NCBI RefSeq assembly: GCF_901000735.1
Contig: NC_081542.1
Span: forward strand, 32,817,871 to 32,881,870
DNA: 64,000 nucleotides
Direction of reading: 5' to 3'
From: Corylus avellana
Taxonomy: Eukaryota; Streptophyta; Magnoliopsida; Fagales; Betulaceae
In this document: positions 1 to 64,000 of the stretch, in pieces
Layout: every line of letters starts with the position of its first letter
How positions within the stretch are numbered: position 1 is the first letter of the stretch
Made by a program: the position numbers and the translations under genes
The notes under the pieces: generated by a model
What the model saw: only the letters and a program-made list of their open reading frames with translations
What the model was told of the DNA's origin: nothing
Database searches by the model: none

Positions 1-1281
1 TTGGTGTTTAAGTTTGGGGGACGCCCTAGCCTTGTTCACACTCAGATTTCCTTACTTCCGGTAATGTATTTCTATACTACATATTGAGGGCAATGTGTAA
101 TTAAAGTTTGGGGGTATGGAAAAACACTTTGTCTATTTATTTTTGTTCTTATTTGTTTATTTGTATTTGTCTTTTTGTGTTAAAAAATTTGAAAAAAATA
201 AAAATAAATTATGCTATGTTTTTGTCAAGTTTGAGTTAAACTGTGACTGTGGTTTGCATTTCATTAGCTTGCTTAAAGGGTTGAACAAATTATTATGTCA
301 TTAGGAGTCTGAGTCCCTTGATTTATTTTTGGGTAAAAGAGATTTCACTTGTTTTGAGATAAATTTTCATGAGCACATTAGCATGTTTTTTGTGAGGTAT
401 GATGTTTGAGCTTAGGCTTGTTTTCTTTGAGATTTGTTGGATGACCTATTGATGAATAACCATTGGCTTGCAAGATATAAAAAATAAAAATAAATAAAAA
501 AATAAATAAAAAAGAGAAGGAAAAAGAAAAGAAAGATCATGTTGAGTTTTTCATTGAGTAACCGGACCTTTTGCCTCATTAAGCATTGAGTGTTCGCGTC
601 AAAAGGTGTGAAGTTCAGTGTTGATTTATGATATGGCTAGTCTGGCTTCATAGCCTTTTTGACTTAAGTTAATAAGCCCTTAGGGATGTTCTACATCTAG
701 TGCCCTAAAGCTACCTGGCTTGGGAATCATTGGCCTAACACTTGTTACATGAGTCAATTAGAAAGCTTAAGGGAGTTAGACATTGCAGAGCCTGTTTAAA
801 AAAAGAAAAAAAAATGCATATCTTGCCTTGGTTGTTTCATTTGTTAGGGATTCTTTCAAATTTTATGGAACTTATCTTGAGTTTAAACTAAAAGCTTCAT
901 GATTATGTGCTAATTACACTTTACACATTTCAGAACATATGAGGTCTTAATTGTCCATTTATGAGTAATTTGATTTTGGATTTCCTTTTGATTGTTATGA
1001 TGGTGTTTGTCTTTTTAAGTTTGCTCATGAATAAGAACCATGGTTTATGTGAAACTTCTTTCTTGTTAACAGCATAGTGCACAATGTTTGTGGGTATTAT
1101 TCCTGTTAAGCCCTCACGAGACTTTACTCGTCCACTAAGGATGCCTAGGGGTTTAAAAGGCTTGTTGCATATGCTAAATGCAATCGTCTCTCCCACGAAA
1201 GAGGATTTATGTTTCTTGCTTTCATTTTATTTTTCGTTTTCTTTTGCTAAGGGCCTAGCAAAATGTACGTTTGAGGGTGTT
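1..1281 (+). mobile_element. E1: 3' noncoding internal region of an Athila-like gypsy element
   Basis: This stretch has no convincing coding frame but aligns by eye with the pre-LTR regions of E2 (2621-3825), E3 (7872-9034) and, antisense, E5 and E6. Shared blocks are the 'gggcaatgtgtaatt...tttgggggt' start, the GTGCCCTAAAG/TCAATTAGAAAGCTTAAG block and the CTCACGAGACTTTACTCGTCC hairpin block at 1112-1133. A polypurine-like tract precedes the LTR at 1282. Gag would lie to the left, outside the window. The short ORFs in it are shadows. Confidence 0.75.
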
Positions 1282-2620
1282 TGATAAGTGCCAAATATTG
1301 CATATTTGGACCCCTTTATTTACATTAGTTAATCCTTTAGCTGTGTAGTTATTTAATATTTTGTGTTAGTTTTGTGTTTTTAGTATTTTGTAGGTCATTG
1401 AAGAAAAACTGCAGCTTTAAAGGAAAAAATGCAAAGTTTGGAAGAAAGAATACTTTGAGAAGACCTAGATTGTGTGGTTAAGTCTAACCAAATCCAAGAA
1501 AAGGTTAAATCAGATTAAAGTTCAGATTGGATAAGATTTCGGATCGGATTCAAATTCAGATTTTGCACATGTCTTAGTATTTTGACCATAACTCTCCGCT
1601 CAAATATCGGATTGAAGTGATTCAAACGGAATTGGAAAGATAGCTCAAAATACTACAATTTGTTGTGAAATAGGATATTCGTAATTCAGACGGTTTCTAT
1701 GCCAAAATCGCCCCACAATTAAAGGATACAAATTTGGACGAATCCTATTCCGATTTCAGACTTCTATTTTGACTGGGAGACAGACCTTTGAATTATCTAG
1801 GTTTACTTGGGCTTCTAGGACTTCCCTAAGCCTATAAATAGACTTCTTTGCATTCAAGAAAAGTGACACAATCCCAGAGAGCAAAATTCTTTTGTTTAGT
1901 TTTTCTTTAGGTTTAGGTTTAGGTTTAGATTGTATTTTTATGTGGAGCTAAATTCCCAACTAAGGTTGGGGATGAAGCCTCACCGATGAAGAACAACATC
2001 ACTTTTATGTAAATTTTTATTATTTTGATTTTATTGGGTTTTATATTTCAATTGTTTTACTTCTAATCAATTGTATGAAGTGATTCTTGGATATCTCTTG
2101 TGATTCAAGGATACATGTCATGATTTGAGATAATTTCATATGATTGATTGCTTGGATTTTAACTCATAAAAATTGGATATCCCTTGTGATTTGTTCTACG
2201 GATACATCTAGTGTTTCAATTGAATTTGGATTCCTTTTGTGATTTGGTCAATGAATGGATACATGGGATGGTTTTGATTAATTCTTTGAAGCATAGTAAA
2301 ACATATCTATGATTTAATTTGTGAGAACTTTGGATTAATATTGATGAACATAAAGTATGTTGTTATGATTTGGTGAGTGTGAATTCCCAAACCTTAGTAC
2401 ATTTATCCTTAGATTTACTTATTTTATTTAGTTTATGTTTATCCTTTAATTTTCAAAACTCAAAAATCAAAACCCTTTTGGAACTAGATTATGATTTAAT
2501 TAGTTTAGATATAAATTGCTCTTTCAAAAATACAATTCTCTGTGGGATCGACCTCGCACTTGCAATCCATTAAACTACAATTGATTCGTGCACTTGCGAG
2601 TTAAATAAATTTGCACAACA
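1282..2620 (+). repeat. E1 3' LTR
   Basis: It starts TGATAAGTGCCAAATATTGC and ends TTTGCACAACA, so it has TG...CA ends and is about 1.34 kb. A 'cctataaatagac' TATA-like box lies near 1831-1843. Three GGATAYCYYTTGTGATT-type repeats lie at 2089, 2175 and 2228. The same LTR subfamily occurs antisense at 20988, 49321 and 54050. The base run ctatt after it (2621-2625) matches the corresponding site in E3 internal sequence (near 7791), so E1 probably inserted into E2. Confidence 0.85.
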
Positions 2621-3825
2621 CTATTCCTTTCCAAACATGTCATCCATCTCTCAGGTAAGAACTTTCCATGTTATACACACATTGGGGACAATGTGTAATT
2701 TATGTATGGGGGTGTGGGAGACACTTACACACACTTTGTCCCATTTTTGAAAAAGAAAAATATATATATATTTCATGTTGTCTTAAAATTTTGAACACAT
2801 GATCTAATGATAGGATTTTTTTTTTCAATTTGGTTACTTGCTTTTGGCAATTGAGAATTTATATGTTCGAACTAATCTACACAAGTATATTAGCACATAA
2901 TTTGTGGGGTATGACATGAAAGTCTGATGTGTGTGTTTCTATGTCTTGGGTGAAACTGGATGGCTTATTAGATGGATACTTTGACATATTTATATATATA
3001 AAAAGAGAAAAAGAGTATAGAAAAAAGAAAAAGAAAAAAATGAAGATCATTGATAAGCTTTTCACTAAGTAACTAGACTTCTTGTCTCAAAGCATTGAGT
3101 GTTCACGTCAAAAGATGAAGAATTTTGATTTGGTTAATGTCATGGTTAGTTTAGTTTTGTAGCCTTTTTGACTCGAGTTAGTAAGTCTTTAGGGGCGTTT
3201 TATACCTAATGCCCTAAAACCATTTGGTTTGGGAGTCATTGACTTAACACTCGTTACATGGGTCAATTAGAAAGCTTAAGGGAACCAAACATTGTATAGC
3301 CTGACTAAAAAAAAAAAAAAAAGGAGAAAGAAAAAGAAAAGTTATGCTATAGTTATTCATTCTAATGAGGATTTTAGTGAACTTTGAGATATTGAGACAT
3401 TGCACATTGGAAATAATTAGAAGCTTCATATTTATGTGCTAGTTTACTTTACACTGTTTCAAACTTGTGATGCCTTACCTTGTCTTTTGAAAGTAATTAG
3501 ACTTTAAAATTTTAATTCATTGTGAAGATGAAGTTTATCTTTTTAAGCTTGCTAATGAATGAGAATCATGGTTTTGAGTGACACTTGAATTGTTGAATAG
3601 CATGATTTTTTGCATAATGTTTGTAGGTATCATTTCTAGAAAATCCTCACGAGATTTCACTCGTCCTTTAGGGAATTCTTATGGGTTTAAAAGGCTTGTA
3701 GCATGTGCTAAATGCAATCGTACATCCCACGAAAGATGGATTTATCGTTTTGTGTTTTTTTTTATTTTTATTTTGTTTTTAGTTTTGTATTGCTAAGGGA
3801 CTAGCAAAATGTAAGTTTGGGGGTG
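2621..3825 (+). mobile_element. E2: 3' noncoding internal region of an Athila-like gypsy element
   Basis: It is collinear with 7796-9034 of E3: the CATCTCTC(A/G)GGTAAG start, the 'ttggggacaatgtgtaatt' block, A-rich tracts, the conserved hairpin at 3649-3664 and the final 'aagtttgggggtg' polypurine tract. No gag remains in view because E1 interrupts it on the left. The short ORFs are not convincing. Confidence 0.75.
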
Positions 3826-4242
3826 TGTTAAGTGCCAAAATATTCATATTTTAGCTTTTAAACTTATATGTGTTAATTCCTTAAGTGTTGTTAATTTATG
3901 CTATTTTAGTTCTTTTATGTGTTTTTCATGCTTTTGTAGGCTTTTGGATGGAAAGGAAGTAAATCTGGAAGATTTAGGCTCAAAGAGAAAATTTGGGAAA
4001 AGTTGGAGTTTCTGGTAGTGCGATCGATTGCAGGAGACCTGTGATCGAGCGCACACAGGCTATGATCGATCGCATCCGCGCGCTGGAGAACAATGAGTTG
4101 CGGCCAGACTCCCTTTCCTTCCATATTAGGGTTTTCCAAGTCCCACTTGTAATAAGACTAAACCCTACGAATTTTCTAGGTTTACTAGTGTGTCAAAGAC
4201 TTTTAAAAGCCTATAAATAGACATCTAAACCCTGAGAATAAT
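3826..4242 (+). repeat. E2 3' LTR, 5' part (split by E3)
   Basis: It begins TGTTAAGTGCCAAAATATTC directly after a polypurine tract and runs through a TATA-like 'cctataaatagac' to 4242, where E3 begins. The LTR resumes at 10515. It carries GATCGAGCGCAC-type GC-rich motifs (4020-4085) absent from the E3 LTR. The last five bases, ataat, pair with atagt after E3 as a target duplication with one mismatch. Confidence 0.85.
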
Positions 4243-5722
4243 TGATAAGTACCAAAATATTTATATTTTAGCCCTTAAACTTATATTTGTTAATTCCTTA
4301 GTTTTGTTAGTTTATGCTATTTTATTTCTTTTTTGTATTTTCTTTGTTTTATAGGTTTTTGGAAGAAAAGAAAGCATTTATGGAAAAGTTCCAAGCTTAA
4401 AGGGCAAATTGGAAAGAGCTAGAAGATATGGTTAAGCTTAACCAATTATAATAGAGGACCTATATGATGTAATTAAGTTTAATCAAATAAATGAAATGAT
4501 TAAATTGGAATTGCTCAAATTGGAGTCAAAATCGGATGGGATTCAAAATTGGATTCTGCATATGTCTCGGTATTTTGACCATAACTTTTAGCTTAAATAT
4601 CCAATTGAGGTGATTTAAGCGGCATTGGAAAGCTAACTCAAAATTCTACAAATCGTTGTGAAGTAGTATTTTCCTAATTTGGAGCGCCGCTATAGGAACG
4701 CGATTCTGGACGAATCCTATTCTGATTTGGACTTAGGTTTTCTTTATCCTAATTGGACTAGGACTTAAATCTTCGAATTTCCTAGGATTACTAAGGCTTT
4801 TAGGACTCTCCTAAGCCCTATAAATAGACCTTTAAGCCACACAATTTAATAGACAATTTCAAGGATACAACTTTGGGGAGAGGAATTGGAGGCTACTTCT
4901 AGGAGCGGTTTTCGGTTCTTTCTTTTCCTTTTCTTTTTAGTTTTATTTTAATTATGTGTAACTAACTCTTAAGAAGGGCTAGATTGAACCCATAATTATG
5001 TTTATTTAATATTTCAATATTGTCACCTTTTTGATAATCATATTGTGTTGCTTAACTTGATTAAGTCCTGTTTTCTTGAATTCTTCATATGTATGTGATT
5101 GTCCATTATATGCATGTGGTATGAATTAGTTAATTAAATCAATTTAAATGATCGAGTCTTGGGTTTAATAAGAGTAACAAAAGAAATCTACACTGGGTTC
5201 TTGAGTTAATCAACATGGGGAACCGGGAGTAGACACCCATGCACTAGATCTCATGTGTTTGTTGATTTCCATAGATTTATGCTTTCTTAAAGAATAACTT
5301 AGTAGACACCCATGCTAAATCCCTTAAGAATGAAAAGAATTAGAGTAGACACCCATGCCTAATTCGCTACTTAGGAAAATCAATGGCCTAAGGAGTAGAT
5401 ACTCATACCCTTAGGTTGGCAAACACTAAGTATTCATAATATGATTGGATCATTGGCATATTGTTATATTATCTAAATATGATTAGTGGTGGATATCATA
5501 GCCTTGCCTTTACCTTTTTCATTTATCTTTATATGTTTTTATTTCTTTTTCACAATATCAATTCAGTAACAATTTGATATTTTAATCAATTCTAAATAAA
5601 ATCAACAATCCCCGTGGGATCGATCTTGTATTTGCTGCACTATACTATCGTTTGATCTTGTGCACTTACGAGTAAAACGCACTAAATATTATCTATTAAT
5701 TTATGTAGTATTTGGCACAACA
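4243..5722 (+). repeat. E3 5' LTR
   Basis: It starts TGATAAGTACCAAAATATTT and ends TTTGGCACAACA. A TATA-like 'ccctataaatagac' lies near 4817-4830. Four GTAGAYACYCATRCC-type motifs lie at 5229, 5302, 5345 and 5395 in the downstream half. The 3' copy at 9035-10514 is of equal length with scattered substitutions and small indels, so the insertion is not very recent. Confidence 0.9.
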
Positions 5723-5728
5723 AGCTTT

Positions 5729-5746
5729 TGGTGCCGTTGCCGGGGA
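5729..5746 (+). other. E3 minus-strand primer-binding site
   Basis: TGGTGCCGTTGCCGGGGA lies six bases after the LTR end. From memory this matches the tRNA-Asp-type primer reported for Athila/Tat elements. The sister elements have TGGCGCCATTGCCAGGGA (E5) and a diverged TGGCGTCGTTGCCGCCCC (V). Confidence 0.8.
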
Positions 5747-6110
5747 TTGTTTGATTTTGTTTCGAATTTTTTTCCCTTAGTTTATTTTTGTTTTAATTTA
5801 GTTTTCTATTTTCTGTTTTTCCGCAGTTACCTTTTTGCCTCCGGAGGTGTGCTCGAGCTCCCATTCCAGGGCGATCGAGCGCACCTGACGATGCAATCGA
5901 TCGCACATCCGGACAGCAGCACGGAAATTGTGTTAATTATTGATCTGATTTATTTATTTTATTTTTGTTTTTATTTTTGTTTTGTTATTTAATTTTCTTT
6001 TTGTTTTAATTATGTTGAGAAACACTACACCTCCGACACGAAGACCTATGAAAAGTTCATTCAGTCCCCAGATCCTGAACCAGCTAACATGCATTAATTT
6101 CTAGCCCATT
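5747..6110 (+). other. E3 leader
   Basis: T-rich untranslated leader between the primer site and gag. It contains GC-rich GATCGAGCGCAC / CGATCGCA motifs at about 5870-5910. A candidate gag start ATG at 6014 opens a frame that stops after about 30 codons, so the original gag N-terminus is probably frameshifted or partly deleted. Confidence 0.6.
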
Positions 6111-7871
6111 GTGCAGAGCAGTTACGATTTATCTCCGCTGCTCAATATGAGTCCACACTATAAATGCACACCTACAGAGAACCCATATTGGCATAGTCGA
6201 GAATTCAGTGATCTCTGCAGGACTCAAAATGTTCAGGGTTTAACTCCAGAAGAAATCAGGTTAATCCTCTTCTCTTTTTCTTTAAAAGATAATGCTAAGA
6301 TATGGTACAATTCTTTGGCCACAGGTTCTATTCATACTTGGGATGAGATGGCCACAAAGTTCTTAAAGAAATTTTTCCCAGCCCAAAAGACAAGGCAATT
6401 GAGAAGGAAAATTATGACTTTCCAGCAAAGAGATGGAGACCTTTTCTTCGAGGCATGGGAACACTTTAATGAGCTACTTCTCAGATGCCCTGATCACCAT
6501 ATATCTCAAGACGATCAGGTATTGGCATTCTATGAGGGTTTAAATGATCCTAACAAGAGTCTTGTAGATTTAGCTTGTGGTTACATGTTGATGGACAAAA
6601 GCGGCGAGGAAGCCATAGAACTCTTTGAGACCTTAAGTGAGAACTCCCAACAATTCCCATTTAAAGGGAGACAAGGACTCAAAGGAAAAGGCATATATGA
6701 AGAGAGCACCAATGGAGGAATTCAGGCTCAAATGACTGCCATGGAGAAAAAGCTGGACATGCTCATGAAAGCTATGACTAATCATAGCAGTGCTCCTGTT
6801 CAACAAGTTACACAAGCCGAGGTACGTGCCATATGTTCCCATATTGACAACACCACTAAGACTTGTCCCATGTTTTCAATTGTGGATCAGGAGTCATCTC
6901 TCATCAAGTTGTCCCAACATTATCATGAAGAGGAGCCATCTCCCATCTATTGGCCTTCACAACACCAAGAAGGGGAGCCATCTCCGCAGTTCCATTGTCA
7001 ATCATACTCCTTTCTTAGCTACAATGAAGCCAATATGCAACTATTGGAATACGTTGCCAAGATAGAAGCTCATGAAGAGGAGCCACCTCTCATCAATTGG
7101 CCTCAACAATACCAAGAAGAAGAGTGTCAAAATTAGTTTGTTGCCAATCCTAATGAACAATACATGGAGGAAGAGTGCACTTACCATCATGAGCAAGCAA
7201 TTACCACATTAAGGAGTGAAGAAGCGGTTGAAAATCAAGGGGAAAAGAGGAAGGAGGAGCAAACGGAGATTCTAGAGGAACCACATATGGAAAAGGAAGA
7301 GAGCACTGAGACTTTTTCAACATCAGCTCCTATTCCTGAATTACCAAGAGTCCAAGAGAGAAGTCATCTGGGGTTATGTGATGAGCAAATTGAGGACATC
7401 AAGATAGAAAAGCTCCATGAGTTTTCTTCTTATTTTATTCTAGTTCATGATTCCCTTTCGGATGAGAAACTATTTGAGAAGACTCAGAATGGTCTACCCC
7501 AATCTACAGACAATTGGAATCCCCCTGCTATAGGAAAAATTTATTCTCTGTGGTGCAAGAGAAGAAAAGATTGGTACTTCAAGTTTAAGAGGAGGACAAT
7601 GGTCTGGAAGACATTAAACTTAGCGCTCATGGGAGACACCCACAACATATCTTTTTTATTTCCTTGTTTGTTTGTTTTTATTTTATTTTTATTTTTATTA
7701 GTTTCCTTTTGTTTCCGTTGTTACTTTAGTGTTTTGTTTTGCAAGGATAAGGGTGCTTTAGTTGAAGTTTGGGGGTGTGCTATGAGCCATGCTATTCTAG
7801 ACAAGTTCGTCCATCTCTCGGGTAAGATACTTTCCATGTTATACACACATTGGGGACAATGTGTAATTTAG
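6111..7871 (+). pseudogene. E3 gag (retrotransposon capsid-like protein), one in-frame stop
   Basis: The first segment (6111-7136) carries a Retrotrans_gag-type core, with WYNSLATGSIHTWDEMATKF followed by FFPAQKTRQLRRKI, then the FEAWEHFNELLLRCPDH helix. It would form the capsid shell that packages element RNA. A TAG at 7134 interrupts the frame, which resumes in phase at 7164 as a Glu/Lys-rich tail. The last roughly 60 codons read through T-rich noncoding-like DNA and are probably not real coding. The first ATG at 6111 may not be the original start. No CCHC knuckle and no protease follow, although sister element E6 has a protease here. Confidence 0.8.
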
Positions 7872-8199
7872 GTTTGGGGGTATGGGAGACACTTTACACA
7901 CACTTTGTCCCATTTTTGAAAAGAAAAAAAAAATGCATATTCATGTTGTCTTAAAATTTTGGTAGATCTAAAAAAAAAATTGTGATTTGATTTCATTGGT
8001 GAGCTTAAAATTTTGAACACATGATCTGATGATAGGATTTTTCAGTTTGGTTACTTGCTTTTAGCAATTGAGAATTCACATGTTTGATCTAATCTACACA
8101 AGCACATTAGCACATAATTTGTGGGGTATGACATGAAAGTCTGATGTGTGTGTTTCTATGTTTTGAGTGAAACTTGATGACTTATTAGATGGATACTTT

Positions 8200-8260
<61 letters not shown>

Positions 8261-9034
8261 CATTGATGAGCTTTTTACTAAGTAACTGGACCTCTTGCCT
8301 CAAAGCATTGAGTGTTCACGTCAAAAGGTGAATAATTTTGATTTGGTTAATGTCATGGTTAGTTTGATTTCGTAGTCTTTTTGACTTGAGTTAGTAAGTT
8401 ATAGGAGTCTCTATACACCTAATGCCCTAAAACCATTTGGTTTGGGAGTTATTGACTTAACACTCGTTACATGGGTCAATTAGAAAGCTTAAAGGAACCA
8501 AACATTGCACAGCCTGACCAAAAAAAAAAAAAAAAAAAAAAAGGGAAAAAGAAAAGTTATGCCATAGATATTCATTCTAATGGAAATTTCAGTGAACTTT
8601 GAGATATTGAGACATTGCACATTGTAAATAATTGAAAGCTTCATATTTATGTGCTAGTTCACTTTACACTATTTCAAACTTGTTATGCCTTAGCATGTCT
8701 TTTGTAAGTAATTAAACTTTAAAATTCCAATTCAGTGTGAAGATGAAGTTTATCTTTTTAAGCTTGCTAATGAATGAAAATCATGATCTTGAGTGATACC
8801 TTAATTTTGGATAATATGATCTTGTGCATAATGTTTGTGGGAAACATTTATGAAAAACCCTCACGAGACTTTACTCGTCCTCTAGGGAATTCCTAGGGGT
8901 TTAAAAGAATTGTTCATATGCTAAATGCAATTGTACATCCCACGAAAGATGAATTTATCTTTTTGTTTTGTGTTTTTCATTTTGTTTTTAGTTTAGTATT
9001 GCTAAGGGACTAGCAATATGTAAGTTTGGGGGTG
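7872..9034 (+). mobile_element. E3 3' noncoding internal region
   Basis: It matches 1-1281 and 2640-3825 block by block: GGTTTGGGGGTATGGG, a (TA)n tract at about 8203-8252, the TGCCCTAAAACCATTTGG block, a poly-A at about 8520-8541, the conserved hairpin at 8863-8878 and a polypurine tract before 9035. Conservation without any open frame suggests RNA-level function. Confidence 0.75.
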
Positions 9035-10514
9035 TGATAAGTACCAAAATTTTCATATTTTAGCCCTTAAACTTATATTTGTTCATTCCTTAGTTTTGTT
9101 AGTTTATGCTATTTTTTATTTTATTTTATTTTTTTTTGTATTTTCTTTGTTTTATAGGTTTTTGGAAGAAAAGAAAACGTTTCCAAAAAAGTTCCAAGCA
9201 TAAAGGGCAAATTGGGAAGATCTAGAAGATATGGTTAAGCTTAACTAATCATAATAAAGGACCTATATGATGTGATTAAGTTTAATCAAATAAAGGAAAT
9301 GAGTAAATCGAAATTTCTCAAATTAGAGTCAAAATCGGATTGGATTCAAAATTGGATTTTGCATACATCTCGGTATTTTCACCATAACTTTCATCTCAAC
9401 TATCCAATTGAGGTGATTCAAGTGGCTGGAAATTGAACTCAAAATTCTACAAATCATTGTGAAATAGTATTTTCCTAATTCGGAGCGCTGCTATGCCAAA
9501 ATTACCCGGCAAGATGAATTGGACTTAGGTTTCCTTTATCCTAACTGGACTAGGACTTAAATCTCCGAATTTTCTAGGATTACTAGGGCTTCTAGGACTC
9601 TCCTAAGCCTTATAAATAGACCTCTAAGCCTCACAATTTAGTAGACAATTTCAAATAGACAACTTTGGGGAGAGGAATTGGAGGCTACTTCTAGGAGCGG
9701 TTTTCAGTTCTTTCTTTCCCTTTTCTTTTTAGTTTTATTTTAATTATGTGTAACTAACTCTTAAGAAGGGCTAGATTGAAGCCCTAATTATGTTTATTTA
9801 ATATTTCAATATTGACGCCTTTGTGATAATCATATTGTGTTGCTTAACTTAATTAATTCATGTATTCTTTAATTCCTCATATACATGTGATTGACCATTA
9901 TATGCATGTGGTATGGATTAGTTAATTAAATCAATTTGGATGATTGAGTCCTAGGTTTAATAAGAGTAACAAAAGAAATCCACACCAGGTTCTTGGGTTA
10001 ATCAACACGGGGAACCGGGAATAGACACCCATGCCCTAGGCCTCATGTGTTTGTCGATTTCCATAGATTTATGCTTTCTTAAAGAATAACTTAGCAGACA
10101 CCCATGCTAAATCTTTTAAGAAAGAAAAGAATTAGAGTAGACACCTATGCCTAATTCGTTGCTTAGAAAAATCAATAGCTTAAGGAGTAGACACCTATAC
10201 CCTTACGTTGGCAAACATTAAGTATTAATAATATGATTGGATCATTGGCATATTGTTATATTATCTAAATATGATTAGTGGTGGATATGAAAGCCCTGCC
10301 TTTACCTTTTTCATTTATCTTTATATCTTTTTATTTCTTTTTCACAATATCAATTCAGTGACAATTTGATATTTTAATCAATTCTAAATAAAATCAACAA
10401 TCCTCGTGGGATCAATTTCGTACTTGCTGCGCTATACTATCGTTTGATCTTGAGCACTTGCGAGTAAAACGTACTAAATATTATCTATTAATTTAGGTTG
10501 TATTTGGCACAACA
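9035..10514 (+). repeat. E3 3' LTR
   Basis: It starts TGATAAGTACCAAAATTTTC after the tract 'taagtttgggggtg' and ends TTTGGCACAACA. Four GTAGACACCYATRCC-like motifs lie at about 10021, 10094, 10137 and 10187. It is followed by atagt, the target duplication. Confidence 0.9.
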
Positions 10515-11388
10515 ATAGTCATCCTTGAATAGATACAACTTTGGGGAGAGGAATTGGAGGCTACTTCTAGGAGCGGTTTCCGGTTCTTCCTTTCCCTTTT
10601 CTTTTTAGTTATATTTTAATTATGTATAACTAACTCTTAAGGATGACTAGATTGAAGCCCTAATTATGTTTATTTAATATTTCAATATTGGCGCCTTTGT
10701 GATAATCATATTGTGTTACTTAACTTGATTAATTCCTGTTTTCTTGAATTCCTCATATGCATGTGATTGGCCATTATATGCATGTGGTACGGATTAGTTA
10801 ATTAAATCAATTTGAATGAACGAGTCTTGGGTTTAATAAGAGTAACAATAGAAATCTACACTGGATTCTTGGTTTAATCGACATGGAAAACCAGGAGTAT
10901 GCATCCATGCCCTAGGTTCCCCGTGTTTGTCAATTTTCATACATTTATGATTTCTTAAAGAACAACTTAGTATACACCCATGCTAAATCCTTTGAGAAAG
11001 AGAAGAGTTAGAGTATACACCCATACCTAACTTGTTGCATAGGGAAATCAATAGCTTAAGAAGTATACACCCATGCCCTTAGGTTGGCAAACATTAGGTA
11101 TTCATAATATGATTGGATCATTGGCATATTGTTATATTATTTGAGCATGATTAGTGGTGGATATCAAAGTCCTACCTTTACCTTTATCTTTATCTTTATT
11201 TATTTTCCTTAGTATTAATATCAATCTCGTGACAATTTTGATATTTTAATTAATTTTAAATAAAATCAACAATCCTCGTGGGATCGATCTTGTACTTGTT
11301 GCACTATACTATCGTTTGATCTTGTGCACTTGCGAGTAAAACGTATCAAGTATTTGCTTATTAGTTTAGGTGGGTATTTGGCACAACA
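10515..11388 (+). repeat. E2 3' LTR, 3' part (after E3)
   Basis: It resumes the LTR interrupted at 4242 ('gatacaactttggggagagg...') and ends TTTGGCACAACA. Joined lengths of 417 and 874 bases give about 1.29 kb, reasonable for the family. Its four internal motifs read GTATACAC or GTATGCAT where E3 has GTAGACAC. The outer border at 11388 abuts an X-family LTR. Confidence 0.85.
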
Positions 11389-11720
11389 GGCGGACGTACG
11401 GCCACGAGACCAGACGTACGGCCATGAGACGAAACGTACGAGCCTTCTAGCCGGACGTACGGCCACGAGCTCGGACATATGGTCAGAAGTGATTCAGGGA
11501 ACGCCACTTTGGCTAGTCATCTGATAGATTCTGATTTCATGTTCTAGGTTCGTATTTGTTGGATTTAGAACTAATGATAGGTATTTTCTCAGTATTCGAG
11601 GTTATGCTTGAGGAAATTTTACGAAGAAGCCTTACAACCTAGGTGACTATAAACTCACATGGATGCTTGTTGTTACTTTTCCCGCATTGCATGTCTATTA
11701 TATATATATATATATATATA
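11389..11720 (+). repeat. X1: X-family LTR, left part (split by pararetrovirus-like unit)
   Basis: It contains a cluster of CGTACGG motifs (11392-11470). From 'gggaacgccactttggctag' it then follows the intact X4 LTR at about 42630-42850, down to TTTTCCCGCATTGCA. It ends in a (TA)n run at 11700-11720. The LTR resumes at 17738. Its true left end was lost to the E2 insertion. Confidence 0.8.
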
Positions 11721-12147
11721 TCCTTGGATTATGAAATGGCAATATATCCATACAGAAGACAAGATCCAACGACATTGGTATGCCAAATGGTGGGATAAAT
11801 GCTCACTAGTTGACTCCATTGTCATTTCTGTTAAAGAATTGGCTCAAGCCCCAAAGGCTCTTACTTTGCTCTAGAATAAATCCCCTCTCTTAATAACCCC
11901 CAGTACTTTCACCACTTCCCCAACGGAAGAAAAGATTAAACCACCTGATTCTTCTCCCACTACTTCATCTAGTTCTTCAAAGAAGAAAGAAAAGATTAAA
12001 GCTCTCCTTGCTGCTCTTGATGATAATTCTGATGACGATGATGAAGAAGAAAAATTTGAAGCATCGTCTCAAAGTCCTGTTCAGATTCCCCCATATTTTG
12101 AAGATTCACAAGATTATTATCCCTATCTAGGGATAGAAGATTTATAA
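11721..12147 (+). pseudogene. C-terminal end of the viral polyprotein (displaced to the left end)
   Basis: The frame enters from the TA run and shows an aromatic block (WIMKWQY, then WYAKWWDK). A TAG at 11872 follows, then a Ser/Lys-rich and acidic stretch (DDNSDDDDEEEK) ending at TAA 12145-12147. It lies in the same phase (position mod 3 = 1) as the frame that reaches 17737. It has no start codon of its own, so it is read as the tail of that polyprotein separated by circular permutation. Acidic tails occur in caulimovirid capsid precursors, but the function here is unknown. Confidence 0.75.
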
Positions 12148-12148
12148 T

Positions 12149-12335
12149 TGGTCTCATAACGGCTACTTTCTCAGATTTCAGATTGGCTTATAACAGCCTT
12201 TTCTCTCTAGACTTCAAGAATGGCCTCATAACGGCTCTTGGTTCTCAGATTTCAGACTGCCTCCATAACGGCTAATTATTATTCAGATTTGCAGACTGGC
12301 TCATAACGGCTGGTTTCTCCCCTCTTCAAGAATTT
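12149..12335 (+). repeat. Five degenerate 35-39 bp direct repeats upstream of the viral TATA box
   Basis: Copies start at 12149, 12184, 12221, 12258 and 12297. Each carries a TGGCYTCATAACGGCT-like core followed by a T/C-rich stretch with CAGATTTCAGA in most copies. They lie just after the polyprotein stop and about 300-450 bases before the TATA box. They are probably enhancer-type promoter elements. The core ATAACGGC also appears at the TATA box (12599-12606). Confidence 0.75.
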
Positions 12336-12596
12336 TCTCAAAGATTTCTCCAGATTACTATTCATCACTATTTGAAGATTACTGTTCCTACTCACTATTC
12401 ATATTTTGTCTGCTGACACTACAGTGCCGACAGTTACTATTCAAGATTGACAACTTTTACTGTTCCAGATTGGCGCCGACTCTACAGTGCGCATGCTTTA
12501 CTGCTTACTTTTGACTGTGGACTACACAGTACTGCAAAATCTGCTTTTCACTATTTGCTCCATGATTGTATTTTGTTTTATTTCTTGTAAGTTGCC
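12336..12596 (+). promoter_or_regulatory. Upstream part of viral promoter region
   Basis: AT-rich and without a coding frame. It contains repeated 'actattca' and 'gactacacagtactg'-like words between the direct repeats and the TATA box. By position it should be the promoter of the pregenomic-type transcript, but no specific sites can be assigned. Confidence 0.45.
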
Positions 12597-12603
12597 TATA
12601 TAA
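12597..12603 (+). promoter_or_regulatory. TATA box of the viral transcript
   Basis: TATATAA lies in the context 'ttgcctatataacggcacc'. It is the best TATA match in the noncoding region, about 375 bases before the primer-binding site and 760 before the movement-protein ATG. Transcription should start near 12630. This spacing is normal for caulimovirids, whose leaders are several hundred bases long. Confidence 0.65.
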
Positions 12604-12974
12604 CGGCACCCCTCTCCCCATTGTAAGGCAGAAGCTTATTACTGGAGAAGCTTATTACCCATTGCTTCAGAAGCTCTCTACCCTTTTCCCTGCTTTCTTA
12701 TTTCGATTTCTTCTTGTATCTCCTCCTCTTCTATCACTTACTTATGTAAGTCCTATCACTTACTTTTGTAAGATATTTTATCAATATTACTTTCAAGTTT
12801 TGATTTCAACTTCTCAACTAATTTTAATTTCAGTTCTTTAATCTTATTATACTATTGTCATTACCGCTTCATGGCTAGTTTTACTGCTTTGATTTAAATG
12901 TTCTTTTGCATAACTATCATCTTCCCCTACTACCCTGCATTATTTTGCATATTGCGCTTCCTCCCCCTCCGTTT

Positions 12975-12987
12975 TGGTATCAGAGCC
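12975..12987 (+). other. tRNA-Met primer-binding site of the viral unit
   Basis: TGGTATCAGAGCC is complementary to the 3' end of plant initiator tRNA-Met and marks the minus-strand origin in Caulimoviridae. It lies in the leader downstream of the TATA box and upstream of the coding frame, as expected. There is no LTR end before it, which argues against a copia or gypsy origin. Confidence 0.85.
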
Positions 12988-13363
12988 ATAAGAGTTGTGA
13001 TCTCTTTGCTGCCTTGATGTACACCCTGCTCTCTCTTGACCTCCCTGTGTCTCGTCTTGCTTTTGATCTTTCTGAGTATTTACTCCCTGTTGACCTTTCT
13101 CTATGTAGAGCTCCTAGTTGTTAAACGGTAGTCCACCACCCTGTCAGTTCAGTTTGCAAGGTATCTGTAAGTCCAGTTGAAAACCTAGGGTTGGCATGTT
13201 AGGGCGTGAAGAAGGAATTGTGTGTTAGGCCAAGGGTATGTGTGGATAGTTTTGCGTCTAGGAAGGACATGCTTAGGAAGTTTGCCTTGTGAGTGAGTAC
13301 CTAGGATGAGATTCCGTAAGCCGATGCCCAGTGAGTGATTTTGTGTGTAGTTTGTGTATCAAA

Positions 13364-14707
13364 ATGTGGAGATCTAATTCTTCTGTTAGCTCTAGTTCTA
13401 GCTTACCACCTGACGTGGTTAATTTCGAACAATTTTCTGTTGAAGGTGATGATAATTTTAAATTTGATAAATGGAACATCCCCAAGCTTTCTGCTAAAGA
13501 TGTTTACACTACTTTTTGGTTAAAATCTTTTAAAACTGAATATTCTGTCAAAACTGTTGAACAAACATTTGCTATTTCAGGTAATAATCAGACTATTACC
13601 TTGTTTAATAAGAAATTTATTAATGATTCTCTTGCTAAAAGTTACAAATTTCTGTATATTGGTTCTGTTCAAGTTGCAGTCAAGCCTTTGACTCGACTTG
13701 GTATCAATGCTTCTGTTTTGTTATGTTTGCGTGATGCTAGATTTGTTGATTTTCGTACCAACATTCTTAGTATGATTCAGTCTTCTCTGTTTAATAGTCC
13801 TGTTCATTTTGATGTTTTCCCTCATATTTCTCTTGCTTTAAATGATGTTCATATTCTTAAAGCTTTAATTTTGAATATTCTTACTTCTGGTTATAATATG
13901 GAAGAAGGTAGCAGACCTCTTGCTATCATCTACCGTATTTATTATAAATTGATGAAAACAAATCTAGATCCACAAGCTGTGATCAAGAATCCAGGTGAAT
14001 CTACTTTGTTAATTCAAAGTTCTATTCATAATGCTAATATTAAAACTCCGAAAATGATTCGATGGGATGAGATTGACCTCCCCAACGAATGGCTTTTGGA
14101 AAATGTTACAAAACCTTCTCGAGTAGTGAATGATGCCTCTAATCTTGATTACATCCAACAATACCTGGATGGATGTGTTAAAATCAATTTTTCTGATTTA
14201 GGACTTTCAAGTAGAATTGAAAGACCTCTTTTGGTTAACGAACGAAGGAATTCTTTTGTTGGTTCCACAACCACAAAAGGACTTCGAAGTTGTGATAAGG
14301 ATGTGGATGAGTCTCTTAATCCTCCTCCTCTTTATCCTACAGTTAACCCTGATTTGAAACTTAAAGGAATTTCTACTGATTCCCAAGTTTCCTCTGCCTA
14401 TTACTCTACTAGAAATCATCCTCCAACGGATGATGAAGGTGGATCTATTTCTCCTTTTGCTTCTGATTTTAATGCTCCTCTTCCCACTGATCATTCTCAT
14501 CAGTGTAATGTTATTACTGCTCCCATTAAAGATTTCTTTTCTATTATTGATTGGCCAGCTTTGTCCAAGGATTTTAACTCAAAAGAAAATCGTGATTTAC
14601 GGCATGCTTACCATGCCAAATATTTTGAAAAGGAACGAAATCTTATTAAAGTCAAATGGACTGAGATGATGATTGAGTCCCAAAAACATATTTTATTTTT
14701 TGATTAG
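13364..14707 (+). pseudogene. Movement protein domain (30K superfamily) of the viral polyprotein
   Basis: A long frame of about 447 codons. Residues around 60-230 resemble the caulimovirid cell-to-cell movement protein core: a YIGSVQVAVKPLTRLG strand region, LRDARFVDF, then PVHFDVFPHISLALND. Such proteins open plasmodesmata or build tubules. The ATG at 13364 is preferred over the GTG-opened extension at 13331. The rest (about 230-447) is a Ser/Pro-rich linker. The frame ends in TAG at 14705, but the same phase continues to about 14810, so the stop looks like damage and not an authentic terminus. Confidence 0.8.
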
Positions 14708-15082
14708 CTTCAAAAACATTTCCCTGTCGATAATGTTTTGAATGTTGTCAAACAGAATTTTGTTAATGAAGATAAATCTGTTGTTAGATCTTCTCATCCT
14801 CCTCTTGAAATACTCTTCTTGAATGTAATAAAGTTATTGTTAAATGTTCCCCTTTCAAAACCCATGATAAATATCCTATTAATAACGATAGGAAAATTAT
14901 CGAGCAAAATAATTTTGTTAATCAATCTCTTCATATTATAGGACAACAATTAGATCGTATTGAAGAGAAAATTCCCTCTCCCTCTACTGATTTAAGAATT
15001 TCTTCCACTCCTTCTAAGATTGAAAAGCCTCTGATTTCCCTTCCTGATCTAAAGAAATCTTCTGGTTTAAAAACTACTTCTC
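14708..15082 (+). pseudogene. Viral polyprotein linker with one frameshift
   Basis: Coding resumes after the TAG in the movement-protein phase. At about 14810 it shifts by one base to the phase used by all downstream segments. In that second phase 14820-15082 reads a Lys/Asn/Ser-rich stretch with a short predicted coiled coil (IIGQQLDRIEEK). No catalytic motif is visible. A protease domain might be sought here but no D[ST]G triad was found. Confidence 0.6.
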
Positions 15083-15084
15083 AA

Positions 15085-16335
15085 ATGAACCTTGAGAAAG
15101 TAGACCAATTACTTTCTGAGTTAAAAACTACTCGTGCCAGTACTTCTGGACAGAATTTTGCTATTGAAAAAGCTTCCTCTTCTGATTCTGAAATTTCTCA
15201 TGATTCTACTGATTCTGATATTAAGATTCTTGAAGAAAACTTTGGCAAGATTGACTTGGAGCCAAAACTCCAAAGGATCTTTGACGGATCCAGATCTTTC
15301 AATCCCACAAAGAATTTTTATCCAAAACCTACTCCTCCTGATTTACAATTTGAAGAAAGATTTCTCCAATCTCAATTTTCTGTTTCTGCTGATAAATTGT
15401 ATGAATGGAATATTGATGGTTTGTCTGAGCAAGAACTGCTTAATAAGATGAATCATATGTCTATGGTTGCTAATGCCTATCTTACTAATCACAATAAAAG
15501 CCAAGCTGATATTGTGGATTTACTTGCTACTGGATTCTCTGGTACTCTTAGAAATTGGTGGGATAATTATCTCGCTGAATAGACAAGAAACCAGATCAGG
15601 ACAGCAGTAAAGTGTAATGAAGACGGCGAACCCATTCTTAACGAAAATATGGGTGAACCTGATGGTGTTAATACTTTGATTTATACCATTATCAAAAATT
15701 TTGTTGGTACTCCTTCTAATATTACTTCTCGTATTTCTGATTATTTGAATAATCTTCGATGCCCTACTATGTCTGACTATAGATGGTATCAAGATGTTTT
15801 TCTTACTCGTGTTATGGTTAGACCTGACAGTCAAAAACCTTATTGGAAAGAAAACTTTATTGATGGATTGCCTTCATTATTTGCTCACAAAGTGAAAGAT
15901 GAATTGATTAATTCTAATACTGGTCTCATTGATTACGAAAACTTGACTTATGGAGACTTATTCTCTACTGTCAAGAAACTTGGTATTAAAATGTGTATTG
16001 ATCAGAAGATGATCAGACAACAGTTAAAGAACGCCAAGAAAGCTAAGTATGAAATGGGAAATTTTTGTGAACAGTTCGGATTGCCTCCTATTGCTCCCTC
16101 TCATAAGCATAGGAAGAAATCTGGCAAGGTTTTCATGAAATCACCCACTCCATATTACAATAGTCATAAGAAAAGAAAATTTAATAAACCTAACAAGAAT
16201 TTTTCAAAAAATCCTAAAAAGAATAACGATTCTAAATTTGAAAAATATTTTTCGAAAAATAAATGTTTCAATTGTGGAGAAACAGGACACTATGCTGACA
16301 CGTGCCCTAAACCTCCCAAAAAGATTAAAAAATAG
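15085..16335 (+). pseudogene. Capsid-like region with CCHC zinc knuckle
   Basis: Two in-phase pieces (15085-15582, 15649-16335) are separated by TAG at 15580. The first has an acidic Ser-rich lead, then a helical segment with W and WWDN motifs (LYEWNIDGLSEQ, LRNWWDNYL). The second continues the helical core (YRWYQDVFLTRV, YWKENFIDGLP) and ends in a Lys/Asn-rich basic region with one knuckle CFNCGETGHYADTC (CX2CX4HX4C, 16264-16305). This is the layout of caulimovirid coat protein and of gag. It would encapsidate the viral DNA and bind its RNA. The TAG at 16333 is followed by coding in the same phase. Confidence 0.78.
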
Positions 16336-17737
16336 ATTAATGCTTTAGACATTGATGAAAACAATAAAGAAATTTTTTTTAGAATTTTTCAAAACAATGA
16401 TTTTTCTGACTTTTCATCTGATAATGATTTTCTATCTTCAACTGATTCTGATTATCACTCTGCTTCCGAGATTTCTGAAAATTGTATTAAATTTGGTTGT
16501 GCTGATTCTTGATGCAATACAAAAACTTGTTCAGTTCTGACTAAATCAGAAGAACAAGAAGATTTACTTACTTTGATTTCAAAAATTGAAAACCCTGATT
16601 TGAAAGAAGAATATCTTAAAAAACTTAAAAAACTTATGGTAAAAGATTTTGAAAAACTTGTTAGCACTAAAATCTCTTTTGAGGATACTTTGAAACGATT
16701 TTCAAAACAAAAATCCAAAGTGGTTACTATCTCAGAGTTGCAGCATGAGATTAGTAACATCAAGAAAGATATTGTTAACTTGCAAAGTGACTAGCATATT
16801 GTAAAAACTGAGAACAAAGACTTACAACAAAAGCTTTTGCTTTTAAGTCTTAAAGAATGTTTTCTAGAAAATGTTTCTAATAATGAAAATGATAAAAAAA
16901 TTGAGCATGATGATGAAGCTAAATCCAGCTATAATCCTCTTTCTAAAAAGATTGATTCTAAGGCTCTGGCCCTGAAACCAGAGTCTACTGTTGCTACTTC
17001 CCTACCTATTTCTTCTATTGCTATTACCAACAAATTTTCTCCCTTCAACCCTGGTTCCCAAGTTTCTTATTCAAGTACCCTTGCTTCTCCTTATGATCCC
17101 TTTGCTGATAATTCCCAAAGACCTCGAGCTACTTTCATTAGGTATGATAAGACGTCTGCCTATGTGACTCTTACTTATTCCCAGAATTTGTCTTTCATTG
17201 AAATGAATCGATCATCTTCTTCTAAATCTCCAGGAGATATTGCCCTCTCCTATTTTCTTCCTAATTTCCATTGGATTCCTGAACATCCTCAAAAGAATTT
17301 AGCATATTATTCTAGTATTTTACGTCAAACTGATTCCTTCTTTTTTAAGACTATTTTTTGCAAAATTAATCCTCAGAAATTACTTTTCCATAGTGTCTAT
17401 TTTAAAAGAATTATTTCTGAAAAAGAATGGGGTGACCATCCCTCTGCTCCAAAATCCCTTAACGGATTCAACATTCCTTTTACGTATTATGATTATATTG
17501 AAGCCTGGTTTAAGTTTATGCTTTACCAAACCTCGAATTTTGATCATTCTTGGTTTATTAATTTTAATAAAAATTTCTGCGGAATTCTCCCTCTCTGGTT
17601 CTCCAGATGGTGGATGCAATTTGGCATTCTTCCTGAAATTCTCCCTCTCAAATTAATTGAAGCTTTCTAGAATTTTAAGGTTACTTACAAAGTTGATGCT
17701 TATGGTTCCAAGTTTCCCCCCATGCTACACTTTGTCA
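16336..17737 (+). pseudogene. Viral polyprotein C-terminal region (coiled coil plus aromatic-rich domain)
   Basis: This region is in the same phase throughout, broken by TGA 16510, TAG 16792 and TAG 17668. Around 16573-16860 it is Lys/Glu-rich with heptad-like leucines, a likely coiled coil. From about 17100 it turns aromatic: SYFLPNFHWIPEHP, FTYYDYIEAWFKFMLY, WFSRWWMQFGILPEILP. The frame runs into the (TA)n at 17738 and is completed by the piece at 11721. No YxDD reverse transcriptase motif, RNase H motif or protease triad is present. I recall plant-genome proteins joining MP, CCHC and such a domain, but cannot name the family with confidence. Confidence 0.65.
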
Positions 17738-18825
17738 ATATATATATATATATATCAAACATGCATATTTTTCAACTCTCTTGAAATACATTTTAGAACT
17801 ACAATGAACTCTCTTTTGTGAAAACGTGTGTTGATTAATAAGATAACAATGAGGCTTGTAAAACTATGCATGTAAAAGACTGATAAGATTAATTGTATCG
17901 TATGACATGGTACACTGGTACGTGCGGGATAACGGCCATGGGCTTACTATACATATTAACTTTATTGTCAAATGTGTGTGTGTGGGCTTCGATCCAATGG
18001 TTTCATGACCAAGGCGCATCCATTCCCTAATGGATGGTCTCTATAGGATGGACATCATTAGTGGTGTGGGCCACCCGAGGTCGGACTCGGTCATGCCACT
18101 AATGGGATGGACGGTAGCGTACAATATCCGGGGCATCAATGTTGTATTACAGGTCACTTGGGACAGCGCCAACCTTGCTGAGAAGGGGTAATATCTCGGG
18201 TAGACTATACGGTTAAACTATTACTGTTACTCATAATTATATGCATATATTATATCTATATCACATCCATGATAAACTGTCATCTCATAATGTTGCATGT
18301 GCTTTATAAACAACTGAGTTCACCACTTAATGACGGGTACGTTATATGCTTTTATACTTACTAAGTCATTGGACTTACCCTTGTATTATTTCCCTTTTTT
18401 CTCTATATGTAAAACTATGCGGTTATAGATAGTTTAGCAGAAGATCGATACCGTAAAGCTTCTGGTTATTGTGGAAGATTTGATCTAGGAGATGCTTGAG
18501 GACTTACAACGAGCTTAAGTGGGTGCTCATGGTAATTAGTACGTTACGTTATGTTGTAGACTTAGAGCTTTTACGCATGTCTGCATGTTAAGGTATAGCA
18601 TGAATCCCTTTCAAAGTTGATGATATGTATAGTATTTCAACTACTTTGATGTTCCTTGGTAGATGCTCTAGTTGTAATGATTAATGTTTATAGAATCTTT
18701 TTGTTTCTGCTGTTTAGTATCCTCTGTTTTGACGAGTAGAGGTCCCTGAGTCTTGTTCCGTGAGGGAAAGGCTGGGAGACGAATCATGGAATTAATTACC
18801 AGTTAATTAATTTTCGAGGTGTCAT
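17738..18825 (+). repeat. X1: X-family LTR, right part
   Basis: It restarts in (TA)n and follows X4 from about 42852 onward: CAAACATGCATATTTT, CATGGGCTTACTATACAT, GGGCCACCCGAGGTCGGAC, then the TAAGTC-ATTG-GACTTA hairpin at 18362-18377. It ends near GAGGTGTCATA. Together with 11389-11720 it reconstructs one LTR interrupted by the viral unit. Confidence 0.8.
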
Positions 18826-19357
18826 AGTTATGACCTATAAGGCATTAGTTTTTCCTGCATTAAAATACTTAGGCGATTGCCGTCGGAAGTATACCACTCT
18901 TTTATTAACTGAACAATACTTTTATGGTGTATTGACAGAGACAACATCTCTTTTAAATGTTTACTAAAACTGCATATTTATTTCTGCTTAAATTGGCTCA
19001 ATCATACCTAATTGTGAGGTTTACTTACTACGTCGTTAGACTTACGCTGTTATTACCCTTTAGGAAGTTTGTCACTAGAACCCAAGAGTGGCATGGTTGC
19101 CACTACGGACCTTGCTTTAGAATCTTCATGTTGCTTTCAGGTTTGTTTTACATTATTATTAGTTGCTCCATGTATTTAATTTCGAGAAATCTACTTATCC
19201 ATTTGATGATTTAATAGTAACTCAGATTTGTTTCACCTTCCTATGCATTAACTTTGAAAATGCTTAGAGGGGCGATTTCTCATTTAGCCACGAGTTGGTT
19301 TAACTAGGGTAATTACCAGTAACTCTGCCACGTTAGCCAAGGCTAATTTTGAGGATG
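18826..19357 (+). repeat. Diverged X-type LTR fragment
   Basis: It has LTR-like features of the X group without a clear start: 'tacgtcgttagacttac' (hairpin variant at 19029-19044), then 'gtaattaccagtaactctg' near the end as in X LTR 3' ends. Its right border with antisense gag V is indistinct. No convincing coding frame. Confidence 0.45.
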
Positions 19358-20647
19358 TTAAAGGTTGTGGCGCTTAAGTGGTGGACTGATAAGCAGGAGG
19401 TTGAGCTTGGTGAGATGAAAGGAATTGATTCTGAGCTTGTGAATGGGGTCCCGGAGGGTATTGATTCTAAGCCTAATAGATGTACCTCCTTGATTAAGTG
19501 GCTGATTCTGCTTCCAAGAGAAATTGGGGTGATTCCGCCACCCTAAATTGTAAGTCTTAGCAAAAGGTCCACTTGAGGGTTTCCTGTACTCCTTGAAGGC
19601 ACTGACTTGCTTCGTCGGATACTCAGCAGATATTGACAGAGATGGGCAATTTTGGGTAAAGTGCATCAGGGCACATAACGAACATACGTCAACTTGGTAA
19701 GCATCTGCTGCATTCACTGGTTTGTTTAGAGCGATAGCTTCAACCTTACGCATGATATCTTTGAGTTTCCCCCTTATATTAGTATCATCCTTCATCTCAT
19801 GGAGGCCTCCCTTTTTGGGGGCGACAGAAGATTTACCTCAACTACTTGAAAAGTCCCATTGTTGTGAACTGTCGAATAGCTCATCCAAAGATCTGTAGGC
19901 TTCTTCCCTAGGAAGATTCAAGAATCCACCATTCATGGACTCGATCATGTTATGCTCCGGTTGAGTCAACCCATTGTAGAAAAATTGAACAAGCCTCCAT
20001 CTCTCAAAACCATGGGGTGGACATTTCATAGTCAACTCTTTAAACCTCTCCCAGCTTTCAAAGAATTTCTCATCCTCATTCTGACTAAAACCGCTGATCT
20101 CTCAACGGAATTCATTGATCTTGGATATTGGGAAGAATTTATTGTAGAACTTGCTTAGTAGAATTTCCCAAGAGGTGGTGGATCCAGGCATGTTGGAGTG
20201 TAACCAGGCTTTCGCCCTACCATGTAGGGAAAAAGGAAACAACCTAAGATACACTGACTCACTAGAGAAGTTTTGAAATCTGAAAGTATCACATATCTCC
20301 AAGAAAGTCTTCACAAGAGTGTATGGATCTTCATTCTCTAGACCTTGGAAAGCAGGATGGATATTAATCACATTCGGCTTCAAGTCAAAATGAGTGGCAT
20401 TGGTAGTAGGCAACACTATGCATGATGGAGTGTTGGTAGTGATGGGTGCAAACAACTCCCTGAGTGTCCTAGGTGGATCCCCATTCTTAGCTTGTTCTCC
20501 CATCTCAACAAACTCTTTCGAATCAAACTTGAAACTTTGAGAGTTGGCAAGTGAGTTTGGTGGCGTTCTTAGATTCTTTCTCGCTGTTTTTTCAATCTCA
20601 GGATCAATGGTAGTTAGCTCTAGATTTAAAGATCTGTGACCAAGCAT
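19358..20647 (-). pseudogene. V: gag of an antisense Athila-like gypsy element
   Basis: Three pieces in one phase (20647-20102, 20035-19838, 19795-19358) are separated by stop codons. The first has the gag core (IHPAFQGLENEDPYTLVKTF; AWLHSNMPGSTTSWEILLSK). The second has FESWERFKELTMKCPPHGF and a leucine-rich helix. The third has a knuckle-like CSLCALMHFTQNCP and a WRNHPNFSWKQNQP segment common in Athila gag tails. The frame starts just inside a primer-binding site and LTR at 20964-22286. No pol follows because the element is truncated at about 19358. Confidence 0.85.
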
Positions 20648-20987
20648 GCAAATAGCAATTAAAAACTAAAAACTCAGCTGATGATCATGCGCAGGTGCGC
20701 ACAACTCAGCTGCTTCTACTGTCTCGGCCGCTGGTGTGCTCGAGTGTAGCAGGGTTGCACTCGATCGCACTTGCGTTGGTGTGCAGGAGTAGATGCGATC
20801 CAGAGTTGCAAAATAGAAAATAGTAAAATTCATTTTTTGTCTTTTTTTTTTGTAAGATCACTGGAACAATAAACAAATTGCAGAAAAAAATAAAATATTA
20901 ATTATAACTAGTAGAGAGATTAAACTAATTTAGAACTAATTTGTTTTCAAAAATCAAACAATTGGGGCGGCAACGACGCCAAAAACT
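20648..20987 (-). other. V: leader and primer-binding site
   Basis: Read antisense, the LTR end is followed by TGGCGTCGTTGCCGCCCC (20964-20981), a diverged form of the primer site seen in E3 and E5, then an AT-rich leader. GC-rich blocks with GTGCGCACCTGCGC- and TGCGATCGAGTGCA-like motifs lie at 20690-20800. Confidence 0.7.
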
Positions 20988-22286
20988 TGTTGTGAAAAAT
21001 TTAATACTCGCAAGTGCACAGATTGTTTCCAGTAAAAGGGTTGCAAGTGCGAGATTGATCCTAAAGGGAATTGTGTTTTTGAAAGACTTAACTCTAAATC
21101 AATTAAACCCTAACCTAGTTCCAAAATTTGAGGGATTGTTTTGTGAATGAAAAATCAAAAGCATAAACTAATTAAAGTGAAAGTAATTGATTAACGAAGC
21201 ACTAGGGTTTCGGAATCTGCACTCACAAATTCATAGCAACATATTTCCATCATCAATAATATTTCCCAAAGTTCTCACAATAAAATCTTAAGTATGTTTT
21301 ACTTTTGCTTCAAAGAATTAATTAAAACCATCCCATATATCCATTCATTACCCAAATCACAAAAGAAATCAAATATCAATCAAATCATCAATTGTATTTG
21401 TAAATCACAAAAAGATATCCAATATCAATCAAAACATCCATTGTATCTGGAGAATAAATCACAAGGGATACCCAATTTTTAACAAAGAAAACCAAACAGT
21501 CAATCATATTAAATTATCTCAAATCAAATGTATCCTGGACTCACAAAAGATATCCAAGAATCATTCAACGCAATTGAATTGAAGTAAAACAATAGGAAAA
21601 TCAATTCATTAAATTGGGAAATACTACATACATGAAAAGAATGTTGTTAATCATAGGTGAGGCTTCACCATCAACCTTAGTTGAGGGTTTAGCCTCACAT
21701 GATATTGAAAGACAAAAAGAAATTAATTGAATTCATGACAAATTGAGTACTTACAAGTTGAAAACCCTAAAATTGAGATCCAAAAGCTAGGAAACCCTAA
21801 AACTCTCTTCTTTCTCCTATGAAATTTCGTAATTCGTAGTCTCTCTAAAATAATCTGAAGACTTCTTTATTTATTGGCTTAAAACTAGGGTTTACAAGGG
21901 TTTTAGAGTTAAAAATAGCACCAGGTCAGACAAGTGCGCTTGATCGCACACTTGTTGCGCTCGAGCGCACTCGAGCATATGAATTCCTCCTACTGCGCAG
22001 CCCACTTGTGCACTGGGGCTTGACTTGGGCGTGTCTGCGCTTGATTGTGACTACGCTGGGCTCAAGCATAGATGCACTCGAGCGTATAGTGTTGTGCTCT
22101 ATCTCATGTCCGTTGGCAGCTTTTCTCCAAAGAATGCAACTTCCACATAAAACCCGCAAATTTCCCCTAGCAACATACAAAACGCTAAAAACACAGAACT
22201 ATCCCAAAACATTAGATTATAACACATCTAAAGGATTAACAAATGTAAATTAAGGGGTCCAAATATGCAATATTTGGCACATATCA
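20988..22286 (-). repeat. V: 5' LTR of the antisense gypsy element
   Basis: On the antisense strand it runs from TGATATGTGCCAAATATTGC (at 22286) to TTTTTCACAACA (at 20988), about 1.3 kb. It is of the same subfamily as E1 and E5 LTRs, with GGATAYC-CTTGTGATT motifs around 21370-21560. GC-rich GCGCTCGAGCGCAC motifs lie at 21935-22090. It abuts a copia gene at 22287, so V may have inserted into that gene. Confidence 0.85.
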
Positions 22287-23139
22287 GTCATCTTTCCCTT
22301 CCTATGTTGAAGCATCAAGTCCCGAGCCTTCGTCATGAGTTGTCCGTGTCTTGCAAAGGTTGTCAACTTAGTAAGCACCGTCGTGTTTCTTTTCGTCAAG
22401 AGTTGTTAGTCGGGTATCCCATCCTTTTGAGTTAGTTCATTCTGATGTATGGGGCCCTTTGAATATCGCATCCAATAAATTTCATTATTTTGTGACCTTT
22501 ATGGATGATTTTTCTCGTATGACTCAGTTATTTTCAATGAAAAATCGTTCAAAATTATTTTTTGTCTTCCAAATTTTTCGTAGTATGATTAAGACTCAAT
22601 TTACTAAAAAAATCCGTATTTTGATTTCTGTTAATGCCAAATCTAGTTCTTTTGCCTCTTATTTGTCTGATAAAGGCATTATCCATCAAACATCGTGTGC
22701 TCACACACCACAACAAAATGGTGTGGTTGAACGCAAGAATCGTCATTTATTAGATGATGCATGGTGTCTCTTATTTCATATGCATGTCCCCAAACATTTT
22801 TGGAGTGACGTTGTTCTCACTACTTGTTATCTCATTAATCAGATACCCTCCTCAGTCTTAGATGGTGCTTCTCCTCATTCTCTCTCTTATACTCTTCTTC
22901 ACTTCCGTTTCCCTTACCACTAAAGGATTTTTGGGTGTGTTTGCTATGTTCATAATTTGGGTCCTGGTTTTAATAAACTTGATCCTTGTTCTATTAAATG
23001 TGTCTTCCTTGGTTATTCCACAACTCAGAAGGGATATGTTCTTCGCCACTACTTCACTAGCGCCGATGTCACATTTGTTGAGTCTCTTTCCTATTTTCCT
23101 ATTAATGCATATTTTGATGCACCTCCATGCTATGCCTAT
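22287..23139 (+). pseudogene. Ty1/copia integrase fragment
   Basis: It opens with a GAG-pre-integrase remnant (in one phase PSLPMLKHQ, then CKGCQLSKHRR). The integrase core follows after a phase change: ELVHSDVWGPL, FVTFMDDFSR, and the C-terminal part of the DDE fold HTPQQNGVVERKNRHLLD. After a stop at 22921 the same phase reads the integrase C-terminal module (CSIKCVFLGYSTTQKGY). It would insert element cDNA into the genome if intact. Gag, protease, RT and RNase H are missing. It ends where a copia LTR begins. Confidence 0.85.
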
Positions 23140-23633
23140 AAATAGAGAGGAGCCTGGGGCTCTCAAATCATTCACTCAAGTATTCTTGATAATAGTTTTT
23201 AGAAACTCTATGAAAACTATATTAGGTCTTTGTGTTAACTCACAAAGAACAAAAGTTTAAGATTTGAAGAATCAAGTAAGAGCCCAAGCTCTCTTAGTTA
23301 TTATCATTCATTGGCGAGAATATCTAAAGGTCTCGATATTCCAAAGCTCTTTGTGTTCTTGAAGAAAAGAAGAATTTGTTCTTCGTGTTCTTCAAGAAAG
23401 TAGAAATCGTTTTTTCATGTTCTTGAACAATAAAGAACATGTTTTTGGAGAAGCAAAATGATTTTTTCCTAAAGCCAGGAGTGACCGTTTATATTCAAGT
23501 AAGTGTTCTTCTTCCTTGCAATTTAATTTTAAATAGCAACGGTTCTTCACATGTTCTTCATAAAGGATCTTAGAATGGAAATTCAATTCCTTCCACTGCG
23601 CAAATAATTTGATTTGCAATCCTATTCCTAACA
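23140..23633 (+). repeat. Copia A 5' LTR fragment
   Basis: It matches 44797-45318 closely ('cctataaatagagaggagcctggggctctcaaatcattcactc', many GTTCTTCGTGTTCTTGAAG-like words). It ends CCTATTCCTAACA directly before a primer-binding site. The U3 region is missing. The left edge abuts the integrase fragment at the shared word TGCTATGCCTATAAATAG. Confidence 0.8.
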
Positions 23634-23635
23634 AT

Positions 23636-23647
23636 TGGTATCAGAGC
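23636..23647 (+). other. Copia A tRNA-Met primer-binding site
   Basis: TGGTATCAGAGC lies three bases after the LTR end. This is the normal copia arrangement and supports reading 23140-23633 as a 5' LTR. Confidence 0.85.
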
Positions 23648-25502
23648 GAGCTTTATTGAAAGCATGGGGAAGAACGTAGTATATAGAAAATTGTTTTTTA
23701 GTTTTTATTTGCTAAATTCAGAATTTTTTTGGGGACTTCCAAAGACTGAAAAGTTTGTTTATGACCTAGAACATGTTTTATAACATGTTAGGATCTAAAC
23801 TGGAAAATTTTGAGTCATTTGAAATTCGTTTGCTATTTTAATTGAATTTGGCGTTTAGGGCAAAGTTACAATTTTCCTGTTAGGCCTATAGGGATTACAA
23901 CTTTAAAATGCTATTTATATGAAAGTCATAAAAATTGTTTAAGTCGTGGTCGACGTTTTCATCTTGGCAGAATCGTGTTTTGATTTTTATCGAAAGAGAT
24001 ATGGCTGTTTCAAAATTCGTCAACGAGTTTGAAAATCTAGATTTCTACAATTAAGCCTGTGAGAATTATGATTTTAGATATACTGCCATAAGCAAGTCCT
24101 AAATATAATTGGACACTTGTTTTTGCATGTAAAAATTGTTGTTGATGCAATGGTCCAAACAGATTTACGTTTCAAGTTATATCGAAAGAGTTATGCTTCG
24201 TTGAACATTCATCGACAGATTTGGAAATTCAGAAAAATCCTGCAAGCAGTTTTGTTTTGTTAAAAATCTGTTTTGTGTGATAATCAAAGATTTATGAAAT
24301 TTTGATTATGGAATATGTTGTACATATGATATAATGTATTGGAAACACAAAAGAAATTTTTTACAAGATCAATTTCATAAAGTTTAGCTATTCTTGAAAT
24401 TTTATTTCAAGTTTATGCCTAAAAGGTATGAAATTATACAAAGGTTTTTTATGAATTCTTTGGTAAGCAATAAATGATTTTTATTCAGTTAAAATCATTT
24501 GATTGTTTATAGGTTGTAGATATGATTGAAAAATCATATCAAGATAGTATCTTAATTAAAAAATCAAAATACTATAATTATCTTTTTAACAGATAATTAA
24601 AGCAATTCAACATGATAACCATGAATTTGATTCATGGATTTAATGTTGCCATGTAGACTATGGTTCATGGTGAAATTCTCTTGATATAATTGGTATAAAA
24701 GACTACAATGTTGATAGATAAACTATCAATTGGAGATTGATGTTTAATCTATTAATATCAAGAAATATGAATATAGTGATATTCCTAAAAGTTAGGAAAA
24801 GTTGTTTCTTTTGAAACAAAGAGTAACAAGGCTTAGAGTTGCAAAGGAATTGCAACTCTTGAAAAAACCCATAAGTTTTGAAAATATCAAGTGAGAGATT
24901 CAAAAATGAATGTGCCAGTTTTCGTCATAGATCTATAAATGATGAAGTAAATTGGCACCTTGCCTTGGCCATGTGCCCTGCTCCCTACGGAGGGTGTCTA
25001 TCTTTAATTCATGGATTACGAAAGATTTTTGAAAGGATAGAGGAGATTTTTTTGATTGATAAACGATCACACCAATGTGAAGTTAATCAATCAAAAAGTC
25101 AAATCTAATTGACAGTGATACACTTGACTGGTCTTAAGATATTAATCTCCTCAATGAGCTATGTTATCTTAAGATTAAAAACTGCAAAACACGGTTGTTC
25201 CTTAATGGGGTAATAACATTAATGATGAGATGTCAGTCTCGCCTAGGTCCAGGTAATTAAGGCCGACTCGCCTTAGCCATGGGCCCTGCTCCCTACGGAG
25301 GGTGTTTCTTAACTACAGATTAGGCAGACGAAGTTTTTTAAATATTATATGTTTTCATTAGGCTTACATATTCTATTTATTGCTTAAATATATATGCTAA
25401 TATTTAAATATTTTATCAGAACTAGAATGTCTTCATTTTGCCTATTGTTTTTGATTTGACTAAACCAAATTACGTAGTTTGAAAACGTAATTTGGATAAA
25501 GT
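23648..25502 (+). mobile_element. Copia A leader and gag start remnant
   Basis: About 1.8 kb of AT-rich leader with no long frame. Two degenerate units near 23890-24020 and 24050-24200 share ATCGAAAGAGWTATG words. A 36-base direct repeat (24962-24997 and 25270-25305) has the core CCTGCTCCCTACGGAGGG. At about 25427-25502 a gag N-terminus appears in mixed phases (LTKPNYV, KRNLD), then antisense LTR X2 interrupts it at 25503. Confidence 0.55.
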
Positions 25503-26151
25503 GTAACGCCTCAAAAAATTAATTAACTTCACAGTTTGTCTCCCAGCCTTATTCCGAGAGTAACAAGACTCATGAATCTCTACTACTCAAAAAGAGGAAA
25601 CTAAGCTTAAGATTCTGTAAACATTAATCATTTCAATTAGAGCATCTACCAAGGATCATCACAATAGCTGAAATACAATACATATCATCATTACAAGGGA
25701 ACTATGCTATACATTAATATGTAAGCATGCATCAAAGCTCTTAAGTTTATAGCATAACCCAAAAGTATTAGTTACTATGAGCACCTGCCTAATCTCGCTA
25801 TAAGTCCTCAAGCGTCACTCGGATCAAGCCATCCACAATAACTGGATGTTTCGCGGTATCCATCTTCTGCTAAACTATCTATAACAACATAGATGTACAT
25901 ATGTAGAAAAAATGGAAAGAATACAAGGGTAAGTCGGACGACTTAGTGAGTATAAATGCACATGACGTACTCGTCATTAAATGGTGAACTCAGTTGTTTA
26001 TAAAATACATGCAGAATTATGAGGTGACAATTTATCATGTATGCAATATATATATTGTAATATGAGAATCAAGTCATAGTTCAACAGTATGATTTACCTG
26101 TGATATTACCCATTTTCAACAGGGTTGGCGCTGTCCTGAGGGACCTGTAAT
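25503..26151 (-). repeat. X2: antisense X-family LTR fragment (3' end)
   Basis: It begins TGTAACGCCTCAAAAAATTA on this strand, the complement of an LTR end. It contains the hairpin TAAGTC-GGAC-GACTTA (25930-25945) and runs to 'ggcgctgtcctgagggacctgtaatg', where a second LTR end begins. Confidence 0.7.
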
Positions 26152-26940
26152 GTAATGCCCCAATAATTTAATTAATTGGTAATTAAATTATCAAGCGCCT
26201 CATATACTTATCTACAAAACTGGTAAGTCCACAGGGATCTATTTTCCTCAATTAGAGTAATTTAGCAGGGAAACTGCCTGAATTTATTTCGACCTGTAAG
26301 CATTTATCATTATAATCAGAGAATTACTAAAACCTTAGTATAAGTTGAGTCATCAATTATACATGATACTACGAAGGGTAGCTGCACCTTCCTAAAATAT
26401 ACAAATACATCTCAAATGCTAGATACCACAGATAACCTTCATAGTTCTACAGTAGGTCTTCAAGTCATAGTTCGATCAATACCTCTACATCGAATGACCG
26501 CATCTACCTCCAAGTCCAGTCTACTCAACCCTAGCTAGCTCCTCTATAAACTGCTATCATGCTCCCTTGGTGTAATAAAGTAAAGGGTAAGTCCGACGAC
26601 TTAGTAAGCAAGTAATCTCGTGCTAGTGTGTGACAATGAACAGTTTATATCCAGATAAAAATGTTAAACATGGACATCTTTATTCTCAAAGTATTTATTG
26701 GGATGCCTTCACAATATTATAGCATTACATAACATTAACTAAGCCCATACTTTATTTGCAACTACTTGTGCCATTTACCAAGTAAGACTAGATTTCCATA
26801 ACATAGCTCGCTCTGTTTAACCCCTAGAGTAAGGTTGTGCTTGTCCTGCACACCCCTTTTAGGCAAGGATTGGTATACTTATCCCCTTTCTACGACCCTA
26901 TTAGCCTAACCCCCTTTACTTAGGTACCCCTAAGTTTAAG
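26152..26940 (-). repeat. Antisense diverged X-type LTR fragment
   Basis: It starts TGTAATGCCCCAATAATTTA, another LTR 3' end in antisense. It has its own hairpin TAAGTC-CGAC-GACTTA (26588-26603). The right boundary is approximate, where sequence again follows the main X family. Confidence 0.55.
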
Positions 26941-28858
26941 TAGAGCTAAAGAGATGACAATCTCGATCATTGCCTCTCGTGTGGTTCCTCCCTCATCCCA
27001 CATGGAAGTCAGCCAAACATGGTCCATGTCTTCAAAAATCACTAGGATCAGGTCTTGAGAAATCACCCAAGTTGGGTCCGTAGGCATCTTCTATGCTAGC
27101 TAAACCACACAATTATTCATAGTGGAGGGAGAAATATAAAAAGGGGGTAAGTCCAAGGACTTAGTGAAAATTAATACACATAATACCCACGCCATTATTT
27201 TGTGATGAACTCTGTTTGATAAAGAATGCAACAATTTAATCATGATAGCTATACGAGGATGCGATATAGATATAGTACATGTTTATAATTATGAGTAACA
27301 GTGATAGTTCAACAGTATGGTCTACCTGAGCTATTACCCCTGCTCAGCAGGGTTGGTATTGTCCCGAGAGACCTGTAATACAACGTCGATGCCCCAACCA
27401 TTGTATGCTACCGTCCCTAACACTAGCAGCCTGACCGAGTCCGACCTCGGGTGGCCCACGCTACTAATAATGTCTATCCTATAGTGACCACCAGTTAAGG
27501 TTGTGCCGGTCATGAAACAACCATTAGATCTAAGGTTCATATATCACACACACATTTAACCATAACGTTAACATGTATAGTGAGCCCATGGCCATTATCC
27601 CGCACGTATCGGTGTACCATGTCATACGATGGAATTAATTTTGTCTATATTCTACATGCATGCTTTTACAAGTCTCAATGTCATTATCTTGTTAAGTAGC
27701 ACATTTTCACAAAAAGCTAGAATTCATGTGCAACAAGGAGTATATCGTGAGAGTTGTAAATATGTATGTTTTGGTACACAAAATAATCGTGCAATGTGGA
27801 AAATAAATGGCAAGCATTATGTGAGTTAAGACTCGCCTGGGTCGTAAAGATAATTCAAGTATCCCTCCACACGTTACGAGTTCTCCAAATATGTGAAAAA
27901 CCTGCAGTTAGTCCTAAGTTCAGCTAAACGAACCTAGAACGTAAAAACAGTGGCTAGTGGACGATTGGTAAAAATGGTATTCACTAGAACGCTCCTGACC
28001 GTACGTCTGGGTCCGTGGCCGTATGTCCTCCCAGAAGGCTTGTATGTCCGATCTTGTGGCCTCGTCCACTCAGAAGGTTCAAGTGGAACCTTATTTGTTC
28101 CCAACGTCCTTCTATCCTCTCAACAGGTTCTAAAACTACCCAAAAGGATTTTTAAGACTCCCTATCTCAAAATAAAGCCTTTGTGCACAAGAAAACACAT
28201 TCAACAAAGATGAAACACTAATCCAACCCAAATCAAGATTAAAGCTCAACCTAGCTAGAAACTCAACCAACAACTAAGTTAGTCTAGAAAAGCAGTATAA
28301 CAGCTAAAGAGAAACTTAAGCGTAGAAGGTTACCTCCTAGAAGCAAGGCCTTCAAGAAATCACCTCTCCTTCTTTAAAACTCTCAAACTCACAAAAATAC
28401 TCACACTGGGATTTCAGAGAGCCTGGAAGTGAAAATGAGCATGAGAGGGCGAGGGGTAAGGGGTATTTATAGGTAAAAAAATCTGAGGGCGCTGCAGGTG
28501 ATTCTGAAAGTAGCGTACGTACGGTATTATTGGGCCGTATGTACGGTACTGTTTACCCAGCTGACCAAAGGTTGCGTCGTATGTTTGGGCATTAACCAAG
28601 GGTTATCCAAAAGTCAGCGTACGTTCGGGTAGTCCCCCTGTGTACGTCCTCGTACTATTTGTAGGCGAACATACGGTGGTCTCCCTGCATACGTCCTCAC
28701 TAAAGACAAGAGCGTACGTATGGTACTATTGGGGTGTACATACGGTTAGAAAGTCTGAAATTCCCAAAATGGAGCTATAGTTGTTCCTAGTGACTGAAAA
28801 TCCAAATTAACCCTATAACTAAGCTACCTAAGCTTAGTTAATTATTTGGGTCACTACA
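26941..28858 (-). repeat. X3: antisense X-family LTR, 5' part
   Basis: It ends GGGTCACTACA at 28858, the complement of the LTR start TGTAGTGACCC seen in X4. Inside are a TATA-like 'ggtatttataggt' (antisense, about 28463-28475), many CGTACG motifs (28505-28745), the CATGGCCATTATCC block and hairpin TAAGTC-CAAG-GACTTA (27148-27163). No coding content. Confidence 0.75.
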
Positions 28859-28863
28859 ATTTT

Positions 28864-30788
28864 TGAGACAACAGTTATAAAAATAGCTCATGTCACACTT
28901 TTCATACATAAAATGGTATTTTATTTAGCTCAAGAGATAGCCTGGGTTTGTCTTTGAAAGCATTATGTATAAAATGCACTGGGTCATTATTCATGAAAAT
29001 ACTAACACAAGATAACCCACTTACCTTGATCCTCAAATTCTCATTCGACACACAAACACTGATGTGTAGCGTTCTATAATTGCGGTCGATCCCTTGAAAA
29101 CCCTCTTGGAGTCTTTATATAAAAACCCTACATTAGCGTCACATAATACCCTAGTTAGAATAATCCCATCTACAACCCCTTCCAGGATCCTAAACCCTAA
29201 CACAATTGAAACTCCTAGACAATAGCAACTCATGGAATTACCAAGTCTAACCATCAACAGTCACCCTCAAAGAGAACCCTCAAAATATCCTTTCTTCGGC
29301 CAACTATGAAGCACCTCTCCACACTTTTGGTCATAACCATAATCGATACCCTAAAATTAATACGCAACCGGCTACCTCTAAATTAAGCATTAAAACTCTA
29401 TTTGTTAACAACCCAAGTGTCTCAAAATAATAAGCCAAAGAACACTATAATTGGTCAACAATCTATAAGCACCAAATGAATAATCAAAACCCTACTAAAT
29501 CCTTAATATTTAGCCACCATACTTAATCCTCCTAAGTCAGCCCTTATTCCTTAAAAATCACAAAGAACCAAGAACCCAAATGCCAATAAATAATTGTCTT
29601 AAACAAGGAGTTAAAAGCCACAACTAAGCATCTTCTATCAACCATAAAAAACCCCCAAAATCACAATCTAGCAAAGTGAGGAGATTATCTGGAAAGGATG
29701 ATTCTGGGTATGAAAGCTAATGGAGTTTAAGTCGCGGGTCTACCACCATGTCGCCAGGAAACCACTGCTGCCAGTCTCCCATGACCCAGCCCATTCCTCT
29801 CTTTGGTGTTTCTCTCTTTGGCTCCAGTTCTCTCACCTCTTTCTCTCTCTCATGGGCTTGTCAAAGCAAGGGGAGAACCCCCCCTTCTTCCTCTTTTCTT
29901 CCTCACGGCCTCATTCTCAATTCACGCCCATCTCTCTCTCTCAAGGTCTGGTTTGGGCATAGGGAAGCAGCCCCTCTTCTCTTTCTCTTCTCCCCTTCTT
30001 TTCTTTTTTTTTCTCTCTTTCTTTCCCCAGGCCCAGACCCCTATCCCTCTCGATTCCTCTCTGTTTTAATGCAAGTGCAGGGAGCCTTAAGAGGTGAGGG
30101 GGAAAGGTCGCTCCCTTCACTTCACAGGCCAGCTGCCCATCCACGCGTGGAGGGTAGAATGCAGCTTCATGTGAAGGCCAACCTTCACGTGAAGTTTGCA
30201 CTTCTCTTCTCTCTCTCTCTCTCTCACACACCTCTTTCTTTCTGCGCAAGGGGACATGCCAGCCTCCAGACTTGGGATTGCATGGTACCCAAGTCTCAAA
30301 TCCCTTTTTGCTTTCCACGTGAAAGCAAGGTGCTTTCAGGTGGAAAGCATGTCCCCAATTTCCTTATTTTTTTCTTTGTCCGGCACTTCTCTCTTTTTGT
30401 CTTCCCCTGTTTGCTCCCAACATACACGTGTCTCGCAATTTCATTCTTGTGCTTTTGTTTCCTTCCCTTGAAGCTAATTCCCAAAGAGTCCCTCTACCTA
30501 CTTCTAAGTGTACCAAATTACCTCACTTAGTCCATTAAACCACAAAAGACCTATTATCCACAGTTACCACCTCTTGTATTTTTCCTTTTTGTGGTTTAAT
30601 CAAATAAATCTACAAACCCTAATTTAAACCCTCTAATACTATAGAAAAATCAAAACCTATAATTATCTCCTCATTAGTAAATCCGAATCTCATAAAATAA
30701 AATCACCAATTAAAACTCATAGCAACAAATGCCGAATTATCCTTAAATTATTTCCTTTAAAATAGGGAAATAATTTCGGGCTATTACA
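28864..30788 (-). repeat. Y: 3' LTR of an antisense gypsy element
   Basis: Antisense it starts TGTAATAGCCCGAAATTATT (at 30788) and ends near TTGTCTCA, about 1.9 kb. Much of it is shared with 32700-37694. The C/T-rich 29748-30530 region gives a 260-codon frame on the other strand that has no protein-like features. Three hairpins lie at 30165-30194, 30269-30297 and 30311-30347. Confidence 0.75.
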
Positions 30789-32699
30789 CTCTTCCCCTCT
30801 TATAAGAATTTTGTCCTCGAAATTTGTGTGTGGCTCATACATAAAATCCAAGTCCAAATCATTGATTTCTAATCCCCAAAAGAATAATCATTATATCAAT
30901 CATAGCACATAATCATGTAGTCCATAGTAATACCATCTAAGGCTAGAAGGTCTACTAACCCCTCTTTGACCTCAATCATGTTCAAGGATCCAAGTATCCG
31001 ATTGCTCGCCTATTTCCTCAAGCCACATATGCTCTCAAGTTATACCTAAGTCAGTTGTTTCATGCATCATGACTAGTACCATCTAAATAGTATCATCAAG
31101 GTTATAAGCTCAAATAGAATCATTAGTCCTTTATCCTAACATCATCACATGGAGGATCAGCAAGATCATGTAACTAGAATCATGCATTAATGAGAATATT
31201 ACAGATTTAGATCTAAAACCTCAAGTCAGATGCAAGTACATAGTAAAATAACACTAGCTATTGTCTAAGCATATAAAACATAGCCCAACTTCTAATCTCA
31301 AGACAACACAAAAATCACAAACCTTAAGCGATTCTAACGGTCACACTTATCTCGTGTTCCTCTCATCTTCTTCTAGATACACCCACACCGGTCTTGTCCG
31401 GTTGGTTGCAGTTTCATACGAAGTGTCCTATCGTCCCGCGTCGATAACACACACTCGCCCACACTCGGCATTGTCCTCGGTGACGTCTGTCACATTTAGG
31501 GCACCTTGTTCCTTGTGGTATTATCTAAGGGACTTGACATGTGTGTCCTGAAAGGTGTCCGAAATTGCTACTGAGTTCGACTTCCTTTGAGGGTCCTCGT
31601 CCTTCTATTGATGGTCCTTGGGACAACTGCCTCTTCCTCTAATTTGCATTTAGTGTTGCAGTTTCCTTGAGACCCTCATCAGCAAGTGATGCCATGTTTA
31701 CCAATTCCACAAAATTCTTAACTTCAAGACACATCACCCAATTTCAAATCTTATGGTTTGAACCTCTCTCAAATTTCTTGTCTTTCTTCTCCTCGTTAGG
31801 TATCACATGAAGAGCAAATCTGGATAGTTGCATGAACTTAGCCGTATACTAGGCTACTGTCATGCTTCCTTGAACTTGGTCCATGAACTCTCTAGCCTTA
31901 GGTTCTCATACAAACCGAGGAAAGTATTGATTGTTAAACTCTTTCTTGAATCGAGTCCAAGTGATTGCATTCTCATCTCCCAACTCCATGACCAACAATT
32001 TCCTTTCCGCCTCCCACAAACGTTTAGCTTCTCCTAAGAGCTTGTGAGATGTATACATAATCTTTTGTTCCTCTGTATAGCCAATCATCTTCAAGAGTTC
32101 TTCCATATCATTCATCCAGTTCTCCACGTTGATATGATCACCTATTCCTTAAAAACTATCCCGGTTATGATGACAGAAATCCTTCAGGGAATAGCCAGAC
32201 TCCACAGCTGGTTGTCTTGCCATCCTATCATGATTCAAGGCCGACACTAGTTGACTAATTGCGTCCAGCATTTGATCTCTTCTTGGGGTGCTTCCTTGTA
32301 GACTGGGATGTCCACAGGCTCTGGGTGAACGTCTTCTTCAACATTTCTGATCTCTAAAGCGTTAGGTCTGGTTGCTGGATTCATTTGGGGCGGCGTTCTT
32401 TGCAACTGAAAGCAGAGTTAGGACCGACTCGATTAGAACCAAGCGACCAAACCTATAGACTTAGTCTTAGCTTCTATGCCAAACCCTACATTCTAAGACA
32501 GTCAATCCTATAACAAACAAATCCTATTGTTACCCTACTCTTATTCCAATCATGCCTAATATCCTGGTGTGAATCCAAATCACAGACTTATCTCTAGCTG
32601 CTCTACTAAGATTGTTCCTAGACCTTGCAATAACATCTCTTTCACCAAGAGATACCAATCCAGACTTCAATACGACATCGTCTCCTAGAAATCATCAAG
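30789..32699 (-). mobile_element. Y: internal region (gag remnant, pol deleted)
   Basis: Directly before the LTR (antisense) lies a conserved pol C-terminus and polypurine tract: a frame reading EDKILIRG, then aagaggggaagag. The rest up to 32699 is AT-rich with gag at 31660-32384. The distance between LTRs (about 1.9 kb) leaves no room for pol, so the element is internally deleted. Confidence 0.65.
31660..32384 (-). pseudogene. Y: gag of a chromovirus-like gypsy element
   Basis: Starting at the antisense ATG 32382-32384 (MNPATRPNA), mixed phases read RRDQMLDAISQLVSAL. Then comes the gag core VENWMNDMEELLKMIGYTEE, RLWEAERKLL and TWTRFKKEFNNQYFP (31906-32127), and after a stop REFMDQVQGSMTV and YTAKFMQLSRFA. 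This is the Retrotrans_gag layout of Tekay/Del-type chromoviruses. Stops and at least one frameshift make it nonfunctional. Confidence 0.75.
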
Positions 32700-33568
32700 T
32701 CACATAATACCCAAGTTAGAACAATCTCATTTACAACCCCTCCTAGGATCCTAAACCCTAACACAATTGCAACCCCTAGACATAAGCAACTCATGGAATT
32801 ACCAAGTTTAACCATCATTCGTTGCCCACAAAGACCACCATCCAAATACACTTCATTCGGCCATGAACCATGTAACACCGTAACTTTACCCATAAAACAA
32901 CCTGCCTTCTTAAGCTAACAGCACAACACACCAAGACACTAATTAATAGGAACCCAAGGCACCTAATCATAATAACAACAACAAAACTATAACCGGCCAA
33001 CTACAAAGCACCTCCCCATACTTGTGGTCATAACCATAATCGATACCCTAAAATTAATACGCAACCGGCTACCTCTAAATCAAGCATCAAACTCTATTTG
33101 CGAACAATCCAAGTGTTACAAAATAATAAGCCAAGAATACCATAATCGGTCAAGATCCGATAAACACCAAATGAATAATCAAACCCATACTCAACCCTCA
33201 ATATTTAGCCACCATAATTAATCCTCCCAAGTCAGCCTTTATTCCTAAAAAATCACAATGAACCAACAACACAAATGCCAATAAATAATTATCTTAAACA
33301 AGTGATTAAAAGCCACAACTAAGCACATTCTATCAACCATAAAAATCCCCAAAATCATAATCTAGCAAAGTGAGGAGATTACCTAGCAAATACGGCTCTA
33401 GGCATGGAAGCTAAAGGAGTTTGAGTTGCAGGTCTGCCACCATGCTGCCGGAAAGCCACTGTTGCCAGTTGTCGGTGACCCAGCTACCACGGTACGCTCC
33501 TCTCTTTCTTGTTCTAGTTGGGCAGGAGAACACTCTCCCTTTTCCTTTGGTTTTTATCTTCTAGCTCT

Positions 33569-33601
<33 letters not shown>

Positions 33602-33619
33602 TTGAATATCTTTTTCGGG
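32700..33619 (-). repeat. Y: 5' LTR, U5-side part
   Basis: It aligns with 29130-29800 of the other Y LTR ('cacataatacccaagttagaac', 'aactcatggaattaccaag', 'aatcgataccctaaaattaatacgcaacc'). It ends in a (CT)n run at about 33562-33600. The extreme LTR end is missing or diverged. An extra 150-base segment (about 32820-33000) interrupts the match. Confidence 0.7.
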
Positions 33620-34228
33620 TCTTGCGGTAGACGTGCGATCGAGTGCACACAGGTTGCGATCAAGCGCACCTGTGCGCTGGAGACACATCTGGGGCGGCCA
33701 GCCTCTCCTTTTCCTTCCATATTAGGGTTTTCCAAATCCCACTTGTAATAGGACTAAACCCTACGAATTTTCTAGGTTCACTAGTGTAACAAGGACTTCT
33801 AAAAGCCTATAAATAGACCTCTTAGCTTCTAGGAAAAGGGGTGGAGAAAGAGGCACAAGCTCTCGAAAGGAACTGAAGGCTAAATCAAGAGGAGTTTGGG
33901 TTTTTCTTCTGTTCCACCTTTTATTTTTGTTATGTAATTTATATTTTAATTAGGGCTAGATTAAAGCCCTAATCATGTCTATTTATGATTTCAATATTGG
34001 CACCTTTGCTACAATTATATTTTGGTGTATTTAACTTGATTAATTTCTGTTATCTTGAATTCCTCATATGTGTTTGTCTGGCCAACATATGTATGTGGTA
34101 TGGACTAGTTAATTAAATAATTTTGGATAATCGAGTCCTGGGTTTAATAAGAGTAACAAAAGAAATCCACACCGGGTTCTTGGGTTAATCAACATGGGGA
34201 ACCGGGAGTAGACACCCAAGCCCTAGGC
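33620..34228 (+). repeat. Gypsy (E2-like) LTR fragment inside the Y LTR
   Basis: It carries GATCGAGTGCACACAGG and GATCAAGCGCACC motifs, 'ccatattagggttttccaaatccc', the TATA-like 'cctataaatagacctc' and one GTAGACACCCA motif at about 34207. It follows E2/E3 LTRs from about 4015 to 5245, with E2-type GC motifs. Both ends are ragged, so it is a truncated fragment. Confidence 0.7.
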
Positions 34229-34662
34229 ACTCTTCTTTCTCTTTTCCTCCTCCTCATAGTCTCTCTCTGGATCTCCCTCTCAATCTCTCTCTCTCTCTTG
34301 TGCGGAGAAGCAGGGAGCGTTGCTCCCTGCTTTTATAGAAAGAGGGTGGGTGTCCCCCTCTTCTACCCATGCTTGGGCTAGCAACAGGTAGCGCCTGTTG
34401 CTGCTACAAAATAGCAGCTTCACATGAAAGCTGGGCTTTCACGTGAAGTTGCTTCTCTTTCTCTCTCCCCCTCCCAGGCTTGATTCCTCTCTTATCCAAA
34501 AGACTTGGGACCACATGGTCCCCAAGTCTCATCTCTTTTGCTTTCCACGTGAAAGCAAGATGCTTTCATGTGGAAAGCATGTCCCCTTTTATTTTCCTTT
34601 TATTTTATATTTTATATTTTTTGTCTTTTCTGATTCATTCGTTTCCTTCTTTGCACACCTAC
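34229..34662 (-). repeat. Y: 5' LTR, middle part
   Basis: It resumes Y LTR sequence matching about 29890-30420: C/T-rich stretch, 'gcagggagcgttgctccctgc', then three hairpins at 34418-34448, 34501-34529 and 34541-34577 equivalent to those in the other copy. It ends at the target duplication tac (34660-34662) of the CACTA element. Confidence 0.7.
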
Positions 34663-37337
34663 CACTACAAAAATGGTGATAATTTTTGACTAGGAGTTTT
34701 TTGACGTGCGGTTTTTGACGTTTTTCAATGGTTAAAAGGGTAGGTGTCAAAAATTCCAGATTTTTGACGTGTCTACAATGACACGTCAAAAAATATTTTT
34801 GACGTGGCAACACTGCCACATCAAAAATTTTTGCAATCCTTTTTGATGTGTCACTCCGTTTGACACGTCAAATATATATATATATATTTAATTATTTTCA
34901 CCCCACCGTGTTTCTCCCCCAGCTCTCTCCCTCTCTTCTTTTCTCCATTTTCTCACTCTCTCTCTTCTTTCCTCCATTTTCAAAAACCCAAACCCAAAAA
35001 ATCTTCAAAAAATAAAAAACCAAATCAAAAAATTAACCTGAAAAATCAAAAACCCAAACGTGAAACTCAACAAATTTTCAAAAACCCAAAAAATATTCTT
35101 ATCTTCTTATATATCTTCTATTCTTCTTCCTCTTCTTCTTCTCTTCTCCTTTTTTTGTTTTTTTTGCAGATCTGCTTCTCTTCTCCTTTTCTTTTTCTTC
35201 TTCTTCCTCTTCTTTTTCTCTTCTTTCTTCTTCCCTCTAGAGGGAGCTGGCCGGCTGCATCTGCTGCAGAGAGAAGAGGCTAGGGAGATTGAGAGAGGAG
35301 AGAGAGAGAGCTAAGTCTGGAAATAAAAGAAAAAGGACCAAAGAAAAGAATTATAAAGGGAAAAGAAGAGGGAAAGAAGATAGGGAAAAAGTTAAAAATC
35401 CCGCTCATTTTTTGTAGTGACGTGCCAACATTTAACACGTAAGAAATTTCTGACGTGCTAGTTTTAGCACGTCAAATTTTTTTTTTTTCCCTATACTACT
35501 GCATGGAGAATAAAAAAATTTTTGAGCAGAAATAATTTCTGACGTGCTGGTAATAGCACGTTAGAAATTTTTAACGTGCTGGTTTGAGCACGTCAGAAAT
35601 AAACCAGATTTAAAAAAAAAAAAAAAAAAAAATTGGAGCTGAAATTTCTGACGTGCTGGATTACGTGCCAAAACTAGCACGTCAAAAACCATTCAGATTA
35701 AAAAAAAAAAAAAAAAAAAAATTGTAGCTGAAATAATTTTTGGCGTGCTGGTTTTGGCACGTCAGAAATTTCTGACGTGCCAAAACCAGCACATCAAAAA
35801 CCATTTAGATTTTTTTTAAAAAAAAAAAAAAGAAAAAAAAAAAAGGAAAAAAGAGATGACGAAGACGAAACCAAGGGAGCTAGCTAAGCACTTTCTGGCA
35901 TACTTGCCATTATGTCTTTCTTTTTGTCTTACTCTGAAGAAAAAAAAAAAATTATTGAGCAGAAATAAATTAATATAAATTAATATTCTAGATGTACAGA
36001 TTATAAAATTCATTTTTTCGTGAGGGCTCAATAATCCACTCACCGAACATTGTATTTTGTGTTGGTCGAATTCATGTGGGGTTTGCGGGCCTTATAAAAT
36101 AAATGTATTATGTATATCCTATATATTTTGTAAAAATTAATATGGCTATCACATTAATATTACTATAATGATTTATGCATGATAATATCATATCATATCA
36201 TATTAATGACATGTTTGATTCATATTCATGTGATAATATTAATTGTACAATAGTATGATTATGATACTAGCTAATTGGCATGCATGTGATATATACGTAT
36301 ATACCAATTAATTTATACTAATATGATAAAATTAATTTTTCATGCCAATTAAAATTAATTCACTACATTATTTTTTTTAATACATATTTTTTATACTAAT
36401 TAATACATAATTATAATTATAATTAATTGTAATTTTTGACGTGTCATTTTAACACGTCAAAAGTTTTTGACGTGTCAAAAGAACACCTCAAAAATTTTTG
36501 ACGTGTCATACTAACACGTCAAAAACTTTTGACGTGTTAAAAAGGCACGTCAAAAAGTTTTGACGTGTTATATTAACATGTCAAAATTTTTTGACGTGCC
36601 AGTATGACAAGTCAAAAATTTTTGACTTGTTAAAATGGTACGTCAAAAATTACAATTAATTATAATTATAATTATGTATTAATTGGTATAAAAAATATGT
36701 ATTAAAAAAAATAATGTAGTGAATTAATTTTAATTGGCATGACAAATTAATTTTAATTGGATAGAAAAATTAATTGGTATATACGTATATATCACATGCA
36801 TGCTAATTAGCTAGTATCATAATCATACTACTGTACAATTAATATTATCACATGAATATGAATCAAACATGTCATTAATATGATATGATATGATATTATC
36901 ATGCATAAATCATTATAGTAATATTAATGTGATAGCCATATTAATTTTTACAAAATATATAGGACATACATAATACATTTATTTTATAATTAAAATTAAT
37001 TTTTCATGCCAATTAAAATTAATTCACTACATTATTTTTTTTAATACATATTTTTTTTATACCAATTAATACATAATTATAATTATAATTAATTGTAATT
37101 TTTGACGTGCCATTTTAACACGTCAAAAATTTTTGACGTGTCAAAAGAACATGTCAAAATTTTTTGACGTGTCATACTAACACGTCAAAAACTTTTGACG
37201 TGATTTTTTACGTGTTAAAATCTAACACGTCAAAAATATTTTTTTTGACATGTCTAATTAAACACATCAAAATTTATTGACGTGGCAAACATCAGTTACT
37301 GTTTGCCACGTCAATAAAGGGCAGGTTTTTTGTAGTG
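34663..37337. mobile_element. Non-autonomous CACTA (En/Spm-type) DNA transposon
   Basis: It starts CACTACAAAAATGG and ends TTTTTTGTAGTG, flanked by tac on both sides (34660-34662, 37338-37340). CACTACAAAAA ends and a 3-bp target duplication are diagnostic of CACTA elements. The interior is packed with TTTTTGACGTGTC / GACACGTCAAAAA words in both orientations, a typical sub-terminal repeat array that would bind transposase. A 900-bp palindrome lies at 36092-36989. No transposase frame is present. ORFs inside are low-complexity (T/C-rich at 35060-35314). Confidence 0.9.
36092..36989. repeat. Large inverted repeat inside the CACTA element
   Basis: The left arm 36092-36455 ('ttataaaataaatgtattatg...') is the near-perfect inverse of the right arm 36627-36989 ('...cataatacatttattttataa'). 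The centre of about 170 bases consists of alternating GACGTG and CACGTC words. A further direct copy of part of the left arm follows at about 36991-37200. Its transcript would fold into one long hairpin. Confidence 0.8.
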
Positions 37338-37694
37338 TACACGTGAAGCCTTTCAAGGCTCTTCTCTTTCTTGAAGCTAATTCCCAAAAGATCCCTCTAC
37401 CTACTTCTAAGTGGACCAAATTACCCCTCTTGGTTCCTTAAATCAAAAAAGACCCATTACCTCATCTTCTCTTTTCCCTTTTGTGGTTTAATACAATTTT
37501 CAAGATAAATCTCCAAATCACATATTAAATCCTCTAATACTATAGAAAATCGAAGCCTATAATTATCTCCTCATTATCAAATTCGAGTCTTATAAAATAA
37601 AATCACCAATTAAAACCCATAATAAAAAATGTCGAATTATTATCCTTAAATAATTATTTCCTCCAAAATAGGGAAATAATTTCGGGGTATTACA
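37338..37694 (-). repeat. Y: 5' LTR, U3-side end
   Basis: It completes the Y LTR after the CACTA element: 'ttcttgaagctaattccc', 'acctacttctaagtggacc', ending AATTTCGGGGTATTACA, the complement of the LTR start TGTAATACCCCG. Matches 30460-30788. Confidence 0.8.
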
Positions 37695-40467
37695 ATACTT
37701 CTAAGCCAAAAGGTTGTATGAAGAAGAAAAATCCTACCAAAGCATATTGGCAAGGTTAAATGTCAGGTGAGTAAAATTGGAAAGAATCAAAGGTTGAACT
37801 AAGTGGAAAGTGCTCCCACTGTGGTGATACAGAGTAGTGGAAAAGAAACTGTACCGAGTTTCTAGCATGTAATAGTGAAGGTAATCTTCCTACTTAAAAG
37901 GAAAGATGTACCTAGGCACTAGGAGTTGGACAATGGTTCTTATCCATTACAGTAGAGCTATTGAACTTTATAAATACAAGAGTTCATTAGACTATCTTAT
38001 AATATAGTTGGTTAATAATAACCCTTGATTTATAGTATGTTAACAATTCTAGATTTAGAACCTAAAAAATATTCCTTCGATCAATGAAGCATACTTTTGG
38101 CATCTACGTCTTGGACATAATAACTCAAAGAATATTCAAAGACTCGTTCATGATGGGCTTCCAAGTCCATAAAATTATCCAATCTATGGATAAAGTTTGA
38201 GGTTAAAATGACCAAGAGACCGTTTTTTTTTGCAAAAGGATTTAGAGCCAAAAAGTTGCTAACAGTTAGTGCATATTGATGAATGTGGTCCATACTTATC
38301 CTTGTTTGAAGATATCAATAATTCATCAAGAGGATGATGATTGTTCAAAGATATACTTCATAAGAGATATGAAGACCATTAGTCAGTAATAGGGATTGTA
38401 TCCCAGTTGTTTACACCTGGTAAGTTCCCAATGGAATGGTGTATCAACAAAAGGAATATAATACTCGTACACTAATAAGAGTTATAAAAAGGTAAAGTAC
38501 TTTGCCTATGTCATTTTGGGATATAAGCAACAATCTACTTGCTTGATTTGGATCCATTTAAAGTCTATTCCATGATGCCCGTTGGATTGTGCTTGGGGTG
38601 AATCCCAACATGAGATGTATCCACATTATGGGTTAAAAGGAAAGACAGATTAATGGAATCCAAAATAGAAGTATGATTGTTTGTTAGATATCCAAAAGGG
38701 ACAAGGGGTTATTTGTTTTATAGTCCTAAAGTTAAGTAAGTGTTTGTTACTACAAATGTTGAAGTACTCAAAGGAGGACAATGTAAACAAATTTAAACCA
38801 CAGAGTAAAATGGTTTTAGAATTAATGTTGGAAATTGGATAGGGATCATCTTCAAAAGTTCTTGAAGATGATGTGGTTGTATCAAATACACCACAAGTTA
38901 CTAGTAAGACACCAAAGTACAATTGTATTGCTTCTCAATCGAAGGATCGTCAATATGCCTGACAGAGTCATATTATTAGGAGAAGCTTGAGGGCTATACC
39001 TAATGAACTTGAAAAAGGATCTAAGATCCGAGGAGGTAGCATTAATGGCATGGATCGTTAGGTCTAAGCTATGGAAAGTGTGTTGGAATTTTAGTATTGA
39101 CAACTATGTCTGAACTCTTGTAAAGATGCGTAATGGCATTTAACCTATTGGTTGTGAATAGGATTTACAAGAAAGAGAGGAATGGATGGGAAGGTTGAAA
39201 TCTTCATGGTAAGATGGTGGCCAAATAGTTTTTCCAATAGCCATGCTTAAGTCCATTCAGAAAATCTCAACCACTGCCACTCATATTATCTATGAGTTTT
39301 GGCAAATGGCAGTCAAGATTGCCTTTATGAAAGAGCAACTTGACATGAGCATCAATATGATGCAACTAGACAGCTTTATAGCTTAAACGATACATAGATA
39401 CTTGGTTAGGAAGCAATTCCTAAGTCTATCCAAGGCAATTCAAAATACCTAAAGATATATTAAAGTATCTAGTACTTACCATATTGTGAATTGGAGCTGA
39501 GGCTCATTAAATGAATCAAACTCCAAAAGACAATAGAAGTGGTAGGATGCAGATCTATGAGATCAGGCTAAGAAAGTTGGGGAATCCGAGCTAAAGTCTG
39601 ACAAGACTTGTAAGAATGCCAAAAAGGTATTTTGTGGTTATGATACAATCAACAAGTAGCATGGACAAAGTTGGATCCTTCATGCTTAGTAGTTAAAGAG
39701 ATTTTTTCTCATTGTATTGGATTCTATAGATGAGAAAAACTTTAGCATTTTTTATCTTCAGACCGAGCTAGGAAGTCTATGGTGGTTTAAAGTAAAAACT
39801 TTGACTAAAGTGTCTGAAAAGATACTGTCAGTAGTTAAAACTTTGACTAAAGTATCTGAAAAGATATAGTCAGACTAGCATGCATCAATGGAATGTCAAG
39901 TTTGATCTAAATGAGATCAAAGCTGTGATAGGGCCATTAGTACAAGAGAAATGGTGTTGACCAGATTCCCTGAATCATCATGGATGATACGGAATACTAT
40001 CAGTCAAATCATGATTTGAAAAAGTCTACCGTAAAGTATGTCTATACCCTAGGTAGATGAGCTGTTTAGTGGGAGAATTATCAAGCAATCTTGGATTGCT
40101 CACTCCACTATGGAAGCTGATGTGTCACAGCTTATGAGACTACGAAAAAGGCAGCACTAGCTCAGGTTATTCCTGGTGGATCTTAGTGTCATTGGGATAG
40201 AGAAAACTCTTATTACATTGTTTCAGAACAACAATGGAGTAGTTGTAGAATCCAATGAACTAAGGAACCATAGGAATGGAAATCACAAAAAGGAAAAGTA
40301 TCTATCCCAATAGGAAGATAGTATCTCAATGAGATACTGTTACAATTAAGATTCCATTGGCTAAGGTTTTGATCGACCCGACCTTGCCATAGGAGATTTT
40401 AAAATCTCATTTGGGAGGAATGAGAGTCAAATGTGTGCCTAATTGAAATTACGGGTAAGTGGGAGTT
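37695..40467 (+). pseudogene. Copia B gag-pol remnant
   Basis: Highly decayed, with stops in all phases, but recognisable in order. There is a gag C-terminus (SKPKG, KKKNPTKA) and a broken knuckle (CSHCGDTE). A pre-integrase block YFWHLRLGHNN lies at about 38094-38126, followed by an integrase start (LVHIDECGPY). Scattered RT-like pieces lie at about 39160-39400. An RNase H remnant (IAHSTMEADVSAYETTKKAA) lies at about 40090-40155. A polypurine tract 'aagtgggagt' precedes the LTR at 40468. No part is functional. Confidence 0.75.
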
Positions 40468-41805
40468 TGTTGGGATTATGCCTTGAATCCCAATCATTTT
40501 TGTTAGGTTTTTGATTGGCCTAATTCAATGGTTGTTCATGTAATCCTTTTGGGTTTAAAAATTTAAGAGTTTGTTTGGGGGTGTTCCTAGTGCTTTTAGG
40601 GTCCTCTGAGAAGTTTGTTGGTTTACCGTAAAAAATGCAGTCAGAATAAGGCTCGTAATGGGACTAAATAAAGTGCCCTCTATTTTCTCATCAGAAGCCC
40701 GTCAGAACGGAACATGTAATGGAAACAAAAAATGATCTTCGTGTTTTCTCGTCAGGAGGCTCGCCAGAACAGACAAGTAACGGGAGCAGAGATGGACTTC
40801 CTGGTTTCTCATAAGGAACGGCATTAGGATGGGGATGTGACAAGAGCAAAATTGGACTCTCTAGTTTCTCATTAGGAACCCTATCAAGACAGGACATGTA
40901 ACCGGACCAAAGTTGGAATCCTTGGTTTCCTGTCAGTTGATACGTTAAGATAGAACATGTGACGAAGTAGAGGCATTTCTCCTTCCCGTCAGAACGGGAT
41001 TGCTATCTCGTTAAGACATGGGAATCTCAGATCTGCAAAATCTGTTCTTCCCATTATAACGAGAAAGTGTCCCGTTATGATGTGGCGAAGGAAATGTTTC
41101 GTCTATGAAAGGATGTCTGTCACTATTCACTCTTCAGACTTTGGGATTTTATTTTGTGAGCTCTCTCTTCTCTAAAGTCTCCTTTTCTCCACTAGCACTG
41201 GGTCCTGGTGGTATTGATTTTCAAGAGCGGACGTGATATAGTTCGAAGCTGTCCTTTCTCTTGTTTGGCATCTTAGCCTTTGGCGTGTTGCCTTGCTCGC
41301 TTGATGATGATAAGGCTAGAATCTTTGGTTGGTGTCTGTTGAAGAAGTCTACCAAAAGGGTCGGTAAAGGAAGTCGCTGCTTGAAGATATGGTCACGATG
41401 GAGATAAGCTGGGAGGTTTGTCGTTCTTACTAAGTTTAGAGATACTCAAGGGTGTGGGTACCATCTATCCTATAACTGTGAATCTTCTTTTAGTAGTTTC
41501 CTTGGTTCGGCTGCCCCAGAATGGTTTTTACCTTGAGTTGCTCAAGGGTTTTCCACATTGTAAACAAACTCTATGTTGTGGTTGTGTTTGTTTATTTATT
41601 CTGCCATGCTTGTTTTGTGTTTGATGAAGTGGCTTAGTTGCTTACTTAAATATATTTGGCTATAAGAGGTAGACCACGATCCTTATATTCTTTCAATTTT
41701 ATATATCTAAGACTTTGATTCTAGATCCTGAGAAGTTTGTAAACTTAGATGTGAAGTGATGATTACTTTGATGTATCATAGAGTGAGACCTATCGTCGGT
41801 CAACA
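40468..41805 (+). repeat. Copia B 3' LTR
   Basis: It starts TGTTGGGATTATGCC after the polypurine tract and ends CGGTCAACA, about 1.34 kb. It contains a run of similar words (GGTTTCTCATNAGGAAC, CCGTCAGAACGG) around 40680-41060, a degenerate tandem array. No second copy was seen in the window. Confidence 0.7.
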
Positions 41806-41821
41806 GAACTCACTACATTGG

Positions 41822-43933
41822 TGTAGTGACCAAAATAATTAACTAAGCTTAGGTAGCTTAGTTAGAAGGTTAATTTGGGCTTTGGATCACTAGGAATAGC
41901 TGGAATGGGGTTTTGGAAATTTTAGACTTTCTGACCGGACGTATGCCTGTAAAGAGTGCATGGACGTACTCATGGGGGACCACCGGATGTACGCCTACAA
42001 ATAGTACATAGACGTACACCCTTGTAGTACCTTATGTACACTGACTTTTTGTTGACCATTGGTTAATGCCCGTACGTATGATGCAACCTTTGGACTGCTG
42101 GGTAAATAGTACGCGGACGTACGCCCCTATAGTACCGTACGTACTCTACTTTTTAGGACAGTTCTAGCAGCACCCACAGGCTTTCCAGCCCTATAAATAT
42201 CCCTCCCCACTTGACCCTTAAGCCTCATTCTGCCCTTGTCGCCCTCTAAAACCCCTGATTAAGTGATTTTGTGAGTTGTGAGAGTTTTTGGAGGAGAATG
42301 AGAGATTTCTTGGAGGTTTTGCTTCAAGGAGGTAATCTTCTAAGCTTAGCTTGTTCCTTACTTAGTTGTTATGCTATTTAAGTGCTTTTCATAGTTAGCC
42401 TAGTTGGTAGTTTTAAGCTTCTAGTTATGTTGTTGCTCTTAATCTTGGTTTAAGTGTGGTTTAGCGTTTCATTTTGATCGGTTGTATTCCCTTATGCATA
42501 AAGGCATTATTTTGAGATAGGAAGTCCTAGAAATCCTTTTGGGAGCCTTAGAACCAGTTTGGGAGGATCGGAGGATGGTTGAACCGAATGAGGTTCTACC
42601 TAAACCTTTTGGCCAGACGTACGGCCAGAAGCATTCTAGGGAACACCACTTTGGCTAGACATCTGATAGCCTCTGTTTTCATGTTCTAGGTTCGTTTTAG
42701 TTGGATTTAGAACTAATGATAGGTCTTTTCTTAGTATTCGAGGTTATGGAGCCTCAAGGGGATTTTATGGAGGAGCCTTACGACTTGGGTGAGTACAAAC
42801 TCACATGAATACTTGTTGTTACTTTTCCCGCATTGCACAATTATTTTATATATATCAAACATGCATATTTTACAACTCTCATGAAATATATTTTGGACTA
42901 CTGTGAACTCTCTTTTGCAAAAACGTACGTTGATTAAGAAGATAATGATGAGATTTGTAAAACTATGCATGTAAAAGACGGATAGGATTAATTGCATCAT
43001 ATGACATGATACATTGGTACGAGCAGGATAATGGCCATGGGCTTACTATACATGTTAACTTTATAGTCAAGTGTATGTGTGTGTGTGTGTGGGCCTTGGA
43101 TCCAGTCGTTTTCGTGACCATTACAGCCATCGTCAAATAGGTCATTATAGAACGTACATCACTAGTAGTATGAGCCACCCAAGGTCAGACTCGGTCGGGC
43201 TGCTAGTGGTGGACGGTAGGCATACAATGGTTGGGGCAACGGCATTGTATTACAGGTCCTTTAGGACAGCACCAACCTTGCTGAGAATGGGTAATATCTC
43301 GGGTAGACCATACTGTTGAACTATGATTTGATTCTCATATTACAGGATATACTATATCTATATTGCAATCTTGATAAACTGTCACCTTATAATGCTGCAT
43401 GTGCTTTATAAACAACTGAGTTTACTATTTAATGATGGGTACGTCATGTGCATTTATACTCACTAAGTTGTCGGACTTACCCTTGTATTATTTCCCCTTT
43501 TTTCTCCATATATACAACTATGTTATTATAGATAGTTTACCAGAAGATGGATATTGCGAAGCATCCGTTTATTATGAAGGACTTGATCCACATGACGCTT
43601 GAGGACTTATTGCGAGATTACGCGGATGCTTATGGTAACTAGTACTTTTGAGTTATTTTGTAGACTTAAGAGCTCTTATGCATGCTTGCATATTAAGGTA
43701 TAGCATGGATCTCTTGTAAAGATGACTTGTATAGTGTGATTTCAGTTACTTTGATGTTCCTTGGTAGATGCTCTGGTTGTAATGATTAATGTTTATAAAA
43801 TCTTGATGTTTCCGTTGCTTAGTAGCCTCTCTTTTCGAGGAATAGAGATCTCTGAGTCTTGTTCCTCGCAGAATAAGGCTGGGAGGTGAACTATGGAGTT
43901 AATTACCAGTTAAATAATTTTTGGAGTGTTACA
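41822..43933 (+). repeat. X4: solo X-family LTR
   Basis: It starts TGTAGTGACCAAAATAATTA and ends TTTGGAGTGTTACA, 2.1 kb. It is flanked by attgg (41817-41821) and gttgg (43934-43938), a target duplication with one mismatch and no internal region. It has a TATA-like 'ccctataaatatcc' at 42189-42202, CGTACG motifs upstream (41937-42140), the uninterrupted TA site at 42851-42860 that is hit by the viral unit in X1, and the hairpin at 43464-43479. It is the best reference copy of the family here. Confidence 0.85.
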
Positions 43934-45318
43934 GTTGGGTAATCCCATCTAACATTGTGGGAACACTAACTTCAAGAGAGAATCCAAATCTTTTGTTAGT
44001 AGACAAAGAGACAAGAAATTTCCCCTTGAGATGGATTTTATGGATATTATTCTCAGAGTCTTCGGCCAAAGCATTTAGTTGGCATACCAAAATACATATA
44101 CATGTGTTTATCACATGTAGGAGAATAACATAAAATCATCGACTCAAGGATAAAGAGGTAGAGAATTAAGTCGCAGTATCCTAAGCCTTAATTTTGCTAC
44201 GGAATATTTCATGGAGGAATCATAAGTCAAAAAGTCAAAGGGATTAATTGTTTTAAATCAAAAATATTTATTAGAGTTCAGTCACATTCATTTAGTGGAA
44301 TTAATTGTGATTAGAATATTGTTGTGTAATAAATGTCGGGGTGACACGACTACGGATATATTCAAGCCAATAATATTTTTCCCTTTAGGTCCCTCACCAA
44401 GCTGATGTAATTTACCCATAAGGCTTTCTTATTTATTGGGCTAAGTATTTTATTTAATTAAAACATGGGCTAAAGAGATTAGATGTAATTGGGCTTGGGA
44501 TAAAGCCTAAAGGCCCAATGAGCATAAGTGGAAAAATATATGGCTAGAATTTATTCACTGGGCCTATGCATTAGAGACAAGGAGAAAGGGCTGGTGTAAA
44601 ACCCAGGCCCATTCCCTGGCCATGGGAATGCATAGCCCAAGGAGATTATCTACTTGGGCCATACGGCCATGTAGTGAAGTGGAGGCTAGGGTTTTAGCCC
44701 TAGCCGTCCACCACTCAATAAGAGTCCAAATTGGATTATGTCTCCTAATGCAACTTGTCCCACATTGCTTAAATCTAATTCCCTTCATCCCTGCTATGCC
44801 TATAAATAGAGAGGAGCCTGGGCTCTCAAATCATTCAATCAAGTATTCTTAATCAAAGATTTCATAAACTCACTGAAAACTATATTAGTTCTTTGTGTTA
44901 ACTCACGAAGAACAAAAGTTTAAGATTTGAAGAGCCAAGTAAAAGCCCACACTCTCTTGGTTATTATCAGTCATTGGTTAGAAGTTCTGGAGATCTTTAT
45001 ATCCCCAAGTTCTTTGTGTTCTTGAAGAAAAGAAAAACTTGTTCTTCGTGTTCTTGAAGAAATAAGAATTTATTCTTCGTGTTCTTCGAGAAAGAAGAAA
45101 TCATTCTTCGTGTTCTTGAACAATAAAGAACATGTTATTGGAGAAGCAAAAGATTTTTGCCTAAAGCGAGGAGTGGCTGTTTATAACCAAGTAAATGTTC
45201 TTCGTTCTTAATTTTAAATAGCAACGGTTCTTCACATGTTCTTCATAAAGGATCTTGGCATGGGAATTCAATTCCTTCCACTGCGCAAATACTTTGATTT
45301 GCAATTCTATTCCCAACA
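43934..45318 (+). repeat. Copia A-type LTR (second copy) with unassigned left part
   Basis: From about 44335 (TGTCGGGGTGACACG) to TATTCCCAACA at 45318 this matches the copia LTR at 23140-23633 in its right half ('cctataaatagagaggagcc', GTTCTTCGTGTTCTTGAAG words). The exact left end is unclear and 43934-44334 is AT-rich with nothing recognised. No primer site follows, so it is a 3' or solo LTR. Confidence 0.6.
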
Positions 45319-45629
45319 CTGGAGCCAGGAGGCAACAAAGCTCTCCCTCATGACGCATTGAGACTCTCATTTCAAATGGGCTATTGGGACTCGCATTCAA
45401 GGTTTGCTGGAAGCTGCATTGACAGTGAGTCTTGTGAGGGAGCTGCTGTGAGGAAAACATTGAATGCATGTGAGTGTGTATTCTGATTTCATGTATTGTA
45501 AGCCTTGGTGACTAGTTGACTGTATTTAAGCTAAGTTTCCAATGTCTTGTAAGGGCCCTAGCCATTGACTTTGTACATCCAGTTTGGTTGAGTGTAACAG
45601 TTGGGAGGTGTGATCTTTGGTCTACCCAA
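45319..45629 (+). repeat. W-family LTR fragment, inverted relative to W gag
   Basis: It matches the complement of about 56870-57170 ('gtaagggccctagccattgac', 'gagtgtaacagttgggaggtg'). It is joined directly to gag coding DNA in opposite orientation, so it comes from an inversion or a second element. Confidence 0.6.
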
Positions 45630-46141
45630 ATCATAATCCTCCCGGGTGCGCCAACATAACTTTGCATTGCCAGCAAGGTACATGGTGGTGGTAACTTGTT
45701 CTCCTTTTGGGATGTCGGCAGCCCGGAAATACTACAAATCCCACAAGAAATTTTCCAACTCCTTGGCACTCCTAGCACCCACAAAGTGCTTAGGTTTTGG
45801 CACCTTCATCTTCGATGGTCTTCCCCACCCATAGGCAGCCCATAAACAGTCATTTTTAGAACTGCCAGCTCTGCCTCCATGTGAGCCGAAAGCCTTTTAA
45901 TATCATCTTGAAGTGACTCAATGTCTTCACTCATACCTTCCATGTGGTGAGCTGCAAGGGCAACCTGCTCTTTAGCTCTTTCTACCAATGGCTGCAAGGT
46001 TTCAGCTGCATGTGCATCGAGGGATGATTGGAACTCCGTAGAAGCCTTTTGAGCAGCAGCCATTTGTAACGCCTTGTGGAAATCAATAAAATAGTAATTG
46101 ATTCCATGGTTTGCCTTCCAGCCTTGTCCCTCATAGAACAA
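45630..46141 (-). pseudogene. W: gag, main part (chromovirus-like gypsy)
   Basis: The antisense frame from 46141 reads a coiled-coil-rich N-terminal domain (VERAKEQVALAAHHMEGMSED, DDIKRLSAHMEAELAVLK). Across a frameshift near 45806 the phase changes and reads the gag core KVPKPKHFVGARSAKELENF, LAGNAKLCWRTREDYD with a TAG between. That core is typical of plant chromovirus gag. The N-terminal end of the gene lies at 56602-56710, with X5 and its guests inserted between. Confidence 0.7.
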
Positions 46142-47011
46142 GATTCAAGAATCGTAACCTCTCCTAAGAGAGAGAATATAGTGGAAGACTTTCAATCGCA
46201 GGACTAAGAAATCAATAACTAAATACCACAATCATAATAACCAGAGTAACGATAAAACATTATAGCATAAATAGATCCTCAAATGTGCTAGTCAAAGACC
46301 GACCATCAAACATATTACAACCCAAGATAATTGTTTGAAAAAAAGATAACATGATCAACGCCTAAGCTTAAACAGTGCTAGAATAATACTATAATCATGT
46401 CAATCATCTCCGCCCAAATGGATCCTTCATTGTCCCACATGGACTTGAGCCAAACTGGGTCCATGTCCTAAAAATTGACCCAAATTAGGTCCTTGGCCAC
46501 CACCAACTGGCTATCCGTATCCATCCTCCTATGTGTTAGCTAAACCAGGCAATTACACATAATGGAGGGAAAAATAAAGGGGTAAGTCTAAAGACTTAGT
46601 GAGTAAAAATGCATGTAGTACTTATGCCATTTAGCGATGAACTCTGTTTGTTAAAGTATACAACATTTTAAGTATGACAATTATCCATGAATGCAGTATA
46701 GGAATAGTACATACTATAATCATGTGAAACAATGATAGTTCAACTGTATGGTCTACTTGAGATATTACCCATTCTCAGCAGGATTGACGCTGTCCCGAGG
46801 GACCTGTAATACAATGCCAGTGCCCCAACCATTGTACGCTATCGTCCATAACATTAGCAGCTCGATTGAGTCCAACCTCAGATGGCCCACGCTACTAATG
46901 ATATACGTTCTGTAGTGGCTTACCCGTTAAGGTTGCGCCGGTCACGAAATAACCGTTGGATCCAATGCCCATATATCACATCCACACACACATTTGACCA
47001 TAGAGTTAACA
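46142..47011 (-). repeat. X5: antisense X-family LTR, left part
   Basis: From about 46400 it follows the X family (CCCACATGGACTTGAGCC, hairpin TAAGTC-TAAA-GACTTA at 46583-46598, GACGCTGTCCCGAGGGACC, GGTTGCGCCGGTCACG). 46142-46400 has no clear match and may be remaining X-element sequence. It stops at the target duplication taaca (47007-47011) and resumes at 55623. Confidence 0.7.
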
Positions 47012-49320
47012 TGTAGCGATCTGACTTTACTTAATGAAAAGCGAAAATGGAAATTTCCAATTCCCACTAAGCACTACTATACTTTCCTCAATATCATCAG
47101 AGATTATAAATCTCGCAACATAATAAATTATTATTTTTTTCTTATAATCCTCATAGAACACATCAGAGCTGATAATAAGACTTCTATATTAAATAGATTT
47201 TTACATTGTATTTTACATGATAAGAAAACACACTAGTCAAAAGTGCCACAGAAAGCACATAAGTAAATTTACACCAAAAGTACCTAGAACATGTCTAAGT
47301 ATAGATACATTTCAAAAGATAGACATCTTCATGATATTCTACAACAAACTAAGGCACCAGAAAACTTTATCCGTAATAACCTAGACAGGCATATGGATCA
47401 TCTTCACCCTCTTCTATATCTGCATCAATATCTATGTAATTTTGGTGTTACCACATTTACATAGGCGGATTAATGAGTCCACGGTCTCAATATGTATAAG
47501 AATTACTCATATTTTCAATATGAGCCATCTTTTTCGAAAGTATCTCTAACATGGTGATTATAATAACATCTACGTTAGGTTTTCCAAACAGATTCATTTT
47601 GTATAATCCATTGCTGATAAGATAAGCACCGTAGAATTGTTTTGTAATAAAATCCATTTATCTTCTCTAGACATACGACTTTATATTTATACATATATAC
47701 ATTTTACTTGCACCTCATAAAATGAATATGCATATAAATACAAAGAGGTAAAGCAAATAAATCACCAAACATATAAATCACATTATTCAATGTATGTAAT
47801 GCAATCTCATCTCATTTTTCTTTAAGAGACTCATCTGGCTTCTCCGGCTTTCTAAAGGAGTTGAACATTACGTTTACGGCTATTAGGAGACACCTTCGCC
47901 TCCTCGGTTAGTACCTAGCTTCTTCTTTTAACCTGGAAGGCTCCTTCGGCTTCCACCATTACCGTAAGAACACCTTATAATTTCACATTTAACTTGAGGA
48001 AGACAACATGCTTCTTATTTAACCTGGGAGGCTCCTTTGGCTCCAACTGTTAACATAGGAAAAATTCTTGCTTCATATTTAATTTATCTCTTATTCTCAT
48101 TGTTCAACAGCATGTAATAACATGTCTCTCTTAAAATCATTCTTTTGTTCTCATAATCATGTCCTTTCATTTCCCAGCTTATTTCAACACATGTAAAAAA
48201 AATTGAAAGCATATAATCATATTATTCATAATATATTTAGGCTCATGTAATAATAATACCTCAAAAGCCTTATAAAATGATTCAATAAGTAATATATTTA
48301 CTAAAACAATATCATTCTTAGTAAGTAGTTATACTTACTAAAATAGTATAATTCTCAGTAAGTAGTTATACTTACTTTTCATGTAAACCGTTAAGCTGGA
48401 TTCCCGCTCTAACCATTGATTCTAATATTTACTGCATTTAGTGTGCCCGTACGCGATAATATATTAGTTTAAAATTATATTTAAAAGGCTAAAATAACGA
48501 CCTCTTAATTTTTCTCTATGCTCTATCCAAAAATAGACAACATAACGACATATATCTAAAATATTATAATGTCACTCGGGGCATCATAACGACTATGTAG
48601 CGTTATCACATATTTTTATATGGGTATTACTACGGCATTAATATAATATTTATCTAAAACTTCTAATATTACTTGGGCATTACAACGACGTTGTTGTAAA
48701 ATACCTAATAAAATTCAGGTTGCACAACGACGCATTTGTAATATTTACAAAGATGATTGAATATAATGTCCTTCTCTGAGATATTCAATCACACTTTCCC
48801 GAGCAATTTATATATCATAATGACATAAATTAAATTCTAATAACTAGAATTGACATAAACTAAGGATAAAAGAATTATACCTGTCACTCCCACTTGAGGT
48901 AGCTCCAAAGCTTTAAGATTTAAAGCTTATATATATATATATATATTTCATTTGAAATCTGGGAGAGAGAGGGGGAGAGAGAGCATTGCTGTGATTTGAA
49001 AAACAACCCTTGCATGGCTATCTATAGGCAATGCTTGAGGACAAGTTTAGCATTTGTATAAAAGGTAACTTCACAGTGGAGAAATTCTTTTAACGCTGGC
49101 TCATGAACTAAGAGTTTTGAAGAAGGTTTTAGAAAAACCCATGCTACACCAGGAGTTCACTCATCTATAGCTTTTGAGAAATTTTTATCATTATTTTAAA
49201 GTCCACTGTATTGCACCCACTCACACTAATGAGCTTGAAGGTTCTAATGTCCATGTAAATGCAAGTGCATGTGTACGTACATGCTACAGTAGGTGTAATA
49301 TAATATAATATATTCTATAT
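47012..49320 (-). repeat. Z: solo LTR, left part
   Basis: The left end is TGTAGCGATCTGACTTTAC and the right end (55622) is TTAGATGGTACA; both flanks are taaca, a perfect 5-bp duplication. Total without the inserted E5 is about 2.6 kb. A TATA-like sequence and an initiation-type CT-rich stretch read antisense near 48930-49030, so the LTR is probably antisense. Two identical 20-bp palindromes lie at 48320-48339 and 48357-48376. TAACGACG-type words recur at 48500-48740. No coding region. Confidence 0.75.
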
Positions 49321-50555
49321 TGTTGTGCAAATTATAATTACTCGCAAGTGCACGAATCGATTGTAGTTAATAGATTGCGAGTGCGAGGTCGATCGCACAA
49401 GGAATTGTATTTTTGAAAGAGCAAATTTAAATCTAAAGTAATTTAATCCTAACGTAATTACAAAAGGGTTTTGAATTTTGAATTTTGAAATTGAAACTAC
49501 TAAACATAAAATAAATAAACTAAGTAAATCAATAGATAAAAGTACTAAGGATGCGGAATTCACACTCACCGAATCATAATAATATACTCTCATCAATATT
49601 AATCCAAAGTTCTCACATATTAAATCTTATGTATGTTTTACTATGCTTCAAAGAATTAATCAAAATCATCCCATGTATCCATTCATGGCACAAATCACAA
49701 GAGGAATCCAAATTTAATTGAAACATTAGATGTATCCGAAGAACAAATCACAAAGGATATCTAATTTTTAGGCATATAAAACCATGCAATCAATCATGTG
49801 AAATTATCCTAAATCATCAAGTGTATCCTTGAATCACAACAAGATATCCAAGATTCATTCAACACAATTGAATACAAGTAAAACAATTGAAATATAAAAC
49901 CAATAAAATCGGAATAATAAAACTTACAATATAGCGATGTTGTTCTTCATCGGTGAGGCTTCATCTCCAACCTTAGTTGAGAATTTAGCTCCACATGACT
50001 ATGAAACTAAAGCCTAAACCTAGACCTAAAGAAAAACTAAACTAAAAGAAAAGCTGTGGATTACATTCTGTCTCCAAAATTGTATCCCAAAACTAGTCTC
50101 CCCCATTGTATATGCATAGCAGTCTATTTATAGGCTTAGGAGAGTCCCAGAAACACTAGTAATCCTAGGAAAATCGTAGATCTGTCTCCTAGTCCCAAAA
50201 TAAGATTGAAAACCCAATTTGGCTTGGAAAATGAGTCTTTGCCGCCAGCTATCAGACGAGTGCTCTCGATTGCACTCAGGCATGTGAATCTTCTCTTGCG
50301 GTGCAGTGTGTGCGCGCTGGTGGTATGCTTGTGGTCGTGAGTGTGCTCAATCGTAGCAGGGCTGCACTCGATCGCACTTCCAGAATGCTCTTTTTCCAAC
50401 TTTCTTCAAGACTTTGCAATTTTTTCTTTTAGAGCTGTTGTTTTTCTTCAACACCTACAAAATACTAAAAACACAAAACATTAAATAACGACACAGCTAA
50501 AGGATTAACTAATGTAAATTAAGAGGTCCAAATATGCAATATTTGGTACTTATCA
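49321..50555 (-). repeat. E5 3' LTR
   Basis: Antisense start TGATAAGTACCAAATATTGC (50555), end AATTTGCACAACA (49321). It has GC-rich motifs at 50260-50390 and GGATAYC/TTGTGATT arrays at about 49680-49860. The complement of the polypurine tract, 'cccccaaactt', follows at 50560-50570. Confidence 0.88.
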
Positions 50556-51919
50556 GATGCCCCCAAACTTAAATTTTGCTAGCCCCTTAGCAAAATAAAA
50601 CGAAAAATAAAATGAAAGCAAGAAACATAAATCCTCTTTTGTGGGAGAGTCGATTGCATTTAGCATATGCAACAAGCCTTTTAAACCCCTAGGCATCCCT
50701 AGTGGACGAGTGAAGTCTCATGAGAGCTTAACAAGAATGATACCCACAAACATTGTAGCACTATGTTGTTAACAAGGGAGAAGTTTCACATAAACCATGG
50801 TTCTTATTCATGAGCAAGCTTAAAAAGACAAACACCATCATCACAGTCAAAAGGAAATCCAAAATCAAATCACTCATAAATGAACAATTGAGACCTCATA
50901 TGTTCTGAAATGTGTAAAGTGTAATTAGCATACAATCATGAAGCTTTTAGCTTAAACTCAAGACAAGTTCCATAAAATTTGTAAGAATCCTTAATAGATG
51001 AAACAACCAAGGCAAGATATGCATTTATTTATTTGTTATAGGCTCTGCAGTGTCTAACTCCCATAAGCTTTCTAATTGACTCATGTAATAAGTATTAGGC
51101 CAATGACTCCCAAGCCAGGTGGCTTTAGAGCACTAGATGTAAAACATCCCTCAGAGCTTATTAACTTAAGTCAAAAAAACTACGAAGTCAGATTAGCCAT
51201 ATCATAAATGAACATTGAACTTTACACTTTATGACGCGAACACTCAATGCTTAATGAGGCAAGAGGTCCGGTTACTCAGCGAAAAACTCAACATGTCTTT
51301 TCTTTTTCCTTCACTTTTATTATTATTATTATTTTATTTTATTTTATTTTTTTATATCTTGCAAGCCAAGGTTATTCATCAATAGGTCATCCAACAAATC
51401 TCAAAAAGAACAAGCTTAAGCTCAAGCGTCATACCTAATAGAAAACATGTTAATGTGCTCATAAAAATTTATCTCAAAACAAGTGAAATATCTTTTAACC
51501 AAAATAAGTCAAAGGACTTAGACTTCTACTGACATAATGATGATGTTCAACCCTTTAAGCGAGCCAATGAAATGCAAACCACAGTCACAGTTTAACTCAA
51601 ACTTGACAACAATATAGCACAATTTATTTTTTTATTTTAATTTTTAATTTTCTAACACAAAAAGACAAATAAAAATAAACAAATAAGAACAAAAATAAAC
51701 AGACAAAGTGTTTTTCCATACTCCCAAACTTGAACTATGTATTGCCCTCAATGTGTAGCATAGAAATACATTACCGGAAGTAAAGAAATTTGAGTGTGAA
51801 CAAGGCTAGGGCGTCCCCCAAACTTAAACACCAAAACACATGTCAACAAAAACTAACAGCAATATTTTCATAGAAACAAACATCAAAAGATTAATTGTTG
51901 TTAGAAACAAAAAAAAAAT
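50556..51919 (-). mobile_element. E5 3' noncoding internal region
   Basis: Antisense counterpart of 1-1281: hairpin at 50706-50721, the TCAATTAGAAAGCTT block near 51070-51090, the TAAGCATTGAGTGTTCGCG block near 51235-51255, and 'cacattgagggcaat' near 51740-51755. The order and spacing of blocks are the same as in E1. No coding frame. Confidence 0.75.
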
Positions 51920-53407
51920 TTAAAAAAAAAAAAAAAACAAAACGTAATGAAAAAGGAAGAAAGAATTTGTGGAGTGAAGTGCAGAAAATAAACTGGAGGA
52001 GAAAACTTTACAGCGCTTCCCCCTATCATACGGGTGTCCAACCAATCCCTTCCACTCCTTCTTCTTCAAAACTTCATACCCGTCTAGAAAAATGTTTCGC
52101 CATCTTATGTAGAATTGCTTGCTTCGAAGGATCTTCTTAGGAAAGTGGTTCCTAGATTTGTGTGCTTGTGTGCACAAGTCCTTAAGTATCGTGACATAAG
52201 ATGACTCTTTGAGACATTCAGGTGATAAAGTTTTGGGCTCTTGATGTGTCTCAAGAGGGACAATGATGCAGGCATGAGCTTCAATACTCACTTCTATGTC
52301 ACTGGGTAGATTAGGATCCGTTGGGGGCTCACTGTTCTCATGGTGCTCAACTTCTTCTTCTTCTTCTTCCTCCTCAATGTTATCCACAATTTCCTCACTC
52401 TTAAGTGTGGTGGTGACTTGGACATGCTCAGGATAAGAATTTTCGGAATCATCCTCATCAATCATGTAGTGCCTTTTAGCCATAAGTTGACTTTGAAACT
52501 CTTCTTCCTCTATACTGTTGAAGTCAGCAACTAGATGACCGATCTGTCCTTCTCTCTTGGTCATGGCTTGCTTAAGTTCTTGTATGTCTCTGCTATTCGC
52601 CATGGTGGAGTTCCTCAGCTCTTGTATAGTTTGGGAGTCAAGAGCGTTGGTATTCTTCATATCTTGCATGTTTTTATCAGTTGATATGATGAATGCTTTC
52701 ATCATGTCTTCCAATGATGGTTGTGGTGCAGGATGTGGCACTTGATAAGAAGGTGGTTGAGCTTGGTGATCGAACTGCAAATAGTCTGGGTGGTGTACTT
52801 CATCAAATTGGTGACCATAATTTCATGTAGCTTTTGCTTTGACATGCTCATGATTAGAATTGCTAGCCTTTTCCTTATTAAGTATGTTCACGCAGTGTAA
52901 AACGATTGGACATTTGCTTTGGTGGTGAGTAGGATTATAACAATATTCACAAAATAAAGATGGTACGCAATCACTCACAATTCTGGCATAGGCAGACCTA
53001 TCTAACATGAGTTCGTCTACTTTCCCATCTGAGTCATAAATGTGAGCAGTTGGAAAAAGTTGCACTACTGTATCTTTAAGAAGATAATTTCTAGTAGCCT
53101 AAGCTGACCACGAGAAATCAAATTGGTTGCTCCAATTCGGGTTGTAGAAATTGGAATTTCAATCAAACCCTGGACTGGAGAAACTCATGTTCATTTGCTC
53201 ATATGAAAAATTAGAAACTTGTCCCCAAGATGGACAATTACTATCACTATGATAAGGATTAGAGTAGTATGAACATGGGTAATGTGGTGTGTAAGTGTGA
53301 GAAAAATGGGTCGGGGTAGATCTGGCTGCTTTGATTTGGTCTAATTTGGCACGTAAGGCTTTGATCTCAGCTCGAATCGCAGCTTGAAAATCCATGATCA
53401 CTCTCAC
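51920..53407 (-). pseudogene. E5 gag-like frame with pol deletion
   Basis: One phase from 53407 to 51920 with in-frame stops near 53159, 53100 and 52823. The N-terminal part has a helix (AAIRAEIKALRAKLDQIKAA) and an aromatic/Ser-Asn segment. A knuckle-like CEYCYNPTHHQSKCP follows. The open 286-codon part has heptad-like residues, an acidic run (EEEEEEEEVEHHE) and KDLCTQAHKSRNHFPKK, the segment that precedes protease in E6. Here it jumps straight to a terminal tail (YEVLKKKEWKGLVG). The usual Retrotrans_gag core is missing, unlike in E3. Confidence 0.7.
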
Positions 53408-54049
53408 TTTTTAGTATGCAAATATCCCACATAAAACATTAACCATTCTCCCTTTTTTAAAATTATTTTTTGTTTTTTTTTAAAAAATTTTTTTTTTAGA
53501 AAATAAAATAAGAAAAACGACTAACACAATAAAAATAAATAAATAAATAAAAAACTCACAAAAAGGACCAAAAATAAAATTTTTGGCTTAAATCTACGGA
53601 ACTGTTGCAGTCTGCTGGTGTTGCCTCTGGAGGTGCGCTCGAGTGCAGGCTGGGCGTGATTGAGCGCAGTAGCACTGATCCGTAGGTGCGTGGCTGCGAG
53701 TGCAATCGAGCTTGAGCAAGATTTATTGAGCACAGGTGCGCTTGACTTGCTGTCTTGGCCAGGAGTGCGCTCGAGCGTAGCAGGGCTGCGCTCGATCGCA
53801 ATTGCAGGGCGTGCGGAAGGTGCTGCTGCAGAACCGTAAAACAAACCAAAATAATAATAATAATACTAATAAATAAACAAAAGAAAAATCTCTCTCTCTC
53901 TTTTTTTTTTTCACTAGTAACAGGAATAAAACAAAACAAATTGCAGAGAAAAATAAAATCCTAATTATAACGAGTAGAAGAATAAAACTAATTTAGAAAT
54001 AAATTGGTTTCAAAAATTAAACAATTCCCTGGCAATGGCGCCAAAAACT
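53408..54049 (-). other. E5 leader and primer-binding site
   Basis: TGGCGCCATTGCCAGGGA (antisense, 54026-54043) follows the 5' LTR. The leader holds a dense group of GC-rich motifs (GCGCTCGAGCGTAGCAGG, GCGCTCGATCGCA, GTGCGCTTGAC) at 53630-53815. The ORFs here are shadows of this repetitive leader. Confidence 0.7.
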
Positions 54050-55319
54050 TGCTGTGCAAATTATAATTACTCGCAAGTGCACGGATCGATTGTAGTTAAT
54101 GGATTGCAAGTGCGAGGTCGATCCCACAAGGAATTGTATTTTTGAAAGAGCAAATTTAAATCTAAAGTAATTTAATCCTAACCTAGTTCCAAAAGGGTTT
54201 TGAATTTTGATTTTTGAAATTGAAACGACTAAACATAAAATAAATAAACTAAGTAAATCAATAGATAAAGGTACTAAGGATGCGAAATTCACACTCACGG
54301 AATCATAACAACATACTCTATGTTCATCAATATTAATCCAAAGTTCTCACAATTTTAATCTTATGTATGTTTTACTATGCCTCAAATAATTAATCAAAAC
54401 TATCCATGTATCTATTCATTGCACAAATCACAAGAGGAATCCAAATTTAATTGAAACACCAGATGTATCTGAAGAATAAATCACAAGGGATAACCAATTT
54501 TTAGGCATATAAAATCAAGCAATTAATCATGTGAAATTATCTTAAATCATCAAGTGTATCCTTAAATCACAACAAGATATCCAAGATTCATTCAACACAA
54601 TTGAAAACAAGTAAAACAATTGAAATATAAAACCAATAAAATTGGAATAATAAAGCTTACAATAAAGCGATGTTGTTCTTCATCGATGAGGTTTCATCCC
54701 CAACCTTATTTGAAAATTTAGCTCCACATGACTATGAAACTAAAACCTAAACCTAGACCTAAAGAAAAACTAAACTAAAAGAAAAGCTGTGGATTACATT
54801 TTGTCTCCAAAATTGTATCTCAAAACTAGTCTCCCCCATTGTATATGCATAGTAGTCTATTTATAGGCTTAGGAGAGTCCCAGAAACCGTAGTAATCCTA
54901 GGAAAACCATATATCTATCTCCTAGTCCCAAAATAAGATTGAAAACCCAATTTGGCTTAGAAAAGGAGTCTTTGTTGCCAGCTATTAGACAAGTACGCTT
55001 GAGCGCATGGCCAGTTCTAGATCACACTCGGGCATGTGAATCTTCTCTCGTGGCGCGCAGTGCGTGTGCGCTGGTTGTATGCTTGTGGTCGTGAGTGCGC
55101 TCGATCGTAGCAGGGCTGCGCTCGATTGTACTTCCATAATGCTCTTTTTCCGACTTTCTTCAAGACTTTGCAATTTTTCCTTTAAAGCTATTGTTTTTCT
55201 TCAACACCTACAAAATACTAACAACACAAAACTAACATAAAACATTAAATAACAACACAGCTAAAGGATTAACTGATGTAAATTAAGGGGTCCAAATATG
55301 CAATATTTGGCACTTATCA
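54050..55319 (-). repeat. E5 5' LTR
   Basis: Antisense start TGATAAGTGCCAAATATTGC (55319), end AATTTGCACAGCA (54050). Close to 49321-50555 over its length with scattered substitutions, including the same GC-motif block (55000-55130) and (A/T)-rich LTR end. Confidence 0.88.
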
Positions 55320-55357
55320 CATATATATATTTTGCTTAGGCAAATGCTAAAGTAAGC

Positions 55358-55405
<48 letters not shown>

Positions 55406-55622
55406 ATTCACCTAATCCATTTTCTTTTAAGTCTAATTAAATCCTGAATAACAAATCATTAATAATGCGAATCAACGCCTAGTTCGAACCAACTTCTCAA
55501 ATTGAACTGAGAAGCTAAAATTAGACATCAAATATATTTTCGTAATATATTTGATTTAACTTAAGACCAAAATTTATAGTAAAGCATTCTTAGCCATCCT
55601 AATAAATTCCTTAGATGGTACA
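55320..55622 (-). repeat. Z: solo LTR, right part
   Basis: It begins with two (TA)n runs (55321-55330, 55364-55401) and ends TTAGATGGTACA followed by taaca. Completes Z. Confidence 0.7.
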
Positions 55623-56601
55623 TAACATGTATAGTAAGCCCATGGCCATTATCCAACACGTATCAGTGTACATGTCATATGATGCAATTAGTCTTGTCTG
55701 TATTTTACATGCATGCTATTACAAATCTCATCGTCTCATTATCTTGTTTAGTAGCACATTTTCACAAATGGTAGAGTTCATAATGCAACTAAAATGTATT
55801 TCATAAGAGTTGTAAAATACATGTTTGGTATACAAAATAGTCGTGCAATGCGGGAAAAGTAATGGCTAGATCATGTAAGTTCATACTCACCTAGGTTGTA
55901 CAAATCATCCAAAAACTCCTCCAAAGGGCCCGAGTTCTCCAAATTTGTGGAAAGCCTAACATTAGTCCTAAGTTCAAGCTAACACAAACCTAGAACACGA
56001 AAACAGGGGCTATAGAATGACTAGCCAAAATGGCGTTCCCTTGAAATTGCTTCTGGGTGAGCGCTCGAGCTCGATGCCGAGTGTTCGGCCAAAGAGATTC
56101 AGGTAGAACCTCATTTGCTCCAACAATCTCCTAACCAGTGCTAAACTGGTTCCAAGGCTACAAACGGTCCTCTAATACTTAATACCCAAAACAACACCTT
56201 CATGCAACAAGAATAAGTCTAACGGAAAAGAAGTGCTTATAGTAAGATTAAGACCTATACTTCTAGAGTTCTAGCAACTAAGCTACTATAAAACATAAGC
56301 TAGCATAACATCTTAAGGAAAAACACTAGAAAGAGAGATAGTTACCTCTACACAGCAAGAACCTCAACAAGCTCCTCCTTCTCCTCAAGAACATCAAGGT
56401 AATCTCTCTCAAACTCACAACAACACTCTAGCAAGCATTCGTGTACTGTTTGCAAGCGAGTGCTAGCGTGGTCCCCACACGAGCGTTCAGTTAGAGTCCA
56501 AAATTCCCAAAATTACCCTCCACCTGTTCCTAGTGACCCAAAAGTCCAATCATCCCTTTAACCGAGCTATCTTAGCCTAGTTAATTATTTGGGTCACTAC
56601 A
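55623..56601 (-). repeat. X5: antisense X-family LTR, right part
   Basis: It restarts at 'taacatgtatagtaagcccatggccattatcc' where 47011 left off and ends GGGTCACTACA at 56601, the LTR start in antisense. It contains 'ggcgttccc' and GGTCCCCACACGAGCG motifs. The CGTACG motifs of other X copies are replaced by GAGCGCTCGAG-like ones at about 56058-56075. Confidence 0.75.
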
Positions 56602-56734
56602 CCAACTGCTCAACCAGAGTAGAGGAGGAAGACTTCTTTGTAGGAACACCTAGCAAGGCTTCAAGCTTTACCACTCTTTCCAGCAAGTCTTGTGTAGAGC
56701 CACCCACCATGATCCCAACCGTGCTCTGATACCA
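56602..56734 (-). pseudogene. W: gag N-terminus and tRNA-Met primer site
   Basis: Antisense, the primer site TGGTATCAGAGCACGGTTGG (complement of 56715-56734) leads into ATG 56708-56710 and 36 codons of gag (MVGGSTQDLLERVVKLEALL...). These are cut by X5 at 56601. The rest of the gene is at 45630-46141. tRNA-Met priming and this coiled-coil start are usual for plant chromoviruses. Confidence 0.8.
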
Positions 56735-56736
56735 GT

Positions 56737-57430
56737 TGTCATGGACAAATTTTTCGCACCAAGCAAGCCACGTGATGGCCCTAAGCAAAGCACCAAGCAG
56801 TGCCTAGGCAACCAACACACCAACAAAATTAGGGAAGGGTAATCATAGCACACACAGATTTACGGGAGTAACACCTCCCAACTTTTACACTCAACCAAAC
56901 CAAATGTACAAAGACAATGGCTAGGGCCCTTACAAGACATTGGAACCCTTAGCCTAAATACAATCAATCAGCCACCAAAGCTTACAATACAAGAAACCAG
57001 GACACACACTCACATGCACTCAATGTTTTCCTCACAACAACTCCCTCATAGGACTCACTCTCAATGTAGCTTCTAACAACCCTTGAATAAGAGTCCTAGC
57101 AGCACTTTTGTAGCCATTAGGAGGGAGAGCTTTGTTGCAGTGTGTTGCTACCTGGCTCCAATCCACTGCTTGGAACATCATGGTTGACTCCTACCAAGCA
57201 ACCTACCACTTGGATCATGCTCCGTTGTCCATTTGAATCCAGCCAAGGCCCTTGTCTGGCGCATTGCCACAAGGCTGGCCCTTTTGCAAGCACACAACAA
57301 CTCCAATAATGCCCAACCAGCTTCTTGCCACATGTCCAATCTTGCAGGCATGACATATCACCACTCTGTCCACTATAGCAAGCAATCATGAGGTAGAAGG
57401 CTTGGGCAGCGCCTAACACAAAGCAACTGC
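56737..57430 (-). repeat. W: 5' LTR (antisense, outer end unclear)
   Basis: The U5 end is TTTGTCCATGACA just before the primer site. The stretch shared with 45319-45629 covers about 56870-57170. The outer border cannot be placed. The 100-codon antisense frame at 57117-57419 is not protein-like. Confidence 0.55.
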
Positions 57431-58153
57431 CACACTCAAGGCCCTATTGGCTTCCCAGCTTCATGCAGAAGACCTGCTTAGAGATCATTGAACCATGGCA
57501 CATTAGCTCGTCTTGGACAAGGCGGTGGCACCATGTGGCCACTACAGCAACCTACATCATGTCCATCCAGCAACAACCCCTACTAGTTGAAGGTTGACAC
57601 CCTTGTTGGGTGGGTGGCTAAGTATTCCAAGATCTCATCCTCAAATTGGCAAAGGGTAGTGTCATTTTTCCCATGTAGCTTCTAAGATAGGTAATCCTCT
57701 CCACTTAACCAAAACTCGTAACAAAGTGGTAGTTAAAGGGAGTGAATTGCGGTGAATCGTAGTTTAGGGGTGTAAGTGTAAATATAGTAATAGTTTAGGG
57801 AGGGCAAAGTGTAATTAACTAAAGAAAACAAATAGAAGGTAATTGTCTTTTCCAATTTAGTTGATTATATTTGCACAATTTTATCTCAATATAGTGCAAA
57901 ATTACTTTTCGTTCCAATATTCTGAAATTTTCAGTCATCCTTATAATGATTTGCCAAATCTTACTATCTATCTCACCTAAGGGTGCGTTTGGGATTGCGA
58001 TTTCACAAGAATAATCTGCGTTTTTAAAAGATATCGCAAAGTGTAAGGCATTTGGCATTGTGATTTTAAAAAGCACTTAATTTAAAATAGGAAAAAAAAA
58101 AAAAACCCTGTGATTTCTATAAGCAAGCTAGGGGGTGCTTATTTGAAAAGGCA
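57431..58153. other. Unassigned AT-rich stretch
   Basis: No coding frame or known repeat was recognised. 'gggtgcgtttgggattgcgattt' at about 57983-58005, and its inverted look-alikes in 58030-58130, resemble the end of a small hAT- or Harbinger-type miniature transposon, but the other end and target duplication were not found. 57431-57980 may be the outer part of the W LTR. Confidence 0.3.
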
Positions 58154-58730
58154 TGTAATTGAAATACAGGATCCCAAAGAAGCAGAAAAGTGCAAAATAG
58201 AAAATAGATCAATCACACAAGGCACCAAGATTTAAGTGGTATGGCTTAACAAGCCTACATCCGCTGGCGAAGACGATCCAAAGGAAATTCACTAACAAAA
58301 GATGGAGTAGAAAAGATAATAGGGAGAAAACCACTCAAAGCCTAAAGCCCCAATACACCAAATTCTCACTCTCACACAAAAGGGAACTAACAACAAAGAG
58401 AGAAAATATTCTCTTTCTTCCCTATGCCTCTTGTGGCTACAAAAGAGAGAAGGAAAATATGGACTACAAAGCTTTCAAGTTTTTCTCCAATTTTTCACAC
58501 TCTGGTTGCTGCCTTTTATAAGCACTAAAGTCGGTCACGTTGTGAAGCAATAATAATTTTTCTAGGAGAAAGGTTACACAATGTGCTGGGAAACATGCTC
58601 CTAAGCTTGGTAGGAAACCAACTCTAAAAACTAGTAGTAAAAGGAAAGCAAAACCACAACGTGAAAATGGACTAAACTAATAGGTTGGGCCCCACTGCCA
58701 AGACTTGATAATTTCAAGTCATACCCAACA
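58154..58730 (-). repeat. Copia C 3' LTR
   Basis: Antisense start TGTTGGGTATGACTTG at 58730, preceded by the polypurine tract 'aaggtggagat'. The likely end is CTGTATTTCAATTACA at 58154. About 577 bp, a usual copia LTR size. Confidence 0.7.
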
Positions 58731-59530
58731 ATCTCCACCTTGACTTGAATTCCATCAAGTCCCTAAAGCAAATCTCCTTATGAGGTCTCCTCTAACACCC
58801 ACAGGGGTAATCACAAGCTACAGACAACAATCAAGTCCAAGCAACTCTTGAACTTGAGAACCGGAACTGGCTTAGTCAACATATCCACTGGATTTTCCTC
58901 AGAGGCAATTTTCTCAAATGTGATATCTCCTCGTGTCACAACCAGATCACCAGCATAATCTGAATTGATATACCCAATGACACTGGAACCAATACCACTG
59001 TCTCTATCAAAGACTAAACTAACATCTATAGCGCTCCGTAGATAACGGAGTATCCATTTCACTGCCGGGCAGTAAATCTTACTAGGAATAACAACACTGA
59101 CTACATGTGAAACATCTGGACAGCGCACAATAACATACATGATGCTCCAAAACACACTAGAGTAAGGTACATGTGACATAAAATGCTCCTCCTCCTCACT
59201 CTGCTATGCTATAACACTGTTGATAGTCTAAAATTATCTAGAGAAGACACATCAAATGAATCTGTCACCGTACTTCCCTGAAAAAAGTAGAGACCACCAA
59301 TCTTGTTACCTTCCATCACAACCAATGAGCATTTACTAACCCTGATGACTCCATCTCCACCAGAATACTTGTATCGAAGGGAATCCAAAGTAGCCAAAGA
59401 AATAAGATTTTTCTTCAAATCTGGTACGTGTCAAACATTCTTCAAAGTCCTGACAGTCCCTTCATGCATCCTTATTCTGACTGCACCAATATCAACAATC
59501 TTCCAGGCAACATCTGATGTGGTATTTTTG
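58731..59530 (-). pseudogene. Copia C pol remnant with internal deletion
   Basis: The antisense order is a post-protease segment (ending VRTLKNV), the pre-integrase motif LKKNLISLATLDSLRYKYSG, then a jump with stops into the RT/RNase H end (YPAVKWILRYLRSAIDVSL-like block; GYINSDYAGDL; IASEENPVDMLTKPVP). The whole integrase and most of RT are missing. TADMLTKP-type ends are diagnostic of copia RNase H. The left border abuts its LTR and the right border abuts the E6 LTR at 59531. Confidence 0.82.
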
Positions 59531-60832
59531 TGACAAAAAATATCAATTAGAAAAATAACCACTCACAATAGAACGAATCTTTGTAGGATACGGCTATAGA
59601 GAGGGTGTCGAACCTCAAGGACTGCAAGGGTTTTATTATCAAAATTCGAAGGATTAAAATTAACTTAATTAAAAGGAGATTTGATTTGATTTTCTTTAAA
59701 TCTAAAGTGCATGAAAATAAAAGAGATTTAAAGTAAGAGAGAGAGTGTATGGTATTGACTTCACTTCTATCCGCACAACAATGGTTAATCATAATTAATC
59801 CCAGAAATTCATTCTATGCATGTTATAAATAAACAAGAAACTACCTTATTAAAGAATAAGCATAATCTATCTTCGGTTGGCACGGATTGTCCACCTAACC
59901 ACTAAGATGCGGTACGACCCGTCTTCCCTAGGCATAAATTATCAAAATCTTTAAAATGATACATATAATCAATGAATAAGTATAACTCATCTTCGGTTGG
60001 CACAGACTGTCTACCTAAATTACACTAAACTAGGGTGTAGTACAATCTGTCTTCCTTGGGCATGGCCTATCAAATCCTATTGATTATATGTCAATTAAAC
60101 CCATTGTATAACCATCATCCTCATCATCATAGAAAACAAGAATGATTTGATTTCAATAAAAGTAAAATACTTTCTAAGACAAGAGAAGAATTTCACAAAT
60201 ATTGATTTTGGAATTGAAAAACAATTGCATTTAATATGAAGAACAGAAATCAATTGTAGCAATCCTCATAGTTATACAATCAACATGCATAAATTGAAAA
60301 TCTAAAAATTAAATACAATCAAACCATTGTGCTTGGATAGGGTTACATCAACACCACACGAAGGGGTTTAGCCGCTCATGATCTTCTAAGCTCCAAAGAC
60401 AATTTACTCAATTTTTACTCTAGAAAGCGGTGTCCTTTTTCTCAATGTTTAGAGGCCTATTTATAGGGCTTATGAGAGTCCTAGAAGCCCTAGGAATCCC
60501 AGAAAAATCGTAATTCAGTCTCCCAGTCGGATTGGGAGACCTAGAAAAACTTTCCTTCTCAATTTCGGAGCCTGTTTTGCCTCTGGCGCCCGTGTGCGCT
60601 CGAGCGCACTGTAGCTACAATAACGTGCTACAGTAACTTTGCTACAGTACCCCTGCTACAGTAATTGCTACAGTACTTGAATTGCATTTTGAGCCCAAAA
60701 ACAACTATTTTCTTGTATCTTTATGAAACACCTGAAAACACAAAAACAAAACAAAATCAAACAAATAACAATGCTAAGGAATTAACATATGCAAATTAAG
60801 GGGCTTAAATATGTAACATTCAACACTTATCA
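59531..60832 (-). repeat. E6: 3' LTR of an antisense Athila-like gypsy element
   Basis: Antisense start TGATAAGTGTTGAATGTTAC at 60832 and likely end TTTTTTGTCA at 59531, 1.3 kb. It holds two CATCTTCGGTTGGCAC repeats (59870 and 59990), the 'cctatttatagggc' TATA-like box near 60450 and one GCGCTCGAGCGCAC block at 60597. Third LTR subfamily of this clade in the window. Confidence 0.8.
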
Positions 60833-62231
60833 CACCCCCCAAACTTACATATTGCTAGTCCCTTAGTAATACAAAATAGAAAATAAATTGAGAAACAAAA
60901 AGATAAATCCATCTTTCGTGGGATGTACGATTGCATTTAGCGTATGCAACAAGCCTTTTAAACCCCTAGGCATTCCCTAGAGGACGAGTGAAGTCTCGTG
61001 AGGGTTTTCCAGGAATGATACCCACAAACATTGTCATCATTATGTCATTCAAAAAGATAAAGCACCACAAAAATAATGGTTCTCATTCATTAAGAAGCTT
61101 AAAATTATAAACTCCATCTTCAAAATTCCAAAGAATTTACAAGTCAAATCACTTACAAATGGCAGATTGAGATACACAAATTTCAATTAGTGCAAAGTGA
61201 ACTAACACATAGTCATGAGGCTTCAAAATAATGCCAATATGAATGAATCACCATCTCAGAATTCATGGGACTTCATATCAAATGAAACTACCAAGGCATA
61301 CATTTTTTTTATTTTTTATTTTATTTTTTATTTTTTGATGTTGTAGGCTTTGCAATGCTTAGCTTCCTTAAGCTTTCTAGTTGACCCATGTATCGAGTGT
61401 TAAGTCAATGTCTCCCAAACCAAATGGCTTTAGGGCATTAGGTGTAAAGACACCCCTAAGGACTTACTAACTCAAGTAAAAAAGGCTACAAAGCTAAGCT
61501 AGCCATTTTATTAATCAACCCAAAAATTTTACTTTTTGACGCGAATACTCACTGCTTAATGAGGCAAGAGGTCAGGTTACTCAGCAAAAAATTCAAACTT
61601 GATTTTTTTTCTTTGTTTTATAGCATGCCAAAGTTATTCACCCAATATGTCACCCAATAGAATTCAAGATATTGAAAACAAACATAATTGGTCTCAAAAT
61701 TCATACCTCATAGACATGTGCTAGTGTGCTCAAGATAGATTTAAATTGAAACAAGAAGCATCTCATGTTGCCAAAAGTAAGTAACAAGACTTAAAATCCC
61801 TAAGTCATATGATCATGTGTTTATAACTTTAAGCCTATCAATGAAATTTAAACCAGAATCAAAGCTCAACCATATGCTTAAGAATAACATAACAACAAAA
61901 ATGGATCGTGTTTTGTTTTTCCATACCCCCCAACTTGAATCATACATTGTCCCCAATGTATGTATAGAACTAAAGAATAAGATCAAGAGTACAGAAATAC
62001 CTGAATGAGCAGATGTGGGCATATCATACCCCCAAACTTGAATGCAAAAACACATGTCCTAAAAATAAAGTGATACTCCAACCAAATACCAATCAAGTGC
62101 ACACATTGTTGTAAAAAGATAAACAAAAAATGAAGCAACAATGGATAAAATAAACCTGGATGGAGATCATATGCCCTGTGGAGTGAAGAGTCAAGCGCAC
62201 AGGGCTTGCGCTTGATCCTATGAGGTATTTC
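60833..62231 (-). mobile_element. E6: 3' noncoding internal region
   Basis: Starts with the complement of the polypurine tract 'ccccccaaactta'. It contains the conserved hairpin (60984-60999), the block with TTTAGGGCATTAGGTGT (about 61430), the ACTCACTGCTTAATGAGG block (about 61548) and 'cattgtccccaatgta' (about 61945). Same block order as E1, E2, E3 and E5. No coding frame. Confidence 0.75.
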
Positions 62232-63734
62232 TCAATGTAAGTCCAAGTCCCGAAGGATCTTACCTCGATCCTTCAGAAGTCCAATCAAGCTCTTCCATCC
62301 CTTATTCTTTATGATCATGTAGCACTCCACAAGGAAGAGGATTCCTCTTAACATCCCGAAACTGCTTCTCTCAACTAATAGGTCTTGATGCTCCCCATGA
62401 TGATGTTCAGGGTGTTTGTTCCGAACTGGTTTCATGATCAATCTCTTGTCTATAGGGAATTTGCCAAAAAAAATTTCTACCCCAATGAAATCCACTTCAG
62501 CAACCTTTGAATGAAATATGTTCCCTGTGGGGTTGTCATCAGGTGGTGGAGTACTTGAATTGAGAGGCATAGGCTTCGGTGGGTTGCTCCATGATGGAAC
62601 TTCAAATAGAGGATCAGGAGGTGGGTCTTCAACAGTTTCTCCAATGTCATCCAAGAAGAAACATGCATTCTGGAAGGCATTGAAGATGTTCAAAATCTTC
62701 ATATTCCCAAAAGAGATCTTCATTACTCCGGTCCGGCAATTGATGCATGCATTGGCTATGGCGAGGAAAGGACACCCAAGGATGACTGGAATTTGCTTCT
62801 CTGGATTTAAGACCGGTTCTATGTCCAGAACTATAAAGTCAACTGGATAGTAGAACTTGTCCACCTTGATAATGACATCTTCCACAATCCCACGAGGTTT
62901 CTTGATCGAGCGGTCAGCCAATTGAAAGATAGTACTTGTCGGTTTCAATTCCCCTAAGCCCAGTTTCTGATATACTGAGTATGGAAGCAGATTAACACCA
63001 GCTCCTAAGTCGAGGAGAGCTCTCTCAATTTCAGTGTTTCCGATGACGCACGAAATTGTAGGCGCTCCAGGGTCTTTGAACTTTGGAGGAGTGTTATGCT
63101 GAATCAGAGAGCTTACTTGCTCGGTGAGAATGACCTTCTTGGGAATGTGCTTCTGATTCTTCCTCTTTTGAGTGCACAAGTCCTTGAGAAATTTTGCATA
63201 GGCTGGAATTTGCTTGATGGTCTGAAGGAGTGGGATGTTGATTTGAACCTGCTTCAAGGTTTCCATCATGTCTTGTATCTTCTCTCCTTGTTTCCCGAAG
63301 TGGGAGGGTGCCTTGAGACGTTCTCGGAAGGGGGCCTTAGGCTCATATGATACCTTAGGAGTGGGGGTAGATGATGAAGATGCCTCGATGCTTACTTGTT
63401 TACCCTTGTCTTGATGCAGATTCTGTGGGGCCTTAATTTGCGTATCCTTCTTTTCTTCCACATGATTGTCAACCAGTCTGCCGCTTCGCAATGTGGTGAC
63501 GGCTTGAACTTGCTCCAGATGAGGCGTGCTTTCTTCTACCATGTATAGTCCCCTAGGGTTGGTCACTGGCTGACTTGGAAGCTTTCCTTCATCCCTCCTA
63601 TTGAGAGCATTGGCAAGTTGTTCGACTTGAGCTTCTAGCTTGGCAATGGATTGGGAATGTGAGTTGACTAATTCCTCTTGAGATTTGACTGACTGCTTTA
63701 TCTCGCTCGTCAGCTCACTCATTGCTTTTAGCAT
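62232..63734 (-). CDS. E6: gag tail plus aspartic protease, RT absent
   Basis: This is the longest open frame of the window, 500 codons from ATG 63734; upstream gag sequence continues in other phases to the window edge. Residues 1-60 look coiled-coil. Residues 120-200 hold the KDLCTQKRKNQKHIPKK segment. Residues 225-350 are an aspartic protease with ALLDLGAGVNLLPYSVY (Asp242), and a conserved PVILGCPFLA. The protease would cut the gag-pol precursor. After it the frame goes straight to a tail (CYMIIKNKGWKSLIGLLKDRG) similar to the end of the E5 frame, so RT, RNase H and integrase are deleted in frame. The absence of stops suggests a young or constrained copy. Confidence 0.82.
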   Translation of the reverse strand: MLKAMSELTSEIKQSVKSQEELVNSHSQSIAKLEAQVEQLANALNRRDEGKLPSQPVTNPRGLYMVEESTPHLEQVQAVTTLRSGRLVDNHVEEKKDTQIKAPQNLHQDKGKQVSIEASSSSTPTPKVSYEPKAPFRERLKAPSHFGKQGEKIQDMMETLKQVQINIPLLQTIKQIPAYAKFLKDLCTQKRKNQKHIPKKVILTEQVSSLIQHNTPPKFKDPGAPTISCVIGNTEIERALLDLGAGVNLLPYSVYQKLGLGELKPTSTIFQLADRSIKKPRGIVEDVIIKVDKFYYPVDFIVLDIEPVLNPEKQIPVILGCPFLAIANACINCRTGVMKISFGNMKILNIFNAFQNACFFLDDIGETVEDPPPDPLFEVPSWSNPPKPMPLNSSTPPPDDNPTGNIFHSKVAEVDFIGVEIFFGKFPIDKRLIMKPVRNKHPEHHHGEHQDLLVERSSFGMLRGILFLVECYMIIKNKGWKSLIGLLKDRGKILRDLDLH

Positions 63735-64000
63735 TCGCTCCTCAAAATTAGACTCTGAGGGGGGTGGTGCGGCCTGGTATTGCTGCTATGGAGGCTGGTA
63801 AGTGGAATGAGGTTGGAGGCCAGGATGGGTTGCCCGCATTTGAGTTCTTCCATGAGAAATTTGGATGATTTCTCCACCCGGGGTTGTAAGTATTGGAATA
63901 TGGATCATTACCCGGTCGGGAGAAAGCTGCATTAACCTACTCATTACCAACATTAGTAAAATCTCCAGCAAGATGGCAGTTATTTACAAGATGCATAGAA
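63735..64000 (-). pseudogene. E6: gag knuckle/aromatic segment (continues beyond the window)
   Basis: Antisense frames read NDPYSNTYNPGWRNHPNFSW followed by KNSNAG and NPSWPP, the usual Athila gag segment between knuckle and protease, in a phase different from the main frame. One or more frameshifts or stops lie between (near 63790). The gag core is outside the window. Confidence 0.6.

What the first reader, a model, noticed from the sequence alone, without database searches (positions are those of the whole stretch)
11721..17737. A complete-looking pararetrovirus-like circle with movement and capsid genes but no polymerase
The C-terminal coding piece sits at the left end and the rest of the frame at the right end, in the same phase. 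Between them lies one full noncoding region with repeats, TATA box and tRNA-Met primer site. This is what a 6.0 kb circle opened inside its gene would give, so nothing large need be missing, yet there is no RT, RNase H or protease. Bipartite genomes have been reported for some endogenous florendoviruses; an MP/CP-only component or dependent satellite is the simplest reading. A deletion derivative is the main alternative.
Basis: partly seen in the sequence, partly recalled or inferred. Interest (0 to 1): 0.92.

Follow-up and report, generated by a model that had tools for sequence, protein, structure and literature searches.

The report
Half of a two-part hazel pararetrovirus
This stretch of the hazel genome is a fossil copy of one half of a plant virus whose genes seem to have been split over two DNA circles: the half without the copying enzyme, whose enzyme-bearing partner is also present in many copies in the same genome.

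Summary
Window 11721-17737 is one permuted pararetrovirus circle between two (TA)n tracts. In the 19 of 43 ORF2 relatives that cover both ends, exactly 5 residues separate them, so about 15 nt are lost there. It has promoter, tRNA-Met site, leader hairpin, MP, CP with zinc knuckle and an ORF2 homologue; no protease, RT or RNase H.

B units: MP, full CP, protease, ORF2-B, no RT. A units: MP, truncated CP, protease, RT, RNase H, ORF2-A. In 25 fetched stretches plus the window, 13 units have the CP C-terminal part, 9 have RT, none both; one further locus, L034, is ambiguous. A and B separate cleanly in protease and ORF2 trees but mix over promoter, leader, MP and the start of CP. B genes show purifying selection. 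So the RT-less state is an inherited viral component, as in the bipartite florendoviruses of Geering et al. 2014.

Correction: the missing protease is not typical. It is a 0.64-0.74 kb deletion seen only in this copy among 65 matches. New host, new evidence, known kind.

The parts
11699..11720 (.). (TA)n tract at the left end of the insertion
   Evidence: over 34 unit ends in 25 loci plus window, 19 lie within 40 nt of (TA)>=5 against 3.1% of 3533 random points
11722..12147 (+). C-terminal part of the ORF2-B homologue; one premature stop at 11872, natural stop at 12145
12150..15330 (+). Common block shared by components A and B (promoter, leader, MP, N-terminal CP); limits approximate
   Evidence: left edge, right edge, mixing
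12138..12319 (+). Repeats with the motif CATAACGGCT upstream of the TATA box
   Evidence: family D2, 3 copies
12597..12604 (+). TATATAAC, likely TATA box
   Evidence: read; function inferred
12898..13017 (+). Short upstream ORF (39 codons) whose stop overlaps the base of the leader hairpin
12975..12988 (+). tRNA-Met primer-binding site TGGTATCAGAGCCA
   Evidence: exact
13014..13362 (+). Rod-like leader hairpin ending just before the MP start codon
   Evidence: 114 of 118 pairs on one unbranched path, reached by 0 of 150 whole shuffles and 0 of 150 half-wise shuffles; total energy is not better than shuffles
13364..14704 (+). Movement protein (MP) region with DUF7588
   Evidence: omega 0.29 over 29 copies, 406 pairs
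14705..15582 (+). N-terminal coat-protein region (DUF7746); A units keep about the first 590-690 nt
15583..16335 (+). C-terminal coat domain and CCHC zinc knuckle; in 13 B units, absent from the 9 RT-bearing units fetched
   Evidence: omega 0.20 over 13 copies
16336..16944 (+). Linker after the zinc knuckle; in relatives followed by the protease
   Evidence: best Castanea match 61% over 77 residues
16944..16945 (+). Junction of the 641-737 nt deletion that removed the protease; private to this copy among the matches listed
16945..17737 (+). N-terminal part of the ORF2-B homologue, here fused in frame to the linker
   Evidence: omega 0.18 over 12 copies
17738..17754 (.). (TA)n tract at the right end of the insertion

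Best explanation
The feature is an endogenous copy of component B (the RT-less DNA circle) of a bipartite florendovirus-like pararetrovirus of hazel. Shown: two unit types with complementary genes, a common block (promoter, leader, primer site, MP, start of CP) that A and B share without any A/B difference, and private halves that diverged long ago. Inferred: both circles were transcribed from the same promoter into terminally redundant RNA; A supplied reverse transcriptase and RNase H in trans, B supplied the complete coat protein with zinc knuckle; both RNAs carried the same leader and primer site, so both were packaged and copied; template switching between co-packaged RNAs kept the common block alike. 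One B circle, already shortened by a deletion of the protease stretch, was opened inside ORF2 and captured at a (TA)n tract by break repair, losing about 15 nt; it then decayed.
For: A and B units: (13 units with CP C-terminal part, 9 with RT, 0 with both, in 25 stretches plus window). Genome-wide positions: of 40 MP copies listed, 16 have a listed CP copy downstream, 10 a listed RT copy, 0 both, 14 neither. 25 linker copies pair with an ORF2 copy at 643 nt (1), 710-749 nt (23) or 1762 nt (1), so B is a defined structure with no room for RT. Protease and ORF2 trees split A from B with one change (0 of 1000 label shuffles), A-B identity 0.77 and 0.59 against 0.84-0.88 within; MP 0.91 A-A, A-B and B-B alike, tree labels 10 changes against 8.0 expected by shuffling, also mixed for start of CP (8 against 6.9) and leader (4 against 5.6). 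A/B difference ends at the ORF2 stop. Compound insertions L027, L030, L031 hold A-linked and B-linked MP copies that are sisters in the MP tree (support 0.94, 0.99, 1.0). L009 runs ORF2-A, promoter, leader, MP, CP, ORF2-B in one block. Purifying selection on B's own genes. Same layout as component A/B in PMC4241990 (passages).
Against: No episomal virus is known here; everything is inferred from decayed copies. L034, a lower-identity locus (MP 80%), has a protease-RT fragment directly upstream of leader-MP-CP on one strand with ORF2 and promoter missing; it may be a rearranged A-B compound or the remnant of an undivided genome. Search lists were capped (40 candidates scored of 300, 220, 226 and 292), so an undivided virus at lower identity is not excluded. 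14 of 40 MP copies stay unclassified. The window copy itself lacks the protease that B units carry.
Confidence: 0.8

Rival explanations
1. B is a satellite or defective genome amplified by an undivided helper florendovirus, with no mutual dependence; the A units are likewise defective.
For: Deleted circular DNAs made by reverse transcription of spliced RNA are packaged in caulimoviruses (PMC4498817, passages). Geering et al. could not discount a helper (PMC4241990). Extra deletions are common: L009 first unit, L030 first unit and the window each lack parts of CP or protease at different places. L034 could be a helper remnant.
Against: B keeps CP, protease and ORF2 under purifying selection (omega 0.20, 0.33, 0.18), and A, which lacks the CP C-terminal part, keeps protease and RT (0.18, 0.17). 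No unit with full CP and RT downstream of MP was found or in the capped lists.
Confidence: 0.15
2. The RT-less state of the window is just a deletion suffered by this one copy.
For: True for the protease stretch: in 64 other matches none crosses the junction.
Against: All B units fetched lack RT with the same protease tail and RNase H remnant before ORF2 in 11 rows aligned, at loci with different flanks and permutations.
Confidence: 0.03
3. The A/B mixing over MP and leader came from gene conversion between integrated copies in the host genome, not from recombination between replicating circles.
For: The sister pairs L027, L030 and L031 lie side by side, where conversion is easy.
Against: Dispersed A and B copies on different chromosomes are as close as any (window B to L010 A 94.8%), and mixing covers the common block in general.
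Confidence: 0.1

Closest known systems
Component B of bipartite florendoviruses (Vitis vinifera B and D virus, Oryza sativa B virus, Sorghum bicolor virus; PMC4241990, passages read)
   Same: 5.5-6.9 kb units, RT and N-terminal RNase H missing, MP and CP (and protease) kept, ORF2 homologue present, intergenic region and MP nearly the same in A and B, compound A-B insertions, (TA)n insertion sites
   Different: New host (hazel). In other hazel B copies ORF2 has its own start in another frame rather than being a C-terminal extension; the window copy is fused only through its private deletion and has no protease. PMC9719215 reports that in VvinDV component B only MP and zinc finger were detected, so a protease-poor B has a precedent
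Component A of the same viruses
   Same: CP partly or wholly deleted, protease-RT-RNase H-ORF2 kept
   Different: Hazel A units keep MP and about the first 590-690 nt of the CP region in 8 of 9; L011 loses the end of MP, all CP and the start of the protease region
Deletion genomes of cauliflower mosaic and figwort mosaic virus made by reverse transcription of spliced RNA (PMC4498817, passages)
   Same: Shortened circles with intact replication signals, packaged by a helper
   Different: Those are by-products of a complete virus; here both unit types are long-lived separate lineages with selected genes
Common region of bipartite begomoviruses (recalled)
   Same: A shared block kept alike between two circles while the rest differs
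   Different: Here the block is about 3.2 kb and contains a whole gene; the virus is a reverse-transcribing one

Membership tests
Caulimoviridae | 30K-type movement protein | tested here: met
   PF01107 E 2.2e-14
Caulimoviridae | Coat protein with CCHC zinc knuckle | tested here: met
   PF22909 E 8.3e-9, PF00098 E 2.3e-6
Caulimoviridae | tRNA-Met primer site | tested here: met
   exact 14-mer at 12975; 0 of 100 shuffles reached the 4 window matches at up to 2 mismatches
Caulimoviridae | Long leader hairpin with a short ORF ending at its base | tested here: met
   rod shape beyond shuffles, energy not (72 of 100, 112 of 150 and 74 of 150 shuffles fold as well); the stop overlaps the stem base instead of lying in front of it
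Caulimoviridae | Protease, RT and RNase H in the same genome | tested here: not met
   absent from the window unit; present in A units
Genus Florendovirus (tentative) | RT falls in the florendovirus clade | not testable with these tools
   no named florendovirus sequence was available; the window has no RT
Genus Florendovirus (tentative) | Second ORF of 45-58 kDa after RNase H with no Pfam relative | tested here: met
   ORF2 relatives P0003 (449 aa) and P0009 (418 aa) are of that size; P0003 has no Pfam match, P0007 (410 aa) only a sub-threshold one; RNase H tail before ORF2 in A units. Homology to a named florendovirus ORF2 not tested
Genus Florendovirus (tentative) | Preference for (TA)n insertion sites | tested here: met
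   19 of 34 unit ends against 3.1% background
Bipartite florendovirus, component B | MP and CP present, RT absent, ORF2 homologue downstream, in many independent copies | tested here: met
Bipartite florendovirus, component B | Partner with RT sharing intergenic region (>90%) and MP (>87%) | tested here: met
   MP: best A copy 94.8% to the window, all 150 A-B pairs 87.6-97.8%. Leader next to MP: mean A-B 0.90, up to 0.967; promoter plus 5' leader lower, mean A-B 0.75, at most 0.875, where the stretch includes some ORF2 end
Bipartite florendovirus, component B | Protease domain present | tested here: not met
   private deletion in this copy; met by its sister copies
LTR retrotransposon | Long terminal repeats and integrase | tested here: not met
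   no direct repeat framing the unit; no integrase match

The most novel reading that the evidence does not exclude
The two components do not stem from one recent split. Their ORF2 genes separated before hazel's virus parted from relatives in other plants: hazel ORF2-A groups with four unnamed proteins (P0027, P0029, P0031, P0035; support 1.0) and hazel ORF2-B with the others. The virus would then be an old partnership of two lineages, held together by constant recombination over a 3.2 kb common block that includes the movement gene: concerted evolution of a segmented reverse-transcribing virus, spread beyond one host.
Probability: 0.3. Interest if true: 0.75.

Novelty: new member of a known kind. 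Interest (0 to 1): 0.55.

Why it matters
Divided genomes are said to be unique to florendoviruses among viral retroelements and were inferred from consensus sequences in Vitis, Oryza and Sorghum (PMC4241990), with Beta added in a review (PMC10377300, passages). Hazel adds a host and a sharper test. A dead deletion product should show no selection and need not keep a lineage of its own; here B has its own protease and ORF2 lineage, selected genes, and a promoter-leader-MP block mixed freely with that of the RT-bearing partner, with edges at the ORF2 stop and at the CP truncation. That pattern can be looked for in any plant genome.

Tried and rejected
Viral contigs and prokaryote genome contigs: candidate stretches but no relative. 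Rfam: no match in 11500-18000. PHROGs: none for MP. PDB by sequence for an ORF2 profile: only two hits at E 0.3. Structure prediction of ORF2 was not available. Leader folding energy is not exceptional (z +2.4 and +0.5); only the rod shape is.

A splicing origin of the RT deletion was considered, because Lithocarpus and Castanea gene models join the linker to an ORF2-like tail (P0172, P0175, P0176, P0178). Those models join at differing places and probably hold predicted introns, so I do not use them; P0167 (linker, protease, start of RT, ORF2) may be a Castanea component B or a predicted intron.

Rows left out: four MP rows of unknown type (L013 twice, L017, L019) were dropped from the label tests; two of ten ORF2-A rows (L013, L019) were labelled by the ORF2 type itself, and L031's A-linked MP by the ORF2-A upstream of it; L025's B label rests on its long CP and a neighbouring inverted ORF2-B. 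In one search some 'ends' are edges of rearranged blocks. L009 and L023 overlap and share one unit. Only 26 stretches of 10 kb or less were obtained, so 15 or so listed MP places were classified by position alone.
Full report
What was checked. The window stretch carries MP, CP, zinc knuckle and an ORF2-like end, but no protease, RT or RNase H. The ORF2 relatives found cover both ends of the unit. In the 19 of 43 that passed the thresholds for both ends, the right end stops and the left end starts with exactly 5 residues between. So the unit is a single circle opened inside ORF2, with about 15 nt lost. (TA)n tracts stand at both ends. The frame is broken by seven premature stops and one frame change.

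What lies around the gap. In relatives from Castanea, Lithocarpus and Carya the linker after the zinc knuckle leads into the protease and on towards RT (P0164, P0179, P0182). In unnamed contigs the end of RNase H runs into the start of ORF2 (P0029, P0031; recognised by eye, Pfam finds nothing there). A block with protease, RT and RNase H therefore belongs between 16944 and 16945 in an undivided virus.

The genome. G000 has 369.9 Mb in 12 contigs; its contig C6 has the length (30,273,198) of the contig of P0045, a Corylus avellana protein. The MP piece has 40 listed matches at 85-100%, the window itself among them (300 candidates, 40 scored). I fetched 25 stretches of 10 kb around them and one more.

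Two unit types. Mapping pieces on the 25 stretches and the window gives 13 units with the C-terminal CP part (window, two in L009 of which one is shared with L023, L012, L015, L016, L018, L022, L027, L029, L031, L032, L033) and 9 units with RT (L010, L011, L020, L021, L024, L026, L027, L028, L030); none has both. RT-bearing units have CP cut short and, where the stretch reaches far enough, a different ORF2. L031 also holds RNase H with ORF2-A. By positions alone, of 40 MP copies 16 have a listed CP copy downstream, 10 a listed RT copy, none both and 14 neither; 0 of 40 CP copies has a listed RT 0.5-4 kb downstream on the same strand. All lists are capped at 40 scored candidates. Estimated sizes are 6.70 kb for B (L012) and 6.46 kb for A (L020), adding window lengths for the parts not reached. 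One locus stays unclear: L034 (MP 80%) has a protease-RT fragment, then leader, MP and CP on the same strand, with ORF2 and promoter missing; it may be a rearranged compound or a remnant of an undivided genome.

B is a defined structure. In 11 aligned rows B units end ORF1 with a tail after the protease, then keep a remnant of the RNase H end, then start ORF2 in another frame. Genome-wide, 25 linker copies pair with an ORF2 copy on the same strand within 5 kb; the spacing is 643 nt once, 710-749 nt in 23 and 1762 nt once; 9 linker copies are unpaired. The window alone crosses that spot without a gap: none of 64 other matches does. Against 10 sister copies 641-737 nt are missing. The missing protease is thus this copy's own loss. 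Whether it happened in the replicating virus or after capture cannot be told; the resulting fusion of linker and ORF2 is in frame, a one-in-three chance.

Common block and private halves. In trees and identities, protease and ORF2 split A from B (1 change each, 0 of 1000 label shuffles; A-B identity 0.77 and 0.59, within-type 0.84-0.88). MP, start of CP and the leader end show no separation (10, 8 and 4 changes, shuffles average 8.0, 6.9 and 5.6; A-B identity 0.91, 0.89, 0.90, as within types). Along the noncoding region the A/B difference ends at the ORF2 stop, near 12127-12210; on the other side it returns near 15280-15380, where A's CP is cut. Compound insertions L027, L030 and L031 hold A-linked and B-linked MP copies that are each other's sisters. 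L009 holds ORF2-A, promoter, leader and a B-type MP-CP-ORF2-B run in one block. This is what recombination between two co-replicating circles would leave. Gene conversion in the host is the rival.

Selection. Pairwise omega over copies: MP 0.29 (29 copies), CP C-terminal part 0.20 (13), B protease 0.33 (10), A protease 0.18 (8), RT 0.17 (7), ORF2-B 0.18 (12). Decay after capture pushes these up, so the constraint during replication was stronger. Genes found only in B were therefore in use.

How it likely worked. Both circles carry the same promoter, leader hairpin (13014-13362; 114 of 118 pairs in one rod, 0 of 150 shuffles in either control, though its energy is ordinary), primer site and MP. 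PMC5902531 (passages) describes such a hairpin with a short ORF ending before it in a peach florendovirus and proposes ribosome shunting; here the short ORF (12898-13017) ends at the stem base. A would give RT and RNase H, B the full coat protein; sharing of leader and primer site would let both RNAs be packaged and copied. These steps are inferred.

Against what is known. PMC4241990 (passages) describes components A and B with this division, compound insertions and (TA)n sites; PMC9719215 (passages) notes a component B in which only MP and zinc finger were detected. I found no report for hazel: of 12 papers listed of 119 none shows a hit for Corylus avellana, one search gave no florendovirus paper, and finds in PMC9794742 and PMC13308828 gave no Corylus. 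Supplements were not searched. Membership in Florendovirus by RT tree could not be tested.

Deeper history. An ORF2 protein tree of 55 sequences puts hazel ORF2-A with four unnamed proteins and hazel ORF2-B with the rest. The A/B split would then predate the hazel virus. Some unnamed B-type ORF2 proteins seem to follow an RNase H tail (P0006, P0010, P0022), which may mean undivided relatives elsewhere. This is open.

Noticed in passing
L009:1-7142: One block runs ORF2-A, promoter, leader, MP, CP, ORF2-B: an A/B chimera or a longer-than-unit copy, ending at a (TA)n tract.
   Followed up: partly
L034:4330-8500: Protease-RT fragment directly upstream of leader-MP-CP of a lower-identity relative; may be a remnant of an undivided virus.
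   Followed up: partly
B units, e.g. L016:1264-1460: A tail of roughly 60 codons after the protease, open in most of the 11 B rows, then a stop; no match to the A units' RT DNA beyond the protease end. Origin unknown.
   Followed up: no
P0167 (Castanea dentata, 896 aa): Gene model joins linker, protease, start of RT and an ORF2-type end: a possible component B in chestnut, or a predicted intron.
   Followed up: partly
window 11388-11485: Three imperfect 37-nt direct repeats (ACGTACGGCCACGAG type) just upstream of the insertion.
   Followed up: no
window 62232-63785 (-), 22375-22923 (+), 6105-7136 (+): Open stretches that look like retrotransposon gag/protease and integrase remains (by eye); tRNA-Met-like sites at 23636 and 56721.
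   Followed up: no
L018:4466-7137: The end of MP and start of CP stand three times in tandem within one B unit.
   Followed up: no
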